DNA from: a virus
Virus record (IMG/VR): IMGVR_UViG_3300046007_014300
Coordinates: 1-64,000 of that record
Length of the DNA: 64,000 nucleotides
Strand: one strand, 5' to 3'
Shown here: piece after piece, positions 1 through 64,000 of the stretch
Layout of the letters: every line of letters begins with the position of its first letter
How positions within the stretch are numbered: the stretch's first letter is position 1
Program-made: the position numbers and the translations under genes
Notes under the pieces: model-generated
Database searches by the model: none
What the model was told of the DNA's origin: nothing
The model's input: only the letters and a program-made list of their open reading frames with translations

Positions 1-73
1 CTTTATTTAGGGTTGAGAGCAATTACATCAGCGCGACCATTAGAACATTTTTCGCAGCTTGGGAGCTGCGACT

Positions 74-113
74 GGCCGGTGCTGGCCGCTTTCATAGGCG
101 GCCAGCACCGGCC
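74..113. other. Perfect 16-bp inverted repeat (hairpin)
   Basis: Bases 74-89 (GGCCGGTGCTGGCCGC) are the exact reverse complement of 98-113, with an 8-base loop. No T-run follows on either strand, so it is not a classical intrinsic terminator. It lies in the leader ahead of the small genes that start at 229, in 228 bases where I see no convincing gene. It could be a Rho-type end signal, an RNA leader structure or a protein-binding site. Confidence 0.6.
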
Positions 114-228
114 GACAGGCGTCAAACCGGTCAAAATGCGCCGATTAAACCACCTTGCAAGCTCGCTTCGCCCCCCCTGCAGCGCTCTGTTGCTCCACTC
201 ACCCGACAGAACGACACCAAACGACACC

Positions 229-438
229 ATGGGCAACACATGCAAATACCAAGATTGGCGCGATCTTGGGCCAGTGGCTACTAACTTTTCCCAGGATATT
301 GCTGCAACTTGGGCGTCAAACCCTCGCGCTATCCCCGTTCACATAAAAGCCGCAATGCAAACGGCGCAAACTGCGCTTTGTGCGCTTGATGATTTGATCC
401 AGGAGCATGTGAGAGAAGAACTGGGGGAGGAAGAGTGA
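229..438 (+). CDS. Hypothetical small acidic protein
   Basis: A 69-residue protein starting at the ATG at 229. The same frame is open further upstream, but that part overlaps the hairpin at 74-113 and looks non-coding. The C-terminal half is helical and acidic, ending LGEEE. The stop overlaps the GTG start of the next gene (GTGA), so the two are probably translationally coupled. I recognise no domain. It is the first of three small plus-strand genes that look like phage accessory genes. Confidence 0.6.
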   Translation: MGNTCKYQDWRDLGPVATNFSQDIAATWASNPRAIPVHIKAAMQTAQTALCALDDLIQEHVREELGEEE

Positions 439-617
439 CAGGCCCCATCTACGACTGTGCAGTTTGCGCCGTCTGCAGGGCCCAGATCCCCGACCCTGCC
501 GAACGCTGGCCCTCCGCTGCCGCCGGCATTGTCTGCCAGGTGTGTTGGGAAGCCCAGTCTTCCCGCCTCTGGTGGGCCATGGTGCAGCCTTTGCCGGAAA
601 AGGGCGCCCATGCCTGA
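435..617 (+). CDS. Small Cys-rich (zinc-ribbon-like) protein
   Basis: A 60-residue protein with a GTG start overlapping the previous stop and preceded by a purine-rich GGGGGAGGAAGA stretch that can act as ribosome binding site. Cys residues in the first half (CAVCAVC and later CQVC) suggest one zinc-binding knuckle. Its 3' end overlaps the next gene by 8 bases. Function unknown; such proteins are common in phage accessory operons. Confidence 0.6.
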   Translation: MTGPIYDCAVCAVCRAQIPDPAERWPSAAAGIVCQVCWEAQSSRLWWAMVQPLPEKGAHA

Positions 618-834
618 CCCAACCGCCGCCGAGCGAATGCGACGGTATCGAGCGCGCAAGGCCGGCCGGCTGCCGCCAGCGGAGTTGTTCACCTGCTCCA
701 ACTGCTCCGGGCCTCACACCGGCGCCCATGATCCGCTCTGCGCCAAATGCTGGTTGTGCATAACAGAAGAAGGCAGGGCCGATCTAGCCTTCAGGCAAGC
801 AGCCTTTCGAGTTAATCGCAAAACCCGATCATGA
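610..834 (+). CDS. Small basic protein with CxxC knuckle
   Basis: A 74-residue protein. The N-terminus AERMRRYRARKAG is a strongly basic helix seen at the start of many small phage DNA-binding proteins, followed by CSNC and CAKC pairs that could bind one zinc. I chose the ATG at 610, inside the end of the preceding gene, because the basic helix begins there. It ends 8 bases from the convergent 843-2528 gene. A nucleic-acid-binding role is an inference from charge and Cys spacing. Confidence 0.65.
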   Translation: MPDPTAAERMRRYRARKAGRLPPAELFTCSNCSGPHTGAHDPLCAKCWLCITEEGRADLAFRQAAFRVNRKTRS

Positions 835-842
835 GGCAATTG

Positions 843-2528
843 CTAATGCTCTGGCTTTGATGACTCCTCAGACTTCTTGGCCGTTTGTTGTGCCAATCTG
901 ATGGCAGCAAAGGCAGCCCCAGCCGAAGCAAAATCGTAGTGCATTTCCAGATTAAACCACCAGTCTGGGACTAAACCACTTGCGATTATGCACCAGCAAT
1001 TGGACTCTCCCATGCGACTTATCCTCACCGACTCACCCGCGTCATACGAATAGACGCTCAGGCTTGGTAACTCTGGCATCTTCCCAGGGCGAGGAATGGC
1101 CCAGTGCGGAGCGGAGTGGGTCACCGTGCCAAGGCGTCCCGAGCCCTGTGCCGGATCGGGCGGGGTGTCGTAGTTCCAGCTGCCCATGGAGTACGAATTG
1201 CAAAACCAGCACCGGCCCTCGGCATCACACCAGCCAAGGCGGTTCCATGGCTGTTCGTTGACGGGCACCACCAATGCTTTGGCGGGTTCGGCCAACTGCT
1301 GAACCAGGGCGGCAAGCTCGGACTCCTGCTGCTGGAGCAGGGTAGCGGCGCGGCGCAGCTTCAGAAATGCTTCAAGGCTGATTGCGCCAGCCTGCTCTCG
1401 CGTGGGCGTCAGGAACTCCACCAACTCCCCCACCTCCCCTGGCTCCGGCGCTGGTGGGGTGGCGGGTTCGGCCAACAGCTGAACCAGGGCTGCAAGCCGG
1501 GACTCCTGCTGCTCCAGCCTGGTGGCAGCCAGGCCAAAATATTCAGCGTCGCAGAGTTGAACCAAAGTTGAGTCTTCTGAACCAAGGGATTGCTCCCGTA
1601 TTCGCAAGCAATGAATCAGTTCAACCACATGTCCTGGCTCCTGCGCTGGTCGGGGCGGGGAAGGGTCCACTTCCCCCGTCTCCTCCACCTCCGGCGCTGG
1701 CGGGGTGGAGGGGCTGGCGGGCAGACCGTAGTTGACCAGCATTGCGGCGGCCCGCTGCAGAAAATCGTGGGCCGATGACCCTGGCGAATGAAGGCCACAT
1801 TCCTTGATTAGCAGGGCGCTTAGGTTTGCCGCCATCATCTGATCAGTGGCCAAATCCTCCGGCGTTTGCGGGGTGGCGGGGCGGCTCAAATCCACGCCAA
1901 GCTTTGCGGCCAGCAGTTCAGCGCGACCCCAGCCACCCAGCACGGCGCGGGCGGTAAATCTGGCTTCAGATTGGGCCAGTGAATTACCATGGTCAACCCA
2001 CTCAGGGGTTGAATCCAATCTCTCAAAACGCATAGCCTTGTAAATCTGCTTGGCAACTTCTTCCACCTCCCCTGGCTCCGGCGCTGGCGGGGTGGCGGTA
2101 CTCATCTGTTTGTTCATCCAGGTCGCAACATCCTCGGCATCCACAACCCGTAAAGTCTCCGAGCAATCGACGCAGCCCAGGGCAAAAATTGGCTTTGCTT
2201 TGTCAGGCCCCATGCCGGCAGCTACGAGCTGCACGTAGGAGCCCCATTTAAGGCCCTCGCTCTGGCAGTTTGAGCAACGAATAATATCATTGGGGAAGCA
2301 TTTCGGCTCCTGCGCTGGTCGGGGCGGGGAAGGGTCCATCTCATCAGCCTCAAACCACAGCAGCACCGGTTCGCAAGTGGTTGGGCACATGGCCCAGTGG
2401 GTTACTTCGACGTCGAGAATGCTCTGGAGATTGATAAACCGTGCGAACTTCAGAGAATCATGATCACCACCGCAGCGAGAGCAGCAGCGAACGTCTTGAA
2501 GAAAGCTCTGGTCAGTTGGTGCAATCAT
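843..2528 (-). CDS. Large Cys-rich, repeat-built phage protein
   Basis: 561 residues from the ATG at 2528, which overlaps the upstream stop as ATGA. Two N-terminal zinc-ribbon-like parts (CSRCGG; later CSNC and CVDC) are followed by an internally duplicated middle: PPAPEPGEV occurs twice, DPSPPRPAQEP twice, and a helix ending ESxLAALVQxLAEP twice. The C-terminus has a Trp-rich part (PWNRLGWCDAEGRCWF, then HWAIPRP) like a module found at the C-terminus of assorted phage accessory proteins, which I recognise by pattern only. It is the last gene of a tightly overlapping minus-strand operon. The duplications suggest growth by recombination. Function unknown. Confidence 0.8.
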   Translation of the reverse strand: MIAPTDQSFLQDVRCCSRCGGDHDSLKFARFINLQSILDVEVTHWAMCPTTCEPVLLWFEADEMDPSPPRPAQEPKCFPNDIIRCSNCQSEGLKWGSYVQLVAAGMGPDKAKPIFALGCVDCSETLRVVDAEDVATWMNKQMSTATPPAPEPGEVEEVAKQIYKAMRFERLDSTPEWVDHGNSLAQSEARFTARAVLGGWGRAELLAAKLGVDLSRPATPQTPEDLATDQMMAANLSALLIKECGLHSPGSSAHDFLQRAAAMLVNYGLPASPSTPPAPEVEETGEVDPSPPRPAQEPGHVVELIHCLRIREQSLGSEDSTLVQLCDAEYFGLAATRLEQQESRLAALVQLLAEPATPPAPEPGEVGELVEFLTPTREQAGAISLEAFLKLRRAATLLQQQESELAALVQQLAEPAKALVVPVNEQPWNRLGWCDAEGRCWFCNSYSMGSWNYDTPPDPAQGSGRLGTVTHSAPHWAIPRPGKMPELPSLSVYSYDAGESVRISRMGESNCWCIIASGLVPDWWFNLEMHYDFASAGAAFAAIRLAQQTAKKSEESSKPEH

Positions 2529-2791
2529 GGTTTTGTTTCCAGGATGTTGAGTTGACCGGGGGCAGGTTCTGGTGATCGACGCTTCGACCAGGGCGGTGGA
2601 TGGTAAACCTTTGGAGCCAGCTGGCGCTTGATCTCGCTCAACCAGATCTTGTAGGGGTGTCCACTCTTGGGCTCCCAGGGAAAAGCATCGGAAAGGGCCC
2701 GCCGCAGCGCCGGCAGGTCGCTGGTGCCAACGTCCTTGATCACCTGGGCAATCAACGGGGCCGCCTGCTTTCGCCAGTAGGAGGTGGTCAT
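2525..2791 (-). CDS. Hypothetical 88-residue protein
   Basis: Starts at the ATG at 2791, overlapping the exonuclease stop as ATGA, and ends in the same overlap with the 561-residue gene. The sequence (MTTSYWRKQAAPLIAQ..., then PYKIWLSEIKRQL) resembles short helical phage proteins found beside nucleases and HNH enzymes, but I cannot assign a family. Tight spacing to an exonuclease gene suggests co-expression in DNA metabolism. Confidence 0.75.
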   Translation of the reverse strand: MTTSYWRKQAAPLIAQVIKDVGTSDLPALRRALSDAFPWEPKSGHPYKIWLSEIKRQLAPKVYHPPPWSKRRSPEPAPGQLNILETKP

Positions 2792-3516
2792 ATTGCTTCC
2801 AGCTTGATCTCGTCCGGGGGGACGATTGCAAGCACGTTGAAGGGCAGAACTGCTGCCTCGTCTTCCCTGAGATAACGGGTCCAAGTCTTCATCAAACCGT
2901 GGCCTTGCCACTGGAAGCCGGCATCCTTGGCCAGGTGTCGATCGTCGTATGAGACCAGGGCGGCATAAAGCAGCTGGGGCTTCTGCGCTTCGAGCAGCAG
3001 CTCAGGCAGGTCCTCGCGGGAGGCGAGCACCTGGGCCAGATAGGTGCAATCGGTGAGCGCCCGGTGGGCGGCCCACACCGGCACCCCATGGGCCAGGGCC
3101 AGATCGATCACCGATGGCGTGGCGCGCAACCCGGGCCGGTGCCACCTGAAATCCCGCAAGGTGCAGATCCAAGGCGTCGGCGGCTTGCAGGTAAGCAAGG
3201 GCTCCAGCCAAAGGCGATCAAAGTCAACGTTGTGCGCAACCACCGCGTCGGCGGAGCTGTAAAGCAGCTGCAGATAGCAGATGGATGGTTCGCAAAGCCG
3301 TTGGACTTCTGCCAAAGCCAGCAGGGCATCGGGGATCCCGTTGACAGCTTCGGCGCCGTTGGGCACCACGCTCGGCAGCAGGGCCGAGAATTGGTGCGTG
3401 ACGGCCCGGTGCTTCACATCAAAAAGAATGGCCCCAATCTCAATTGGCGCGTTTTCTTCAAAGTTGATCCCCGTTGTCTCGACGTCGACGATTAGGAGAT
3501 GGCCTGGATCAAGCAT
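2788..3516 (-). CDS. DnaQ-like 3'-5' exonuclease (DEDDh)
   Basis: 242 residues with the complete DEDDh exonuclease signature: DVETTG (Asp11, Glu13), HNVDFD (Asp98) and HRALTDC (His151, Asp156). This fold removes 3' nucleotides with two metal ions and is related to the proofreading epsilon subunit of DNA polymerase III. The C-terminal 80 residues (YDDRHLAKDAGFQW, then KTWTRYL) form an accessory domain I have seen on phage versions of the enzyme. It lies in a minus-strand operon with an ASCH protein and small unknowns. Likely roles are nucleotide salvage or end processing during phage DNA replication. No polymerase gene is visible nearby. Confidence 0.9.
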   Translation of the reverse strand: MLDPGHLLIVDVETTGINFEENAPIEIGAILFDVKHRAVTHQFSALLPSVVPNGAEAVNGIPDALLALAEVQRLCEPSICYLQLLYSSADAVVAHNVDFDRLWLEPLLTCKPPTPWICTLRDFRWHRPGLRATPSVIDLALAHGVPVWAAHRALTDCTYLAQVLASREDLPELLLEAQKPQLLYAALVSYDDRHLAKDAGFQWQGHGLMKTWTRYLREDEAAVLPFNVLAIVPPDEIKLEAI

Positions 3517-3555
3517 TAGTTTTTGGGGGGGTGTTGGAATGCCTCGTCGGGGCTA

Positions 3556-3822
3556 TTAGCAGTACCGGTTCTCAAAAGCTTGAGACTGAGCAATGAGTCT
3601 GTTATACCGGTCTTTCAATAGACAGGGCCACGACTGGGGATTATTCCCCAATTGTTCACGCTCAGCTCTCGTCCAGAGCTGTTCAATCTGGGACATAACT
3701 GTTTCGTGACATGATTGCTCCTCAGGCGAGGGGCCAACCATGTGGGTCAAGTCATCCATGCTGGTGGCTGGGTCGCGGATGGCGGCAAGTAATTGTTCTA
3801 AGGTTGGGGCTGAAAAAGGCAT
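3556..3822 (-). CDS. Hypothetical 88-residue protein
   Basis: The frame is open back to 4113, but that part overlaps the ASCH gene; the ATG at 3822 lies 41 bases after the ASCH stop and is the likely start. The protein is helical (PFSAPTLEQLLAAIRDPATSMDDLTHMVG..., QIEQLWTRAEREQL) with a conserved-looking C-terminal KDRYNRLIAQSQAFENRYC. No family recognised. It is part of the minus-strand operon running from about 5013 to 843. Confidence 0.6.
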   Translation of the reverse strand: MPFSAPTLEQLLAAIRDPATSMDDLTHMVGPSPEEQSCHETVMSQIEQLWTRAEREQLGNNPQSWPCLLKDRYNRLIAQSQAFENRYC

Positions 3823-3862
3823 TTCTGGTGAGGCAGTTGGCTGGCAATGCTTAGTGCGAGGG

Positions 3863-4273
3863 TCATGGCAACACCCCCGGAACATCAAAGAAGCCGCGCT
3901 CTCCCTTGTACGGGGCAAAGGGCAGTTTCCTTTGATCACCCAGGAGAAACCCATATTTCCCCCGAAACCAGGGGGATCCACAGCGTTTAACGCAGTCGCG
4001 CAAAACAGCGCTGCCAATAATGCCACCGCGAGGGAGGTTTTTGAAAGCAAAGCTTTCGCTTTCCAAAAGAGGTAGCAGTTCTGGCTGGGAGAGAGAGCAA
4101 ATGCGCTTGGCAAAGTTCATAGCGTCTGCATATTCAGCTCGTGTCATGCCCTTAGCGGCATGAACCAGGAACGGCCCACGCAAGCCTGTCCACCAGTCGC
4201 GGTTTTCTACATCCTTTAGTGGTATCAGGATTAGCGAGGCAAATGGCTGCCTAATACTCAAAGCTAAGGTCAT
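3863..4273 (-). CDS. ASCH-domain protein
   Basis: 136 residues. The opening LSIRQPFASLIL with KDVENRDW is the hallmark of ASCH domains, a PUA-like beta-barrel proposed to bind RNA or modified bases; some members hydrolyse N4-acetylcytidine. The strand GGIIGSAVLRDCV in the middle also fits the fold. Its start overlaps the upstream stop as ATGA. ASCH proteins are frequent in phage accessory operons; the substrate here cannot be read from sequence. Confidence 0.85.
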   Translation of the reverse strand: MTLALSIRQPFASLILIPLKDVENRDWWTGLRGPFLVHAAKGMTRAEYADAMNFAKRICSLSQPELLPLLESESFAFKNLPRGGIIGSAVLRDCVKRCGSPWFRGKYGFLLGDQRKLPFAPYKGERGFFDVPGVLP

Positions 4274-5013
4274 GGTTGCATCCAGGGATCGGCGATATCG
4301 TCCAGGAGAATTGACGGAATGCCGTTGACCACAGGGTGAACAGCTGCACTTGTGCTGTGATCAATCCTTGGAAGACCACCGTCTGCAGGACCACCATCAG
4401 CAGCGGCCAAGTTGGCTTCTTCTAATCGAAGCTCCCAACCTTTTTGCAATTCGGCCTGCAAGCCTTCGGCATCTAATCGCTCAATGTCAAGGTCAAGGCT
4501 GTTGTCGCCAAAACTGTTGACGCCCCTTAGCAAAAAGGAGGGCACCACCCACTGCAAATTATTGTGTTTGCACAATGCAGAGAACTCTTTCAAACTGTTT
4601 GCAAACAGATAAGTATTGCCCCGAGCCACTACGTGATGTTCATTTAAGTGTGCGCTATATCGGGTTTTGCATATGTCTCTTTGCGGAACTTCATCTATGT
4701 CCCGAAGGTCATAAATAAAATCGACCTCACAAACAACAGACTGACGCTTTGCCAGATGAAAAAGCAACTCATAATTCGTAGATGTGATATAGCCATGAAG
4801 GCTACCAACGGCTTCGGGTGGTTGATCTTGGTCCATAAACGGTGACATGCCGGCGACGGGTGGGCCTGCGGATCCTACTACCCATACAAGATCTTGTATG
4901 CTGCCATCGTTGGCCCGCCGACGCTCTTCATCCGGCTGGCCATCAAAAATCATGACATTGCTGGCAGGCATCACAAAAGCTGATTGGGGCAAAAGCCTCA
5001 AGCAGTCCTGCAA
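4270..5013 (-). CDS. Hypothetical phage protein
   Basis: Up to 247 residues from a TTG start at 5013; in-frame ATGs at about 4968, 4848 and 4836 are alternatives and none has a clear ribosome binding site. The region after MSPFMDQDQPPEAVGSLHGYI looks like solid coding sequence. The longer form would cover a perfect 18-bp palindrome (4883-4900) and overlap a plus-strand frame starting at 4952; the shorter form would leave the palindrome between two divergent genes. It heads the minus-strand operon. No recognised domain. Confidence 0.65.
   Translation of the reverse strand: MQDCLRLLPQSAFVMPASNVMIFDGQPDEERRRANDGSIQDLVWVVGSAGPPVAGMSPFMDQDQPPEAVGSLHGYITSTNYELLFHLAKRQSVVCEVDFIYDLRDIDEVPQRDICKTRYSAHLNEHHVVARGNTYLFANSLKEFSALCKHNNLQWVVPSFLLRGVNSFGDNSLDLDIERLDAEGLQAELQKGWELRLEEANLAAADGGPADGGLPRIDHSTSAAVHPVVNGIPSILLDDIADPWMQP
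4883..4900. promoter_or_regulatory. Perfect 18-bp palindrome, candidate operator
   Basis: CATACAAGATCTTGTATG equals its own reverse complement. Near-identical copies with two changed bases (CATACAGGATCTTGGATG) occur at 16990-17007 and 59087-59104. Each copy lies 40-83 bases upstream of a plus-strand gene, here one starting at 4952. The dyad symmetry and length fit a dimeric HTH repressor site. Which of the window's regulators would bind it is unknown. Confidence 0.6.
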
Positions 5014-5443
5014 GGAGGGTTACCTCAGCTGGGTTATCGCTGCAACGGCTGCCTTTTATGTGGCCGGAATGGCCACCAGGGCCCTAATGAGGCGCCTTCG
5101 GGCTGAGCCACTGTTCTGGCTGTTGCGTCCGAAGGCGCCCAGCTTGGTCCTTGGCATTGACCCGGGCACAGAAGAAGGGATGGCCGTTGCCTGTGTGCTT
5201 CTCTCGACCCCTTTCTCAGCTTTCTCAGCTGCAGACTCCCTGGCGTTCGGTGGGATGGAGGAGGCGGAGCCTCAACAAGTGCTGGGTGAACCAAGGCAAC
5301 CACAGCCCTACCAAGTAGCAGCCATTGAGTCCATTGAAAGCGGTGGAAGCGGTGGAAGCAGCTACAACCCCAAGCCCAGCTATCCTCCATCCGATCGCTC
5401 GGGCCCGCGCCAGCGCCGGCCCCGGGGCTTCAAAGCATCGTGA
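4952..5443 (+). CDS. Putative single-span membrane protein
   Basis: 163 residues in a plus-strand frame with codon use like its neighbours, filling the 416-base gap between the terminase and the next minus-strand gene. A hydrophobic segment YLSWVIAATAAFYVAGM followed by basic residues (RALMRRLR) predicts one membrane span. The C-terminal half is low in order, with a Gly/Ser run and a basic end. No ribosome binding site is visible at the ATG. It overlaps the terminase 3' end by 14 bases. It might be a lysis accessory or superinfection protein, but nothing proves this. Confidence 0.5.
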   Translation: MTLLAGITKADWGKSLKQSCKEGYLSWVIAATAAFYVAGMATRALMRRLRAEPLFWLLRPKAPSLVLGIDPGTEEGMAVACVLLSTPFSAFSAADSLAFGGMEEAEPQQVLGEPRQPQPYQVAAIESIESGGSGGSSYNPKPSYPPSDRSGPRQRRPRGFKAS

Positions 5444-6920
5444 TCCAGCTGCTGTCCATCGGCCGCGCCGCCGCCCCAGCTTGGCCCGCCATGGCCAGGG
5501 CCATCACGGCATCATCGTGGTGCCCTGGGGCGGCGGCGCGCCCGCCTTTTTCGTCCTGGCGGAAGTTCCGCAGCTGATGGCCGAGGCCCTCGCGCTCTTC
5601 ACCGTCCGGGAATGGGCCCTTGGGAATGACCAGCTCCTCCTGCTCCAACAACAGCACGATCCGATCGGTCATCAGCAATTTTGAAGGCCCGCCAGTATGA
5701 ATTTCAGTTATTTCGATTGATGGGCGCAGCAAGCAAAGAGCTTCAGCAACCGCTGCGCCAACACCATTGTTTTCGACTGCCACCAGCACCGGCGCATATT
5801 CGTCAATCAGCCGGGCGCAACGCCGCAGGCCGTAGTCCCGGCTTTGGCCGCTCACGTTGAAACCGGCCACCACCCGCCACGGGCTGCGGGTGACATCGAG
5901 GACGATGCCGCAGAAGCCGTCGCCGCCGCCGCCATTGGGATCAATACCCAGCACGTAGACGTTCTGCCGATAGGGCGATTCCCAGCCACCGCGAGACTCG
6001 GCCAGCTCGATCAGATCGTGGGAGTAAACCTCAGAGTCGCTGGCGGTGAAATCAAGCTCGAATTCACTTTGCCACTGAGCCTTGGTGATTTGTAGCGCGC
6101 GTCTATGTTTTTCAGGCCACTCTGGATCCTGGTTGTAGACCGGATGCTGGGAGTAATGAATGCAAATCTTGGCGTACTGGTTGTCCGGGCTGATTCGCAG
6201 CCGCGGGATGCCATTGGCCCCCATCGGCGTGGGATCGACAACCACTTCGCCGTGATCTTCGTGCCAGTGATCAGAAAACGCCCCGGATCGGCCTTTGGGG
6301 GTTGTAACCCACACGTGCCGCGCCGCGTCACCCAGCATGCTGGTAGTCGGCAGGGCGCCCTGCTCAATCCCCTTGAGCTTCTCGATGAAGGCCGCTTCAT
6401 CGAACAGCAACATCGACGCCGAGGGGATGCCCCGGGCAGCCCGTTCGGTGGGCGGCAGAAAATGCAGGCTGCCGAAGCCGTTGAAAACCAGCTTCCGCAT
6501 TGAATCCTTTGCGAACTTGGGGCAGCGTTCCCGCAGGCTGCTGGCCTGGCCCTTGATTCGCGCGGCCAGCTCGCTGGCGTCTTCGCCGGTTTTTGAAAAA
6601 ACGACACCTGTCCATGCCGTTTTACGAATGGATTGACAGAGCTTGTACGAAATGATCGTTTCAGATGCGCCTACCTGACGGCTTTTCAGCACATAAACAT
6701 TTTTCACCCTGCGAATTACTTTGATTAAATCACGTTGATATACGTAAGGCACGAATGGCATGTACTTGCCACTTGAAGCGATTAACGTCTGTTCTGCGAA
6801 GTCTGGCCAGGCAGGAGGAAGCGTGTCCCATGGGGCGGCGGCCTTTTCAGACGTGCCCAGCGCTGGAATGGGTGAATACCAATCAACTATTGAAGGTGGC
6901 TTTACAATTATCTGAACCAT
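5430..6920 (-). CDS. terL: Terminase large subunit
   Basis: 496 residues. The ATPase half has a Walker-A-like KSRQVGASE (residues 79-87) and Walker B LLFDEAAF (171-178), followed by a coupling motif VWVTTPKG. The nuclease half has the RNase H-fold acidic residues in GIDPNGGGGD (Asp327), VAVENNGVG and HHDDAVMALA (about 468). This is the motor that packages DNA into the prohead and cuts it. It sits 3 bases downstream of the small subunit on the minus strand, while the portal and capsid genes are on the plus strand 4 kb away, an unusual arrangement. Confidence 0.95.
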   Translation of the reverse strand: MVQIIVKPPSIVDWYSPIPALGTSEKAAAPWDTLPPAWPDFAEQTLIASSGKYMPFVPYVYQRDLIKVIRRVKNVYVLKSRQVGASETIISYKLCQSIRKTAWTGVVFSKTGEDASELAARIKGQASSLRERCPKFAKDSMRKLVFNGFGSLHFLPPTERAARGIPSASMLLFDEAAFIEKLKGIEQGALPTTSMLGDAARHVWVTTPKGRSGAFSDHWHEDHGEVVVDPTPMGANGIPRLRISPDNQYAKICIHYSQHPVYNQDPEWPEKHRRALQITKAQWQSEFELDFTASDSEVYSHDLIELAESRGGWESPYRQNVYVLGIDPNGGGGDGFCGIVLDVTRSPWRVVAGFNVSGQSRDYGLRRCARLIDEYAPVLVAVENNGVGAAVAEALCLLRPSIEITEIHTGGPSKLLMTDRIVLLLEQEELVIPKGPFPDGEEREGLGHQLRNFRQDEKGGRAAAPGHHDDAVMALAMAGQAGAAARPMDSSWITML

Positions 6921-6923
6921 GCC

Positions 6924-7361
6924 TTACTCAAAATCCTCGCGAGGATCATGGGCCGCAGCTTCCCTGGTTGCCTGGTTGGCCACAATGTCGGCATCAGGCG
7001 CCTTTTCCATGAAATAGCGAGCCATCGAATCGCACGCCTGGATCATTGCGCCAGGATTTTTCAGCGTTCTCGCCAGCTTGTAAGAATTCTCATAGCGATG
7101 AAAAATAATCAAGGCTATTCGCCTCTTATCGGTTTCTGTCAGCGACTCGACCATACCGCCAATCGCTTCATTGATATAAAGGCGAGCATTTGGCAAGCTC
7201 AGCCCCCATTTCTGGATGCAATGGCCCTCTAGGTCAAGGGCGGAATAGCCGTTAATACAAAGGGTTTGTAACTCCCGCACACGAAATAGTTTCTCTAATC
7301 GCGTTGCTTTTTTCCTGGGCTTTTTGGCTCCGGCAGGTTTTTTTTCTGCTGCTCCTGCCAC
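6924..7361 (-). CDS. terS: Probable terminase small subunit
   Basis: 145 residues from a GTG start at 7361. The N-terminus is very basic (KKPAGAKKPRKKATRLEK), then a helix-turn-helix-like part (LCINGYSALDLEGHCIQKWGLSLPNARLYINEAI) and a helical oligomerisation part. This is the usual plan of small terminases, which recognise the packaging site and regulate the large subunit. The assignment rests mainly on its position directly upstream of terL. The 130 bases before it separate it from a divergent plus-strand gene and should hold promoters for both directions. Confidence 0.75.
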   Translation of the reverse strand: MAGAAEKKPAGAKKPRKKATRLEKLFRVRELQTLCINGYSALDLEGHCIQKWGLSLPNARLYINEAIGGMVESLTETDKRRIALIIFHRYENSYKLARTLKNPGAMIQACDSMARYFMEKAPDADIVANQATREAAAHDPREDFE

Positions 7362-7491
7362 TCGTCAAGCAGACATGTTCGTCATGTTACCCATTTAATA
7401 GCAAATCAACTGGAAGAGTGCGCGCTGCCAATGGCTTGGCCCCGGCTCCTTCCACTCATAATGCCAATAACAATGATGGGCAAAGCGGCCA

Positions 7492-8916
7492 ATGCAGCGG
7501 GTCTTTGGTGCAATTGAGGCCCAACTGGACCGCATCGATGCTCGCCTAGGTGCCCGCAAGGCACGAGCGCCTGGCCAACTGGATCTGTTCGGCGGTGGCG
7601 CCCAAATTGACATGACGATGCCTGGCCAGGCTCCCAACAGCGGCCGGAACAGCCAGAAGCCCCCGGCGGTGGGCCGGGCGGCCCGCGGCGCAACCGCACG
7701 AGAGGGCAAGCCTTGCGGGGATGGTCACATCTCTGCGGGCCTCACCTGCCACAAATCAGGCAGTGCAGCGACACCAGACGCCCAAACACCACCCAAGGGG
7801 CCAGCCTCCGCTCCAGCCACGCCAACAGCAGGGGAGGCGGCCCAGGGCAACACCAGCGCCGAGGCCTCTCCAGGCAGCGGTGCTGCCACCAGCTACGCCA
7901 GCCCAGCAGACCTCAGCTACGAGCTTGCCCTGGATGCCCACAGAGGCACTTCCTTTGACCCGGAGAAACGAGCCAGATCACACCAAGAGGATTACGCCGC
8001 TCATCTAAACAGCCTCTACGCACGACTGCAGGAGTCGGCTGAGTCACCGGAGCAAAGAGCGATCTTGGACGCCGAGATGAAGGCATACAAGGATGGCTAC
8101 ACCAAGCGCTATACCGCCTGGCTGGGCGCAAAAAGCCGGATTGTGAGCCCAATGATCGCCGGGCCCAGCAATTTCCCGGTGCGGCGCATGGAGAAGGCAA
8201 ACCGTGCTGAAGATGTGAGACGGCGCGAGCTGGAGGATTTCACCACCAGGGCCCAAAGCAGCATCTATCGCAAGCTGCAGCGTGGCCGCACTCCAGAGGC
8301 CGCCCACGCCCAGGAGCTGGCCATGGTCGCCCGCAGCATCGATAGAAGCATCACCTGGACAAGGGAAGCGGAATCGGGGCGCACGTTTTACGACCGGTCG
8401 TCAGCGGCGGCCTCGATTTCGGGCAAAATAAGCCGCTTGGCCAAAAACGGCCAGGTGGAGCTAGTGCGTGACCTCCTCGACCACCTAAGAGACCAACAGG
8501 ACACGCTGCGCAAGCCATTGTTCACCCCCAGGCATTCGGTCTGGAACCTGGAGGAGACGGCCCGGCAACAACGGCTGGCAACAACCGCCAAAGCCGCCTC
8601 AGCAAAAGCCGGTGCAGCAGCAGCGGACTACAAAAGCGGTGAGATCGAGCGTGATTTCGACAACAACCGGGTCCGGATCCGGTTCCACAATGGCAAGCCA
8701 TCCGATGCCATCCGCAGCCAGCTGAAAAGATCTGGCTGGCGCTGGAGCCCCAGCAACAGCGCGTGGCAGCGCATGAACACCGAAAACAGCGTCTACGCGG
8801 CCAAGCGCATCCTCAAAGCTGCTGATGAAGAGCAAAAATCCCGTGGTGACAGCATTGAAGCAATCGAAAACAGACTGCTACGGCTGAGTGCAGCTAAATC
8901 AAAAGTTGCATGTTAG
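7492..8916 (+). CDS. Tagged multidomain protein (polyvalent-type)
   Basis: 474 residues. Residues 10-90 are the shared module of this genome: a helix RIDARLGARKARAPGQL, then GGGAQ, PPAVGRAAR and the Cys tag GKPCGDGHISAGLTCHK. The middle is long charged helices. Residues about 393-430 (IRFHNGKPSDAIRSQLK, then GWRWSPSNSAWQRM) match a small domain that recurs in large multidomain proteins of phages and plasmids, in which a short insert precedes a Trp-rich 'xWxR' turn. The same tag, nearly identical in DNA, is carried by the proteins at 18388 and 22161. I infer a virion-delivered accessory protein. Confidence 0.8.
   Translation: MQRVFGAIEAQLDRIDARLGARKARAPGQLDLFGGGAQIDMTMPGQAPNSGRNSQKPPAVGRAARGATAREGKPCGDGHISAGLTCHKSGSAATPDAQTPPKGPASAPATPTAGEAAQGNTSAEASPGSGAATSYASPADLSYELALDAHRGTSFDPEKRARSHQEDYAAHLNSLYARLQESAESPEQRAILDAEMKAYKDGYTKRYTAWLGAKSRIVSPMIAGPSNFPVRRMEKANRAEDVRRRELEDFTTRAQSSIYRKLQRGRTPEAAHAQELAMVARSIDRSITWTREAESGRTFYDRSSAAASISGKISRLAKNGQVELVRDLLDHLRDQQDTLRKPLFTPRHSVWNLEETARQQRLATTAKAASAKAGAAAADYKSGEIERDFDNNRVRIRFHNGKPSDAIRSQLKRSGWRWSPSNSAWQRMNTENSVYAAKRILKAADEEQKSRGDSIEAIENRLLRLSAAKSKVAC
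7525..7755 (+). repeat. Copy 1 of tag-encoding DNA repeat
   Basis: Encodes RIDARLGARKARAPGQL through GKPCGDGHISAGLTCHK. The last 45 bases differ from the copy ending at 20424 at only a few positions, much closer than the surrounding genes. It points to recent duplication or gene conversion of the tag module. Confidence 0.75.
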
Positions 8917-8957
8917 GATTGGGGCGCAATTGACCAGCTTTAGGCCAAAGCAAAAGG

Positions 8958-9338
8958 ATGTCAGACCGACAGACAGGCAGAACCACCGCACAAATGAATG
9001 CTGCCTTACCCGGCGCGGTTTTTGTGTGGCTAAATAGCAACTTGTTCTACCCAAAGGCCCTAGCGGCAAAGTTGGGGCGTGATGACCTGGAGGTGCGCCC
9101 ATTGTCATGGCTTACAGTGCGCAACACGAGGGGACGCAGATTCAATTACTCAGAGGTGGTCGTGGATCATGCTGTCCCGTTTGACAGCGAGCGCTATGCA
9201 GCGCTGAATATCTTGCTCACAACTGGTTGCAAAGTGTATGGAGCAAAAAGAGCCTTTTTGCAGCAAATAAATGATCAGTGTAAATACTCAAGACCGCTGC
9301 CTAGCCAGATACTAAATGAACTTGCCCACCAATTCTAA
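8958..9338 (+). CDS. Small P-loop-like protein
   Basis: 126 residues. The start RQTGRTTAQM resembles the Walker A region of phage proteins with the GRTTxM signature, and SEVVVDHAVPF resembles a Walker B strand. The intervening AVFVWLNSNLFYPKALAAKLG fits the alternating strand-helix pattern of a nucleotide-binding core. At this size it would be a minimal or degenerate ATPase. It lies between a tagged accessory gene and two small genes that lead to an HNH nuclease. Function unknown. Confidence 0.65.
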   Translation: MSDRQTGRTTAQMNAALPGAVFVWLNSNLFYPKALAAKLGRDDLEVRPLSWLTVRNTRGRRFNYSEVVVDHAVPFDSERYAALNILLTTGCKVYGAKRAFLQQINDQCKYSRPLPSQILNELAHQF

Positions 9339-9662
9339 ATGAACCCCAACTGGCGCCAGTTTGCGGCCATCGCTTTCGATCCCACGGTGGCTGCAGTGAT
9401 CAAAGCGTTGGCGCTCGAAGTGCCCCCCGAAGGGCGGCCTGTGGCGTTTGCCGGTGCGGACGCATTCATGGCGGCCCGCACCACAGAAGGGAAATGGGTG
9501 GTGCTCGATCATGGCGGCAGCCGGTTTGTCGATGGCCCCGCCGAGGTGCGCAAGGCGGCCAAGCTGGCCGCCGGCACCCCCCACGGCGACGCCCTGCGCC
9601 AGTGGCTGGGGTGGTGGGGCTGGGTGCCAGCGGCCAAGGCCAAACCTCAATCAGGCGGCTAG
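9339..9662 (+). CDS. Hypothetical 107-residue protein
   Basis: Starts at the ATG immediately after the previous stop. The sequence shows a helical N-terminus (NWRQFAAIAFDPTVAAVIKALAL) and a beta-rich middle (GKWVVLDHGGSRFVDGPAEV), with a Trp-rich WLGWWGWVP near the end. No family recognised. Abutting gene order (8958, 9339, 9669) implies one transcript. Confidence 0.6.
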   Translation: MNPNWRQFAAIAFDPTVAAVIKALALEVPPEGRPVAFAGADAFMAARTTEGKWVVLDHGGSRFVDGPAEVRKAAKLAAGTPHGDALRQWLGWWGWVPAAKAKPQSGG

Positions 9663-9668
9663 GACGCC

Positions 9669-9965
9669 ATGGCACCAGTGGATTGGAGCAAATATCCAGA
9701 CGACTGGAAAGAGATCGCCCTCAATGTGAAGCGCCAATCGGACTGGGCCTGCGAAGGCTGCAAAACCCAGTGCCGGCGCCCCGGGGAGCCGTTTGTCACC
9801 CACCGGCTGACACTCACGGTCGCTCACATCAACCACATCGAGCACGACTGCCGGCCCGAGAACCTGGTGGCCCTATGCGCACCCTGCCACCTGCGCTATG
9901 ACGGTGAGAGGCGCCGGCTGCAAAAGCGAGCGCTGGCACGCATTCAAAACGTAAAACAAACCTAA
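9669..9965 (+). CDS. HNH endonuclease
   Basis: 98 residues. It carries CEGC, the catalytic AHINHIEHD with the His pair, the Asn in RPENLVALC and a second CAPC pair, so the beta-beta-alpha-metal fold with a structural zinc is complete. Small HNH proteins near terminase genes often assist cos cleavage or packaging in long-tailed phages; it may alternatively be a free-standing homing enzyme. Its 3' end overlaps the convergent sigma-factor gene by 4 bases. Confidence 0.88.
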
Positions 9966-10858
9966 AATAATGATTCCTGAATGACTTGCTCACCATCGTC
10001 GATCATGGCCATGCGACGCAGCTTGCCCATTGCCTTGTTGACGATGTTGGAAACCCGATCAGCAGTTGTATCAAGCATCCTGGCGATTTCTGTTTTAGGC
10101 AATTCATTTAGATACAACAGCTCAATTATTTCGGTTTCTTCATCTGATAGAAAAGGGAGCATTGCCGCCAGCCTCTCAAGCTGAAGAGCATTTTCCAGCC
10201 GATCTTCCTCAATATCGACGCGGCTTTTGGGGCATGGCAAGACCTCTTCTAGGCAGCGCTTCTCATCAGGCAACAGGACTGATGTGCTGCCGCATTTTTT
10301 GGCGCGAGCCCCTATCCGAATGCGTTCCAACTGTTCCATACTTTTTAGCCCTGAAATCTCCAGCAACTCAGCATCCGTAAGCCGATTTGGACTGGATGCG
10401 ATATGGCGCTCGACCCTGAACAGCACCTCCAGCACATTGGTCGGGATGCGAATCGTATCCGCAGTTTCTGCCAGGGCGCGATACATCGCCTGTCGCACCC
10501 ACCAATAGGCATAAGTGCCCAGGGTATAACCCTTGGTCGGATCGAACATCTCGACCCCGCGCTGCAAGCCGATTGCCCCCTCCTGGATCAGATCCTCAAG
10601 GGGGAGGCCCATCCGGCAATACTTTTTGGCGACGGTGACGCACATCCTCATGTTTCCTGTCACCAACCGGTCTCGTGCCCGCATGCCTGCTCGCCGTATT
10701 GCCCCCGGCGCCGCGTCAGGGCCGCCAGGCCAATCCAGCCACTCTCGAACCTGCTGGCCCCTGAGCAGCTGCTCGGTCTTGTTTGGGATCGGATACCGGC
10801 CGAAATCGGCCAGCATGGCGCCGACCATTGATGATCTCTCGCCTGACCTGCTGGCCAT
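9962..10858 (-). CDS. Phage-borne sigma-70-family factor
   Basis: Up to 298 residues. A region-1.2-like start ([20 protein letters not shown]), region 2 with [17 protein letters not shown] (about 89-105) and [10 protein letters not shown] (promoter melting), region 3, and a region 4 HTH ([20 protein letters not shown]) are all present. This plan is that of cyanobacterial primary/group 2 sigma factors, which bind core RNA polymerase and recognise -10 and -35 boxes. In-frame starts exist at 10858, 10828 and 10816; 10828 has a purine-rich upstream stretch. It is divergent from the portal operon and probably redirects host polymerase to phage genes. Confidence 0.9.
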
Positions 10859-10994
10859 GGCCCCGCATCGCCGATGGTCGCCGCAAGCCTACCGTCCATC
10901 CCGTCCAGGATTGGCGATGAAGTGCCCAGGCATTCAGGAGAATGGACGGGCGGCCTTAACCTGATCGAGCGCCTTTCGTAAAAGAGCAGGGATT
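10859..10994. promoter_or_regulatory. Divergent intergenic region, sigma factor / head operon
   Basis: 136 bases between the minus-strand sigma gene and the plus-strand portal gene. It must hold the sigma promoter and probably the head-operon promoter. I see no confident -35/-10 pair, which would be expected if the phage's own sigma reads an unusual promoter. The GCAGGGA stretch just before 10995 can serve as ribosome binding site for the portal. Confidence 0.4.
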
Positions 10995-13001
10995 TTGGCT
11001 ACCGACGGAATCGCTTTTGAGGAACGGTTTGACGGGGTATTGGTTAACACCCTGACCAGAATGGGCACCAGTCAGGACAAGGAGCGATACACCGGTGTTG
11101 CAGCGCCGGAAATTCTGCAACCCGCTGACCTGGACGCTTTATACATAAACAACTGGCTCTGCCGGCGCATTGTCGACATCATCCCGCAGGAGACCACCAG
11201 GGCGGGCTGGGCCCTGACCCTGGGCACGGAAACCACCGATGCTGAGAAAAAGCGGTTTGATCGGCTGGTTGCGGTTGGCGAAGACATGGGGATCCGCACC
11301 CATGTCAAGAAAGCCATGCGGCAGTCTCGCCTTCATGGTGGCGCGGCGATCATCATGATTTTGGACGACAACACTCCCATCGATGAGCCTGTCAACCTCA
11401 AGAAGCTACGGGCCATCAAGGGGCTACATGCCATGGATTGCCAACGGATTTGGCCGGCAGCGGGCTGGAGCGGTGTAGGCGAACCTGACCTTTATCAAAT
11501 GCAAATCAATCGAGATGAAGATTTGCGGAAGATTGGGATGAAAGATCAATTACTGCATGTGCCTATCCATCGCTCAAGGCTGCTGCGTTTTGAAGGGGAC
11601 GATGCTCCGTACAGCTACAAAAGTCACTTTAAGTGGTGGGGCATATCCGTATTGCAGTCCGTTTGGAATGTATTCAAGCGCTATGAAACAGGCCAAGCAT
11701 CAGCCGCCAACATCCTTAACGATTTCAGCCTTTATGTGCAAAAAATCAAGGGTTTAAAAGGCATGGTTGAGCAAGGGAAAGGCGACTTTGTGGCCAATCG
11801 GTTGTCACTGAACGCGCTGATGCGTTCAGTGATCGGCGGGATCGCCCTGGACGCTGATGGCGAGGAGGCCTCGTTTCTGACCCGTTCGGCCGCCGGGGTC
11901 GATTCGATCATCGAAAGACTCAAGGATGAGGTGCAGGGGGCAAGCCGGATCCCCCATACCAAGCTTTGGGGCAGCTCCCCATCGGGGTTAGGGGCCACTG
12001 GGCAGTCCGAGAAGTCGGATTTTGCGCAGGAAGTTCACATGCTCCAGGAGGACCACCTGGATCGGGCGCTGCGGCAGTACTACGAAACCCTGGCCGCCTG
12101 CTCAACCAATCGGGCAGCAATGGAATTGCCGGAGGATTGGCAGATTGATTTTCACAGCACCATCACCCTTTCCGACCTGGAAGAGGCCGAGCTACGGGGC
12201 AAGGTGGCAACGGCCGACAGCCAGAACATCCAGTCAGGTGTGTTGCAGCCCAACGAAGTGGCCTTGGCGCGTTTTGGCGGGGCCAAGTTCTCGATGGAAA
12301 CCACCCTGCTGGACCGCGAGAAGAATGGCGCGATCAAACAGGATCCCCAAAACCTGCCACCACCCACTTTTGGTGGTGACCTGGCCACTCTGCCCGGCGA
12401 GGCCATTGGCCAGGGCCAGGGCCAGCAGCAGGCCCCCCGGGGGGACAGCGGGGACGAACGCGACGACGGTTGCTGCCGCCCCTGCGACGCCGCCACCGCC
12501 AGGGGGAAGCCCGCCACCTGCAACGACGGCGCCGTCGACGGCCAGCAGCAGGCCGATGACCAGCTGGAGGGGTCGTTGCAGGTGGAGGGCTTTCCCCTCC
12601 AGCAAGCGGCGGCCGCCGAGGCCCACGCCAAGGCGATCGCCAGGGCAATCGCGCAGGACAAGCGCCGCAAGGGCCGCGGCCGGCGGCCCGGGGTACGGGC
12701 GGACGGCAGCCGGGTGACCGGTCGGAGGGTGGTGGCCGGCGTGCCAGTTGACGTCCGCATCGATGGCAGCGCCACCCTGGTCGGACCCTACGGGCAGGCC
12801 CTGGCTCTCGAAGCGGCAGTGGGCTTTGACTGCAGCGGGCTATGGGAGGTGCTCAGCCCAGCCGGCCAATGGACCGCCGTGGTGGGAGTGGAAGACCAGG
12901 CCATGGTGGTGGCCGCCGCCGGCCCGGGTGCCCGGGTGCGCCGCCTCGATGGCATCGACTTGCTGGCGATGGGGGTCCGATGCGACAGCTATGAGCCATG
13001 A
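10995..13001 (+). CDS. Portal protein (DUF1073 type) with C-terminal extension
   Basis: 668 residues from a TTG start. The first 430 residues fit the DUF1073 portal family: NTLTRMGTSQDKERYTG, LDALYINNWLCRRIVDIIP, and the clip/crown region with LWGSSPSGLGATGQSE. The portal is the dodecameric ring at the head vertex through which DNA enters and leaves. From about residue 430 it has an extra 240 residues: a Gln/Gly-rich linker, a Cys cluster (CCRPCD, then GKPATC), a basic helix and a small beta domain ending VRCDSYEP. That extension is longer than expected for the family. Its stop overlaps the MuF gene start. Confidence 0.88.
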   Translation: MATDGIAFEERFDGVLVNTLTRMGTSQDKERYTGVAAPEILQPADLDALYINNWLCRRIVDIIPQETTRAGWALTLGTETTDAEKKRFDRLVAVGEDMGIRTHVKKAMRQSRLHGGAAIIMILDDNTPIDEPVNLKKLRAIKGLHAMDCQRIWPAAGWSGVGEPDLYQMQINRDEDLRKIGMKDQLLHVPIHRSRLLRFEGDDAPYSYKSHFKWWGISVLQSVWNVFKRYETGQASAANILNDFSLYVQKIKGLKGMVEQGKGDFVANRLSLNALMRSVIGGIALDADGEEASFLTRSAAGVDSIIERLKDEVQGASRIPHTKLWGSSPSGLGATGQSEKSDFAQEVHMLQEDHLDRALRQYYETLAACSTNRAAMELPEDWQIDFHSTITLSDLEEAELRGKVATADSQNIQSGVLQPNEVALARFGGAKFSMETTLLDREKNGAIKQDPQNLPPPTFGGDLATLPGEAIGQGQGQQQAPRGDSGDERDDGCCRPCDAATARGKPATCNDGAVDGQQQADDQLEGSLQVEGFPLQQAAAAEAHAKAIARAIAQDKRRKGRGRRPGVRADGSRVTGRRVVAGVPVDVRIDGSATLVGPYGQALALEAAVGFDCSGLWEVLSPAGQWTAVVGVEDQAMVVAAAGPGARVRRLDGIDLLAMGVRCDSYEP

Positions 13002-14389
13002 GCATTGACCGTCGGCTGGAGCTCCAGCAGCGGCTAAGCGACGAACTGCGGGGCCTGGAGGATGAAGCGATCGGGCGGATCGGTCGCGTCTTCGAGGGGG
13101 CCCTGCGGGAAACGGTCGCACGCATTTTTGCGCAGCTCGATGGCATCGCCGCCCAACCCGCCTATGACCCAAAGACCACCCCAGGGGCGTTTTTGGGATC
13201 CACCCCCGAGGGGCAGGTATCCATCGATCCGGGTTTGAAGAATCAAGCCCAGCTGATCCTGCAGGGGCAGCTGCTCCAAGATCTGCGCCAGATCGTCGAT
13301 TCGATGCAGCTCTCCCCCCGGCGGATAGAGCGGCTGGAGGCAGAACTGAAAGCCCTGTTCGATCGGGCCCAGGGACTGGGCAGCGAATATGCCCTCCAGA
13401 TCACCGGGGCAGAACTCGAGCCCTCCCTGGCGGTGCTCTCCCCTGAGGGGCAGATCGAGCGGCTGCCAGGCCAAGGCCAAGGCCAGGGCCCCGCACCGAT
13501 CGAGATGCCATCGGCGCCAGATCGGGGGTACCAGGGTGGGCAACGGTTGAGCCGGCTCTTCGATCTCAGCGGTGCGGTGATCGCGGCGGAACGCGATTTC
13601 AAGAGCCTGTCCGAGAACTACGCCAAAGAACGTGATGCGGCCTCCGATGAGCACGTCAGGGCGTCAAAGGCTTACTACGCCAAGTGGTGGGCTGAATGGG
13701 GGGAATCGGTGTCATTTGAGACGGCGCGCCAGATGGCCCAGGGCCCCGATCCCCGGGCGCTGAAGGCCAAGCTGCGGGAGAGGATCCCAACCATCAACGA
13801 GGCCTTCAAAAACCGGGCGGAAACGATCGCCCGCACCGAAACCTTGATGGCATCTGGCGAGGCCCAAGAGCGGATCTACCGCCGGCTGCGGGTTGGCTTT
13901 GTGCAATACCTGGCGACGCTTGATGACCGCACCTGCGAGTTCTGTGCGCCCCGATCCGGCTGCATCTACTGGATTGGTGGGGTGAGAACCCCGATCCATC
14001 CGAACTGCCGCTGCGGCGAGAGCCCGATCACCTTGGAATCGCTGGTGATCCAGAACAGCATGGCGAAATCGCCGGAGCAGACCTGGGAGGCCGAGTTCCA
14101 GGCCCATGCGGCGGCCACCATGGCCTATTTCCGGGCGGCCGCCGGCGCCGATGCGGTGCCCCGGCCGGTCGGTGGGCCCGGGGACATGCGGGGCACGTCT
14201 GCTGACTACCCCTTGATGGAGCGCAAGGGCCTGCCGCAAAGCGTGGCAAGGAAAGCCTTGAGCCAAGATGACCCACTGAACCAGGCCGCGCGCGATTGGC
14301 CAGCTGGTGACCCGGTGTGGTGCCCGCGGCGAGGATGGCTGGACCAGCAGGCCAGGGCGGCCTATGAGGCAATTTTGAGATCGGTTTGA
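12998..14389 (+). CDS. MuF-like head morphogenesis protein
   Basis: 463 residues, start overlapping the portal stop. The C-terminal half carries the phage Mu gpF motif set: AETIARTETLMASGEA (about 273-288), DDRTCEFCAPRSG and HPNCRC (about 333), a metal-binding Cys/His core. MuF proteins associate with the portal and are injected or retained in the capsid; in many phages they carry fused effector domains. Here the remaining parts are coiled-coil (1-130) and a Gln/Gly linker. No toxin domain is recognisable at the C-terminus. Confidence 0.9.
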   Translation: MSIDRRLELQQRLSDELRGLEDEAIGRIGRVFEGALRETVARIFAQLDGIAAQPAYDPKTTPGAFLGSTPEGQVSIDPGLKNQAQLILQGQLLQDLRQIVDSMQLSPRRIERLEAELKALFDRAQGLGSEYALQITGAELEPSLAVLSPEGQIERLPGQGQGQGPAPIEMPSAPDRGYQGGQRLSRLFDLSGAVIAAERDFKSLSENYAKERDAASDEHVRASKAYYAKWWAEWGESVSFETARQMAQGPDPRALKAKLRERIPTINEAFKNRAETIARTETLMASGEAQERIYRRLRVGFVQYLATLDDRTCEFCAPRSGCIYWIGGVRTPIHPNCRCGESPITLESLVIQNSMAKSPEQTWEAEFQAHAAATMAYFRAAAGADAVPRPVGGPGDMRGTSADYPLMERKGLPQSVARKALSQDDPLNQAARDWPAGDPVWCPRRGWLDQQARAAYEAILRSV

Positions 14390-14400
14390 TCAAGTACCCG

Positions 14401-14652
14401 TCAAGTACCTATCGCTTGAAGAGCAGCATTAGCTCGCTCAATCCATTCCAGTGCATGTGGTACGCAACCTGAGCCGTGAATTGGGCACTCTGGTATAGCC
14501 CTGAAAACTTGTTCGCGGTTTTCAAGCAGCCTATCGGTAATGTCCAGTTGTTCACGCAGGTACAGCGCGCAACGGTGCTGGCCACTTGTACCCCTTTGCC
14601 ATTGATAATTGCAAGTGCTGCATTCCATAAACTTGGAGGAATCGGGTGTCAT
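14401..14652 (-). CDS. Hypothetical Cys-containing protein
   Basis: 83 residues from the ATG at 14652, which overlaps the stop of the upstream minus-strand gene (ATGA). CSTCNYQW with later HRC suggests one zinc site; a second pair is ECPIHGSGC. The rest is helical. It belongs to a minus-strand group of small genes inserted between the MuF gene and the large tagged genes. Function unknown. Confidence 0.6.
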   Translation of the reverse strand: MTPDSSKFMECSTCNYQWQRGTSGQHRCALYLREQLDITDRLLENREQVFRAIPECPIHGSGCVPHALEWIERANAALQAIGT

Positions 14653-14840
14653 TGGGCCTCGTTGGGAGATTGAACCAACCCTGCCCACGGGCATAACGGG
14701 CAGCCGTGCTCTCCGTCGTCGCAGCCGTCTTCAATTGGATCGATCCCGCGAACTAACAGGCCATGGGCGATAGCAGCATCAAGGCAGCGCTCTTCATTGC
14801 CTTGCTCGTGGGAGTCAACATTGTCAGCGGGTTCAATCAT
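14649..14840 (-). CDS. Hypothetical 63-residue protein
   Basis: Small acidic protein (MIEPADNVDSHEQGNEERCLD...) with a Cys-rich end CDDGEHGCPLCPW. It shares an ATGA junction with the following gene, which supports real translation. No family recognised. Confidence 0.5.
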   Translation of the reverse strand: MIEPADNVDSHEQGNEERCLDAAIAHGLLVRGIDPIEDGCDDGEHGCPLCPWAGLVQSPNEAQ

Positions 14841-14876
14841 GGGCCTTTTTTGTTGAGTAATTAGCGGTGGGTACGA

Positions 14877-15131
14877 TCATGAATGGGCTGTGAGTTGGGC
14901 ACGGATAGCCAGCATTTCGGAGCCAAGCGGGCACCAGTCTGGAGTTGTCCAAGATGTATCGCCTACCTCGCGTCTAGCCTTTAAAATCCCCCAACCGTGC
15001 GAAGGATGAGTGCAGTAAATATAAAGTCCGCTATCACCTTGGTGGCAGTAGTAATGTTTTGAGCAGTATCGACACCCATTGCAGGATGCAGATATGTGAA
15101 GACTGGGTCCATCTCGTAAATCTGGTTCCAT
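14877..15131 (-). CDS. Hypothetical Cys-rich protein
   Basis: 84 residues with many Cys: CNGCRYCSKHYYCHQGDSG, then YCTHPSHGWG and TTPDWCPL. The PDWCP ending is common in small phage proteins of unknown role and suggests a compact zinc-binding fold. It sits 4 bases downstream of the LexA-like regulator and is likely co-transcribed with it. Confidence 0.65.
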   Translation of the reverse strand: MEPDLRDGPSLHISASCNGCRYCSKHYYCHQGDSGLYIYCTHPSHGWGILKARREVGDTSWTTPDWCPLGSEMLAIRAQLTAHS

Positions 15132-15135
15132 GCTG

Positions 15136-15399
15136 TTAGGTACAAGTATGGGTCAGGTCAGTTACAGCTTCTGCTGCACCGTGTTCCGTAAATCGCAGCG
15201 ATCGGTGACCATGGGGTTGCCAGGTCACCCAGCCCTTTTTCTTCAGCTGGGTCAAATGCTGGTAAATGCTACTCACGGTGGCAATTTCAAGAGCCTGCGC
15301 GAGCTCTTTTAGAGTTGGAGACTGGCCGTGGAGATTCTGGTGTTTGAGGATTGCCAGGGCGACATCGTGCTGGCGGCGGGTTGGTTGCTGTAGTGCCAT
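15136..15399 (-). CDS. LexA-type winged-helix DNA-binding protein
   Basis: 87 residues from the ATG at 15399; the longer frame upstream is Cys-rich and unlike coding sequence. TRRQHDVALAILKHQNLHG, SPTLKELAQALEI, SSIYQHLTQLKKKGW and the wing VTWQPHGHRSLRF match the N-terminal DNA-binding domain of LexA. The Ser/Lys autopeptidase half of LexA is absent, so RecA-stimulated self-cleavage is not possible; regulation would be by abundance or a partner. It may control the phage's lysogeny or this minus-strand cluster. It is one of the candidates for binding the 18-bp palindromes. Confidence 0.85.
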   Translation of the reverse strand: MALQQPTRRQHDVALAILKHQNLHGQSPTLKELAQALEIATVSSIYQHLTQLKKKGWVTWQPHGHRSLRFTEHGAAEAVTDLTHTCT

Positions 15400-15502
15400 A
15401 AACAAAGTTTCAAACCGCCCACATATTGTACAGGAACATGAATGGCAAAAAAAAGAGCCGCAATGCGACTCTTGGACAATTTCATGTTTGTGCAAAACCT
15501 GT

Positions 15503-15796
15503 TCAGCTGGGTGCCCCAGGAACAGCATCCAGAATTGCATTGATGGCGGCATCCTCCTCAGCATCCTCTGCAACCACAGATTGCAGTTCGGTCACTTTGG
15601 CGTTGGCTGCATCGGCAGCTTCTTGCGCGACAGTTGCGGCAGCTTGTGCGACAGCAATCGTTTCGGCATCGGCAGCATCGTTGGCCAGGGCAGCGGCTAA
15701 GGATGCTTTGGTTTCAGCCAATTCGCTTTTCAAAGCGGCTTCACCACTTTGAAGAAACTGAATGACAGCGTTTACGCGATTAACAAGAGCGGACAT
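15503..15796 (-). CDS. Coiled-coil Ala-rich protein
   Basis: 97 residues from the ATG at 15796 (longer starts are possible up to 15862). A short hydrophobic start is followed by a long Ala/Glu-rich heptad pattern (ELAETKASLAAALAND..., ETIAVAQAAATVAQEAADAAN), typical of a rod-like coiled coil. Similar small proteins occur near phage head and neck genes, but no function can be assigned. Confidence 0.65.
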   Translation of the reverse strand: MSALVNRVNAVIQFLQSGEAALKSELAETKASLAAALANDAADAETIAVAQAAATVAQEAADAANAKVTELQSVVAEDAEEDAAINAILDAVPGAPS

Positions 15797-15921
15797 GGTT
15801 TTAAGCAAACAAAGGGAACGTTGGTTCATTGCAGTAATGAACCGGTAGAAAGCAAAGTCCATTTACTGGGACCCAGAAGCAGCACGGATGCGCTGCAACA
15901 CCATGCTAGGCCAAGAAATCG

Positions 15922-16554
15922 CTAGACCGGATTGGAACGCTTTAGTGCCTCCATTAACTGATTGGTTCGCCACTGCAACCACTTGGCCTCATCTTGTAAT
16001 TGTTGTTCTTCTGTGGGGAACATAACAGCCATGGTTTGGCGACCCTCGCCGCTGATAAGCGCTGTGAGATGCTTGGAGAAATAAAAGCCTCCATTGCTAT
16101 CTATCAAGCCCACATACTGCCATGGCTGGCTATCCTTCATTCCGCCTATGCCCACTGGATTAACGCTTACCGCGTCTTCGGAACGACGCTTGACAAACAC
16201 CCAACGGCAAACAGCATGCAGCTGAGCTGGCTCACCAGGAGCCACTTCAAACTCTGGGGGGGTTGTGACTCGAATGTGCACAGTTTCGTAAGTTGGCTGC
16301 GACAACAACCAGGCCCAGGGCCCAGCCAGTATCTGAGGCCGCAACTGCCCACTGATTTCCATGGCCAGATAACGCAGCCAGCCCGACTGGGCTTGGGTCA
16401 AGCCTCGTCGCTGTGTGGCCAGCTGCAGGGCAAAGTCCCCAACGTTTTGATTGGCGCGATCGGCGTCAATCACGATCTTGCGAGCTTCGGCGTCAGTAAG
16501 ATCGCATTCGAACTCAATGATGCAGCCGTTCTTTTTATGCAGTTGGATTAGCAT
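15922..16554 (-). CDS. Hypothetical 210-residue protein
   Basis: A good coding frame with mixed alpha/beta character: MLIQLHKKNGCIIEFECDLTDAEARKIVIDADRAN at the start, a central beta region (YETVHIRVTTPPEFEVAPGEPAQ) and a helical C-terminus. I recognise no family. It sits in the minus-strand insert between head genes, which suggests accessory or lysogeny-expressed function. Confidence 0.7.
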   Translation of the reverse strand: MLIQLHKKNGCIIEFECDLTDAEARKIVIDADRANQNVGDFALQLATQRRGLTQAQSGWLRYLAMEISGQLRPQILAGPWAWLLSQPTYETVHIRVTTPPEFEVAPGEPAQLHAVCRWVFVKRRSEDAVSVNPVGIGGMKDSQPWQYVGLIDSNGGFYFSKHLTALISGEGRQTMAVMFPTEEQQLQDEAKWLQWRTNQLMEALKRSNPV

Positions 16555-16646
16555 TGGTTCTCAAAGATAAGGGCGCCAAGGCTTCCCTTGGCGCCATGGG
16601 AAAGAAGAAAAATCAGCCTGAGACACCAAATAGCTTTCCATAAAAC

Positions 16647-16955
16647 TCAGTCCTGGCGCAGAATCGGGGCGACACCTCTTTGATGCTGCAAGATCTGTGC
16701 GGCGTCCCGCATCTTCAGGACATGTGGGAACAGGATGGCACCACCTATTAGCAAACTCCAAAGCATTAAGTGATTTCTAAGCAACAAGATAAACGCCACG
16801 ATAAAGGAATCGATTCCTTCGAATTGGCGCCTTCTGGATTGGCGTCTTGTTGCCGGCTCGCGAAACTTTTCACTTTGGAGTGATTCAGCATTTTCGCTGG
16901 TTTTGCAACGACGCAGCCGCCGGCTCTCAGCCAACGCGGTGTTGGGCTCTGGCAT
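16647..16955 (-). CDS. Putative small membrane protein
   Basis: 102 residues with a basic N-terminal half and one hydrophobic stretch, SFIVAFILLLRNHL then LMLWSLLIGGAILFPHVL, that could form one or two spans. Other frames are also open here, so the call is weak. If real, it is divergent from the gene at 17090, with the palindrome at 16990-17007 between them. Confidence 0.4.
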   Translation of the reverse strand: MPEPNTALAESRRLRRCKTSENAESLQSEKFREPATRRQSRRRQFEGIDSFIVAFILLLRNHLMLWSLLIGGAILFPHVLKMRDAAQILQHQRGVAPILRQD

Positions 16956-16989
16956 GGGTCCAATCAGTAATCGGTCTGGGCTTGTCCAG

Positions 16990-17007
16990 CATACAGGATC
17001 TTGGATG
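16990..17007. promoter_or_regulatory. Second copy of the 18-bp palindrome
   Basis: CATACAGGATCTTGGATG, identical to the copy at 59087-59104 and two bases from the perfect palindrome at 4883-4900. It lies 83 bases before the ATG at 17090 and just outside the divergent frame starting at 16955. A second dyad (CTGCCGCTGGCGGCAG) lies 20 bases further downstream. Confidence 0.6.
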
Positions 17008-17089
17008 GCATGGAAGGGCGCGCCCTGCCGCTGGCGGCAGCCGTGCCCTGGCCGATCGCCTTAGCTTGACCAGACACCAACTGATTCGC

Positions 17090-17398
17090 ATGATCGAAGA
17101 ACAATTTGCCCTGAACGCACTCGCCACTTGGGTTCACGCAAACGGGATTCATCAGGTCAGAACCGCATTGGCATTTGCCAATCAAGCGGCCCAGCAAGAA
17201 GACATTGATAGCGATGGTCTGGCGGCCATGTTGTTAGAGGAGGGAGAACGCCTTCGCGATGAGCCCACCCCAAGTGGTGTTACAACCGATCAGCTTGCTC
17301 CAGTGCCAAATCCGGAGCAAGATCCTGACGAGGTAAAGCCTCCACAAACCCAGTCACCGCAAGCGAAAGAGGCAAAGCCTGACAAGAAAAATCCGTAA
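17090..17398 (+). CDS. Hypothetical acidic phage protein
   Basis: 102 residues from the ATG at 17090 (a TTG at 17066 in frame is possible). The first half is helical (EEQFALNALATWVHANGIHQVRTALAFANQAAQ), the second half is acidic and Pro-rich, ending in a Lys-rich tail. It is the first plus-strand gene after the reversed cluster and may be the leader gene of the polyvalent operon. No recognised domain. Confidence 0.65.
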   Translation: MIEEQFALNALATWVHANGIHQVRTALAFANQAAQQEDIDSDGLAAMLLEEGERLRDEPTPSGVTTDQLAPVPNPEQDPDEVKPPQTQSPQAKEAKPDKKNP

Positions 17399-17416
17399 CA
17401 TGTTAATCAAGGTTCA

Positions 17417-18391
17417 TTGACACCAAGAGGAACACCAGTGGATGTCAGGCAGGAAACAGCGTCGCTCGTCAAGTCAATCATTGACGAGCTGATACATGAA
17501 AGTGTTCAACTGCTAACCCTTAACCTAGTTAGGTCAACGGGGCAAATTACAGGCCGCTTCCGTGCTGGACGGTTGGTCTACGACTACAAAATTGCTGGTG
17601 ACAATGTTGCCTATACTCCAATCGGTGGCAGTGAGCGAAAAGATTCAGCCGTTTGTTTAAACTTTAGCAGGGAAACAAGTCAGAGACTGGCTTCTCGTGC
17701 TTATATCATGGGTTTGCGTGATTGGAGTAGCACCCGAGCTGATGCTTGGCTGTGCGCAAAAAGAACTGATGGACCCAAAAAATGTGTAAAGGGAACAGCG
17801 TGTGGCAACAGCTGCATCGCCAATGGCAGAACGTGTCGGATTAAAGGCAATTCTCAAAAATTGACGCAACTAAAAGCTTTACTGGCCTTACCGGCAGCAG
17901 GGCAAAGTAGTGGTAGTGTTACTAACACCAAGCAAGGGTTTACGAAGAGTCAAACTGGCGGGAAAGTCAAGCCGGAGTCCATAGCCAAACTAAAAAGTCC
18001 TGTACTCAGGTATTGGGATGTAAAAAGCGTGCAGGAACTTGCCCGAAACAAGCTTTTCAAAATGGCAACGGCGGGTGATGAGCTTGATTTTAAGGACCGT
18101 GAGACTTGGGCAAGGTTACATCGTCAGTTTATTGGCGTGCCAAAATCAGAACAAAACCAGCCAGATGGACCAACCGTAATTCGCGGCCTTGATGTACTTA
18201 AGCAATTCCGTCCATGGTACATATTTGACTTAGATCCAAAAACAGCAACGACTACAGATGTAAAGCGAGCTTTTATACGCTTAGCCAAGACTCATCATCC
18301 CGACCATGGCGGCAACCCAGAAGTTTTCCAGAGACTCAAGGTAATGCGCGACTCAATGTTGGCATTGATGCCATCTAAAAACGCAAAATGA
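17417..18391 (+). CDS. Cys-tag protein with C-terminal J domain
   Basis: 324 residues, short start region uncertain. Residues 30-85 (TGRFRAGRLVYDYKIAGDNVAYTP) resemble the N-terminal part of the next protein. At about 126-146 is a Cys knuckle (KCVKGTACGNSCIANGRTC) related to the tag of the neighbouring proteins. The C-terminal 58 residues are a DnaJ domain: PWYIFDLDP, then RAFIRLAKTHHPDHGG with the essential HPD at about 294-296. J domains stimulate the ATPase of host DnaK, so this protein may recruit the host chaperone for virion assembly or for folding delivered proteins. Its stop overlaps the start of the ParB-like gene. Confidence 0.85.
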   Translation: MTPRGTPVDVRQETASLVKSIIDELIHESVQLLTLNLVRSTGQITGRFRAGRLVYDYKIAGDNVAYTPIGGSERKDSAVCLNFSRETSQRLASRAYIMGLRDWSSTRADAWLCAKRTDGPKKCVKGTACGNSCIANGRTCRIKGNSQKLTQLKALLALPAAGQSSGSVTNTKQGFTKSQTGGKVKPESIAKLKSPVLRYWDVKSVQELARNKLFKMATAGDELDFKDRETWARLHRQFIGVPKSEQNQPDGPTVIRGLDVLKQFRPWYIFDLDPKTATTTDVKRAFIRLAKTHHPDHGGNPEVFQRLKVMRDSMLALMPSKNAK

Positions 18392-21000
18392 CGCCAGAAA
18401 ATAATAGAACAGTCCATCAGCATCGTTCTGGATTCAGGCGGATCGAAACCCGCATGGCGCGGCTGGACGGTGCGACTGCCGCCATGGCGGCGATTGATCC
18501 GATCACGGCGCCACTGACGGCGGTGCTGGCCGCATCGCTGCCTGGGGCGGCCGTTTTGAGCTGGGACCGGCAGCACGCCCCCCAGGGCCAAAGCCTCACC
18601 GGGCGAGTGGCGGCAGCTGGGCTGGTTTACCAGTTTCGCGTCGATGGCGAAGCCGTGCGGTTCCGCCCAGCCTGGGATGTCGAGACCGATGCAACCTGGG
18701 CGGCGAGGTCTGAAGGATTTCTGGCGGCCCGGGGCCACCGCCTCGATTTCCGTGACACCCGAGCCAAAGGCAAGAGCGCCAGCAAGCGGCGGTGCACCAC
18801 CGGCTACGGCTGCGGGGCCACCTGCATCTCAGTCAACAAGGAGTGCGTCATCAGGGCCGCCAGCGCCATCGGCAAGGAGCGGTTGCGGCGGCTGCAGGAG
18901 CTAGTAAGCCAGGGCGACCCAAATGCCGGGAAGGTGCAGGCGGCCGTGCAGGCAGGGCGCAATCAAAAGGCCAAAGGCCTGCAGGAGGGCCGGCAAGTGG
19001 AGCGGTTGCGGGCAATGCTGCGTGATCCGGCGGTTGCCCAGATGGTCCGCAGTGGCAAGGTGCCCGCAGCAACGGCCGCGGCGCCCGGCCCCGGCCTGGG
19101 GGGGGCCGGCCAGGGGGGCCTGGCAGGGACCGTGGCGGTCGTGGCGCCGGACTCCATCGAGGTGGATCCCAAGCGCTTCCAGTTCAAGCTCCACTCATCT
19201 GCCAGCGGAGAGGTTGGCTCCCTTGCCGGCATCAAAAAATGGGACGACAACCTCGCCGGGGTGATATCGGTGTGGCAAGACCCGGCCGATGGCAAGACCT
19301 ATGTCGTGAACGGGCACAACCGCCTCGCATTGGCCAAACGGATGGCGGCAGAGTCCGTGACGATCCGGTACCTCAAGGCCGCCAATGCCAACGAGGCCCG
19401 TGCGATCGGGGCCATGCAGAACATCGCCCAGGGCCAGGGCAGCAGCGTCGATGCGGCGAAATTCTTCCGGGATTCCGGCATCACCGATCAGGCGGCCGTT
19501 GAACGCGCCGGCCTCCCCCTCCAATCCGGCAAGGCCGCCCAGGGCCTGGGGCTGGCCCGGCTGCCCGAGTCGATGTTCCGTGCGGTCATTGATGGCGAGC
19601 TTTCAATCAGCCGTGGCGCGATCATCGGCAATTCAGGGCTGAGCAAGGCCAAACAGGGCGAAATCGGCAAGCTGTTGCGGCAGCGCAAAAACATCTCCGA
19701 TGGCACCCTGGCGGAGTACGTCGAAAACCTGGCCGTCAGCGAGGCCAGCCAGCAGGGGGCCCTGGACATCTTCGGGGGGCAAGAAACGGTCGACAACGGC
19801 CTGGCCCGGGCGGAGCTCGCCAACAACCTGCGGCGCAAGCTGGCCCGGGAAAAATCGCTCTTTGCCACCGTCAGCAAAAGCCGCGCGGCCGAGGCCCTCC
19901 AGCAGAAGGCCGGCAACAAGATCAACCAACGGGAAAGCGCCGGGGTTGCCGCCGAGGCCGATCAGGTGCTCCGGGTGTTCAAGGAGCTGAAGGACAAGGC
20001 CGGCCCGATCGCCACCGCCCTCAACAGCGCCGCCAACCGCATGATGAAGGGCGACCCGGCCGCCCAAGTGAAGAAGGAGCTGGAGGAGCAGGTGATCGCC
20101 GCCATGCAGCTGGAGCTGGAACGGGCCGGCTTGCGCAAACCGAAGAACCTCGCCAACGAGGCACCCACGGCCAGCATGTTCGACAGCCTCATCAGCCGGA
20201 TCATCCGCCTGGATGCTCGCGCCCGAACCACCCCGGGCCAGCTGCCCTTGATGGCCGGTGGCGCCCAACTCGATCTGGGCATGCAGCGTGGCACCACCAC
20301 CAGCCAGGGTGGACGCAAGCCGCCGGCAGTGGGCCGGGCCGCCAAGGCCGCAGCTACCGGCAACAGCAAAGCCGGCAAGCCCTGCGGGGATGGTCACATC
20401 TCTGCGGCCCTCACCTGCCACAAAGGAGGTGCAGGGGCCGGCAATGGGGCCATGGTCTACGCCGGAGAAAGTGATGACGGCAGCCGGTTTGTTGATGCCA
20501 AGCCGAACGCCGCGCCGTTGTTCAAGATCCCCCCTCGCCAGGAAACACCAGCAAGCCCAACGGCCAGCAAAACCCCGCTGGCCGATGCCATGCGCCAGGC
20601 AATCCAGCAGATGAAGGCGGCAGACGTTCGGCAGATGTCGATGCTGGCCAACCAGCTGTTCGAATCCGAATGGAGCCTGGAGCGCAAAGGCAAATGGAAG
20701 GGCATGACCAAAGCTGCCGCCCAACAGGCCTACATCCAAGAGTTTGGCCAACAACTGCAGGAGGCGCGAGCCCAGCGCCAGCAGCAGGCTCAGCAAACTC
20801 AACCGGCAGGCAGTGGCGCGCCGATGAAGCTGTCCCAGCGCATGCGACAGCTGACTGAGGCGATGAAAGCGTCTGACGAGCGGATGGCAAAGCTGGGGGA
20901 AAAGATCTTTGAGCTGCGCCGCAGGACGATGGACCTGGATGAACCCTCGCAAGGTGAAATGCCAGGGGCCACTCGACGGGCACTGCCAAAGGGGAAATAA
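18388..21000 (+). CDS. Large tagged protein with ParB-like domain
   Basis: 870 residues. Residues 70-95 and the Cys knuckle at about 132-153 (CTTGYGCGATCISVNKEC) parallel the preceding J-domain protein. Residues about 250-360 carry a ParB-like fold with YVVNGHNRLALAKRM (about 306-320), as in polyvalent proteins where it can be a nuclease or CTP-binding switch. Helical regions follow to 600. Residues 607-680 are the shared module with GKPCGDGHISAALTCHK. The end is Gln/Ala-rich coiled coil. The plan of several small domains on one long chain is that of phage polyvalent proteins. It overlaps the J-domain gene (ATGA) and is 3 bases from the kinase-like gene. Confidence 0.85.
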   Translation: MTPENNRTVHQHRSGFRRIETRMARLDGATAAMAAIDPITAPLTAVLAASLPGAAVLSWDRQHAPQGQSLTGRVAAAGLVYQFRVDGEAVRFRPAWDVETDATWAARSEGFLAARGHRLDFRDTRAKGKSASKRRCTTGYGCGATCISVNKECVIRAASAIGKERLRRLQELVSQGDPNAGKVQAAVQAGRNQKAKGLQEGRQVERLRAMLRDPAVAQMVRSGKVPAATAAAPGPGLGGAGQGGLAGTVAVVAPDSIEVDPKRFQFKLHSSASGEVGSLAGIKKWDDNLAGVISVWQDPADGKTYVVNGHNRLALAKRMAAESVTIRYLKAANANEARAIGAMQNIAQGQGSSVDAAKFFRDSGITDQAAVERAGLPLQSGKAAQGLGLARLPESMFRAVIDGELSISRGAIIGNSGLSKAKQGEIGKLLRQRKNISDGTLAEYVENLAVSEASQQGALDIFGGQETVDNGLARAELANNLRRKLAREKSLFATVSKSRAAEALQQKAGNKINQRESAGVAAEADQVLRVFKELKDKAGPIATALNSAANRMMKGDPAAQVKKELEEQVIAAMQLELERAGLRKPKNLANEAPTASMFDSLISRIIRLDARARTTPGQLPLMAGGAQLDLGMQRGTTTSQGGRKPPAVGRAAKAAATGNSKAGKPCGDGHISAALTCHKGGAGAGNGAMVYAGESDDGSRFVDAKPNAAPLFKIPPRQETPASPTASKTPLADAMRQAIQQMKAADVRQMSMLANQLFESEWSLERKGKWKGMTKAAAQQAYIQEFGQQLQEARAQRQQQAQQTQPAGSGAPMKLSQRMRQLTEAMKASDERMAKLGEKIFELRRRTMDLDEPSQGEMPGATRRALPKGK
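20206..20424 (+). repeat. Copy 2 of tag-encoding DNA repeat
   Basis: Encodes IRLDARARTTPGQL through GKPCGDGHISAALTCHK in the C-terminal third of the ParB-like protein. It shares a long stretch (AAKAAATGNSKAGKPCG at protein level) with the copy at 22330-22568 that is nearly identical in DNA. Confidence 0.75.
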
Positions 21001-21003
21001 GCA

Positions 21004-22164
21004 ATGGCAACCGACGGCCGGCTGGCGCTGCTTGAAACGCGCATGGCCCGCGTAGATGCAGCCCGCGGTAAGCCGTGTGGCAAGAGCTTCATCGTTTCGA
21101 CCTACCGTTGTCACAAGGAAAAAGGTCCAAATCAAAGCACCAAAAGTGCCCCAGTGCTTACCCAGGCGGCCGATGGCGGCATCCTGTTAGATGGACGGCC
21201 GCCTGAGAAGCAGATCGGCAAAGGATTCTTCGGCGACACATTTCTTTTCCCCCTGGCCGGCGGCGGTAAAGCCGTGGTGAAGGTTGATCGGATCAGCAAC
21301 CGCGACCCCCGCGACGGTCATCCCGACCCATCGCCCGAACATCGGATTAAGGCCCGCAGGCTGATGGTCGAAAACGAAGTGGCAAGCGCCAAACTGGCTG
21401 GCGAACTTGGGGTCTCCCCCAAATTGCTGAGTGAAATGCAAAAGCTGCCCGATGGGAGGTTTGCTTTTGCCTATGAGTTCACCCCCGGCACCCCGTTTCA
21501 GGAAAACCACCACAGCTATGACCCAACCGCAGATGCGCAACGAATTCTGGGCAAACCGGAGAATATGCGGCGCTATCTCTATGGTGCGGCAGAAATCAGC
21601 AGGAAGCTAGGCGACGCAGGCCTCACCCATGACGATTTCCATGGCGCCAACTTACTGATTCAGGAGGACGGCACCCCAAAACTGCTTGACTGGGGAATGA
21701 GCAGCAGGGGCCCAAAAGGCAACTTCTTTCAGGAGACCACAATGCTTTACATGCTTTCTACCTGGGCCGGAGATCGACGAGGGATGGAAAAAAACGGCGG
21801 CCGGACTGGCAACGCCATCAGCAAAGTTGCTGATGAGGCACAGAAGAGTCTTTACGACGGCGAGAGGGCATCAAAAGATTTCATCACCGATCTCAGGGCC
21901 GAGCGTTTCCTGGAACTGCCCCAGATTCCAAGCGACCAAATCAGACAGGCAATGATAAAGGCCAATGCCATTCACAGAGCCAACAAAGAGAAACCAGGTT
22001 GGACGTTTAGCGATGCACAAGCGGAAGTTGGTTTGGACGGCAAGATCACTGCCGCCGATCGGAAAGAAGCCGACAAGCGCCGCGATGATATTTACGGGCC
22101 CCGTGGCCATCGAGCCTTCCGCCGCAAAGTGGATCTGCTGCTCAAACAGTTGGATCAGGTATGA
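21004..22164 (+). CDS. Tagged protein-kinase-like protein
   Basis: 386 residues. The N-terminus has the short tag (ARGKPCGKSFIVSTYRCHK, residues 20-38). The rest fits the protein-kinase fold: Gly-containing FFGDTFLFPLAGGG, a Lys in AVVKVD (about 93), catalytic loop HDDFHGANLL (about 209) with Asp and Asn in place, and DWG (about 229) where most kinases have DFG. Such kinase-like folds can phosphorylate proteins or small molecules. Given the neighbours, a virion-delivered kinase that modifies host targets is the leading idea; a distant aminoglycoside- or lipopolysaccharide-kinase type is possible. Its stop overlaps the next start. Confidence 0.8.
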   Translation: MATDGRLALLETRMARVDAARGKPCGKSFIVSTYRCHKEKGPNQSTKSAPVLTQAADGGILLDGRPPEKQIGKGFFGDTFLFPLAGGGKAVVKVDRISNRDPRDGHPDPSPEHRIKARRLMVENEVASAKLAGELGVSPKLLSEMQKLPDGRFAFAYEFTPGTPFQENHHSYDPTADAQRILGKPENMRRYLYGAAEISRKLGDAGLTHDDFHGANLLIQEDGTPKLLDWGMSSRGPKGNFFQETTMLYMLSTWAGDRRGMEKNGGRTGNAISKVADEAQKSLYDGERASKDFITDLRAERFLELPQIPSDQIRQAMIKANAIHRANKEKPGWTFSDAQAEVGLDGKITAADRKEADKRRDDIYGPRGHRAFRRKVDLLLKQLDQV

Positions 22165-24497
22165 GGTTGGCCATCCCCGAAAGATTGACATTTAGCCTGG
22201 CCGCCCAGGACGCTAGGGATCAGGGTGACACTGTCACCTACATGAAACTGATGAACCGCCATGCGGCCATCGTGATGGGCCGCCGCAAGCCACGATCAGA
22301 GATCAGCGGTCGAATTGACAGCACCTGGGATCGCATTGATGCCCTGAAGGCCCGGCTTGATGCCCGGGCGCGATCGGCACCAGGCCAGCTGGAACTGCTC
22401 ACCGGTGGCGGAGCGCAAGCAGAACTTCCCCTGGGCGGCACCACCGGCCAGGGGGGCCGCAAGCCAGCAGCGGTAGGCCGGGCCGCCAAGGCCGCGGCGA
22501 CCGGCAACAGCAAAGCCGGCAAGCCCTGCGGGGAGTCCCACATCTCGGCGGCCAAGCAGTGCCGCAAAGGGGAGACAGGCGAAAGCCAGGAAGGCCAGGA
22601 AGCTCCAGCTGACAAGCCGGCAGCAGGGCGGAAGGGAGGACGCCCAACAGCACCTGCCGACCCCCGGGAGGGAACCACCGGAGCGGTTGAGTCTGGTGAC
22701 TATGAATTCGCCCGAAAATCCGAGGTCCCGAACGCCGGGGAAGACCTGGCCCTATCGGCCCGCCATCGGCGAAACATGTTCTTGGGATTGGCGGCGGAGG
22801 AGGCCGCCGGCACCGCCGAAAAGAACCTCACTCGCGACAACCTGCTCAAGGCCACACCCCATGACCTGATCGCCGGCATGACCCCGGCCAACAGCCTGAG
22901 CAGCCTTCAGGGTTACCTCACGCTCCAGGCGTTCCCGGCGCGGCCGTACAGCGAAAAGGAACTGGCGGGTTACCAGCGGGCAATGGAACGGCAGGCGCGG
23001 CCAGGGATGCAGTCCACGGCTGTTTCTCCGGAAGGCCTGCGGGAGCAATATCACGATGCGTTTCAGCAGCTCCATGGGCTGGTTCATGCGCTACAAAAAC
23101 ATGCCGATCCTAATGCCAATCGTTTAGTTATTCTAAAATGGATTAACGATAAGGTTCGAGAGTTACGGCAGCAAACAGGCGACACGTCGTCTTATGCAAT
23201 CGGAACAGCAAAAGACCCATACAATCCTGTAGCCAACAGTCTGATTGATTTTTCGCGGCGCATTGGCCGTCGGGGGACTACCTCCGTGCCCGGGAAGATG
23301 GAAGATTTCTCCCGTCGGCTCAAGGCCGCCATGGGCAACGACTTTGGGTCGGCCGAAACCACCTTGGAAAAGGCGAGGGAAATTGCGACCCGGATCATGG
23401 AGGGCAGCAGCTTCAACGAGGCCTTCGGGACCGTCGGCGCCAATGGCAAGCGGCGCTTCAATCCGGCGGATCTCTACGTGGCCCCGGCCAATCGCCAAGG
23501 GGGCCGCAACGTCGGTGGCTCGACGATTGAGCAGGGCACCGATTTCATTCTCAAGGGATCCGGGTTCCGAGGTCTGCAGTTTGGCAACAGCGTCAGCGAT
23601 GACGAGCGCAAGCACCACCTGAAGAAGGCGGCCGAGGCCCTGGCCGACCTGGCCGATGTGACCGGCCTGCCTGATGAAGCCATGGGCTTGAAGGGTTCTC
23701 TGGGCCTGGCCATTGGCGCCAGAGGGCGAGGTGCTGCGCTGGCTCACTTCGAGCCAAAGCTCAAGGTGATCAACCTCACCCGCAAACGGGGCATCGGCAC
23801 CCTTTCCCACGAATGGGGCCACGCTCTCGACAACTACCTGGGGCTGAAGGCCGGGGTGGCGGCGAGCAGCGCCCCCAATAGCGACAGGATCCACCCGGAC
23901 CACGTTTTCCTCACCAACTCAGGCAAACCGTGGGAGAAGGATCCCAAAAACCCATCCCCGGTGATCGACGCGATGAAGGCCGTGAAAGAGGCCCATGTCA
24001 CATCGGGCTTCATGGATCAAGTGGATAAGGAGTCCAGGGGCCTGAAAAGGGCCATGGCCTTCAATGAGGACTACTGGCGTTCGCGGCCAGAGATGTTCGC
24101 TCGATCATTTGAAGCCCACATTGACCGCAAGCTGCAGGCCCTTGGCCGGGCGAACACCTATCTGACGCAGACCCCCGACTCTTTGCTATGGCCGACTGCT
24201 GAGCAGTCCGCAGCAATGGCGCCAGCCTTTGATCGGCTATTGGCCGCCGTGCGCGCAGAGCACTTTGCCGACGCCCCAAAGCGTAATGATGCAAGGGGTG
24301 TCCGCATTGATCGCTTCATGGCCGCCTTGGAACGCAACACGCCTCAGAAGCCGAGAAAGCAGCCAGGGCAAACTGAACCCGAGCAAAAATCCGAATCTCC
24401 CGCCACCGAAGCCCCGATCAACTGGGACAACGTCGCCAGCGAAGTGAAGACCATGCTGGAGCTGGACTCCAAGGATTTAGACGGCGGCACCGATTAG
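22161..24497 (+). CDS. Tagged LPD1 / zincin polyvalent protein
   Basis: 778 residues, start overlapping the kinase stop (ATGA). Residues 50-136 are the shared module ending GKPCGESHISAAKQCRK. The region FRGLQFGNSVSDDERKHHL through GLAIGARGRG and HEWGHALDNYLG (about 550-561) is the large polyvalent-protein-associated domain LPD1 with an intact zinc-metallopeptidase HExxH-type site (HEWGH). Polyvalent proteins of this kind were described in phages and conjugative plasmids and are thought to enter the recipient cell with the DNA to counter its defences. The C-terminus is Pro/Glu-rich. The peptidase may process its own chain or host proteins. Confidence 0.88.
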   Translation: MRLAIPERLTFSLAAQDARDQGDTVTYMKLMNRHAAIVMGRRKPRSEISGRIDSTWDRIDALKARLDARARSAPGQLELLTGGGAQAELPLGGTTGQGGRKPAAVGRAAKAAATGNSKAGKPCGESHISAAKQCRKGETGESQEGQEAPADKPAAGRKGGRPTAPADPREGTTGAVESGDYEFARKSEVPNAGEDLALSARHRRNMFLGLAAEEAAGTAEKNLTRDNLLKATPHDLIAGMTPANSLSSLQGYLTLQAFPARPYSEKELAGYQRAMERQARPGMQSTAVSPEGLREQYHDAFQQLHGLVHALQKHADPNANRLVILKWINDKVRELRQQTGDTSSYAIGTAKDPYNPVANSLIDFSRRIGRRGTTSVPGKMEDFSRRLKAAMGNDFGSAETTLEKAREIATRIMEGSSFNEAFGTVGANGKRRFNPADLYVAPANRQGGRNVGGSTIEQGTDFILKGSGFRGLQFGNSVSDDERKHHLKKAAEALADLADVTGLPDEAMGLKGSLGLAIGARGRGAALAHFEPKLKVINLTRKRGIGTLSHEWGHALDNYLGLKAGVAASSAPNSDRIHPDHVFLTNSGKPWEKDPKNPSPVIDAMKAVKEAHVTSGFMDQVDKESRGLKRAMAFNEDYWRSRPEMFARSFEAHIDRKLQALGRANTYLTQTPDSLLWPTAEQSAAMAPAFDRLLAAVRAEHFADAPKRNDARGVRIDRFMAALERNTPQKPRKQPGQTEPEQKSESPATEAPINWDNVASEVKTMLELDSKDLDGGTD
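22330..22568 (+). repeat. Copy 3 of tag-encoding DNA repeat
   Basis: Encodes RIDALKARLDARARSAPGQL through GKPCGESHISAAKQCRK. Compared with copies 1 and 2 the middle (AAKAAATGNSKAGKPCG) is almost unchanged at DNA level, whereas the end is more diverged. Confidence 0.75.
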
Positions 24498-24736
24498 AGG
24501 GCCAGCAGGGCATCGGCCGATACCTGCAGCACCTGGCAGATCACCCTGATCTGCGCCGGGGATGCCGAGGCCCTGCCTAGCTCAAGTTTGGCGATCCAGG
24601 GCTGGCCGACACCGGCGCATTCAGCCAGCTGGGCCTGGGTGAGGCCCCGCCGGTGGCGGGCGGTTCGGATGCGGCCGCCCATCTCCCGCCGGACGTACGG
24701 GGCAGGAGGGACCACAAACGGGCGGTCCTCAAACAT
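24494..24736 (-). CDS. XRE-family HTH regulator
   Basis: 80 residues from the ATG at 24736; a longer frame reaches 24793. The HTH is clear: GGRIRTARHRRGLTQAQLAE, CAGVGQPWIAKLELGRASAS, then QIRVICQVLQVSADALLAL, the Cro/C1-type five-helix domain with no extra C-terminal domain. It sits alone on the minus strand between the LPD1 protein and the capsid-protease gene and ends 4 bases into the former. It may repress late genes or act as an antitoxin-like regulator, but no toxin partner is visible. It is another candidate for the palindromic sites. Confidence 0.85.
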   Translation of the reverse strand: MFEDRPFVVPPAPYVRREMGGRIRTARHRRGLTQAQLAECAGVGQPWIAKLELGRASASPAQIRVICQVLQVSADALLAL

Positions 24737-24807
24737 GCCGATGCGGAATAAAACACGATTCAGGCTAAGGAAACCCGCAGTTTGGTATCTCATCCGAACT
24801 GGGTGGT

Positions 24808-26130
24808 GTGAGCGAGGAATGGAGGTTTGACCGTGGCGCCATTAGCCCCAACTGGGAGAAAACCCCAGATGGGTTCTTGCGTGTCCGTGGAACCTTCAGC
24901 CGCGTCGGTTGTCTCTCCTACAAGCGAGCGGACGGCAGCACCCAGGTCGAATATCGCCCGGAAGAAGAGGTTGCTCATCGCGACTCAATTCTTTCGCTTG
25001 GGGGATTGCCCGTCACCCATGAGCATCCCCCAGAGCTGCTGACCCCTGCCAACACTCGGCAGTATCAACGCGGATCGACTGGAACCGAAGTCAAGTACGA
25101 CAACGGTTTTGTCAAAGGCGTCGTCATCCTCACAGACGCCGAACTCATCGCCGCCGTTGAACGCGGCGATGCCAGGGAATTGTCGATTGGCTATCGCGTT
25201 CAGATCGATCGCACACCAGGGGTTACGGCCACAGGTGAGCAATACGACGCGATCCAGCGACGCATCGTGGGAAACCATTTGGCGGTGACCAGGGAAGGCC
25301 GATCTGGGTCTGAGGTCCGCTTGCACATGGATTCCGCATTCTCGATCGATCCACCACCCCCCTCTCCGCCATCACCCCCCCCCTTGGAGGCCCATGAAAT
25401 GACCACGGCTGTTGCAGCACTGTCCAGCGCCACCGCGACCTTGGCCACCGCCCTGGCGGGCCAAAGCCGCTCGGATGGCAAGCAACGCTCCATGCCCATC
25501 CAGGAAATGGCGATGGATCCTGAAGATGACCCCGACGGCGACCCCGAGGAAACCTCTGACGAGGAGGGCATGGAACCCGACGAAATGCAAAAGCCCAAAA
25601 AGCCGATGGCCAGGCGTCGCCGTAGTGACAGCGTGGTGTCACGGCAGGAATACGAGCGGGTGGTGACCGCGCTGGCTGACAGCGAGCGGGCACACCAGAC
25701 GGATCTCGGCCGGATGGATGCGATCAGCGAACGGCTCGCCGAACTGGAAGCAGATCTGGACACCAGGCTCGATTCCAGCGAGATCGATCTCGATGCGCTG
25801 GTCACCGAAAAGCTGGAGCTGCTGGAGCGGGCCAATGAATTGGCCGGTGAACGAATCGACCATTCCGGCCTATCGCCGCGACAACTGCAACTGGAAGCAA
25901 TGCAGAAATCGGGTGTGGCGATCGAGCGCTTCGATAGTAAATCCGACGAATACGTGGCCGCGGCATTCGACACCTACTGCGATGCCAACACCAGCCCCAA
26001 CCGCCTGGACCACTCATCCGCTCTGGAGCTCCTGCTTGGCAAAACTTCGGGAGAGACCACTTCGGATCCCCGCGAAGGATATAAACAACGGCTTGAAAGT
26101 GCTTCTCGACAACCGTTGGCCAGCAACTGA
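24808..26130 (+). CDS. DUF2213 prohead protease fused to scaffold
   Basis: 440 residues from a GTG start. Residues 1-175 fit DUF2213: FLRVRGTFSRVGCLSY, LGGLPVTHEHP, GFVKGVVILTDAELI and ELSIGYRVQIDR, the family of capsid maturation proteases found next to DUF2184 capsids. After a Pro run (residues 181-193) comes a long acidic and coiled-coil scaffold-like region. In-frame at 25399 an ATG has a perfect GGAGG 8 bases upstream, so the scaffold part is probably also made alone. It precedes the cement and capsid genes in standard order. Confidence 0.88.
   Translation: MSEEWRFDRGAISPNWEKTPDGFLRVRGTFSRVGCLSYKRADGSTQVEYRPEEEVAHRDSILSLGGLPVTHEHPPELLTPANTRQYQRGSTGTEVKYDNGFVKGVVILTDAELIAAVERGDARELSIGYRVQIDRTPGVTATGEQYDAIQRRIVGNHLAVTREGRSGSEVRLHMDSAFSIDPPPPSPPSPPPLEAHEMTTAVAALSSATATLATALAGQSRSDGKQRSMPIQEMAMDPEDDPDGDPEETSDEEGMEPDEMQKPKKPMARRRRSDSVVSRQEYERVVTALADSERAHQTDLGRMDAISERLAELEADLDTRLDSSEIDLDALVTEKLELLERANELAGERIDHSGLSPRQLQLEAMQKSGVAIERFDSKSDEYVAAAFDTYCDANTSPNRLDHSSALELLLGKTSGETTSDPREGYKQRLESASRQPLASN
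25386..26130 (+). CDS. Nested in-frame scaffold protein (internal start)
   Basis: GGAGG at 25386-25390 lies 8 bases before the ATG at 25399, in frame with the DUF2213 protein, immediately after its Pro-rich linker. The product would be 243 residues: an Ala/Thr-rich start, an acidic region (EDDPDGDPEETSDEEG) and a long coiled coil. This mirrors lambda C/Nu3, where the scaffold is translated from inside the protease gene. The inference rests on the strong ribosome binding site and domain boundary. The feature begins at the binding site. Confidence 0.6.
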
Positions 26131-26166
26131 CAAATCTTTAGTTATCTGTCCTCTCGCTAACTGACC

Positions 26167-26724
26167 ATGGCCTTGATCGTTACTCCAAATGCAAGCTCCG
26201 TTGATGACGGGGCCCAGATTGCGTACCCTCTGGCTGCCGATCGCGGCCTCCCGGGCCAAATCGCCGACCTAACTGAGGCGGCGATTCGTGCGGGGCACAA
26301 TGAAACTGCAGCCCGGATTCCGTTTGGGATTCCGGTGAGGCTGAACGGTTCTGGACTTCTCAACAACAGCTGTACTCCCCTCACGGCCGCCGGCGCCATA
26401 TTGGGGCTCACTGCCCGGACTGCAGTCGCCGAACGCGATGGCCCCTCCGGTGCCTACGCCGATGGCATCCCGATTGGTGCCGCCGTCAACATCCTCACCC
26501 GCGGGCCCATCTACCTGGAGGTGATTGAAGCCGTGGCAGTGACCGACAGCCTGCGCTACTTCAAGTCAGGTCCGAATGCCGGGAAGTGGGGCAAGACAGC
26601 ATCCGCTGGCAATTCGCTGCTCCTGACCGCTGGTAACTGGGCGATTCGCAAGGCCGGCGCCGTAGGGACCGTCCTGCTTCTGGAAATCAACACCCCAGCG
26701 GCAATGAGTTTCACAGCCGACTGA
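26167..26724 (+). CDS. Capsid cement / decoration protein
   Basis: 185 residues in the position and style of the structural cement protein found between DUF2213 protease and DUF2184 capsid: LPGQIADLTEAAIRAGHNETA, FGIPVRLN, and a beta-rich C-terminus (GPIYLEVIEAVAVTDSLRYF, GTVLLLEINTP). Such proteins bind the outside of the expanded capsid and stabilise it. Assigned by order and pattern. Confidence 0.8.
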   Translation: MALIVTPNASSVDDGAQIAYPLAADRGLPGQIADLTEAAIRAGHNETAARIPFGIPVRLNGSGLLNNSCTPLTAAGAILGLTARTAVAERDGPSGAYADGIPIGAAVNILTRGPIYLEVIEAVAVTDSLRYFKSGPNAGKWGKTASAGNSLLLTAGNWAIRKAGAVGTVLLLEINTPAAMSFTAD

Positions 26725-26759
26725 TCACCGTTCAAGCCCAAACCTCGCCAATCATCACC

Positions 26760-27692
26760 ATGGCCATTCGCAACGACGCCCAGGCCGCAGCTGGAGCTTT
26801 TCTGCAACAAGAACTGCGGCACAAACTTGCTAAAGCCTATGAAAAAGAATACCCCGAGATTGTTTATAGCAAAATCTTGCCTGTCAGCTTTGAGGTTCCG
26901 GAAGGAGCGGAAACTTATACTTACGATCTATGGGATCGTGTCGGTGAGATGGATCTCATCAGCGACAGCGGTGATGATCTGCCCACCTCAGATGTTAAAC
27001 GAGGTGAGGTGATTAACCCGATCCGCCAGTATGGCACTTCTTTTAGATACACTACCGAAGAGATCCGGAAGGCTCAATTTGCTGGTATAAGCTTGGATCA
27101 GCGTAAGGCTGATGCCGCTCGATCGGCGTATGAAGAGCGTGCCAATCGAGTTGCCCTTTTTGGACAAGCCGGCACCGGTCTTAAAGGGTTCTTTAACCAT
27201 CCAGCCGTAGACAGGCTGGTGATCACCGGCAGTGCCACCGACGGGTGGTTTGATGCCGCAAACATCACCCCTGACCAAATGGTTGCAATCTTAAATGAAC
27301 CAGTAACCTATCAAGGTAACGTGTCGAACCAGGTGGAAGCCGCAGACACCTTGTTGTTGCCTTATACCGACCATCGCAAGGTGGCTACCACCAAGATGGG
27401 GACGTACGATTCCATGACCGTCCTTGACTTTTTCTTGAAATGTAACCCGCAAATCAAGCGGGTTATGGCAATCAACGAGTTGGACCCAAGCAAATCGTTC
27501 GGCAATCTCAGCGCAAAGCGGATGGTGCTATACAAATATTCCGAAGAAAAAGTGAAATTCATGATTTCCATGGCTCTTAAGTTTTTGCCGCCCCAGCCCG
27601 TAAATCTGGCCTTCAAGGTGCCAGCCGAAGCCAAATTTGCCGGCGTTGCTGCTTTCTTCCCCAAATCGATTACCTACGTCGATAAAGGCTGA
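26760..27692 (+). CDS. Major capsid protein (DUF2184 type)
   Basis: 310 residues. EKEYPEIVYSKILPVSFEVPEGAETYTYDLWDRVG, the long strand-rich centre GTSFRYTTEEIRKAQFAG, and NRVALFGQAGTGLKGFFNHP are characteristic of the DUF2184 family, a compact HK97-fold capsid protein. The C-terminal PPQPVNLAFKVPAEAKFAGV fits the final strands. No N-terminal scaffold is fused, consistent with scaffold being supplied by the preceding DUF2213 gene. Codon use is more AT-rich than in neighbours, as for highly expressed genes here. Confidence 0.92.
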   Translation: MAIRNDAQAAAGAFLQQELRHKLAKAYEKEYPEIVYSKILPVSFEVPEGAETYTYDLWDRVGEMDLISDSGDDLPTSDVKRGEVINPIRQYGTSFRYTTEEIRKAQFAGISLDQRKADAARSAYEERANRVALFGQAGTGLKGFFNHPAVDRLVITGSATDGWFDAANITPDQMVAILNEPVTYQGNVSNQVEAADTLLLPYTDHRKVATTKMGTYDSMTVLDFFLKCNPQIKRVMAINELDPSKSFGNLSAKRMVLYKYSEEKVKFMISMALKFLPPQPVNLAFKVPAEAKFAGVAAFFPKSITYVDKG

Positions 27693-27734
27693 TCAGCTTA
27701 ATTCAGGCTCACATACCCAATTACCTCCCGTTTT

Positions 27735-28277
27735 ATGGCTGCTACTGCAACTGCTCCCGCTCCAGCTTCTACCAAGCCTGAGGTTGATTCCGCTACGGCG
27801 CCGGACCCTGCCATGACCGCAGCCCCTGCCGCTGCTGTTGAGGCTGGGGCCCCGGCCCACCGCCGTCTGGCCATCGCCTACACCCCTGAGGTGGTCGAGG
27901 CGCAGACGGCTGCGATCCCCGCTGGCGACTTTGTCGTCTGTTGGGTGGGCCAAGAAGAGCGCCTCATCCTCAAACCCGGGCTGAATTTCGACATTGATCC
28001 TGGGTTGTGGGAAAAAGCCAAGGAGCGCGCCAGCGTCCAAGAACTGTTGGGTCAGCGGGCGATTGAAGAAATTGACCTGGGCGGCCCGACCGTTAACGAC
28101 ACACCCGCCTTTGGCGTCACGGTGATCAAAACGTGCGACCAGCCCACGGCACTGCGCTTGGTGCATGTGTCGCGTGATGCCAAGCAGCTGGAAGGCTGGC
28201 TGGCCATGGAAGAGCGCACGCCGGTGCGCAACAACATCGCCAACAAGCTCAAGCAGCTCAAGGACGGGAAGAGCTGA
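27735..28277 (+). CDS. Hypothetical head-region protein
   Basis: 180 residues. The first 45 are Ala/Pro-rich and disordered, followed by a compact domain (RRLAIAYTPEVVEAQTAAIPAGDFVVCWVG, RLILKPGLNFDIDPGLWEKAKERA). Placed between the capsid and the first connector, it may be a minor head or head-fibre protein. No family recognised. Confidence 0.75.
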   Translation: MAATATAPAPASTKPEVDSATAPDPAMTAAPAAAVEAGAPAHRRLAIAYTPEVVEAQTAAIPAGDFVVCWVGQEERLILKPGLNFDIDPGLWEKAKERASVQELLGQRAIEEIDLGGPTVNDTPAFGVTVIKTCDQPTALRLVHVSRDAKQLEGWLAMEERTPVRNNIANKLKQLKDGKS

Positions 28278-28279
28278 TC

Positions 28280-28588
28280 ATGGCGGTCCCGACCCTGGAG
28301 GCATTCCTGGAGAGATTCCCGGAGCTGGTCATTCACCCGGTGCCGGTGATTGAAGATGCCCTGCTGGTGTCGGGAAAACTGTGTGCTGCGGAAATTTGGG
28401 GCGACCTGCACGACAGCGGTGTGGGCTACTACGCAGCCCATCTGCTTGATCTGCGCAACCGCGAGATCGGCGCCATGGTCGGCCAGGCCGTCACGGGCAT
28501 CTCTGGCACAGGGGTGAACGCCACCTTCTACGGCCAGCAATACGAAGCACTGCGCTCCACGCTGCCCACCGTGGGGATGGTTTTCTGA
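28280..28588 (+). CDS. DUF4054-like head-tail connector
   Basis: 102 residues. FLERFPELVIHPVPVIEDALLVSGKLCAAEIWGDLHDSGVGYYAAHLLDL is the helical pattern of DUF4054, small adaptor proteins that ring the portal after DNA packaging. Position directly after the capsid genes agrees. Its stop overlaps the next start. Confidence 0.82.
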   Translation: MAVPTLEAFLERFPELVIHPVPVIEDALLVSGKLCAAEIWGDLHDSGVGYYAAHLLDLRNREIGAMVGQAVTGISGTGVNATFYGQQYEALRSTLPTVGMVF

Positions 28589-28986
28589 TGTCCATTCCGT
28601 CGCTGCCGAATTCGAACTACGGCACCCACGCCAATGCTGTCCTGACATTTGCGGTGAGCGGCCTGGCCACGGTGGACGACCCGGAGACGGGCAATCCGGT
28701 GCCCCGGCCGGAAACGCTCACCTACACCGCAGCGCTGCGCATCGCACGGCCCGACTGGAAGGGCCAGCCGGGGATCGACATGACCGACTACAACTGCTCG
28801 GGCCGGCTGCTGGAGCCCCCCACCCTGGATCCACGGCTCACCAGTGGCTCCCAGGCAGAGGCCACCATCAATGGCTACAGCGGCACCTTTGAGCTGCGGC
28901 CGGACATCGGCATCAATCGGGTGGCCCTACCTGCCATCCGCCAAGCGATCCAGGGCAAATTCACCATCGTCGGAGGCAGCCGCTGA
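28588..28986 (+). CDS. Probable head-completion (stopper) protein
   Basis: 132 residues, beta-rich: a core TLTYTAALRIARPDWKGQPG and a C-terminal GTFELRPDIGINRVALPAIRQAI. Gene order (adaptor, this gene, neck protein, terminator, major tail protein) places it as the head stopper of a long-tailed phage. The family is not identified by sequence. Start and stop overlap both neighbours. Confidence 0.7.
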   Translation: MSIPSLPNSNYGTHANAVLTFAVSGLATVDDPETGNPVPRPETLTYTAALRIARPDWKGQPGIDMTDYNCSGRLLEPPTLDPRLTSGSQAEATINGYSGTFELRPDIGINRVALPAIRQAIQGKFTIVGGSR

Positions 28987-29414
28987 TGCCAATGGTCGAC
29001 CTGCGGATCAATAGTGCGATCGATGAGACCTTCGCCGACTTTGCGGCCTACCTGGCCCGGCGTTTTACGGCCGAAATCCGGGAGGACAAATGGAACTGGC
29101 CCACCGATCCCTCCCCCCGGGACATCGTGGACACCGGCAACCTCGCCAAATCGCTACGGGTGGTCGGTCCCGAAACTGTTGATAGCCGCATAGAGATTCG
29201 TTTTGAGTGGGCAGCTCCTTATGCGGCTCCAGTCCATGACGGTGCGGTGTTCAAGCGCACCGGCAGCAACGGGCAGGCCCTGACGATGCCGGCCCGGCCC
29301 TGGACCCGGCCGGTGCTTTATGACCGGATCACCCTCCAGGAGTACTTCGAGCGGCGTTTTGCGTTGGCCATGCAGCGCCAGGGCGATGGGGAAGAGCCTG
29401 AGGAGGTGGCATGA
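28986..29414 (+). CDS. Neck / tail-completion protein (gp10-like)
   Basis: 142 residues. DTGNLAKSLRVV, IEIRFEWAAPYAAPVHDGAVF and PARPWTRPVLYD form the pattern of HK97-gp10/tail-completion proteins: a tag-like 'DTGxLRxS' strand and the 'YAxxVHxG' loop. These join the tail to the head. ATGA overlap with the next gene. Confidence 0.82.
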   Translation: MPMVDLRINSAIDETFADFAAYLARRFTAEIREDKWNWPTDPSPRDIVDTGNLAKSLRVVGPETVDSRIEIRFEWAAPYAAPVHDGAVFKRTGSNGQALTMPARPWTRPVLYDRITLQEYFERRFALAMQRQGDGEEPEEVA

Positions 29415-29848
29415 GCGACCAGCTGGTCGAACGTGGCGCCAACCTGCTCCAGATCCGAGAGCAGCTGCTGGATCTCTTCGGCGCCCAGCTGGGCGTCTAC
29501 ATCCTGCCCTCTGGGGCGACCAAGCCGGCCTTTTGGATCACCGGCGGCGGCAAGGGGCAGCATCGGGTGCCACCGGATTGGCGGATCCGCGGCATCGAGG
29601 CCGTTCTGCAGCGCCGCCCCGTTCGGCAGCCGCTCGGCGGCATCGGCACGATCATCGCCAACCGCATCTGGTCGTTGACATTTGTGTGTTACGACTCAAC
29701 CCAAACCCTGGATGAAATCGACCTGTTGATCCTCCGGGCCTTCCCGGATGCGCTACGGCGCCCCCGTGCTGCCACCGACGACACCTACGAGCAGCTGAAT
29801 GTAGAGCTGCCGGATGTCGTTACTATTCAACCAATTCAACTCACTTAG
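29411..29848 (+). CDS. Probable tail terminator
   Basis: 145 residues with an N-terminal helix (VERGANLLQIREQLLDLFG), strands around KPAFWITGGGKG, and WSLTFVCYDSTQTLDEIDLLILRAF, consistent with the alpha/beta terminator that caps the tail tube. Assigned mainly by place immediately before the major tail protein. Confidence 0.72.
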   Translation: MSDQLVERGANLLQIREQLLDLFGAQLGVYILPSGATKPAFWITGGGKGQHRVPPDWRIRGIEAVLQRRPVRQPLGGIGTIIANRIWSLTFVCYDSTQTLDEIDLLILRAFPDALRRPRAATDDTYEQLNVELPDVVTIQPIQLT

Positions 29849-29862
29849 ATCCCTCCCCCACA

Positions 29863-30873
29863 ATGTCTGAAATTGCAATCGGCGCCAGCATCCACAAAGC
29901 AACCCGCAGTCTGGTACGGGTGGTTCCCTTAACCCTGCCCAATCGTTTATATGCAACCAGGGATAGCGCAGGCTTGATCACCCTGCCAACCCTGCCTACA
30001 GGACAGGGCTACGTCAATATGCCAGGTGTCACTAAACTTTCCTTCCAAATTGACGACAGAGAAGAAGAGTTCAACCTATTTGGCGATAATGGCTGGGTAG
30101 ATTCTGTGACAGTAGGCTCAAGAGTCACCGGTTCAGGTGAGGTATTTTTTATGCGCAACATCGAAGTCTCAGCAGCTTCGGCGCCAGTATTCCAGGGCGA
30201 CTACTCCGAAGACTTTGCCATAATTGAACGGTCGCGCTACGACAAAGATTTTGAGGTTTATATTGAATTTCTCAAGGAAATGGGCCGCGCTCAAGGTACA
30301 AGCGGTGATTTTGTTTATGATTATGCTGGATTTAACGGCGTATTTAGGGGATACAACGATCCCAATGCCAGCAACGCCGGCCTTACCAAAATTAGTTTTA
30401 ATCTGATGAGCCGCAGCGAGGCAGTAATTGGCCGTTACATTTCCGGCCCAACCCCTCTGCCAATTGGAGAAATCCAATCCACCCAGCTGGCGACGGCGCC
30501 GAGCTCGGGCACCCGTCGCTGGGCCACATCCCCGGTAGACAACGCATCGGCCGTGGCGGTCTCGGCCGCGATCACCGTCACCTACACCAGCGATGGCACC
30601 GCTGCCCTGACGCAGCTGGCCCTACCCCCGACCGGTGGCGGTGGCTTCCGCCTGGAAAATGCCTCCTCAGGCGTCCAGATCTTGGCGGGGGTGGCGCTGG
30701 CAAACAACGTGGTGACGATCACCCCGGCCGCTTCCCTGCCGGCGGCCACAATCCTGCGGCTGCGGGTGGCCGATGGCGCCATCCAGCAGTCGGTGGACGC
30801 CTCCAACAACGCATCGGCCAACGGTGTGCGCAAGCCCCTGCAGGGCTTTGCCACCACCTTCCGGACTGCATGA
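29863..30873 (+). CDS. Major tail tube protein with Ig-like C-terminus
   Basis: 336 residues. The first 215 are a beta-barrel tube protein (YVNMPGVTKLSFQIDDREEEFNLFG, FEVYIEFLKEMG, GLTKISFNLMSRSEAVIGRY). Residues about 222-336 (RRWATSPVDNASAVAVSAAITVTYT and repeats of strand-length segments) look like a bacterial Ig-like domain of the Big_5 style, as on many tail tubes where it decorates the outside and may touch cell-surface sugars. The third-position base use is AT-richer in the tube part than in the Ig part, which suggests the Ig domain was added separately. Confidence 0.88.
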   Translation: MSEIAIGASIHKATRSLVRVVPLTLPNRLYATRDSAGLITLPTLPTGQGYVNMPGVTKLSFQIDDREEEFNLFGDNGWVDSVTVGSRVTGSGEVFFMRNIEVSAASAPVFQGDYSEDFAIIERSRYDKDFEVYIEFLKEMGRAQGTSGDFVYDYAGFNGVFRGYNDPNASNAGLTKISFNLMSRSEAVIGRYISGPTPLPIGEIQSTQLATAPSSGTRRWATSPVDNASAVAVSAAITVTYTSDGTAALTQLALPPTGGGGFRLENASSGVQILAGVALANNVVTITPAASLPAATILRLRVADGAIQQSVDASNNASANGVRKPLQGFATTFRTA

Positions 30874-30898
30874 ACCTGATCGCCAGCCGGGGCCCTCG

Positions 30899-31159
30899 AT
30901 GAATGACCCCGGCTTCTACCCCCTACTTGCGGCAGGAGACGGCTCCTGCCATTTGATTCACTGCGAAGTGACCTGCAACCGCATGGAGGTGGCCGTGATG
31001 ATCATCGAGCCATCGTTTGGCGATGAATGGGCCCAGGTGACATCGGAGGCGGACTACGGGGGCGATCGTTGCGCCGTAAAGCTGCCATCAGCCTGCGTGA
31101 ATGCAAGCGAAAGACTTAAGATCTATAACGCAAGCCTTCCCTACAAAACGCTCGAATGA
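30899..31159 (+). CDS. Hypothetical tail-region protein
   Basis: 86 residues from the ATG at 30899. MNDPGFYPLLAAGDGSCHLIHCEVTCNRMEVAVMIIEPSFGDEW suggests a small beta domain with three Cys. It overlaps the next gene start by 4 bases. Not recognised; could be a tail assembly accessory. Confidence 0.65.
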   Translation: MNDPGFYPLLAAGDGSCHLIHCEVTCNRMEVAVMIIEPSFGDEWAQVTSEADYGGDRCAVKLPSACVNASERLKIYNASLPYKTLE

Positions 31160-31749
31160 CGACCAAGGCAAGGGATGCAGTCTTTGCATCATTTGAAGAA
31201 CAATTTGTTGAATTTGGCCCCATTCGATTGCGGCAATACAGCGATTTGCTAGGTGGAGAGATTGAGGAATATGACCGGCAGCAACGGGAATCGGCCCAGT
31301 TGATGCTGCAGGTGAGTGAGATTGCTCGAACCATTGGCGAGCACCCGGATTCTGGGATGGATGCCGATCAGGCCTTCGCTCTGCTGAGCAGCCCTCAAAC
31401 CGATGCCGCTCTCAAGATCTCCGTGGCCATGAAATGGGGCCCCCCGGGCGGCTTCGGGGGCGTTGCGGCCTTGTTGCCTGCAAAGGAGGAGCAGCACACC
31501 AGGATGATCACCCTGGCGGTGCTCAGCCGCGGCTCCGCCCAGGTGGATGGCGAATGGTTGCCCCTGCGGGAAGGCTGGAGCGACGCAGACTCCCGGGCGC
31601 TGCCGGGCAAACTCCGCACCGCCATCATCAATTTCATGGTGCAGGAAGGCAAGGGCGGGCCCCAGCCGGCAGCAGCGGGGGAGGCGGGGGGCGCCGGGGG
31701 GGGAAAGCCCCAGGGGGCGCCAGAAAGCAAACCATCCACGAACAAATAG
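31156..31749 (+). CDS. Tail assembly chaperone, short form (gpG-like)
   Basis: 197 residues of mainly helical protein (LRQYSDLLGGEIEEYDRQQRESAQLMLQV) ending in a Gly/Ala/Pro-rich linker. It stands between the major tail protein and tape measure, the place of lambda gene G. Near its end, at 31701-31707, is GGGAAAG in the correct reading phase (G GGA AAG) for a -1 frameshift into the following frame. The chaperone pair wraps the tape measure during tail assembly. Confidence 0.88.
   Translation: MTTKARDAVFASFEEQFVEFGPIRLRQYSDLLGGEIEEYDRQQRESAQLMLQVSEIARTIGEHPDSGMDADQAFALLSSPQTDAALKISVAMKWGPPGGFGGVAALLPAKEEQHTRMITLAVLSRGSAQVDGEWLPLREGWSDADSRALPGKLRTAIINFMVQEGKGGPQPAAAGEAGGAGGGKPQGAPESKPSTNK
31701..31707 (+). 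other. Slippery heptamer for -1 frameshift
   Basis: GGGAAAG read as G GGA AAG in the zero frame, the same heptamer that lambda uses for gpG-gpGT. It is preceded by eight consecutive G in total (31696-31703) and followed by the T-like frame that stays open to 32171. A fused product of about 338 residues is predicted, 184 from the first frame and 154 from the second. Confidence 0.85.
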
Positions 31750-32171
31750 CAAACCTACGGGCGTTTCTAGAGCGAAAACCAACCGATTGGAATAGCATCT
31801 ACTTTCGCCTGGCCAGTTCTGATCTGCATGATCCCCGCTTTCATGCAGATCAATTCCATTTGCAACCAGTCGGCCACATTTTTAAGGCGATCGAATGGCT
31901 CAATGAGCATGACCAGCAGAAGGCCAACATCCTTTCCCACACCACGGCCCGGCTGGCGGCGATCGTTCTGGCGATTGGATCCCAGGGCACGGCCAAAAGC
32001 GACCACACCGAATTCCTGCCTTTCTTGGCGCCACTCCCTGGAGGCAAGCCCAACATCAAGCCAGCCGTGATCGCCACCATCGAGGGGTTGATTCGCGCCA
32101 GGCGTCTGCCCATGGCCATTGTCGCCCTGCTGGCGGAGGACATTCGCTCGACCATGAAACCGGCAGAATGA
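31707..32171 (+). CDS. Frameshift extension (gpT-like) of tail chaperone
   Basis: 154 residues reached by -1 frameshift from the upstream gene; it has no good independent start. After the linker APGGARK it forms a helical domain: NLRAFLERKPTDWNSIYFRLAS, HIFKAIEWLNEHDQQKANILSHTTARLAAIVLAI, ending RSTMKPAE. In lambda the T part binds the tube protein while the G part binds the tape measure. The extension is expected to be made in small amounts. Confidence 0.82.
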   Translation, partial: APGGARKQTIHEQIANLRAFLERKPTDWNSIYFRLASSDLHDPRFHADQFHLQPVGHIFKAIEWLNEHDQQKANILSHTTARLAAIVLAIGSQGTAKSDHTEFLPFLAPLPGGKPNIKPAVIATIEGLIRARRLPMAIVALLAEDIRSTMKPAE

Positions 32172-32190
32172 CCAATAGGCAATTGGTTCT

Positions 32191-35100
32191 TTGGCAGCAG
32201 GAGGGGAGGTCGATCTTGGTGCTGCCGTACTGCGGCTCTATGGCGATCGCAGCGAGCTGGACAAAGAACTGGAGAAGCTGCGTCGATATACCGAACAATT
32301 AGAAAAGCAGGGCATCAAGGTCAAATTTGACGCCGAAACCGGCAACGCCACCCGCGAGGTGAACACCCTCCAGCAGAAGCTGGTGGGTCTGCGCAGCACG
32401 CTGGAGGCCGTGAGCCGGGGCATGGAGGGAGATGCGTCGGCCTGGGAGAGCCTTGCCGACATGCTCACCAAGGCGGGCAAGAGCGCCGATGGCGGCTCTG
32501 GCGGCATCTCCAAAATGGCCGGGGGCCTGGCAAGCCTCAGCCGGGCGGCCGGGGTGGCGCTGCCAATCCTGGGTCAGATCGGCCTGGCAGGGATGGGGTT
32601 GCAGACGATCTTCAACGCTGTGGCCGCGGCCGTTGGCTCAATCACCGGGCCCCTGCAAGCCCTGTCCCAGCAGACGGGCGAATTCAACAAACAGGTTGCT
32701 GAGGCCAGCATCTTCACTTCACAGGCCTTTGCCGTGATCGGCCCAGACGGCAAAGCCATTGAGGGGACCTCAAACCAGATGCGGGCCCTGCGCGGCCGGA
32801 TCACAGGCGAATTCAAGGAAATCCAAAAGGAAGTGGCGATGATTTCGGGCGCCACATCCAGCCAGGTGTACGACGCATTTAATATCATCAGCCAGAACAA
32901 CTCTGGCCTGGGGAAGCAGGGAGAAAACCTTAGCAATGTCACCAAGCTTTCGACCCGCATCGCTGCGGCAATGGCGACGCTCAACATCCCTGGTTATCAG
33001 TTGCGGGGAGAGGCCAGCAGCCTGCTGAGCGGCAATGTTCAACCTGGTGATGAGCTGGCGATGAAGCTTTATGGCCAGGGTGCCGGCGAGCGGATCCGCA
33101 CCTTGCAAGCAGAAGGCAAATACTATGACGACTTGATGGATAAGCTAAATAAGCTATATGACGGTCAGAAAGTATTAGCGGCATCGCTGGAGAACACGCT
33201 AAGCAATTTTCAAGATGTGATGCAGTCAATAAATACCAGTGGAGGCCAGGGGTTTGAGCGTGGGTCAGCCCGTGCATTACAGGCAATTTTGACGCCGCTG
33301 ACGGAATTAAAAGACAGCTTTGGCGACATGATGCGATCCATAGGCGAAGGCCTGGAGCCAGTCATCGTGTTGGCGGGGCAGCTTGCAGGCGCATTGGTGC
33401 CGGTGTTATCAGTTGGCGCCTCAATTATTCAAATTATTAGCGACATCACAGCTCTGGTTGGGAACTTTGCCGGTGCCATACTTACGCCAATTATTCAGTT
33501 TGTAACGGCAGGACTTACCACAATTGCCAAGACGTTTCAGCTATTGGCGTCGCTGGTATCGACAATGCTGCGGCCAATCACGCTGTTTTTCCGGTTGATT
33601 GGCCAGCAGGGGGGAGACTATAGCGATAACGCCTTCGACAAAATCAACGACACCTTGGATAGCCTGATAGCGAAAAGCGACAGGCTGGGTGCAGTTATCT
33701 CGAAACCCTTTATTGAAGCCGCTAAGGCTGCCGCCTGGCTGGAGGGCAAGGCCCGAGGGCTAAGCGACAAGGAAATCATGGCGCGGCAAGCCGATATTGC
33801 CGCCGAATTTGCCGACAAAATCGGCACCAACGACAAGATCAGCCTGCGCAGCATCAATGTCTCGCCGCTGGCCAAGCAGATGCAGCAGGAGGCGGAGAAG
33901 CGCTACGCCGGGGCGATTCCAGAAGAGAAGCAGCTGGCCAAGACCAGAGAGCTGGCCGACATCAAGGAGAAGATCTACAACAACGAGATCACCGCCCTCA
34001 ACCAGGGGCTGGCCCTGCTGCAGGCCCAGCGGGCCGTGCAGGAAAAGCTGTTTGGCTTGGCCGATGCTCGGCGCGGGCTGGAAACGCAACGGGCTCAGTT
34101 TCAGGTGTCGGTGGCGGCATCCCCCGAAGCCCGAGCCCAGGCCGAAGACCGCCGCAATCAACTGGCCAACACCCAGGAGCAGCAACGGATTCGTGAGCGG
34201 GTCACCGCCTTGCAGTCGGAGAAGGCAATCCAGCAGCAGCAGCTGGAGATCAGCATCCGCCAGGCGGCCATCCAGCAGCAACAGCTGACCATCCAGCGGG
34301 CCGAAATCGACGTGCAGCGGCTCAAAACCCGGCTGGCGATGGAGGAGTTCTATCAAAAAGCCCAAAACGCTGCTCCCAACTCTGCTGAGCAGAAGTCTTT
34401 GCTTGCCAACTACCAAGTACAGAAGGACATTCTCAACATCTATCGCCAGCAGCTGGAAGCGGCCGATCGCGCCGTGGCCCTATCCGCCGAAGGCGCCACC
34501 AACCTGCGCCGCACCGGCGCCCTGCAGCAGCAAAGCCTCGACATCCAGCAGCGGGCCCTGGGCGTCCAGGTCGAAGCGGCCAACCTCTCGTTGGCCCAGC
34601 AGCGGGTGTTGACCCGGCTGAACGAACAGGAGCAGGCGATCAAAAACAATCTTGCCGAACGCACCCAGGTGGAAACACGGTTGCAAAACGGCCGCCAGCA
34701 GGAGATCGCCATTCTCGAGCGCCAGCGCAATGCCCAGGAGAAGCTGCAGGCGATCGAAAAAAGCCGTACCGACCTGACCAAGGCCCGCCTCGATGCCAAT
34801 GCGCAGGATGCCGAGCGCATGCTGTCGCTGGCCCGGGCCCAGGCCGATGCCCGCAACAACCCCACATCGGTGTCGGCGGTGATCGGCGCCCAGATCGAGG
34901 CCCTGGCACTCGGCCGCACCGGGCTGGTGAGCGAAGCCGATGCTGTCCGGGAGCTCTACAACGCCAAGGCCCGGCAGTTGAACCTGGAGCAATCGGTTGC
35001 CCGCCAGCAGCTGGAGTTTCAGCAGAAGCGGGAGGCCTCCGAGCAGCGGATCGCCCTGCTGCGCCTCCAGGTGGAGCGCACCAGCCAGAACATCGCCATT

Positions 35101-36792
35101 TTGAACCTGGAAGCAGCCAAGGAACAGCTGAAAAACCAGGCCCAACGCGACACCCTTAGTGGCGCCACCGGGGCCGCGGCGCCTCCAGTGGTCGCGACGG
35201 GGGGGCGCATGATTTCAGGGGCCAGGACCAATCGCACCCGCGATCCTGATGCGGAAGCAACCGGCTGGGACATCGTGGTGCCTGGTGGCCGCGGCGGTGC
35301 TGTCACCAATCCATTCGGGAAACTCACGATCACCGGCACCGGCTTTCAGGGCCGCGGTGCGGGATCAACTGGCAAAGGGTACGGCAGCTGGGTCAGCGGA
35401 GAGTTCAATATCGGCGGCAAAAAATACGAAATGCTCCTCGGTCACTTCGACAGCATTGACGTTGCCAAAGGGATGACCCTGGGGCCCGGCGACCGCATTG
35501 GGAGCCAGGGCATTACGGGCCGGACCTTTGGGACCCATGTCACCACCCACGTCAACCCCAAAGGCGGGGCATCAACGGCTGACGCTTGGCAAGCGCTGGA
35601 AGCACTTACTCGTGCGTGGGAAACGGGACGCATGGTCCCTGGGTCAGGTTCAGCCGCGCTCCCCGCCATGGCGTCAAGACCCCGCAGTGGGCCCGACATC
35701 TTCGCCGGTATCGACATGAATGGCCCCATCCCAGATGCAACACCAGCACCGCTACGGCGGCTGCCAGGTGGCTCGGCACCGATGCTGGCCGCCCAACCCC
35801 TCGAAAAGCCGCTGAACAGCCTGGGCAACAGCCTCCAGGCCAACACCGACAGCATGGAGCAGACGCGCCAGTTGCTGGCCAACATCGACACCGCGATCAA
35901 AGACCTGCAGGAGGAATTGGGAGGGACCAGAACCCGCAATGAATTCGACACCGAAGCCCTAAGAATCAACCAGGCGGAGCAGAGCAGAGCCATGGAGGTG
36001 GAGCGGATGGGCGCCCAGCTCAAGGCTGAAATCCTCAACTCCCCCCGCGGCCGACTGGCTGCCGGCCTGACGGAGGACACCGTGGGCGGTTTGGGCGGCG
36101 GCGTTCGCCAGGCGCTTTCTACGGCGATGCAGGGCGGCGACATTCGGGGGGCGATTGCCCAGGCCCTGGCCGGCACCGCCGATCGCCTGGCCCAGACAAC
36201 CCTCAATTCCATCCTCGCCCCCCTCGAACAGCTGCTCACCGGGAACCTGTTCCAGGCCCTCAGCGGCTTCAGCGGGGCGGCCGGGCAGCAGATGACCGCA
36301 GCCCAGCTGATGCTGCGAGCGGGTCAGCTGATGGCCCAAAGCGGCGTGGGCAGTGGCTTTACACCAGGTGGCGGTGGCGGGCTGGGGTTGATCGGCGACC
36401 TCTTCGGCGGCCTGGGCCCGGGTGCGGGGCTGGTGGGCGCCGGCATCAAGGGCCTAGGCAGCGCCTTCAATGTCACCGACTTCCCGATGGCCCAGTTTGC
36501 CGCCGGTGGGGTCTCCCATGGCCCCAAAAGCGGGTACGCGGCCATGTTGCATGGCACCGAGGCCATTGTTCCCCTGCCGAACGGCCGTAGCCTGCCGGTG
36601 CAGCTGCAGGGAGGAGCGGCCGGCGGCGGCTGGGGCGGCGGATCAATCACCATCCCGATCAGCGTCGACGCCACGGGCACGGCCGTCGCCGGCAACAACG
36701 AGAAGGGTTCGAGGTTGGGCGAAATGGTCGGCCAGGCGGTGAAAGAGGTGCTAATCCGCGAGAAACGCCCCGGCGGCATTCTCTACAACTGA
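32191..36792 (+). CDS. Tape measure protein with M23-like insert
   Basis: 1533 residues, probable TTG start. A coiled-coil N-terminus is followed by hydrophobic segments (GVALPILGQIGLAGMG, VLAGQLAGALVPVLSVGASIIQIISDI) that could cross the inner membrane during DNA entry, then about 400 residues of Gln/Ala coiled coil. Residues about 1010-1130 include GWDIVVPGG, MLLGHFDSI, GPGDRIGSQG and GTHVTTHVNP, the pattern of an M23 (LytM) peptidase domain. The C-terminus has Gly-rich linker and a beta part. It sets tail length and, with M23, may open peptidoglycan at infection. Confidence 0.92.
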   Translation: MAAGGEVDLGAAVLRLYGDRSELDKELEKLRRYTEQLEKQGIKVKFDAETGNATREVNTLQQKLVGLRSTLEAVSRGMEGDASAWESLADMLTKAGKSADGGSGGISKMAGGLASLSRAAGVALPILGQIGLAGMGLQTIFNAVAAAVGSITGPLQALSQQTGEFNKQVAEASIFTSQAFAVIGPDGKAIEGTSNQMRALRGRITGEFKEIQKEVAMISGATSSQVYDAFNIISQNNSGLGKQGENLSNVTKLSTRIAAAMATLNIPGYQLRGEASSLLSGNVQPGDELAMKLYGQGAGERIRTLQAEGKYYDDLMDKLNKLYDGQKVLAASLENTLSNFQDVMQSINTSGGQGFERGSARALQAILTPLTELKDSFGDMMRSIGEGLEPVIVLAGQLAGALVPVLSVGASIIQIISDITALVGNFAGAILTPIIQFVTAGLTTIAKTFQLLASLVSTMLRPITLFFRLIGQQGGDYSDNAFDKINDTLDSLIAKSDRLGAVISKPFIEAAKAAAWLEGKARGLSDKEIMARQADIAAEFADKIGTNDKISLRSINVSPLAKQMQQEAEKRYAGAIPEEKQLAKTRELADIKEKIYNNEITALNQGLALLQAQRAVQEKLFGLADARRGLETQRAQFQVSVAASPEARAQAEDRRNQLANTQEQQRIRERVTALQSEKAIQQQQLEISIRQAAIQQQQLTIQRAEIDVQRLKTRLAMEEFYQKAQNAAPNSAEQKSLLANYQVQKDILNIYRQQLEAADRAVALSAEGATNLRRTGALQQQSLDIQQRALGVQVEAANLSLAQQRVLTRLNEQEQAIKNNLAERTQVETRLQNGRQQEIAILERQRNAQEKLQAIEKSRTDLTKARLDANAQDAERMLSLARAQADARNNPTSVSAVIGAQIEALALGRTGLVSEADAVRELYNAKARQLNLEQSVARQQLEFQQKREASEQRIALLRLQVERTSQNIAILNLEAAKEQLKNQAQRDTLSGATGAAAPPVVATGGRMISGARTNRTRDPDAEATGWDIVVPGGRGGAVTNPFGKLTITGTGFQGRGAGSTGKGYGSWVSGEFNIGGKKYEMLLGHFDSIDVAKGMTLGPGDRIGSQGITGRTFGTHVTTHVNPKGGASTADAWQALEALTRAWETGRMVPGSGSAALPAMASRPRSGPDIFAGIDMNGPIPDATPAPLRRLPGGSAPMLAAQPLEKPLNSLGNSLQANTDSMEQTRQLLANIDTAIKDLQEELGGTRTRNEFDTEALRINQAEQSRAMEVERMGAQLKAEILNSPRGRLAAGLTEDTVGGLGGGVRQALSTAMQGGDIRGAIAQALAGTADRLAQTTLNSILAPLEQLLTGNLFQALSGFSGAAGQQMTAAQLMLRAGQLMAQSGVGSGFTPGGGGGLGLIGDLFGGLGPGAGLVGAGIKGLGSAFNVTDFPMAQFAAGGVSHGPKSGYAAMLHGTEAIVPLPNGRSLPVQLQGGAAGGGWGGGSITIPISVDATGTAVAGNNEKGSRLGEMVGQAVKEVLIREKRPGGILYN

Positions 36793-37142
36793 TGCCCTTC
36801 ACCCTGCCAGCCAGCCCCCGGCCGATCTACCCGGCAACCGAAACCACCAAGCCGGAGCTGCGGGGCAGCCAATTTGACGATGGGCCCGAACGCTTCCAGG
36901 CCCTGGGCCTCAACCAGTTCCCCGTCACCCTGCCGCTGCAATGGGCGCCGCTGCCAATGGACAAGGCCAAGATCCTCACCACCTTTTTTGAGGCGCGCCT
37001 GCGCAACAACCAGGCCTTTCTCTGGACGCCACCGGACCGCCCCCAAGCGCGTTGGCGCTGCCCGCAATGGTCGCTGACTGGGGCTGGCCGCAACTTGTAT
37101 GTGCTCAGGGCCGTTTTTGAGCAGTCCTTCGGGATCCGATGA
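36792..37142 (+). CDS. Minor tail protein, M-like (first copy)
   Basis: 116 residues. KPELRGSQFDDGPERFQALGLNQFPVTLPLQWAPLP and KAKILTTFFEARLRNNQAFLWTPPDRPQARWRCPQW share the pattern of phage minor tail protein M, a small beta-barrel at the tail tip hub. Start overlaps the tape measure stop (TGATG). The next gene repeats the same domain. Confidence 0.85.
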   Translation: MPFTLPASPRPIYPATETTKPELRGSQFDDGPERFQALGLNQFPVTLPLQWAPLPMDKAKILTTFFEARLRNNQAFLWTPPDRPQARWRCPQWSLTGAGRNLYVLRAVFEQSFGIR

Positions 37143-38041
37143 CCTACTCCACCTTCCCGGCGGTGCCGTTGAAAAGCGAGCTGAGCAAAGAGGTGCGCAG
37201 CCTCGCCACCAAACAGCCCTTGGGGGACGGCTACAGCTACATCACCCAGTTCGGCCTGCATCCGCTGGAGGAGACCTGGCGGGTGCGGATGCTGATCAAG
37301 CTCAGTGAAGCGGCCACGGTTCGGTCTTTCCTGGAGGCCCGGGCAACCGATGGGAAACCATTCCTCTGGACGCCACCAGACTATGCGGAGGGCAGCACGC
37401 CCATGTGGAAAGTCGAAGAATGGCCAATCGCCAGAGAATTTCAGTCCATGGTGAAGATTGATCTGCTGCTGCGTCGGATTTGGGGGAAACTGGCACCACC
37501 TGGGTTCAGGATTGGTGGCGTGCCGCATTATTGCCGGGCGCAGCCTGATTTTGCTTTGCACCCTTCAGCCGCATACGTTCGGTGGGTTGGTGTTCAGTGG
37601 TCGGAGCGGGGATATGGCGGCCTCGGCGGTAGCTCGGCGCCTCCAGTGACAAATAACATCACAACGAGTTGGCGACCGTTGCGCACAACAACAGGCCAGC
37701 TTATTACATATGGGATTGGGGGCATAGTATTGGAAGGAAACTATAGCGCCGCAGGCTACTTAGGCCCTTGGTACTCAAATATAGATATTTACGTTGCTTA
37801 TTATTCAGGGCCAGGCAATTCCATGGGCGGATCCATGAGTGTATTCTACATTTACACAGCAAACCCAACGCTGCCGCTCCAGGGTGCAGAAACCAACACT
37901 GGGTACGGTTTCAGCCGATCCGCCTACGATTACTCCAACTTTGCCACCGCCAGGGGGCTCTGGGAATTCGCCAACGCCGCTTATGAAGTGATTTTTACCT
38001 GGGATGGATATTCCCGGCTGCGTCCAGGTGCCGTAATCTAA
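37139..38041 (+). CDS. Minor tail protein, M-like, with C-terminal fibre-like domain
   Basis: 300 residues. The first 115 match the preceding gene (TWRVRMLIKLSEAATVRSFLEARATDGKPFLWTPPDY..., MWKVEEWPIA). The remaining 185 are Gly/Ser/Tyr-rich, beta-strand-like (YSNIDIYVAYYSGPGNSMGGSMSVFYIY), more AT-rich in codon use and unlike the first part. A tip-attached decoration or receptor module appears to have been fused to the M-like protein. Confidence 0.82.
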   Translation: MTYSTFPAVPLKSELSKEVRSLATKQPLGDGYSYITQFGLHPLEETWRVRMLIKLSEAATVRSFLEARATDGKPFLWTPPDYAEGSTPMWKVEEWPIAREFQSMVKIDLLLRRIWGKLAPPGFRIGGVPHYCRAQPDFALHPSAAYVRWVGVQWSERGYGGLGGSSAPPVTNNITTSWRPLRTTTGQLITYGIGGIVLEGNYSAAGYLGPWYSNIDIYVAYYSGPGNSMGGSMSVFYIYTANPTLPLQGAETNTGYGFSRSAYDYSNFATARGLWEFANAAYEVIFTWDGYSRLRPGAVI

Positions 38042-38047
38042 ATCATA

Positions 38048-38788
38048 ATGGATGCAACACTTAGGGCTGAACTCGCGTCGATGGAACCTGGTTCCATCAT
38101 CGAATTGTTTGAAATCGAAACCAACTGCCGAATCCACGGCGTTGATCAAACCTTTAGGTTTTCAAACACCTATAGCGCTTCCAGCACAGTGATACCAGTG
38201 ATTTGGGCTGGTAATTCCTATTGGCCAATCACAATTGAAGCCGACGGCTTTGCTTATGACGGCAAAGGGGTGCTGCCTACACCCACATTGCGGCTGGGCA
38301 ATGTCAATGGTGAAATTTCCGCAATCCTCAATGAGGTCAATGCCTTCACCCCAGGCAACGACCTTGGCATGGCCAAGTTCACCAGAATCAGAACCCTAGC
38401 CAGGTTCCTTGATGCCGCGAATTTTGATGATGGGGTGAATCCTTACGGCACACCCAACCCGGCTGCGACATTTCCGCCAGAGATTTACTACGTTGACAAG
38501 AAGGAGCTTGAATGCCGCGATGTAGTCGAATTCAAGATGGAATCAGCGTTTAGCTTGGTGGGTGAACGGGGCCCTCGGCGCCAATGCCTCAAGCAATGCA
38601 CCTTTGTGTTGGGAGGCGATGGCTGCGGCTACAACGGCCCCAACTTTTTTGACGAAAACAACAATCCAGTCGCATCAGCCGAATTGAGCGTCTGCAGCCA
38701 GACGCTTACTGGTTGTCGATTACGCCATGGCGAAGGCGCTGAACTTCCATACGGTGGTTATCCAGGTATTGGCAATTACAATGCCTGA
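38048..38788 (+). CDS. Minor tail protein L-like
   Basis: 246 residues. ELASMEPGSIIELFEIETN, the variable centre, and a conserved Cys set (ECRD, QCLKQCTFVLGGDGCGY, CSQTLTGC) match minor tail protein L, whose lambda homologue carries an iron-sulphur cluster in the tip complex. Order L-K-I-J follows downstream, interrupted by two reversed genes. Confidence 0.9.
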   Translation: MDATLRAELASMEPGSIIELFEIETNCRIHGVDQTFRFSNTYSASSTVIPVIWAGNSYWPITIEADGFAYDGKGVLPTPTLRLGNVNGEISAILNEVNAFTPGNDLGMAKFTRIRTLARFLDAANFDDGVNPYGTPNPAATFPPEIYYVDKKELECRDVVEFKMESAFSLVGERGPRRQCLKQCTFVLGGDGCGYNGPNFFDENNNPVASAELSVCSQTLTGCRLRHGEGAELPYGGYPGIGNYNA

Positions 38789-38797
38789 TCGCCAGCA

Positions 38798-39535
38798 ATG
38801 AACAGCCAGACCCGTGCTGCAGCGCTGCTTGCCGCAGTGGCCGAGGCCCCCCGCGAAAGCTGCGGCCTGGTGGTGGTGGTGGGCGGCAAGGAGCGCTACT
38901 GGCCCTGCCGCAACATCAACCCGATTCAGACCGATTTCAGCATTGATCCAGCCGACTACCTGGCCGCCGCCCGGGCCGGAACAATCGTGGCGGTGATCCA
39001 TTCCCATCCCGACGGCTTCCCACATCCATCTGATGCCGATCGCACCGGCTGCGAGAAGTGGGGGATCCCCTGGCACATCGTTTCCCCGCACCTGGGTGAC
39101 GGCCAGGGCCAGTGGTTCAGCTTTGAGCCCAGTGGCTGGAAGCCGCCGTTGATCGGCAGGCAATGGTCATGGGGGGTTCACGACTGCTGGGCGCTAGTAC
39201 GGGACTGGTACGCCGAGCAAAACCTGCACTTGCCGGACTTCGAGCGGCCCGCTGACCCAGAAGAGTTCCTGCTCCAGCCCCTGTTCGAGAGCCTGTACGC
39301 CGAGGCCGGCTTCTTTGTGGTGCCCCGGGAGCAGATCCGGGCTGGCGATGCCGTTCTGCAAAGCCGTTTCGTGCCCGGGCTCAACCATGTGGGCGTCATC
39401 CTGCCCGATGGCCGCCTGCTCCATCACGTCGAGGGCCGCCTGTCGAGCTCCGACATCTACGGCGACGGCCACCAGCGCAGCACCGGCCGGGTGCTGCGAC
39501 CGCTTGCCTGGAAGGACAAGAGCCCCTGGACTTAG
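38798..39535 (+). CDS. Tail tip peptidase, K-like (JAB + NlpC/P60)
   Basis: 245 residues with two enzymes. The N-terminal half is a JAMM metallopeptidase: PRESCG, then HSHPDGFPHPSDAD (Glu, His, His, Asp set). The C-terminal half is NlpC/P60: HDCWALVRDWY with the catalytic Cys, and NHVGVILPDG with the His. Lambda gpK has this fusion. It probably processes tip proteins or cuts peptidoglycan at entry. Confidence 0.92.
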   Translation: MNSQTRAAALLAAVAEAPRESCGLVVVVGGKERYWPCRNINPIQTDFSIDPADYLAAARAGTIVAVIHSHPDGFPHPSDADRTGCEKWGIPWHIVSPHLGDGQGQWFSFEPSGWKPPLIGRQWSWGVHDCWALVRDWYAEQNLHLPDFERPADPEEFLLQPLFESLYAEAGFFVVPREQIRAGDAVLQSRFVPGLNHVGVILPDGRLLHHVEGRLSSSDIYGDGHQRSTGRVLRPLAWKDKSPWT

Positions 39536-39597
39536 GGGCCCTTGGGCGCTCGCCGCCGCCCCCCGAGCGTTTGCCGTTCCCCGGGCGTTATCAAATC

Positions 39598-39624
39598 GAA
39601 CTATCCGGTATTTCCGGACAGTTC
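39598..39624. terminator. Hairpin at convergent gene ends
   Basis: GAACTATCCGG, loop TATTT, CCGGACAGTTC: an 11-base arm pair with one mismatch. It lies between the end of the K-like gene (39535) and the end of the KilA-N gene (39623), so it can end transcription from both directions. No long T-run. Confidence 0.55.
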
Positions 39625-40714
39625 AGAGGCGCTCGAACAGCCAGCTGGGCCGCCCTGGGGGGAGGGTGCTGCCGAGATCACCGCAGCCGATTTTGCCCTG
39701 GCCGATCAGCTGCCAGCCATCGCGGCTGGCGCCGATGCCGTGGTGGCGCGACCAATCGTTGATGCGGTGGGTGGTGATTCCCAGGATCCGGGCCAGCTCC
39801 GGGCCCGCAATCTGCTCACCTCGCCGGAAGCGCCGAACCTGATCAGGCTCAATCGGCAGCAGGTGCCGGCAGACCATTGTTTCGGGTGGCTGGGCCGCCT
39901 GCCAGGGATCGGGCCCCGGCAACGGCGCCGATGAACGGCGAAGGCGCCGGACCGGCAAATCCGCTGGGGTTGGGGTGGCCGGGGTTGCCGGCAGGGCAGC
40001 CACCGAACCAGCCGCCGAGAAATCTTCGGCAACTGGTAAGGCGGGCTTACAGGTTGGGGGGAGCACCAGCTGGGCATAGCGCTGCACCAACCAGCCCATG
40101 AAATGTGTGGCCAGGGGCCGGGCATAGCGCAGCGAGCGCGGCACCTCATGCGCCGCTCGGCCCTCGATGGCAGCATCCACCTCCTTGGCATAGGCCGCAA
40201 CGATCTCGTTCCAGTCCGCAGGGGCGGTCACCGCCGAAAACCCAAAAGCCGTGGCGGCTCCCCCCAGGGGGGTGGCTCCCGTGCCGGCCGCGGCGGCCCT
40301 GGCCCCTTGGGTCTGAGCCCCCTGGGCACCGGCATGCTGGGCCGCGGCGCCCTGGGCCTGGGCCTGCACCACCTCCAGAAACCAGCCATCCATCCAGACG
40401 GCAAAGGCGGGACTGATCCACCGGGCCAAATCCACGGCCAACCTGGGGTGGATCCAGGTGCCCTGAAGCTCAGGCCGGCCGCCTTGGATCGACCGAATCA
40501 AGCCCCCAATTCCCGTGGCCGGAAATCCGGTAACGGCTGCAAGCGCAGCGATATACGACTGTGTTCGGTCGTTTGCCTGATAGTGATTCCAACGGCGTTG
40601 CCCGGCTTGGCACATGGCCGTGGCGTTCACGTACCCGTCAGCTGCACTGCGATGGATCTCCACACCGTTCCAGATGCGGCAATCCATCCCCAGGGGGAAA
40701 GCCAAGCTATTCAT
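39623..40714 (-). CDS. KilA-N domain protein
   Basis: 363 residues. The N-terminal 118 fit KilA-N: WNGVEIHRSAADGYVNATAMCQAGQRRWNHY, then TWIHPRLAVDLARWISPAFAVWMDGWFLEV. This DNA-binding fold is common in phage antirepressor-like and host-regulating proteins. A long Ala/Gln/Gly linker follows, and the C-terminus has an HTH-like segment (GPELARILGITTHRINDWSRHHGI). It is reversed inside the tail operon between the K and I homologues, which is typical of a cargo gene expressed in the lysogen. Confidence 0.88.
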   Translation of the reverse strand: MNSLAFPLGMDCRIWNGVEIHRSAADGYVNATAMCQAGQRRWNHYQANDRTQSYIAALAAVTGFPATGIGGLIRSIQGGRPELQGTWIHPRLAVDLARWISPAFAVWMDGWFLEVVQAQAQGAAAQHAGAQGAQTQGARAAAAGTGATPLGGAATAFGFSAVTAPADWNEIVAAYAKEVDAAIEGRAAHEVPRSLRYARPLATHFMGWLVQRYAQLVLPPTCKPALPVAEDFSAAGSVAALPATPATPTPADLPVRRLRRSSAPLPGPDPWQAAQPPETMVCRHLLPIEPDQVRRFRRGEQIAGPELARILGITTHRINDWSRHHGIGASRDGWQLIGQGKIGCGDLGSTLPPGRPSWLFERL

Positions 40715-41046
40715 GCGTGCTCCCGCTCGAAACGGGGCTATCGGTAAGCCTCGATGTCGCCATCGAGAAACCAGACATTACTGCATCCGGCTTGTAAAGG
40801 AATTAGGTGGAGGCGGGCCTCCGATACCGGTGCCCAGGCCTGATGCCCAAGCTGAGCAGCGACCGACGACACTGCCCCCGGCGCCCTCGTTGCCGTTTGG
40901 GCCGACCCACCCCCAAGTCGAGCGTACACGGTTCAGGATGAAAGGCCGGGCAAGAAAGGGGGGGGGCTGGAGGCGGTTTCAGAGGCATGGCTCTGGAGGG
41001 GCTCCAGAGGCACGGGGCTGGGTGGGCCCCAGGGCCACGGGGTTGG
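40715..41046. other. Intergenic, GC-rich with two hairpins
   Basis: 332 bases without a convincing gene, between two minus-strand cargo genes. CTCTGGAG-GGG-CTCCAGAG (40991-41009) is a perfect stem and a second, weaker dyad (CTGGG...CCCAG) follows at about 41018-41032. They lie just past the PspC gene's 3' end and probably stop its transcription. The part near 40720-40800 should hold the KilA-N promoter. A long G-run lies near 40960. Confidence 0.5.
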
Positions 41047-41415
41047 CTAGTTGATGCCCAAAGCCTTTGCTCTCAGCTTTGTGGCCTCTTCATCCGAAAT
41101 CAAAAGGTCGTCCTTCATCTTTTGAATTCTTTGCAGCTCAACTTGAAGCGTATCCAATGAAGGACCCGCAGGCAGTCTGTTGGGAGCGTCTTCAGATGCA
41201 GCTTTTTTCTGCTGCTCAAGTTGTTCCTTGCTGGCAACGGGAATAGAGATTCCCATCACGATGTAGATGATGATTCCAACGAACCAGAAAATAGAGCCAA
41301 TGGCGAACAACATACGGTAGGCCACAGCAGAGCCTCTGCCACTGACCTCTAACCCTTGGCATACCCCCGCAAGAATCGCCCCTTCTTTAACGCGATACAG
41401 CTTTGATTCAGACAT
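41047..41415 (-). CDS. PspC-SHOCT membrane protein
   Basis: 122 residues. The N-terminus KLYRVKEGAILAGVCQGLEV is the PspC-domain signature, followed by a hydrophobic span (MLFAIGSIFWFVGIIIYIVMGISIPV). The end LQRIQKMKDDLLISDEEATKLRAKALG is a SHOCT motif, a short oligomerisation helix pair. PspC domains sense or stabilise envelope stress with PspA-type proteins. It is a second reversed cargo gene in the tail operon; in a lysogen it could protect the membrane or block further infection. Confidence 0.85.
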   Translation of the reverse strand: MSESKLYRVKEGAILAGVCQGLEVSGRGSAVAYRMLFAIGSIFWFVGIIIYIVMGISIPVASKEQLEQQKKAASEDAPNRLPAGPSLDTLQVELQRIQKMKDDLLISDEEATKLRAKALGIN

Positions 41416-41611
41416 GAAAACAAGACGACTTCTTCGACATTAGCGGCGCATGACTACCCTGGCAACATAAAGTACATGGTTCCAGCAAGGCCGCGGCGGC
41501 AACTTGGACCATTTGCGTGCGGCCACGAAAATGGTGCTGACCAGACCGCTCGCGCCAACCCCTGCCGTGCCACTGGAGTGGCCTCCGTAGCCTGGGGCTA
41601 TTCAGTGGTCG

Positions 41612-42247
41612 GTGGCATTGGAGCGAACGCTGCGTCTGTACGGGCCCCTGGCCGAGCGGACCGGATACACGGTTTTGAGCGCCAATATCGCCTCGATTGG
41701 CGAAGCCGTGCGGTTCCTGGTCGCCAATTGGCCCGATCTGGAGGCCCTCATCGCCGGATACGACTGGCTGCTGTCCGAGGGCAGCTACAACCTTGGCGCC
41801 GATGAGATTCACTACCCCCTCGGCAGCGAGGACATCCACCTGGTGCCGATCGTGAGCGGTTCAGGATCGGCCGGCGCCAAGATTGTGGGTGGCATTCTGC
41901 TGGTGGCCGCATCGTTTGCGGTGCCGGGCATTGGCCTGGCGGCCTTGGGGCCCACCCTGTTTGGCGCCGGCATGAGCCTGGCCCTGGGCGGTGCCGCCCA
42001 GCTGCTGACACCTTCAACGCCCACTCCAGAGCGCAACCGTGATCCCAAAGAGACCAACTCCTATTCGGTTTCAGGGGTGCAGTTGACCTCAAGGGAGGGC
42101 ACGCCTGTCAACATCCCGCGGGGCCGCATCGTCATGGGCGCCATCGTCATCTCAGCCGGCATCAGCACAAGTGAGTTGCCTGGGGCGGGCGCCAACAAGC
42201 GATCCATCACCTTGGTGGAAGCGATCCAGGCCACAGGCAAGCGATGA
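41612..42247 (+). CDS. Tail assembly protein I-like
   Basis: 211 residues from a GTG start. RTLRLYGPLAERTG and IASIGEAVRFLVANWPDLEALI match the ubiquitin-like N-terminus of lambda gpI; a Gly/Ala-rich hydrophobic stretch (IVGGILLVAASFAVPGIGLAALGP) and a C-terminal part complete it. It sits directly before the J homologue, with overlap, as in lambda. The interruption between K and I by two reversed genes is unusual. Confidence 0.88.
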   Translation: MALERTLRLYGPLAERTGYTVLSANIASIGEAVRFLVANWPDLEALIAGYDWLLSEGSYNLGADEIHYPLGSEDIHLVPIVSGSGSAGAKIVGGILLVAASFAVPGIGLAALGPTLFGAGMSLALGGAAQLLTPSTPTPERNRDPKETNSYSVSGVQLTSREGTPVNIPRGRIVMGAIVISAGISTSELPGAGANKRSITLVEAIQATGKR

Positions 42248-44430
42248 GGCAGATCCCCGTAGACAGCCTGGTCAAGTTGCCGCCATGGCCAGTGATCCGG
42301 GGGGCTGGCATCGGTGGCCAAAAGCAGGCCAAGGCCAGCCGGGGGGCCGCCACCGCTCCGGACACCCTCAACTCCACCCAGTACGCCCGGCTGCTGCTGC
42401 TGCTTGGCGAGGGAGAACAAGAGGGCTGGCCGTCGGCCAGGGGCTATACGCGGGGCAGCAAGGCCTATGAAACCGCTCTGCTGAAAGATATTTATATCAA
42501 CAGAACGCCAATTCTTAAGGCATCGGCAAATCCAAATAATCCGAAAACCACTGATTTTAACTTTCTAGGCGTTGTTGTTGAGCATCGCTATGGGACTGTT
42601 GACCAGTCTGCGATCAAAGGTTTCAATGCAACCGAATCCCAGCGAGGGGTTGGGCTGCCGGTAACAGCAGCGACGCCGCTGACACGCACGATTACAGATT
42701 CTGCTGTCAATGCACTCAGAATCACACTTAGCTGGCAAGCCCTACAGCAGTATTACGATCCCAAGAATAAGGTATCAAAATCGCTGACTTCCAGCATCTT
42801 GAAAGGTGGCGTCAAGTCACCGCAGGAGGGCGATGTCATTGCAGTGGAGGTCAAGTATCAGATCCAAGTGGCAACCGCCGGTGGCAGTTTCAAAACCGTG
42901 GTTGACACATCTGTGAAAGGCCGTTCTGGCGACCTGTTTCAACGCAGCCATGAAGTCGAAATCTATGGCCCCTTCCCCGTAAGCGTGCGAGTGGTGCGAA
43001 TCACCCCAGATTCAAACAACTCCAAAGTCAATGACACAATGGTTTGGAGTGACTATACAGAATTAATCTATGCAAAGCTTAGATACCCATATTCAGGGTT
43101 GTTGGCGTTGCAACTTGACGCCAAGTATTTCAGTTCCTGGCCGCAAGTATCTGTAGACCGGTTAGGTGTCAAAATCCCAATTCCTGACAATGCAACCGTA
43201 GAGCAATCCACCGGCCGCTTGATTTACTCCGGCATTTGGACGGGCAATTTTGCCGAAGCTCAATGGACGACCGATCCTGCCTGGCATTTTTTTGACCAGG
43301 TCACCCACCTACGCTATGGATTCGGCCATCGCTGCCCACCTGAAACCGTTGACAAGTTTGCTCTGTATTCAATATCTAAATATTGTGCAGAATTAGTCTC
43401 TGATGGCAGGGGCGGATTTGAGCCGCGTTTTTCCTTTTCACACAACATCCAGAGCAGCGACGACGCTTACAAACTGATCAATCAAATGGCCAGTGTCTTT
43501 CGAGGCATGCCCCATTGGGGCAATGGCTCGGTAACTGTCACGCAAGATGCTCCTGGCGATGCAATCGTCACCGTATCTAATGCAGACATATCGCCAGAAG
43601 GCTTTCGCTATGTCGGCTCCAGCCTGCGGGAGCGCCATACCGTGGCCGTTGTGCGGTATTTCGACAACGCGAAACAGGACTATGATTTTGTAACGGTTCA
43701 GGACAAAAAAGCGATTCAACTATACGGGGTAAAGGTTGCAAATATCGACGCTTTTGCCTGCACATCACCTGGGCAAGCCCATCGCGCCGGCCAATGGCTG
43801 CTCTACACCGAACAATACGAATCTGAAGTTGTGATGTTTGAGGGCACCGTGGCTCTGGGGGTGGAGCTTCGGCCGGGCCTGCGGTTCAGAGCAGCTGATC
43901 GTCTCAAAAGCGGCGTAAGGCGAGCTGGCAAAACCATTGCAGGCACAACAACCAGCCTCACTGTTGATGATGCAACCCAGACCGATCTGCCAACCGGGGC
44001 AGATGCAACGATCACCGCCAAGCTGGTTGATGGAAATCTGGAGACACGATTCATTGGTTCTATCAGCGGTGTGGTTGTTACACCAGCCCTGCCATTCTCG
44101 GCAGCGCCATTGATTGGTGGCACTTGGTCAATTGACAACAACGCCATGCGCACAAGCCTGTGGACGGCTATTGGCATCACCGAAAGCAGTCGGACGAAAT
44201 ATATGGTTTCTGCATTGCGCCATAATCCAAGCAAATATGACTACATCGAGCGTGATATTCCATTAGATCTGCAAGTGTTTGCACCCCTTGAAATCAAGCC
44301 ACCGGCGGCACCCTCCAGCGCAACAGCCATCGCCGTGGTGAATCCAGCCACACGGCAAACCGATATGCACCTCTCCTGGGAGGCCATCCCTGGGGCAGTC
44401 GAGTATGAGGTGGCGGTGCGCACCGTATGA
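42244..44430 (+). CDS. Tail tip protein J-like, N-terminal part
   Basis: 728 residues, start overlapping the I-like gene. The core AYETALLKDIYINRTPI, GYDQ-type hub strands and the region around DAYKLINQMASVFRGMPHWGNGSVTV match the lambda J/TipJ hub family. It ends in half an FnIII domain (MHLSWEAIPGAVEYEVAVRT); the rest of that domain starts the next frame at 44427, one base out of phase. Lambda gpJ is 1132 residues, whereas the two frames together give about 1230. J is the hub that contacts the outer-membrane receptor. Confidence 0.88.
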   Translation: MRQIPVDSLVKLPPWPVIRGAGIGGQKQAKASRGAATAPDTLNSTQYARLLLLLGEGEQEGWPSARGYTRGSKAYETALLKDIYINRTPILKASANPNNPKTTDFNFLGVVVEHRYGTVDQSAIKGFNATESQRGVGLPVTAATPLTRTITDSAVNALRITLSWQALQQYYDPKNKVSKSLTSSILKGGVKSPQEGDVIAVEVKYQIQVATAGGSFKTVVDTSVKGRSGDLFQRSHEVEIYGPFPVSVRVVRITPDSNNSKVNDTMVWSDYTELIYAKLRYPYSGLLALQLDAKYFSSWPQVSVDRLGVKIPIPDNATVEQSTGRLIYSGIWTGNFAEAQWTTDPAWHFFDQVTHLRYGFGHRCPPETVDKFALYSISKYCAELVSDGRGGFEPRFSFSHNIQSSDDAYKLINQMASVFRGMPHWGNGSVTVTQDAPGDAIVTVSNADISPEGFRYVGSSLRERHTVAVVRYFDNAKQDYDFVTVQDKKAIQLYGVKVANIDAFACTSPGQAHRAGQWLLYTEQYESEVVMFEGTVALGVELRPGLRFRAADRLKSGVRRAGKTIAGTTTSLTVDDATQTDLPTGADATITAKLVDGNLETRFIGSISGVVVTPALPFSAAPLIGGTWSIDNNAMRTSLWTAIGITESSRTKYMVSALRHNPSKYDYIERDIPLDLQVFAPLEIKPPAAPSSATAIAVVNPATRQTDMHLSWEAIPGAVEYEVAVRTV

Positions 44431-45932
44431 GCAGCAACTGGCAGACCTACACAACCTCCACGCCATCGATCGTGCTGCCAGGGGTGGCCGATGGGAGATA
44501 CGAGATCCAGGTGGTGGCGATCGATGCCTTTGGCAACCGCTCGGATCCCTTTGTGCCCCCCACCCAAGAGGTAGATCGATCGGCTACCGGCGTCATCGGC
44601 ATTGATGGCAGCGTCGAGCGGGTGATGGATGCGGCCGTGGTGGCGCTGGGCGAATGGGTGGTGCAGGCCAGCTGGGCCCAGGTCGACAACGATTCGCTGA
44701 GCGTGGCGATCCGGCATTCGCCGGACCTATCAGGCGCCACCTGGTCAACCAGCAACCCCTTGGTCAAAGGGGAGGCCCCCAACGCCGAGGGCCAGATGTT
44801 GCTACCGGCTTTGACGGGGACCTACCTATTTCGCCACCAAAATGGCAGCGGGGCTGTTTCTGCAACAACATCAGTGGTATTTCATGCGCCAAAAACGGCG
44901 ATGGAAGTCGTTGCCACCATTGATGAAGCCGCAACAGGATTCACTGGTGTCAAACGAAATTGTGCCTTCGATGCCTCGATTCAGGCCCTGCGATTAAACG
45001 ATGAATACTGGGACGATCTTGCGTTGGATGGTGACTTTGATGCGTTGCCAGGGCCAATTGATGACTATGGTGCACCAAGGGTTGATACAAGAACATGGGA
45101 TGAATTAGCAGAAGACGGCAATTTTGATGGATTGCCTGGCCCAATTGACGATTACGGATTTGACAGCAGGCAGGCAATTTATTACTTTGCCAATGATTTC
45201 GACGCTGGGGCTGTCAAAGATTTACAGCTAAGGCGAATAATCCGATCCCGATCCAGGTTGGTTGCATCGACATGGGATGCACTGCTGGGCCCAGTTGATG
45301 AAATTTTGAGCATTGATAATGAAACAGCGGAAAGCGGCATTGTTCGATTGGAATATCAAGATTCACACGATGCCCTGAGTTCTGGCTTGGCAGGCAGTTG
45401 GTCGGCCTGGAAGCCGTTGACGCGCAGCATCGTCCGGGCGCGATCGGTTCGGTGTCGAGCTCTGCTTTCGGTCGCTGACATAAACCAAGACGTTGTGGTT
45501 TTTTCACTTGCTGTTGAAGTGGCTTTGGCAGCAACATCTGCAGGAGGCTTCAATACATTGGGGCCAGGCCTAAGCATTACAGATGGGCAATTGAATGCAG
45601 CGTTCCTGCCCGTAATTGATGTACCAACAACCCTTTCTTATGCTGCCACCGTGAATTTGGATATGACTGTTTTGGCTGGCAAAATGGTTACCCTAAACCT
45701 TGCTGGCCCAGTTACATTTACCACAAGCAACCGAAGCGCAGGCAAAGAAGTTTCGATACGAATCATCTGCGATGGTACGACTCGCGCCTTCACATTTCCT
45801 GGCTGGATTTTTACTCAATCTCCAGCCACGGGGCCATCAAGTATTGCAGCTGGCAAGACAGGGATTCTAAGCATCCGTTGTTGGGGGCCAGCCGACGCCG
45901 ACGCCACAGCCGTCTACGCGGTGCAGGGATGA
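44427..45932 (+). CDS. Tail tip protein J-like, C-terminal part (-1 frame)
   Basis: 501 residues beginning with SSNWQTYTTSTPSIVLPGVADGRYEIQVVAIDAFGNRS, the second half of an FnIII domain. It then carries a repeat pair in the middle, WDDLALDGDFDALPGPIDDYG and WDELAEDGNFDGLPGPIDDYG, and ends in a fibre-like module (LNLAGPVTFTTSNRSAGKEVSIRI). Either it is translated separately through the TATGAG overlap or it is joined to the upstream frame by -1 frameshift; a single-base loss in this genome would also give the same picture. Confidence 0.85.
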   Translation: MSSNWQTYTTSTPSIVLPGVADGRYEIQVVAIDAFGNRSDPFVPPTQEVDRSATGVIGIDGSVERVMDAAVVALGEWVVQASWAQVDNDSLSVAIRHSPDLSGATWSTSNPLVKGEAPNAEGQMLLPALTGTYLFRHQNGSGAVSATTSVVFHAPKTAMEVVATIDEAATGFTGVKRNCAFDASIQALRLNDEYWDDLALDGDFDALPGPIDDYGAPRVDTRTWDELAEDGNFDGLPGPIDDYGFDSRQAIYYFANDFDAGAVKDLQLRRIIRSRSRLVASTWDALLGPVDEILSIDNETAESGIVRLEYQDSHDALSSGLAGSWSAWKPLTRSIVRARSVRCRALLSVADINQDVVVFSLAVEVALAATSAGGFNTLGPGLSITDGQLNAAFLPVIDVPTTLSYAATVNLDMTVLAGKMVTLNLAGPVTFTTSNRSAGKEVSIRIICDGTTRAFTFPGWIFTQSPATGPSSIAAGKTGILSIRCWGPADADATAVYAVQG

Positions 45933-46612
45933 GGGGATTTGGCTTTCGCGATCAAGCTTTGCTGGGCAGCCGTGGTGTGCGGCCCGAACCATCAGTACTG
46001 ACGTTTGCAACGTCTTCCATTGTTTATGTACCAATTCCCAACATAACTAGCAACACCAGGCCGTTACAGTTTAATCCGTCTGGCGGAGCTATGAATACAG
46101 GGGCAACGCCAAACCAGAGAAATTTTATATACAAAGACTTGACGTGTAACGACGCTTCTGTTATTTGGGTGCCTTCAGGCCAATCTCTGTCTGCGGCTGT
46201 GAACTATGGCAGCAACAGTAGCGCAGGGCTTTCCAATACTAGCCAAAGGGCGCAGCGATTTGATTACTATTTTAACACCTCAACTTCGTCAGATGCCGGA
46301 CCACCAGTCGTTTACACATGGACAAACAGGTTTGACCTGTACTTTGGCGCTTTCTACCTTGACGGTCCGTTCAGTTTTTGCGGGGCCACAAACATCGTCA
46401 GCTTAATAAGTGCCACGGCAACCGGAATAGCACAATTCACCGGAACCCATCCAGGCTGGCTAAATAAAAACGCATTGACCAGCAGCGTTTATAACATTGT
46501 CTTTGGTGCGTCTGGCAGGACTGGCACACTGCAATACACTGCGGCTACCGATGTGCAGGCCACAGGCAATCAGATAAGCGGCGGGACAATTACCATTAAC
46601 ATAAATCCTTAG
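45929..46612 (+). CDS. Hypothetical tail fibre protein
   Basis: 227 residues from the ATG at 45929 (ATGA overlap). Ser/Thr/Asn-rich, beta-like throughout (TSSIVYVPIPNITSNTRPLQFNPSGGAMNTG, VVYTWTNRFDLYFGAFYLDG), AT-richer than its neighbours. Position after the J homologue suggests a receptor-binding or fibre accessory protein. Confidence 0.7.
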   Translation: MRGFGFRDQALLGSRGVRPEPSVLTFATSSIVYVPIPNITSNTRPLQFNPSGGAMNTGATPNQRNFIYKDLTCNDASVIWVPSGQSLSAAVNYGSNSSAGLSNTSQRAQRFDYYFNTSTSSDAGPPVVYTWTNRFDLYFGAFYLDGPFSFCGATNIVSLISATATGIAQFTGTHPGWLNKNALTSSVYNIVFGASGRTGTLQYTAATDVQATGNQISGGTITININP

Positions 46613-46644
46613 ACTGGAAAGCCTAACTCATTGTTCTTGCAAAC

Positions 46645-47358
46645 ATGGCCCAGCACGATTTAACAATTGATAGCGCCAGCGGATTGTCACTGCGGCTAGA
46701 TGTACAAAATGCCCTACAGGCATTAGCTACGCAAAATTCTGGTTCCACAGAGCCGTCGGTTACCTACCCTTTTATGCGGTGGCCAGACATGGGATCGGGC
46801 CTAATGAAAGAGCGGAATAGCAACGATACAGATTGGAATGTTGTGGGACTGCTTAACAGCAGCGGCTACGATTACAGGTATAGGCTAAATGCTACCCTTG
46901 CTGGGGCAAACGTCAATACTGCTCAGAATCTGCTGGGAGTAGGTGTCACATTAGCCGCCGGCACATACGAATTCGAGATTCTGTTCAGCTTGCTGAAGAC
47001 AGCGGGCACCACGGCACATACCCTGGCGATCGGGTTTGGTGGCACGGCCGTGCTGAGCAGCATCGCTTACCAGCTGGTATATCGATCGCTGGACGGCGGC
47101 AGCTTCCCACCGGCAGCGCTTAGCCCGGCATTCACGACCTGGCTGCAGACTGCCACTCCTGCGGTGATCTCCGGATCCCTCACCAGCGCCAGCGCCAGCC
47201 ACCACGGCTCGATCCGAGGGACTGTCGCCATCAGCACTCCCGGCACTTTTACCCCCCAATACCTGCTCTCGGCGGCCCCAGGTGGCGCTTACACCACAGG
47301 TGACGGGTCCTTCATGCGAATTGCCCCAATTCAAACCAGGGCCGCCGACTGGTCGTGA
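46645..47358 (+). CDS. Tail fibre protein
   Basis: 237 residues. The N-terminus MAQHDLTIDSASGLSLRLDVQNALQALATQNSGSTEPSVTYPFMRWPDMGSGLMKERN is a recurring phage fibre attachment module ('xQHDYxIxNxxGxxxRxDxNxAL'). The C-terminus is beta-rich (FEILFSLLKTAGTTAHTLAIGFGG). Likely fits into the tip and reaches toward the cell surface. Confidence 0.85.
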   Translation: MAQHDLTIDSASGLSLRLDVQNALQALATQNSGSTEPSVTYPFMRWPDMGSGLMKERNSNDTDWNVVGLLNSSGYDYRYRLNATLAGANVNTAQNLLGVGVTLAAGTYEFEILFSLLKTAGTTAHTLAIGFGGTAVLSSIAYQLVYRSLDGGSFPPAALSPAFTTWLQTATPAVISGSLTSASASHHGSIRGTVAISTPGTFTPQYLLSAAPGGAYTTGDGSFMRIAPIQTRAADWS

Positions 47359-47401
47359 CGATTGCCAGATTTGCTTAATCTGAACAAACACAAGTCATGC
47401 A

Positions 47402-47617
47402 ATGGGCGTCGGCGAAACAATTGCCCTGGTTGCCGTAGGACTTACGGGCGTAGGAATGCTTGGGGCAGGGGTGAAATCAGCGATTGAGGCGTTGTGGAGC
47501 ATCTCCAGAGGGTTGGGGGCCTTTGAAGGAAAAATTCTAGAAATTTTGAACCGCCACGATAAAGAATTGGCGAGTCTAGACGAACGATTTCGACATGTAG
47601 AAGATAAGGTTAGATGA
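47402..47617 (+). CDS. Small membrane protein, holin-like
   Basis: 71 residues. ETIALVAVGLTGVGMLGAGVKSAI is a weak hydrophobic span, followed by an amphipathic helix with charged heptads (KILEILNRHDKELASLDERFRHVEDKVR). The plan recalls small lysis or XhlA-type membrane proteins, but with the membrane part first. Together with the next gene it forms an overlapping pair at the end of the structural operon, a normal site for lysis genes. Confidence 0.65.
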   Translation: MGVGETIALVAVGLTGVGMLGAGVKSAIEALWSISRGLGAFEGKILEILNRHDKELASLDERFRHVEDKVR

Positions 47618-47811
47618 AACGCTATCAGATTGTGTGTTTGACATTTGTGGGGTTATTCCTGGCGGTTGGCGCAACCCACGCCTCTGTGGGCTGGTTACGT
47701 TGTACACAAAGTCATGGCGGACTAGCTTGCAGATCCTTTCAGTCGGATGCCGTAGCTGGTTGGAGTATGGTCGCAAACGTCATTCAAGGAATTGCGTTTA
47801 AGGGGGATTAA
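47614..47811 (+). CDS. Small secreted or membrane protein
   Basis: 65 residues with a signal-like N-terminus (MKRYQIVCLTFVGLFLAVGATHAS) and a short Cys-containing rest (WLRCTQSHGGLACRS). ATGA overlap with the preceding gene. It might be a periplasmic lysis accessory such as a spanin component. No family seen. Confidence 0.6.
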   Translation: MKRYQIVCLTFVGLFLAVGATHASVGWLRCTQSHGGLACRSFQSDAVAGWSMVANVIQGIAFKGD

Positions 47812-47816
47812 AATAT

Positions 47817-48137
47817 TCATTGGATCTTCTTCGATACTTTGATTAGAATAAACTCATCGTTTGGAAAGGTTTCAGTTCTGCCATCGGCATAGGTCACATC
47901 AAACTCGGCCTCATAAACCCCGCTTGAGTTCCCTGTTTGCCATGAATACTCCACCGTGGGCGTATCCTTTGCGATCACGACCACGGCAGAATCGTTAATC
48001 AACGTAGCCCCACCAAGCGAGGGTAAGTTGCGCATTTGAAACATCACTGTTGCCCCCGTCAGATCCACCGTGGGCGGGTATAGCTCATATCGGATGGCGG
48101 GCGATGTGTTGCCCTCCTTCATGTAAAACGTATCCAT
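47817..48137 (-). CDS. BppU-like tail decoration protein
   Basis: 106 residues. MKEGNTSPAIRYELYPPTVDLTGATVMFQMR, then VYEAEFDVTYADGRTETFPNDEFILIKV is the pattern of the N-terminal domain of baseplate upper proteins and similar small fibre adaptors ('LTGATVxFxMR'). It is the last gene of the reversed fibre cassette. Confidence 0.8.
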   Translation of the reverse strand: MDTFYMKEGNTSPAIRYELYPPTVDLTGATVMFQMRNLPSLGGATLINDSAVVVIAKDTPTVEYSWQTGNSSGVYEAEFDVTYADGRTETFPNDEFILIKVSKKIQ

Positions 48138-48144
48138 CGGAACC

Positions 48145-49164
48145 TCAGATTACAATACGCCCGCCACGGCGTGATATAGCTAGCTTACCGCCATTTGCTG
48201 GATCGCCAGGGAACGCAAAGCGGGTGGAAATCATGGACGGTCCGTACCCAATCACCGTAGCCACCCCTGCAGCTGTGCCCGCAGCGCTGGTGGTCGACGC
48301 GCCCTGCCCCGATGCTGTGGCCACTCCAAAAGAAGCGCCGGCAACGGACAGAATCAGCGCCACCTGGGCCTGCACCGTGGCCGCGCCTGCCGCCGATCCA
48401 GCAGCAGCTGCAATGGCCGCGCCCTGCCCTGCTGCCGTGGCCAGGCCAGAGGCAGCCCCGGCAAAAGCCAGAATCAGCGCGCCCTGGGCCTGCGCTGTGG
48501 CCAAACCGGCGGCCGATCCTGCACCCGCAACAATTCCACCGCCCGACGGACTTTGGCCTGCCGCCGTGGCCGCGCCTGCCGCCGATCCAGTGGCGGCAGC
48601 GATGGCCGCGCCTAGCCCACTTGTTGTTGCCGTACCTGCCGAAAGCCCGGCAGCGGATGCGCTGGACTGGCCTTGCCCAGACACGGCAGCCGCACCGGTT
48701 GAAGCCCCGGCCCCGGCTGCCACCGAGCCTGCAACAGAGCCATCGCCGAGCACCGTTGCCGTGCTGGATGCCGTTCCAGTCGCAGCGGCAACGGCCTGGC
48801 CTTGCCCGGATGTTGTTGCGACACCTGCCGACAACCCTGAGGCGGATGCCACCGATCCGCCAATACCACTTGTCTCTGCAAAACCCGCGGCCGATCCAGT
48901 GGCGGCGGCGATGGCCTGGCCTTGCCCGAATGCTGTGGCACTACCTGCTGACGATCCGGTCGCAGATGCGAAAGACTCGCTCTGTGCCAGAGCGGTGGCA
49001 GTGCCCGCTGAAGAACCAGCAGCACTGATGATCCCGCCACCGCCCGAAACCACAGGCGACCAGATCGCAACCCTTCCGCCAAACCCCTTCTGGGCTGTCA
49101 GCGTGCCGGTCAGGGTTGAAACAAAAACCCGCCCGCCGTAGCCTTTCTGGGCTGCCAGCGTCAT
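48145..49164 (-). CDS. Ala/Gly/Ser repeat fibre protein
   Basis: 339 residues. After AQKGYGGRVFVSTLTGTL and a near copy AQKGFGGRVAIWSPV, nearly the whole protein is a degenerate repeat of units like SAAGxATAxGQGxAIAAATG, about 18-20 residues each and some 12 units. Such sequences form extended or glycine-rich helical fibres. The opposite strand is also open over the same span but is a mirror of this repeat. It starts directly at the stop of the beta-helix gene. Confidence 0.82.
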   Translation of the reverse strand: MTLAAQKGYGGRVFVSTLTGTLTAQKGFGGRVAIWSPVVSGGGGIISAAGSSAGTATALAQSESFASATGSSAGSATAFGQGQAIAAATGSAAGFAETSGIGGSVASASGLSAGVATTSGQGQAVAAATGTASSTATVLGDGSVAGSVAAGAGASTGAAAVSGQGQSSASAAGLSAGTATTSGLGAAIAAATGSAAGAATAAGQSPSGGGIVAGAGSAAGLATAQAQGALILAFAGAASGLATAAGQGAAIAAAAGSAAGAATVQAQVALILSVAGASFGVATASGQGASTTSAAGTAAGVATVIGYGPSMISTRFAFPGDPANGGKLAISRRGGRIVI

Positions 49165-51143
49165 CAGGTCACCGTGATGGCTTCGAGGTATCCGTTGAAG
49201 GTGGTGCCGCCCCAGGCGACTACATCAAGGGAAATGATCTGCGTCCCGCTGCCCGTGGGGGACAGCGAAAGGCTCACCGTCTCCCATGTGTTTGCCGCCG
49301 CCGCCATCAACGCCCGCCGTTCGGTCATGATCCCCGGCAAGCCTTCGGTTGGCATGTAGGACAGGCCCATCGAAAGACCGGCGTTGTCGCGCCGCATCCG
49401 CATGGCAATCGTTGTCGTCACCCCGCACGTAATCTCGAACTTCCCCAGGGGCAGGCGCACCGGACCACGGGCCACGGCGTTAGTGCTTGTGACCTGCACC
49501 CGCCAGGACGAGGCTTGCGTGTCCTTCACTGCGGTCTGCCGGGTCATCCGGCCATACGAGTGCCGCAGCGTGTCATTGCCCGCGATCTTGCCCAGACTTT
49601 CGACCGACAGCAGCCCGTCATTGCCGTTTGAGACGAAGAACACGTCGCTCGCCTCTCTCAGGTCCGCGTTCCGGAGGAGCGCATTGACACCTTGCGCAAC
49701 GAAAATCCCGCCCGACTGGTTGTTGAGCGTCACCACATCATCCGCACAGATGTACTCGTTTCCGGGGTTGCCGTTGAAGTTAAGGCCGTACCCACCGTTG
49801 TTCCGGATGGTGAGGCCCCGCACAAAATTGCGGCCCCCGTTATAGCTCACCGCATTCAAGTATGAGTAGATGTTTTCCAGAACGCTGCCGTTCGGCTGGT
49901 TCGTTCCGCCGAGCGAAGGGCCACCGCCCGCCGAATAACAAACATCGGCAGCACTCAGCCCGCTTTGGGCAAAGCCGTTGGCTGCAAAGCCGCAGGAGGT
50001 AAGGAGACTGTTTTCCACCCGGCACCCGTCACTGCCGGGCAAAGTGTTCCCGCCGAGCGACGTGTTCATGACGAAGTTCCGGAACGTGTGGAACCCAAAT
50101 CCCCCCGCCGAATAGTTACGGGACGACAGCATGTACCTGGTCATGCCCGTCCGCGTGGCCATGTCCGATGCAGACCAGCCCCCCGTCCAGACGGTTTGAT
50201 CTGCGGCGGTCCCGGCCACGTTGGGCGACCAGATGCGGGGTTCGGTAAACGGGACACACTGGTGGGCATAGGTGGCCACCGTCCCCGCCGCACCGTCATA
50301 TCCCCGGCCAGTGTTCTCAGCACTGGTGTCTTGGTTGCCGGTGCGGCTCAGGACAACAACTGTGTCCGACGTGACACCCATCACACCGAACATCGGTTCA
50401 TCGCCGGTGCCGGTGCCGCGCAGCGGCGGGGATGTGGTGTAGGCGGTCTTGCTGACCATCGTTGCCAGCGTGATTTCATCGGCACTGCCGGGGGCCTTGG
50501 ATGCCCACAGGCAGTTGATCGAAATGGTCGGGGTGCCGGGGTCTGCCGTGGCGCGCAGAGCAATGGAATTGATGGTGCCGATGCTGCCGGTGTGCCCGTT
50601 CAGGCCCGCAAACCATGCTCCTGCGGTGCCGTCCGTATACGGTATCGAGACAATCGGCACGTCGCCGCCCGCGTCCGAACACAGGTCCAGAAACACAGTC
50701 CCCGCAGTCAGCGCAACCGATGTGCGTAACCAGACGTTGACCTGCTGAAACGCGCTCAGGTCCATCGTCAGCGGCTTATGCGCAAGTTTGCCGGTGGTGA
50801 AGGCCGCGCCAACGGCAAAGGTGATTGCCCCCGCGCCGATGATCCGGGTGCCGGACGCATTAACCGTGACGTGAGCAGCCGCGACCCAGCCCGTGTTCAC
50901 GGCCAGCGCGTCGACCAGCTTGACGGTGCCTGCCGGAACCGTGATCGACCGCGCACTTGCCCCGGTGGTCCAGGTGCAGTTACCGATCAGGGTCGGGGCG
51001 GGGCTTTCGATGAAACGGATTTCATCGCCCGGTGCCACCCGCGCCGCCGTCGGCCCGCCGTTGATGGTCTTCCATCGGTCGGGAAACGACTCACCGTTGT
51101 TGGCATCGTTACCGCCGACCGGATCAAGATAGAAGATTGTCAT
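49164..51143 (-). CDS. Tail spike with right-handed beta-helix
   Basis: 659 residues. The N-terminus MTIFYLDPVGGNDANNGESFPDRWKTINGG is the 'GxDxNxGxxxxPxxT' opening of pectate-lyase-like phage spikes. Central residues run as short strand-turn repeats with many Asn and Gly (VENSLLTSCGFAANGF, GLTIRNNGGYGLNFNGNPGNEY, LNNQSGGIFVAQGVNALLRN), i.e. a right-handed beta-helix, and the C-terminal part is a carbohydrate-binding-like beta-sandwich. It probably binds or cuts a surface polysaccharide. Composition resembles alphaproteobacterial phages. Confidence 0.88.
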   Translation of the reverse strand: MTIFYLDPVGGNDANNGESFPDRWKTINGGPTAARVAPGDEIRFIESPAPTLIGNCTWTTGASARSITVPAGTVKLVDALAVNTGWVAAAHVTVNASGTRIIGAGAITFAVGAAFTTGKLAHKPLTMDLSAFQQVNVWLRTSVALTAGTVFLDLCSDAGGDVPIVSIPYTDGTAGAWFAGLNGHTGSIGTINSIALRATADPGTPTISINCLWASKAPGSADEITLATMVSKTAYTTSPPLRGTGTGDEPMFGVMGVTSDTVVVLSRTGNQDTSAENTGRGYDGAAGTVATYAHQCVPFTEPRIWSPNVAGTAADQTVWTGGWSASDMATRTGMTRYMLSSRNYSAGGFGFHTFRNFVMNTSLGGNTLPGSDGCRVENSLLTSCGFAANGFAQSGLSAADVCYSAGGGPSLGGTNQPNGSVLENIYSYLNAVSYNGGRNFVRGLTIRNNGGYGLNFNGNPGNEYICADDVVTLNNQSGGIFVAQGVNALLRNADLREASDVFFVSNGNDGLLSVESLGKIAGNDTLRHSYGRMTRQTAVKDTQASSWRVQVTSTNAVARGPVRLPLGKFEITCGVTTTIAMRMRRDNAGLSMGLSYMPTEGLPGIMTERRALMAAAANTWETVSLSLSPTGSGTQIISLDVVAWGGTTFNGYLEAITVT

Positions 51144-51798
51144 TATTGCTCAACCATTGGTTCAGGGCAGCGGTGCGCAGAGCGGCATTGTTTGCCATCG
51201 GCAGCTTGAAGATCACGCCAAGCTCAGTCCCATCGGTGAAGCGCAGGTTTGCTTGTTCTTCCACACCGCCCCCCGCCGCAGGGCCGTTGTTTTGCCATCC
51301 CAGCAGCATCACCGCCTGCGCCCCCGCCCGCGCGGCGGCAACGGCAAACACGTCCACCGTCACGCCGTTTGCCTCTGCCCAGGACGGAGATCGGAAGGTC
51401 TGGGAAAGGATTGCCGTTTTCGTTGCTGGTGAAAGCAGTCCCATCGCTTCGACGTTATCAATCATCGCTGCAACCTGGCCTTCATCCATCTCTGGGGAAA
51501 CCTTCTGGCTTCTATCTACGGCGTCAAGCATTGTCAATATGACGGCAATTGCTTGCGTTGATAATGAAATAGCCGTGTTGTTCGGTGTTAGGTCTGCCGG
51601 TATCTCCCCTCGCGCCGCCACGATTCGCAGTGTGGCAAGCTCGCCGGATAGCGCCGCCGGTACCGCAATCTCTGGACACGAGAAGGGCACACGAACAGCG
51701 GGCAGGGACGGGTCCGGGGCGTTTAACGCGGCCACAACCTGCGCAGCATCCAGCCCGGTCATGTCTGATTGTTGCAGGCGTTCACTCAACGTCGCCAT
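51124..51798 (-). CDS. Hypothetical tail-associated protein
   Basis: 224 residues. Helical N-terminus (GLDAAQVVAALNAPDPSLP), then a helical core (AVILTMLDAVDRSQKVSPEMDEGQVAAMIDNVEAMGLLS) and a predicted beta C-terminus (NLRFTDGTELGVIFKLP). Its place between fibre genes suggests a tail accessory or fibre-assembly protein. Overlaps the beta-helix gene by 20 bases. Confidence 0.75.
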   Translation of the reverse strand: MATLSERLQQSDMTGLDAAQVVAALNAPDPSLPAVRVPFSCPEIAVPAALSGELATLRIVAARGEIPADLTPNNTAISLSTQAIAVILTMLDAVDRSQKVSPEMDEGQVAAMIDNVEAMGLLSPATKTAILSQTFRSPSWAEANGVTVDVFAVAAARAGAQAVMLLGWQNNGPAAGGGVEEQANLRFTDGTELGVIFKLPMANNAALRTAALNQWLSNNDNLLS

Positions 51799-51861
51799 TT
51801 CTCACCCCGATAGGCACATTTCGCACTCGGCTAGGCATGTGCTGCGAGATAGAAATAATCA

Positions 51862-52299
51862 TCATTCCTCAGTGACTGTGCTGGTCGAAAGTATGCGAGG
51901 AGTAACGCCAGGAGCTATGGCAATGGGCGGGGTGAGCGCTCCTTTGTAGAGCACCAAGGCCGCGCCTGAAGATGCAACCCCAATCGCAAAATGCGTGGCA
52001 TTCCCAGTGCCCACCGTACAGTTTGGAAAATCGACATGTGCTGCAGGTGACACCGAGTTGTCCGTCACCGTGAACCCGGCGCTGGATCGCGCACCGCCGA
52101 CGCGGGCATAGCCGGTGTAGGACACCTCATTGGTGGCCTGCGTGCCTACCTCACCGGGATCTGCCGTGTGCAATGAAAAGAACAGCTGCCCCGCCGTTAC
52201 TGCCCCCCGCAATCCGGTCGCGTCACCGATATTGGCGATGGGTTCATTTAGGAACACTAGCCGCATCCAGGCGTTTTCAAAGGCATTCGATTTAGACAT
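51862..52299 (-). CDS. Phage tail fibre protein
   Basis: 145 residues. NAFENAWMRLVFLNEPIANIGDATGLRGAVTAGQLFFSLHTADPGE and VSYTGYARVGG match a widespread small tail-fibre-like family ('IANIGDATGLxxSxTAGSLxVSLHTADPG'). The rest is beta-rich. First gene of the minus-strand fibre cassette. Confidence 0.88.
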   Translation of the reverse strand: MSKSNAFENAWMRLVFLNEPIANIGDATGLRGAVTAGQLFFSLHTADPGEVGTQATNEVSYTGYARVGGARSSAGFTVTDNSVSPAAHVDFPNCTVGTGNATHFAIGVASSGAALVLYKGALTPPIAIAPGVTPRILSTSTVTEE

Positions 52300-52573
52300 T
52301 TCAATCTCCTGTGTTTGGCGGCTGGATGAAGGCGGACCTAGCGGCGTTACTGGTGGTGACGCCGGTTTTAACGGCGGCCAGGTCTACAGCATTTTACCGA
52401 CTCCGACCCAACTGAGCCGGGAATCTTCCTGCCAGGGACGCAACGGCAGCCCATTCATTTAGAAAACCAAGACCCCGATGGGCCAGCTGATTGAGGTTGA
52501 GGCTCAAGCGGACCGAGCAAGTCACGAACTAGGCACCGGCCAGACCAAACCCGTTGCCAGGCCTAGCAGTTGC
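52300..52573. other. Intergenic region left of attP
   Basis: 274 bases with no gene I can support. It separates the fibre cassette from the attachment site and probably contains integrase arm sites and the promoter of the reversed fibre cassette; CCTGGC/GCCAGG-type short dyads are seen but none is decisive. Confidence 0.35.
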
Positions 52574-52627
52574 TCAAACTCATAATTCGCCTTAGCCGAG
52601 TTCGATCCTCGGGACCCCCATCCCAAA
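52574..52627 (+). other. attP: attP: 3' half of a tRNA-Met(CAT) gene
   Basis: Canonical tRNA geometry is present from the anticodon loop on: loop CTCATAA (52579-52585, anticodon CAT), 39-43 TTCGC, variable loop CTTAG, T-stem CCGAG, T-loop TTCGATC, CTCGG, acceptor GACCCCC and discriminator A (52620). The 5' strand of the anticodon stem (TCAAA instead of GCGAA) no longer pairs and no GGGGGTC acceptor partner is found upstream, so this is a half gene. That is what an attP core matching the 3' end of a host tRNA looks like. The integrase starts 130 bases further on. Confidence 0.85.
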
Positions 52628-52749
52628 AACCATAGTCAGGACAAGGGATCTTATCCTGCTGTGGCCATTCAGCCGGGCATTCAGAAGGCACAAAAAGGCC
52701 CGTAAAGGCCCGCAAGGGGCCAAAGTAGGCACGCTTTTAGGCACGGTCG

Positions 52750-53856
52750 ATGCCTCCCAAGGACCCGTATCTCGCCCGAGTCAACCGGGCCCTCCGTGCA
52801 CTCGGAGCCAGCGTGTCGATGGAGGTCACGCCGTCCGGCGGCCGGCTGCGGTTGCGGGGCACCCTGCCAATGGCAGATGGCACCTGGAAGCAACGCCGGA
52901 TCGCCACCGCCTTTCCCTATCCAGCCGGGATTGACCAAGCCCGGGAGCTGGCCGAGCAGCTGGGCCAGGACATCGAGCTGCATCGCCGCGGCCTTCAGCC
53001 GTTCCCTTTTGACCGCTGGGCCCAGGCTGGTGCCGGATCGAGCAACTGTGCTGCCCGGGAAAGCATCAGCGGGCATGAAGCGATTCGGCGGACCGAGATC
53101 TGGTGGCACGAGCGGCGCCAGCGTGGTCCGAAATCGGCGGTGAGCTGGGCGACGGCCTACGGGGGGCCGCTGCGGCCACTGCTGCAGCAGCAGGATGTGA
53201 CGCTCAACATTCTGCGAGCCTTGGTGGCAAGCAAGCCTGTTGGTGGGTGCGCAAGGCGCAAGGCGGCATTGGCAGCGACGGCTGTGGCGCAGGCCCTGGC
53301 AATGGGGATGGAGGCTGTGCAAGAGCTGCGGGATCTCGGGAAGGGCTACAGCCCCTCGAAAGCGCGGCCGCGCAGCTTGCCCGATGACCAGGTGATCATC
53401 GATGCGATCGATGGAATGCCCGCCAATTGGCAGTGGGTCGCCGGCATCTGCGCCACCTATGGCACCCGCCCCCACGAGGCCCTGCTGATGGCCTGTGTCG
53501 AACGCAATGGTCTGGCGGTGATCCGGGCGGGAAAAACTGGTGCTCGAAAGAGCCTGCCGCTGCCGAAGGCCTGGATCGAGCGATGGAACCTCCAGGAGCA
53601 ACGGCTGCCGGCAATCAATTTCGAACGGGACAGCCGAACCGTGGGGGCGCAGCTGGCGGTGGCCTTTCGCCGGTTCCAAGTGCCGTTTCAGCCGTACGAC
53701 CTTCGCCATGCCTGGGCCGTGCGGGCCATCTCCAACCCGCAGATCAGCCCATCTCTGGCAGCCAAGAGCCTGGGCCATTCCTTGATGGTCCACACCACGC
53801 TGTACCAGCGTTATTTCGACAATGACTCAATGGCATCACTTGTGGCGCAGATGTGA
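52750..53856 (+). CDS. int: Tyrosine integrase
   Basis: 368 residues. The catalytic set is visible: Arg240 in YGTRPHEAL, His320 in DLRHAWAVR with Arg nearby, His343 in SLGHSL and Tyr352 in TTLYQRYF. The N-terminal 200 residues hold an arm-type and core-binding domain. It recombines attP with the matching host tRNA gene; attP adjoins it. The C-terminal 7 codons overlap the convergent excisionase-like gene. Confidence 0.93.
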   Translation: MPPKDPYLARVNRALRALGASVSMEVTPSGGRLRLRGTLPMADGTWKQRRIATAFPYPAGIDQARELAEQLGQDIELHRRGLQPFPFDRWAQAGAGSSNCAARESISGHEAIRRTEIWWHERRQRGPKSAVSWATAYGGPLRPLLQQQDVTLNILRALVASKPVGGCARRKAALAATAVAQALAMGMEAVQELRDLGKGYSPSKARPRSLPDDQVIIDAIDGMPANWQWVAGICATYGTRPHEALLMACVERNGLAVIRAGKTGARKSLPLPKAWIERWNLQEQRLPAINFERDSRTVGAQLAVAFRRFQVPFQPYDLRHAWAVRAISNPQISPSLAAKSLGHSLMVHTTLYQRYFDNDSMASLVAQM

Positions 53857-54135
53857 GGCATAGCCCTCAACATCCACCAGCAGCCGTCGCCGCTTGCTGC
53901 TGTCCTCATTTGTGTCCCTGACGAACTTGGGAGGGATTGTGCCCCGGTCAATAGCCCCCCGCAGCGCTTTGGCACTGGAGAAATGCAAAATTCCGGCGGC
54001 AGCGGGCAGGGGCAGCCAAAGGCTTTTTGGGTTGGACGGCCTGGCATGCAGCTGGAAGCTGGCCAAAAGCCTGTCCAGCTGCTCTGCAATCTCGTCGAGG
54101 CGCTTGTTAATCGCCTCGGCTGCAGCATCGCCCAT
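53836..54135 (-). CDS. Excisionase-like DNA-binding protein
   Basis: 99 residues from the ATG at 54135 (a GTG at 54162 is also in frame). A coiled-coil helix (INKRLDEIAEQLDRLLASF) is followed by LPLPAAAGILHFSSAKALRGAIDRGTIPPKFVRD and RRRLLVDVEGY, the pattern of small winged-helix excisionase/MerR-type proteins. Its position tail-to-tail with the integrase supports a role in directing excision. It is the last gene of the minus-strand replication operon. Confidence 0.75.
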   Translation of the reverse strand: MGDAAAEAINKRLDEIAEQLDRLLASFQLHARPSNPKSLWLPLPAAAGILHFSSAKALRGAIDRGTIPPKFVRDTNEDSSKRRRLLVDVEGYASHLRHK

Positions 54136-54139
54136 GGCT

Positions 54140-54562
54140 TCAGTTGGTGAGCTGGACGCCACTGGCCTCTTTCAACTCGTGGATCGTGCGCCGCGCCGGC
54201 AGGGACTGCAACGGCAAATCAGGCTGGAAAGGATCGTTGCGGCTCAGTGACCCGGATTCTTCATCGAAGAAGAAGAACGATGGATCCACTTCAGCCGTGG
54301 GCTTGCGAAGAACCACCTTGTCTTCGACCAGCATCTGAATGCCGCGGCCAGCCTTTTTGACCTTGATGGTGAGGGTGAGGCTGCCGGCCTTGTCGGTGGC
54401 CATCACCGCCTGGGTGAGCTCGGCCAGGGCCACGGTGAGCTCGCCGTGCAAGGCGCCCTGGCGCTGGAGAAACAGCCAGGCCGAAAAGGCTTGCAAGTTT
54501 GCGGTCTCGCCGTTGGCCGCGGCGTCATCGGTGGCTTGTAAACCTGAGGGTTCGTAAGTCAT
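54140..54562 (-). CDS. DUF2303-partner protein
   Basis: 140 residues. ALAELTQAVMATDKAGSLTLTIKVKKAGRGIQMLVEDKVVLRKP is a beta-rich core that I have repeatedly seen encoded beside DUF2303 genes in phages ('GKxGSLTLTIxVK'). The C-terminus carries LPARRTIHELKEA. The role is unknown, perhaps in early DNA metabolism. Four bases separate it from the excisionase-like gene. Confidence 0.8.
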   Translation of the reverse strand: MTYEPSGLQATDDAAANGETANLQAFSAWLFLQRQGALHGELTVALAELTQAVMATDKAGSLTLTIKVKKAGRGIQMLVEDKVVLRKPTAEVDPSFFFFDEESGSLSRNDPFQPDLPLQSLPARRTIHELKEASGVQLTN

Positions 54563-54647
54563 TTTGAGCTTTTATGAAAGAGGAAGAAAAAGCTGATGTA
54601 CTGAAGCAAAATGGCAAAAAGAGCAATGCAAATGAGGCCTTGATCTG

Positions 54648-55553
54648 TCACAGCGGACCAGCCGGAATGCCGTGGTAGACAACTAGGTCGGTTTGTTCTT
54701 CAATCACCTTGATGGCATCGTTAATTGAGGATCGCAAGATTTGATCCGGCCTATCCAGCAGCAGCCGCAGGGTTAATCTTTGGTCGCGCAATGAATACCT
54801 AAATCGTGCTGGGACTTTGAAGGGATCCGATCCTTCGAAAGGCGCCAAGGCCAAGGTGATGCTTTTGGGAATTTTCAGCTGGTTCTGCCTGCCGGCACTG
54901 GCGTTGTGCTCTTCGGTATATTGAAAACTTACTTCACCGGAAGCCAGCCTTAATGCCTGCTGGAATTTTACTCCAGAAGCAACAGAAAGACTGGAGGCAA
55001 TCTCCAACAAGTCTGCCGCGTCTGGTTCCACAATGTCAGCCAGGTGGTCTTCCAAGAAATCGGCGAATTCATCTTGAGGATGGTTTTTCTTGCAGAATTC
55101 AAACCATTCGGACCACGCTGCAGTGAGCTGGAATTCCAAGATTGCTCGATGAGCGCCCCAGCCAGGTTCTTGCTCTTTAAGATCCGAAGGGCTGTGGCGG
55201 CAATGGCCATCCAATACGGCCGTGATTGTGTGCTTGTTGCAATCAGCCCATAGCTCAGCCCGTGGGCCAGGATGGATGTGACTGTTGATATAGTCAATAA
55301 ATCCATTTAATTGATGAAACCTGAAAGTGCCTGATGGCCTTAATGGTGGCAAACCGATATCAAAACGGCTACGATCTCCAGTCAGATCAAGGAGATCCAT
55401 AGAGCCGTTGCCGGTATGGGCCCAGTAAATCTTTCCAGGCTCAACCTCAAGCGGCCTGCAAGCTAATTGGGCAATTTCAGCGACTGCATCGGCTTCAGTC
55501 CTATTACCATTGCTTGGAGAAGCAGCACGAACAATTTGATCAGAGCTGGCCAT
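54648..55553 (-). CDS. DUF2303 (YfdQ-like) protein
   Basis: 301 residues. Fits DUF2303: a middle with FHQLNGFIDYINSHIHPGPRAELWADCNKHTITAVLDGH, then WGAHRAILEFQLTAAWSEWFEFCKKNHPQDEFADFLEDHLADI, and a beta C-terminus (KVPARFRYSLRDQRLTLRLLLDRPD). These proteins are widespread in phage early regions without a known biochemical role. Here it follows the replication initiator in the same operon. Confidence 0.9.
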   Translation of the reverse strand: MASSDQIVRAASPSNGNRTEADAVAEIAQLACRPLEVEPGKIYWAHTGNGSMDLLDLTGDRSRFDIGLPPLRPSGTFRFHQLNGFIDYINSHIHPGPRAELWADCNKHTITAVLDGHCRHSPSDLKEQEPGWGAHRAILEFQLTAAWSEWFEFCKKNHPQDEFADFLEDHLADIVEPDAADLLEIASSLSVASGVKFQQALRLASGEVSFQYTEEHNASAGRQNQLKIPKSITLALAPFEGSDPFKVPARFRYSLRDQRLTLRLLLDRPDQILRSSINDAIKVIEEQTDLVVYHGIPAGPL

Positions 55554-55617
55554 AATGGGAAAAGTCGAATGTGGGAAAAAAGTTGCGGGTTGTCAGGCGT
55601 GGATGATGGAAGCGGAG

Positions 55618-56013
55618 CTAACCAAAACCTTCACCGACTGCCGGGGGAAGATCGGGTGTCGCAATCTCATCGCGGAGCTTTGCTCGCAGCAGCGCTTCCC
55701 ATTGCTCGGGGTGCGCTGCAATCCACTCGCGGGCGGAATTGCAATGCTCGATTGGGGGCAGCCCTTGGCGCGATCGCCAGGCATTGGCTGCACAACGCGA
55801 GCATTGGGCTCCGGTGCCGGGTTGATGGCATAGATCAAGCTGCTCCAGGGTCCAGTACCCATCCAAAACACCCATAGCCGCTCGCTGGCCCCAGTTCGTT
55901 AGGCCCCTCTCAAGCCGAGAGCGGGTAACCACTCCTTCTCCAACGGAGACTGCGAAGATGTCAATCGTGGCCGCTGAAGCGACCAGATCATCCATGGTCG
56001 TGGGTGATTCCAT
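55618..56013 (-). CDS. Hypothetical early-operon protein
   Basis: 131 residues; the ATG at 56013 overlaps the upstream stop (TGATG). It has a CHQPGTGAQCSRC Cys motif, and helices such as RSRLERGLTNWGQRAAMGVLDGYWTLEQLDL. Could bind zinc. No family identified; probably a replication- or recombination-associated accessory by context. Confidence 0.65.
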   Translation of the reverse strand: MESPTTMDDLVASAATIDIFAVSVGEGVVTRSRLERGLTNWGQRAAMGVLDGYWTLEQLDLCHQPGTGAQCSRCAANAWRSRQGLPPIEHCNSAREWIAAHPEQWEALLRAKLRDEIATPDLPPAVGEGFG

Positions 56014-56519
56014 CACGCCTCAGCCAGCTGGGGTTCGGCGGCCGCGGCCATTGCAGGCTCAAGCGGATTGACCACGCCAGTAGCCGCGGCCAGGGCCAAC
56101 AGGGACTCGATGCGCTCGGCCCGGGTCTTCGGTGGCGGCTGGATCGCCTGGGCAGGAGGCAGGGCAAAAGCCCGGTGCTCCGCAGGCACCGGCTGTAGAG
56201 GGGTGAAAGTCCCCGCAGCGGCCAGCCGCTGGGGCAGATCACTCCGCAGCCCGCGACCCACACACGGGGAAATGCCCTGGCAGGGATAGAGATACCGAAG
56301 CAAGGCCATGTGCAAAGCCATGTCTGGCACGGGCTCAGGATCCAGCAACAGCTGTTGTGCCGCAAAAATCAAATGAGCCTTGTTCAGCTCTTGCCGTGCC
56401 TGCTGCGGAAAGGTCAAAAACGCAAACGTGTGATCATCGCCAGTGAGCTTCTTGGCAAAGCGCTGGAGGGACGAAAGGCTCTCCAGCACGTCAAACAGGT
56501 CATCGGAACTGATCGTCAT
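56013..56519 (-). CDS. Hypothetical early-operon protein
   Basis: 168 residues: a helical first half (LFDVLESLSSLQRFAKKLTGDDHTFAFLTFPQQARQELNKAHLIF) and a Pro/Ala-rich second half with PPPKTRAERIESLLALAAATG. It overlaps the replication gene by 20 bases and the next by 3, so it is translated from the same mRNA. Possible helicase-loader position, as lambda P follows O, but no loader motif is visible. Confidence 0.65.
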   Translation of the reverse strand: MTISSDDLFDVLESLSSLQRFAKKLTGDDHTFAFLTFPQQARQELNKAHLIFAAQQLLLDPEPVPDMALHMALLRYLYPCQGISPCVGRGLRSDLPQRLAAAGTFTPLQPVPAEHRAFALPPAQAIQPPPKTRAERIESLLALAAATGVVNPLEPAMAAAAEPQLAEA

Positions 56520-57699
56520 GGGCCCTCCGTACCTCGTGGTTGATCCCCCGATTCATCGCATCCCGCTTCTGCTGGCGCAGGTCGGAAGGGTCAAAATTCG
56601 GTTTGCCGGATCGTAGCATCCTGGATTCTGTATGGGCGAGGGCAAGCGTAAAATCGCTTGTTGTCGCTGCCTCCGCCAAGCCTGCAATCACCCGGCGGTG
56701 TCCCTCGTGGCCCAGGGACTGCCAGCCGGCTTCGGCTGCCTGTTCGAGGTAGCCCTCCAGCACGCCGTGCTCAACCGCCAGGCGAATCGCGTTCAAGGTC
56801 CGGGTTCCCAACTGCAGCCGATCGGCCCGGGGATGGACGCGGCAGCGGCGCTGCCACCAGGTCGCCAGCAGATCCAGCAGATCTGGCTCCAACTCCGGGG
56901 CATCGCCCGGCAAGGGGCAAGCCTGCGCCGAGCGGCTTTTGGCGGTGGCCGCGGCCTTCGGTTGGGCTTTGGGTTTGCTTGCCGCTGCAGCTGCGACAAC
57001 GGGTTCAGCGGTGATTGGGCTGGTGGCCGCGGCCACCGGTGCCGGGTCACCGGGAGTGTCCGGCGAGGTCGGTTCAACCGGATCGAGGCTGATCACCTCC
57101 GTCACCTCGATCACGCTGGCGGGTTCGTCCCCCGGTGCGCGCAGCGCAGTGGGGGATACAGGGGGTTCTAAAGGCTGTTCTTCTTTCTTCTTGTTAAGTA
57201 CTTCTTGTTTGTATCCCCCATTTGGGGGAGGGGTCCCCTCCCCCGGTTGGGGTAGGGGTACCTCACCCCTTTTGGGGTATCCCCCATTTGGGGGAACCCC
57301 CCGTCCGGGGGATACCCCTTTCGGGGGAGTTCCCCTGCCAGGGGATGGGCCACTGTTTTGACGAGGCTCTTCCCCAGTGTTCATTAAGGTTTTGCCAGAT
57401 AATGCCGGCTCCGAGCGCACATGGAAAACGGTCGTGAAACCAGGCCGTTGGACACTTGTGACCCAACCCCCGGCCTCAAGCCATCGATGGGCTTGACGCA
57501 CGTCATCAGCCTTCATGCCGCATTCCACGCTCTGGGTTTCAATCGACGGGTAGGCCTTGTCGTCGGTGCCGGCATGATCCCAAAGCCATGCGTAGACGAA
57601 CAAATGGTTCTTCCGGTCTCTGCAATCCCGCAGCAACTGCTTAGGGATAATGACAAAATCAGTACGCTTAAGGGTTGACTGATCTGGCTGTGATGGCAT
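56500..57699 (-). CDS. Replication initiator, lambda O-like layout
   Basis: 399 residues from the ATG at 57699; earlier frames overlap the divergent control region. The N-terminal 100 residues are a winged HTH (TDFVIIPKQLLRDCRDRKNHLFVYAWLWDH, SIETQSVECGMKADDVRQAHRWLEAGGWVTSV) like phage replisome organisers. Residues 118-162 are a Gly/Pro repeat (PGRGTPPKG, GRGVPPNGG) encoded by the GC-rich iterons. A Pro/Ala linker and a helical C-terminal domain (LLDLLATWWQRRCRVHPRADRL...), perhaps the helicase- or loader-binding part, complete it. It heads the operon and probably binds its own iterons. Confidence 0.85.
   Translation of the reverse strand: MPSQPDQSTLKRTDFVIIPKQLLRDCRDRKNHLFVYAWLWDHAGTDDKAYPSIETQSVECGMKADDVRQAHRWLEAGGWVTSVQRPGFTTVFHVRSEPALSGKTLMNTGEEPRQNSGPSPGRGTPPKGVSPGRGVPPNGGYPKRGEVPLPQPGEGTPPPNGGYKQEVLNKKKEEQPLEPPVSPTALRAPGDEPASVIEVTEVISLDPVEPTSPDTPGDPAPVAAATSPITAEPVVAAAAASKPKAQPKAAATAKSRSAQACPLPGDAPELEPDLLDLLATWWQRRCRVHPRADRLQLGTRTLNAIRLAVEHGVLEGYLEQAAEAGWQSLGHEGHRRVIAGLAEAATTSDFTLALAHTESRMLRSGKPNFDPSDLRQQKRDAMNRGINHEVRRAHDDQFR
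57165..57214. other. AT-rich candidate unwinding element
   Basis: An A/T- and pyrimidine-rich stretch (TTCTTCTTTCTTCTTGTTAA and on to TTGTTTGTAT) inside the initiator gene, unlike the high-GC surroundings and directly beside the iterons. Lambda ori has the same arrangement of iterons followed by an AT-rich region. Confidence 0.6.
57213..57346. repeat. Iterons of a candidate replication origin
   Basis: About seven tandem units near 17 bases long, each a small inverted repeat of C and G runs: CCCCCATTTGGGGG (57215 and exactly again at 57281), CCCCTTTTGGGG (57266), CCCCCCGTCCGGGGG (57297), CCCCTTTCGGGGG (57315), CCCCTGCCAGGGG (57332) plus a degenerate unit near 57235. They lie in the repeat-coding middle of the initiator gene. 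Confidence 0.75.
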
Positions 57700-57910
57700 A
57701 GAATTCAGATGTTGAATGTGATGGTAGAGGGCCTGGCCTGACTGGGCTCGACGCCTTGCGGATCGCTGGGGAGCGGCTGTAAGCACACGTTCTGCAAAGA
57801 ACCCCGGTTCGGCCCCGGGGTTTCTTTGTGGATGCAGATATAGGCCATCCACGAAACAGGATAGGGGCTTGCTGGCGTCTCGAACAACTGATGGGCGGGA
57901 ATCGGGCAGA
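57700..57910. promoter_or_regulatory. Divergent control region of replication and recombination operons
   Basis: 211 bases between the initiator (minus) and the 57911 gene (plus). Both early promoters should be here. The strong hairpin at 57796-57827 splits it in two, which would insulate or attenuate the two transcripts. I cannot pick -10/-35 boxes with confidence. Confidence 0.45.
57796..57827. terminator. Bidirectional intrinsic-type terminator hairpin
   Basis: AAAGAACCCCGG, loop TTCGGCC-type, CCGGGGTTTCTTT: a 12-base GC stem with A/T flanks on both sides, giving a T-rich end on either strand. It lies inside the divergent control region and may be an attenuator. Confidence 0.75.
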
Positions 57911-58849
57911 ATGCAAGAGCCACCCTTCTCCATGCGGACACGGTCATTGCCCAAAGCCACCCCGCCAGAACTGCAGCGCTTTGCGCGCGGGCAAGAGACC
58001 TTCGCCGCTTTGACTCGCAGCTGGATGGCGCGCTCGGGCTGGAGCTATGCCGCCATGGCCGACCTGGCCGAAGCCGCCGTTGTCGCCCTGGAGGCGAACG
58101 GCATCCCCGGCATGGGGCAGGGCCCTTATGCCACGGATGATCTTGCTATCGCAAATGGCCACGTCTGGCGCGCTAAGAGGGACGGCATTGGCAACAACAC
58201 CACCATCCCCAAGCTGAATCAGGAATCAGAGGACTGGGAACGGGTCGCCACCGTGCGCAGGATTTTTGCCTCCCAGATCAACAACCTGCAACGCCAACTG
58301 CTCAAGCAGGTATCGCCGGTGATTTTTGACAGCTACGGGCTGCTCAACAAATACATTGAGGCCGTCCAGACCGGCAAACTGCCAGCACCCAAATCAGAGG
58401 TCCTGGCTCGGCATATCAGCAGCGCTGTAACGATCACCGACGAACAGGGCCTCTACGGCGCCGAAGAATTTTTCAGCGTTTATTTGGGCAACTTGTCCCC
58501 GGAAATCGTTGAACCGGTGGTGAACGATCAGGAAGCTCGATCCATTAGCGCAGCCGTAGCCAAGAAAATTCGCGAAGGCATTCAGGCCTGCAAACTTGAT
58601 CTGATCGACGACTGGAGCCAGTTCCTCTCCTGTTACCCCACATCAAACCCTGAGCGACTGGCCCGCATCCGCGAGGTGGCCCTGGGCCTTGGTGCCTGGT
58701 CAGCGGATCAGGTGCGCGACGAGGAGGCCGCCGTCGCCATCGCCCTGGTCCGCCTGGCCAGCCGCAATCGGCCGCAGCTCAGCGATGCCTCAGCAACCGC
58801 TGCACCCGCAATTGAGGGATCCCAGGTATCAACCCAGGGGCAGGGCTGA
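57911..58849 (+). CDS. Hypothetical early protein (regulator?)
   Basis: 312 residues from the ATG at 57911 (57932 possible). The start KATPPELQRFARGQETFAALTRSWMARSGWSYAAMADLAEAAV could hold an HTH. The centre is helical (RIFASQINNLQRQLLKQVSPVIFDSYGLLNKYIEAV) and long helices fill the rest. It is the first gene rightward from the control region, where cI- or Cro-like or antitermination proteins often sit, but no such family is recognised. Confidence 0.8.
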   Translation: MQEPPFSMRTRSLPKATPPELQRFARGQETFAALTRSWMARSGWSYAAMADLAEAAVVALEANGIPGMGQGPYATDDLAIANGHVWRAKRDGIGNNTTIPKLNQESEDWERVATVRRIFASQINNLQRQLLKQVSPVIFDSYGLLNKYIEAVQTGKLPAPKSEVLARHISSAVTITDEQGLYGAEEFFSVYLGNLSPEIVEPVVNDQEARSISAAVAKKIREGIQACKLDLIDDWSQFLSCYPTSNPERLARIREVALGLGAWSADQVRDEEAAVAIALVRLASRNRPQLSDASATAAPAIEGSQVSTQGQG

Positions 58850-59086
58850 CGGGGCCGCGGCGGTCCCACTGCTCCCACGTTCGTACGCCAGCTCCACCTG
58901 CTCATTGCTCTCCGGGCACCGCCAGCGCAACACCAGCCTGTCCACAGGCCAGAGCAGCAACCATTGCGACCGAGCCCGCCAAATCTTGTCGGCAGCCTCT
59001 GCCGAGCTGGTCTCACATGTCAGATCCGAACCTGTAACCGCAAAAATCAGCGCTGGAACCGTCACGGGCAAAGCAATGGGCGTTGG

Positions 59087-59104
59087 CATACAGGATCTTG
59101 GATG
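59087..59104. promoter_or_regulatory. Third copy of the 18-bp palindrome
   Basis: CATACAGGATCTTGGATG, 40 bases before the GTG of the ERF gene, in a 294-base gap with no gene. It is identical to the copy at 16990. Position suggests control of the recombination operon. Confidence 0.6.
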
Positions 59105-59143
59105 GGTGCTATCCTTTGGCTGTCCAGCCCACCATACTGATTT

Positions 59144-60052
59144 GTGGATGTTCCCCAACAGGGCACCGAGCCCACGCTCACGGATGAAAAACCGGCTCAA
59201 CAGCTGGAAAACCCTGGTCGCCTACAAGCCCTTGAAAAAAGGCTCGCAAAATTAAGCGAGTGGGCCTTGTCTGCCCAGGAAGGGTTCATAGGATTACAAG
59301 AAAAGCAAGACTTGCTTGCTGCTGACCTCGCTTCTCATCAGGCAGCACTACAAACTCAACAGCAGGCCGCGGCTGTTGACGTGGTGATGGGTTACAGGCC
59401 TTCAGTTGAGCAGCTAATCCTGCTGTTTGAGGCCTTGGCGCAGTGGCAGCAGGGCGCCCCTGAGGTTGAGAAATCAGCCCGGGCCAGTTTCAGAACCAAA
59501 GACAATAACGAAGGAGGAGGAGGAGGAGGGAAAGAGGTGAATTATTCGTATGCCACACCAGGTGAAATTTCTTCCTTGGCACGAACATCAGGAGTATTTG
59601 GGCTAGCGCATTTTCACCGAGAAGTTGTTCTTTCAGATTATAGTGTCATTAGAACTTATTTGTTACATAAGGGCGGTGGTTTTATTTACTCAGACGTGCC
59701 ACTTTTGACGAGGGAAAATAAATTACTTAGTCCTATGCAAGTGTGGTCAGTGGCTAACACTTCGGCAAGGCGACTAGGACTCCTTTCGGTCTTAGGCATC
59801 ATGCCAAGCGACACCGATGATGATGGCAATCCGCGCCAGCCAGAGGGCCAGGCAAATGGCCGCGGCCGATCAATACGAACTGTGGGTGCAACTTCGGGCT
59901 CCGCCACCGGACTGGGAGAAAAACCACCGCCATTGCCTGAAGCGAACATAAAGCGCATCCCAACTTCCAAACCTGCTGCTGTGGGGGCAGGACCTGGGCA
60001 AGCGGCAGCACCGATCCCAACCACAGCAACGGCCGGCTATGCGCCCGCATGA
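59144..60052 (+). CDS. ERF-family single-strand annealing protein
   Basis: 302 residues from a GTG start. A coiled-coil N-terminus precedes the ERF core: NYSYATPGEISSLAR, IRTYLLHKGGGFIYSDVPLL, MQVWSVANTSARRLGLLSVLGI and acidic SDTDDDGN. This matches the P22 Erf superfamily (YxYxxL... then YARRYxLxxxLGI...DDDG). It pairs complementary single strands in phage recombination and genome circularisation. The tail is Pro/Ala-rich. It heads the operon with SSB and an endonuclease. Confidence 0.9.
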   Translation: MDVPQQGTEPTLTDEKPAQQLENPGRLQALEKRLAKLSEWALSAQEGFIGLQEKQDLLAADLASHQAALQTQQQAAAVDVVMGYRPSVEQLILLFEALAQWQQGAPEVEKSARASFRTKDNNEGGGGGGKEVNYSYATPGEISSLARTSGVFGLAHFHREVVLSDYSVIRTYLLHKGGGFIYSDVPLLTRENKLLSPMQVWSVANTSARRLGLLSVLGIMPSDTDDDGNPRQPEGQANGRGRSIRTVGATSGSATGLGEKPPPLPEANIKRIPTSKPAAVGAGPGQAAAPIPTTATAGYAPA

Positions 60053-60252
60053 TGACCCTTGCCATCAAGCCATCCTTTTTGCTATTGCGCTGGCGAGTCA
60101 ATTCTCAATGGTCTTGTTTGAGTTTCTCAACCCATGATCCTCAATGGCGCGAGACATTTCAAACGATGGTGCGCAACCAATTGCAAGTCCATTTGATTTA
60201 TCCTCCAACCAAAGCATCTAAAGACTATGTCACGAATTGTTCGAACAGCTGA
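60049..60252 (+). CDS. Hypothetical small protein
   Basis: 67 residues beginning at the ATG that overlaps the ERF stop (ATGATG). Basic and aromatic start (SFLLLRWRVNSQWSCLSF), end QLQVHLIYPPTKASKDYV. Overlaps the next gene by 26 bases. No domain seen. Confidence 0.5.
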   Translation: MMTLAIKPSFLLLRWRVNSQWSCLSFSTHDPQWRETFQTMVRNQLQVHLIYPPTKASKDYVTNCSNS

Positions 60253-60712
60253 GCCTGATGTCTTCTTTCATGAGGACGCCGGTTACCTCATCCCTCCTAA
60301 ACAGAGCAATCTAGCGCCCCTGCTTTTGATTGCCCGATGTGGCACCCTAGGCCTGCGTGCCAATGGCACCCTGGTTCGCTTGCACCGGCCTGAGGAATGG
60401 TCAGCCGGCATGCACGGCATGTACGGCGAATGGAGCGAGATTGAGATGAATTGCCGAGGGCTTACCTGGGATGAAGATAGAACAAAAACACTTTTGGAAC
60501 AAACAGAATCCATGCTTTTGTTGCCCGAAAAAAGCTTGAGCCAAGAGACCCTTGCAATAGCTTGCCTTGTTTGGGCCCAGGCCCACATCGTAAGCCTTAT
60601 GCCGTACAAGAAAGCGCAGCTTCGCATAGAAGAACTTCAAGAAGCCATTGAAAATGTCAAGAAGGAGAACAGTAAGTTAAAGGCAGCTTTGACTAAATCT
60701 AAAAATTCCTGA
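60227..60712 (+). CDS. Hypothetical coiled-coil protein
   Basis: 161 residues. N-terminal mixed domain (SNLAPLLLIARCGTLGLRANGTLVRLHRPEEW) with a C-terminal coiled coil (AQLRIEELQEAIENVKKENSKLKAAL). Unknown family, in the recombination operon between ERF and SSB genes. Confidence 0.7.
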   Translation: MSRIVRTAEPDVFFHEDAGYLIPPKQSNLAPLLLIARCGTLGLRANGTLVRLHRPEEWSAGMHGMYGEWSEIEMNCRGLTWDEDRTKTLLEQTESMLLLPEKSLSQETLAIACLVWAQAHIVSLMPYKKAQLRIEELQEAIENVKKENSKLKAALTKSKNS

Positions 60713-60743
60713 AGCGAACTAACTACTAATTTTATTGCCTCCC

Positions 60744-61157
60744 ATGAACACAATTCAAATCATTGGCAAGATCACTCGCGAACCGGAAATGGACGGAGAT
60801 ATTACGAGAATGGAGCTTGCTTCCTTCGACAATCAAGATCCAAGGCCAATCTGGTTCAAGGTTTCCGTCAAGGGGCACAAAAAACTGATGGCAAACATCA
60901 AAAAGGAATCGTTGGTGGCCATTACAGGCTCTATGAAATCTATGCACTGGCCCAACCCAGCCACAAAAGTAACCTATAGGACACTGGTCCTATGCGCAAC
61001 ATCTGTGCATTTGCTAGAAGATTTTAGAAATCGCCTGTCAATTGTCCATCAAGATGAGGCAAAGCCCAGCTTGGAATGCCGCATCCGAGATCTGGACCGT
61101 GGGGCAATTGAACAACATATCACTAGCGCTAAGCGATCTGGAGGGTCACTCGCATGA
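60744..61157 (+). CDS. Single-stranded DNA-binding protein-like (OB fold)
   Basis: 137 residues from the ATG at 60744. MNTIQIIGKITREPEMDG, then RPIWFKVSVKGHKKLMANIKKESLVAITGSMK and TYRTLVLCATSVHLLEDF fit the SSB OB-fold order of strands. The acidic tail of canonical SSB is missing; instead the C-terminus is basic with Ser/Gly. It would protect single strands and work with the ERF protein. ATGA overlap with the next gene. Confidence 0.82.
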   Translation: MNTIQIIGKITREPEMDGDITRMELASFDNQDPRPIWFKVSVKGHKKLMANIKKESLVAITGSMKSMHWPNPATKVTYRTLVLCATSVHLLEDFRNRLSIVHQDEAKPSLECRIRDLDRGAIEQHITSAKRSGGSLA

Positions 61158-61762
61158 ATCATGCAACACAAGGCCATGCCACAGAGGAACAAGTGTTCCC
61201 CTTGTTGTGCAAAAAAGTAAATCAAGACAATCAAGTCAGATGGATCAAAACCAAGATTGGTGAGATCCTGCTTAGACACTTTGTCATTACTGAAGCGCAG
61301 CTCAGGACAGAGTTGGCTCCCTGTGCGGAGCGATTAATAGACGGCGATGGTAAAGATATGTTGGGCCTTGTTTTAGAACAGATGCTATTGCGAAAGCAAC
61401 TCCAGCGATGGCAGCCCTATCCAGGCATGCCACCCTCTTTTGGAAATGATGATTTTGTCTATTTGATGCCATCACAGGGGGAGCTTTATGTTTTTGATCT
61501 AATTGAACCGCTTGAACCACAAATAACCGAGCAAACAACTCGTGAGTTGCCGCAAGCGCCACTCTCTTTAGCCAACCGATTGGCGGCCGCTGCGTGTAAG
61601 GGCAGTGGCATTTGTGAAGCCATAGCCTTAAAGACTGATGGGTATTGTGCTGTCTGCAGACAAATGAGCGCTGCAGTTGCTGCAGAGCTGGCCAAGGAAC
61701 TACGCGAACACCACGGTGGCAGCTCCCAGGTCGCGGACATGCTCGATGGGTTGTTGGGATGA
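61154..61762 (+). CDS. Hypothetical operon protein
   Basis: 202 residues. A winged-helix-like start (QVRWIKTKIGEILLRHFVITEAQLRTELAP) and a C-terminal knuckle (CKGSGICEAIALKTDGYCAVC, split across about 25 residues). No family named. ATGA overlaps on both sides tie it to the SSB and endonuclease. Confidence 0.7.
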   Translation: MNHATQGHATEEQVFPLLCKKVNQDNQVRWIKTKIGEILLRHFVITEAQLRTELAPCAERLIDGDGKDMLGLVLEQMLLRKQLQRWQPYPGMPPSFGNDDFVYLMPSQGELYVFDLIEPLEPQITEQTTRELPQAPLSLANRLAAAACKGSGICEAIALKTDGYCAVCRQMSAAVAAELAKELREHHGGSSQVADMLDGLLG

Positions 61763-62259
61763 GCACAGGCAAAAGGCCCAAAACAAACTTATCAGCAAAT
61801 GTATCAACCAAGAAACGAAGTCGCTTGGAGAATATTTTTAGCGCTAAATGGCTGCGCGATTACCCTCATTTGCATTTTGAACGTGAATATGTGATTCCTG
61901 GCTGGCGGGCATGGGCCGAAGAAAAAAAACAACTGGGCCTTGTTACCAGACGGGTTCCGTTCAAGGCTGATTTTGCTTGGCCTCAAGCGTGTGTAGTTGT
62001 GGAGGTTCAAGGCGGCACCTTTGTCGTTGGCGGCCATTCGACTGGGCCAGGCATTGAGCGCGACGCCATCAAAAGCCTTACCGCTCAAGTCAGCGGTTGG
62101 GCGCTGATCTGCCTAACTGACAAGATGTTGACTCGCAATGGCGAGAAGATATGGCTGCCGAAACTGGCATCATTTATTGTCGCTCGAACCGCATCAAAAG
62201 CAGCAATACGTGAGATCGCCATAAAGCAATCTGTTGAAAACCTGATGATGCAAGGCTGA
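61759..62259 (+). CDS. PD-(D/E)XK endonuclease
   Basis: 166 residues. FEREYVIPGW, then VPFKADFAWPQACVVVEVQGGTFVVGGH, and ERDAIKSLTAQVSGWALICLT match the short DUF559/VSR-like endonuclease family (RFDFAWxxxKLAVEVxGG). Asp in ADF, Glu and Gln in VEVQGG would hold the metal. It could resolve recombination junctions or cut flaps with ERF and SSB. Start chosen at the ATGA overlap. Confidence 0.88.
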   Translation: MSTGKRPKTNLSANVSTKKRSRLENIFSAKWLRDYPHLHFEREYVIPGWRAWAEEKKQLGLVTRRVPFKADFAWPQACVVVEVQGGTFVVGGHSTGPGIERDAIKSLTAQVSGWALICLTDKMLTRNGEKIWLPKLASFIVARTASKAAIREIAIKQSVENLMMQG

Positions 62260-62870
62260 TGGCTATTGAAACGCAAGGCTTTTGGCTCTCTCTGTGGGGC
62301 AGAACCCTGGATTCCAGTGCGATTGTGGAGCTGCAGACTGGTCAGCCACGCAAATTTCTGCCGCCCGGGACATTCTGTAAGCCAGCAAAAGCCAGTGTTA
62401 AAGATGTGTTGGCAGAAGAAGCCTATAACATTCGCTCTGTTGCCGTCGAATTACCAGGAGAATGTTTGCCTTTTATACTCTATACAGTTAAATTGTCTGA
62501 TAACCCCAATGCAACAGGATCAAATCACAGAATGTTAACTTTACCAACAGGGGGCTTCATCATCAACCCAAACCGAGAAACCCCTGCAAAATCTGTCACG
62601 CTGCGATTCCCAGTGGGAACCTTGTTGCTGCGCTTGGAAAGACCTTGCACCGAAAATCAATGGTGCCGTGATAAAGCCCTGATTGCTACAGCTGTCCCCC
62701 GTTTCACGGCTGATGGTTGGTGCCGCCGCACCTTCCATTACGACGACCCTGCCAGGGTGTTCCAACCAACTGCGATTGTTTACCGAGACAGCCTCGATGC
62801 CATCGTTTTTGTTGAAGAGTTCAACCGACAAGGCGACACCATTGTGACTGAACGATTCTCGCTGCAGTAA
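62259..62870 (+). CDS. Hypothetical protein
   Basis: 203 residues, beginning at the TGATG overlap with the endonuclease. Beta-rich (FILYTVKLSDNP, KSVTLRFPVGTLLLRLERPC, AIVYRDSLDAIVFVEEF). No family recognised. Last gene of the recombination operon, before endolysin. Confidence 0.7.
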   Translation: MAIETQGFWLSLWGRTLDSSAIVELQTGQPRKFLPPGTFCKPAKASVKDVLAEEAYNIRSVAVELPGECLPFILYTVKLSDNPNATGSNHRMLTLPTGGFIINPNRETPAKSVTLRFPVGTLLLRLERPCTENQWCRDKALIATAVPRFTADGWCRRTFHYDDPARVFQPTAIVYRDSLDAIVFVEEFNRQGDTIVTERFSLQ

Positions 62871-62904
62871 TCGGCAGAATGGATGGACAACGTATGCCAT
62901 CACG

Positions 62905-63630
62905 ATGACTGGACGGATTGCCGACAAGAAGCCTGAAGCGGTCAAAACCATCCTCACCATCACTGCTCAACAGGATTCCTGGCTCAAGCAGAAGCCAATC
63001 CCAGCGAGTGACCTCAGCCCAGACCAAAGGAAGCCAGTGAAGGCAGGAGCCATTCACGGTTTGGTGGCCGTACGGGAAATCCCCCGCACGGCCCATGTTG
63101 AGGTCGACCTTGCCGAAGGCGGCGGCACCTGGGTGATCTGGCAGCCCCACTGGAGAGGTTTCTCAGAGCCTCCCACCAGCTCCATCGTGAGCGGCTTGAT
63201 TGATTGGCGCGACATGGGCGCAGCGGTATCGACTCATCTCAGCGTTGGTGAGGTGCTGCAGTTCGATCCCCGTCGGCGGCCATCACCCTCCAGCGGGGAC
63301 ATCCCCCGCATCATCCACACTGCACGCAAAGGCTTTGAGCCCCTCAGGCTTGCCTGGGGGACACCGCTGGGCGTGACGAGCTTCTACCGACCTGAGCCGA
63401 TCAACGGTGAAGTTGGAGGGGTGCGGAACAGTCACCACATCCCCGGCAACGCATTTGACATCTACCCCATCGGCCGCAGCTTGGAGGAGTTATACCAATG
63501 GGCTCGCGTTCGCTGGACGGGCGGCCTGGGCGATGGCCGAGATCGGGGCTTTCTCCACTTCGACACCCGCAATGGTGGGGGATTTGCACCCGGCGGTGGC
63601 CGGCGGCCGGCGGCTGAATGGATCTACTGA
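62905..63630 (+). CDS. M15 peptidase endolysin
   Basis: 241 residues. The C-terminal domain has the M15 zinc set: SHHIPGNAFDI (about 176-186) and GFLHFDTR (about 215-222), giving the H-x6-D and HxD motifs, with GVTSFYRPEPIN before. The N-terminal part (GAIHGLVAVREIPRTAHVEVDLAEGGGTW) may bind peptidoglycan. It cuts cell-wall peptides at lysis. No holin is directly adjacent; candidates are at 47402 and at the right edge. Confidence 0.92.
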   Translation: MTGRIADKKPEAVKTILTITAQQDSWLKQKPIPASDLSPDQRKPVKAGAIHGLVAVREIPRTAHVEVDLAEGGGTWVIWQPHWRGFSEPPTSSIVSGLIDWRDMGAAVSTHLSVGEVLQFDPRRRPSPSSGDIPRIIHTARKGFEPLRLAWGTPLGVTSFYRPEPINGEVGGVRNSHHIPGNAFDIYPIGRSLEELYQWARVRWTGGLGDGRDRGFLHFDTRNGGGFAPGGGRRPAAEWIY

Positions 63631-63635
63631 ATTGG

Positions 63636-63812
63636 ATGCCCTACAAACGGCCCGAACCCATCATCCCACCGATTCTGACGGCAGGGCAGGCACTGTTCCT
63701 GGCATCCCAGCAGCAGCTGCACCGCCAATCAATCGAGGAGCCCGATGCTGACGCGGAACCCTTCGCCCACATAATGGATTTCGACGGAGAATTCCAGCAG
63801 AATCTTGCGTAG
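63636..63812 (+). CDS. Doubtful small protein after endolysin
   Basis: 58 residues (MPYKRPEPIIPPILTAGQALFLASQQQL...). It overlaps the convergent gene at 63729 by 84 bases, so one of the two is likely false; the other has better coding character. Kept because of its position directly after the endolysin. Confidence 0.3.
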   Translation: MPYKRPEPIIPPILTAGQALFLASQQQLHRQSIEEPDADAEPFAHIMDFDGEFQQNLA

Positions 63813-64000
63813 GGCATCGTCGCTGCAAGCTTCCAAGGTGGCCGGATCCCGAAGCAGGCAGTCGTAAACCGTCGACGCATCGCTGGAGGCACTGGGCGTC
63901 AAGGCAACAATCTGATCACGCAGTTGGCAGATCGCCACCCCCAGGGCAACAACCCCCTCGGTTTGCAGGGCCTGTAGCCGGGCCAGCTGATCTCGGCACA
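63729..64000 (-). CDS. Partial coiled-coil protein cut by window edge
   Basis: The frame is open to the window end, at least 90 residues. RDQLARLQALQTEGVVALGVAICQLRDQIVAL is a heptad-containing helix and the C-terminus (DDALRKILLEFSVEIHYVGEGFRVSIGLLD) a compact domain. The true start lies beyond base 64000. Function unknown. Confidence 0.65.
   Translation of the reverse strand, partial: CRDQLARLQALQTEGVVALGVAICQLRDQIVALTPSASSDASTVYDCLLRDPATLEACSDDALRKILLEFSVEIHYVGEGFRVSIGLLD

Follow-up and report, generated by a model that had tools for sequence, protein, structure and literature searches.

Phage T4 has a late sigma system in gp55, a phage sigma factor for the structural genes. For cyanosiphoviruses, gene timing is little known. 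Phage-borne sigma factors of cyanobacterial type have been described from P-SS2 (PMC2784084), S-LBS1 (PMC6157547) and KBS2A (PMC3751600), and the database record of S-CBS1 shows that it also carries one. The general kind, a cyanosiphovirus with a sigma factor of its own, is already known, which weakens any novelty resting on the presence of a phage sigma. The locus described here adds a changed -35 recognition helix and two promoter-like words, for which, as far as we found in the literature searched, there is no earlier description.

Sigma gene and divergent portal gene

The window analyzed is 64,000 nucleotides of a 69,291-bp viral contig. On its minus strand, at 9962..10858, it encodes a sigma-70-family factor of 298 residues, with ATG as start codon. 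A sequence-only reading had described this gene as a complete region 2 to 4 sigma factor on phage DNA. The family assignment is confirmed by Pfam models Sigma70_r2 (5.4e-17, the -10 and core-binding region) and Sigma70_r4 (3.2e-9, the region 4 helix-turn-helix, also matched by fold), by PHROG_351 "RNA polymerase sigma factor" (3e-44), and by matches to solved structures, the best of which by sequence is cyanobacterial SigA (3e-32). No other Sigma70_r2 match occurs in the 69,291-bp contig. As to completeness, Pfam matches regions 2 and 4, while region 3 has no Pfam match and is a candidate domain of three helices, placed with moderate confidence at residues 140-188, between the other two, in an AlphaFold model. 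That model (12 clade sequences as input, mean pLDDT 75.8, pTM 0.45) has helices that agree with domains 2, 3 and 4, and Foldseek matched it to sigma chains of initiation complexes with low TM-scores, which we read as expected from the flexible linkers of a free sigma. The same sigma is found on seven other viral contigs at 95-99% identity, its frame intact on all eight, with dN/dS of 0.17-0.36 against six close relatives; the open frame is therefore not a chance occurrence. By these ratios, the gene is under purifying selection and, by that measure, functional.

The portal protein gene (10995..13001, plus strand; Pfam Phage_portal_3, 1.4e-64) lies divergent from the sigma gene, just as the sequence-only reading had it, although its span for the sigma locus, 9962-10994, took in too much: the gene stops at 10858 and the rest is a 136-bp intergenic region. 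In most sister loci that hold both genes, a portal gene (46-55% identity) is again directly divergent from sigma. The viral contig, the phage relatives and this conserved placement all mark the sigma as a phage gene. The terL gene (5430-7361) is divergent from the portal gene in the window lineage and on the same strand as the portal gene in three sister lineages (L009, L018, L032), so the terminase block has been inverted or moved.

No -35/-10 sigma-70 consensus pair was found between the sigma and portal genes, in agreement with the earlier claim that the gap holds no recognizable promoter. Two shorter elements do occur there. On the plus strand, TAACCTGA (10957..10964), a candidate phage -10 element, is followed 38 bp downstream by the portal start, and sister lineages have TAGCCTGA, TACCCTGA or close forms at the same place. 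On the minus strand, upstream of sigma, is the host-class word TAGGCT (10886..10891), a host-type -10-like hexamer; several sister lineages likewise have TAGGCTG ahead of sigma.

Phylogenetic placement and probable host

Profile searches recovered further viral sigma loci at 33-45% identity. In a tree of 103 sigma factors, 17 viral sequences, including that of the window, form a phage-only clade with support 96/86, apart from host clades and separate from the sigmas of S-CBS1, S-CBS3 and KBS2A. Where this clade joins the other sigmas is unsure, judging from the tree, because of long branches near its base. The nearest non-viral relatives of the clade are cyanobacterial sigmas. In a search within the cyanobacterial class covering 390 genomes, the best sigma matches reached about 150 bits, compared with 222-231 bits for sister phages. 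These best host matches, up to 33-38% identical, are group-2-type sigmas, mostly from small genomes taken to be those of picocyanobacteria; they form a separate clade and have the canonical 4.2 helix SRERVRQLE. The host of the window virus is probably a picocyanobacterium, given these matches and the nearest isolate by portal, S-CBS4.

The sequence-only reading had likened the gene to cyanobacterial group 2 sigmas, and had named as counter-evidence a position within a host gene clade, with no phage relatives and no shared upstream motif. The likeness is sustained insofar as the best non-viral matches are all cyanobacterial, and is qualified by the poorly supported joining point and non-canonical -35 residues. 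What the tree returned was a phage-only clade lying outside the host clades, and upstream words are shared across that clade, as described below.

Two picocyanobacterial chromosomes (L185, L190) encode a 281-residue sigma that the tree separates from the remaining host paralogues and that shares the shorter region 4 loop; it could be a prophage gene. A further cyanobacterial contig (L141) carries a pair of sigma genes with about 1.9 kb between them.

Residues of regions 2.4 and 4.2

In the E. coli sigma factor, contact with the -35 element is made by R584 and E585 and relaxed by changes at R588, and a T to C change at -12 is suppressed by Q437H and T440I (PMC2613000). In E. coli numbering, transferred by hand through the alignment, region 2.3-2.4 of the window sigma (residues 118-139; 10441..10507, minus strand) keeps Q437 and has Y for T440. 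In the region 4.2 recognition helix (10025..10075, minus strand), the canonical -35 contacts R584, E585, R588 and Q589 are absent from the window lineage and replaced by A, D, S and N, respectively. The helix varies within the clade, being SRERVRQIE-like in some sister lineages (L035, L039, L040-L042) and carrying other replacements in others (L018, L019, L032, L043, L044, L046, L047). Host sigmas have some five residues between regions 4.1 and 4.2 that are missing from every member of the clade.

Upstream words across the phage clade

Two words specific to upstream regions emerged across the clade from an unbiased search: CTAGCCTG, with its variant TAACCTGA before the portal gene, and GGCAGAATG. 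Gene calls came from a simple script, so that start positions and upstream zones are approximate, and several clade contigs are fragments. When all 7-mers in the clade's upstream zones were ranked, the top three were TAGCCTG, ATTCAGG and CAGAATG. After exclusion of the portal and sigma upstreams and of shared 12-mers, CAGAATG had a family-wise P of 0.003 and TAGCCTG one of 0.05, and none of 300 shuffles scored as high as ATTCAGG. ATTCAGG is the most enriched upstream 7-mer after removal of redundancy (8 against 0.64); its sites, such as 10932, 18432 and 24758 in the window, keep no fixed distance to the other words. Reverse-strand counts are unusable as a control for TAGCCTG, because sigma upstreams contain the portal promoter read backwards.

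The 9-mer GGCAGAATG was singled out after CAGAATG had been seen, and later enumerations covered all words. Its four copies in the contig all lie on the plus strand and upstream of gene starts, and among 10,908 strand-specific 9-mers with at least three copies in the contig it is the only one with every copy so placed; no four-copy word like it appeared in 150 intergenic shuffles. Among relatives, G397 has the word TAGCCTGG (0 of 200 shuffles) and G006 the word CTAGCCTG (17 of 100 shuffles, weak alone). These two belong to one word family and the window's GGCAGAATG to another, which G397 also shows, as TCAGAATG. Two other relatives, G005 and G007, hardly use the words, if at all. In yet another contig (L316, of G400), around 700-2400, TTACAGTGA followed by CCGGGGAGGCC is repeated before several short genes.

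Copies of GGCAGAATG are found at 32162..32170, 29 bp before gene 32191, a large gene in the tail operon and candidate tape-measure gene; at 57905..57913, at the start of gene 57911, whose start codon is ambiguous; at 62873..62881, 32 bp before the endolysin-like gene 62905; and, past the end of the window, at contig position 65473. TAGCCTG lies on the plus strand at 41588..41594, 24 bp before tail assembly gene 41612. On the minus strand, at 24761..24767, it is followed by A and stands 31 bp before a gene for an 80-residue HTH repressor-like protein (24494-24736, minus strand); TAGCCTGAAT in this control region is ATTCAGGCTA on the plus strand, and the site could be a repressor site instead of a promoter word. 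The repressor-like gene is divergent from the prohead protease gene at 24808, a position at which S-CBS4 also has a regulator. The distance from word to start codon is narrow, mostly 24-32 bp. The ATG inside CAGAATG was considered as a start codon and is, in the cases looked at, either out of frame or followed by a stop, the exception being the ambiguous start at 57905. Virion and lysis genes make up most, though not all, of those behind the words: in the window portal, tail assembly, the large gene 32191 and the endolysin-like gene, and in relatives genes that include tail-fibre-like and phrog_21-like ones.

The sequence-only reading had proposed to look for a shared motif upstream of five genes. 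One of the words is present at two, as TAACCTGA before 10995 and TAGCCTG before 41612; at 24808 TAGCCTGA is present but reads toward the divergent repressor gene at 24736, and the regions at 7492 and immediately ahead of 17090 contain neither word. Copies of GGCAGAATG, the stronger word, lie at other genes than these five. The suggestion of an unusual promoter class holds to the extent that promoter-like words of non-host type exist.

In two picocyanobacterial genomes, the most enriched -10-like upstream word of those tested was TAGGNT (52 against 14.7 expected), TACGNT gave 34 against 10.9, and TARCCTG was not enriched (2 against 2.7); neither CAGAATG nor TAGCCTG was enriched in host upstream regions. 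The phage S-CBS4, in whose whole 69.4 kb no Sigma70_r2 match was found, has neither the TAGCCTG nor the CAGAATG family enriched and has no 9-mer of the GGCAGAATG kind, with all copies upstream of genes. Words and sigma co-occur in the genomes examined, with this one sigma-less phage a thin control. A blind EM motif search over 47 upstream regions of the contig did no better than shuffles, and inspection by eye found no conserved -35 block upstream of the words.

The change T440Y was considered as the cause of C at -12 and dropped, because CAGAATG is also found in lineages where T440 is intact and the sigma has the canonical 4.2 helix as well. The words therefore do not track the changes in sigma residues.

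Proposed role and rival explanations

We favor, with some reserve, the reading that this is a working alternative sigma of a siphovirus-like picocyanobacterial phage, which redirects host polymerase to phage promoters through the words. The sigma probably descends, by an ancient divergence, from a cyanobacterial group-2-like sigma and has evolved within phages since. It would bind the host core RNA polymerase and steer it to phage promoters, recognizing above all a -10-type element; in the window lineage the -35 element would be contacted hardly or not at all, since the residues that read it are gone. The candidate element that the sigma may recognize is TARCCTGR for portal and tail assembly, and CGGCAGAATG for 32191, endolysin and others. 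Because the sigma gene has a host-type -10 (TAGGCT), the sigma could be made first by host polymerase and then switch on the structural genes; such a late-switch role is plausible. We advance more tentatively the broader picture of a widespread cyanophage lineage whose structural genes use a private promoter class, whose sigmas have repeatedly replaced or lost -35 reading, and in which one divergent control region pairs a host-type sigma promoter with a phage-type portal promoter.

A real sigma might instead mainly reprogram host genes, leaving the phage words to host sigma factors. The words do keep A-11 and T-7, readable by any group 1 or 2 sigma, the clade includes sister sigmas with a canonical 4.2 helix, and Bacillus phage-borne sigmas that alter host behavior are described (PMC9429907). 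We nevertheless consider this unlikely: the words are not enriched in host upstreams, where TAGGNT and TACGNT dominate, and the position of sigma beside the portal gene across the clade suggests a role in the phage program. About equally improbable, in our judgment, is that the sigma controls phage genes through other promoters and that the words are bound by a regulator, whether a phage repressor or another one. The narrow spacing to start codons and the retained -10 features look promoter-like and speak against such sites, although one word does sit in the control region of the repressor-like gene, where the opposite strand of TAGCCTGAAT reads ATTCAGGCTA, and upstream enrichment is also seen for ATTCAGG on its own. 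A decaying or idle passenger gene that no longer recognizes DNA could likewise be suspected from the missing -35 contacts; purifying selection, a frame intact on eight contigs and a position conserved across divergent lineages make this very improbable.

If the favored reading, a phage sigma that reads the words, is right, the locus would be a compact system, open to testing, by which phages of abundant photosynthetic bacteria take over host transcription. Its clade would then offer a series of natural sigma variants, with several changes of -35 recognition against a similar -10 class throughout. For phage contigs that otherwise lack annotation, the words supply specific predicted promoters.

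Comparison with known systems

The sigmas of S-CBS1, S-CBS3, KBS2A, P-SS2 (ORF113) and S-LBS1 resemble that of the window in being phage-borne, of cyanobacterial type and of similar length. They differ from it in sequence (about 30% identity, on a separate tree branch), and the window's clade has a shorter region 4.1-4.2 loop than these cyanosiphovirus group 2 sigmas. In S-CBS1, S-CBS3, KBS2A and S-LBS1, moreover, the sigma gene lies among early-type or nuclease genes, not against the portal gene. Synechococcus phage S-CBS4, the nearest isolate by portal (37%), is similar in genome size and has an HTH regulator before its head genes, as the window does, but its terL and portal genes adjoin with no sigma gene between them. 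The proposed role, a phage sigma for structural genes, is likened to that of T4 gp55; unlike gp55, the window sigma is of the full sigma-2/3/4 type.
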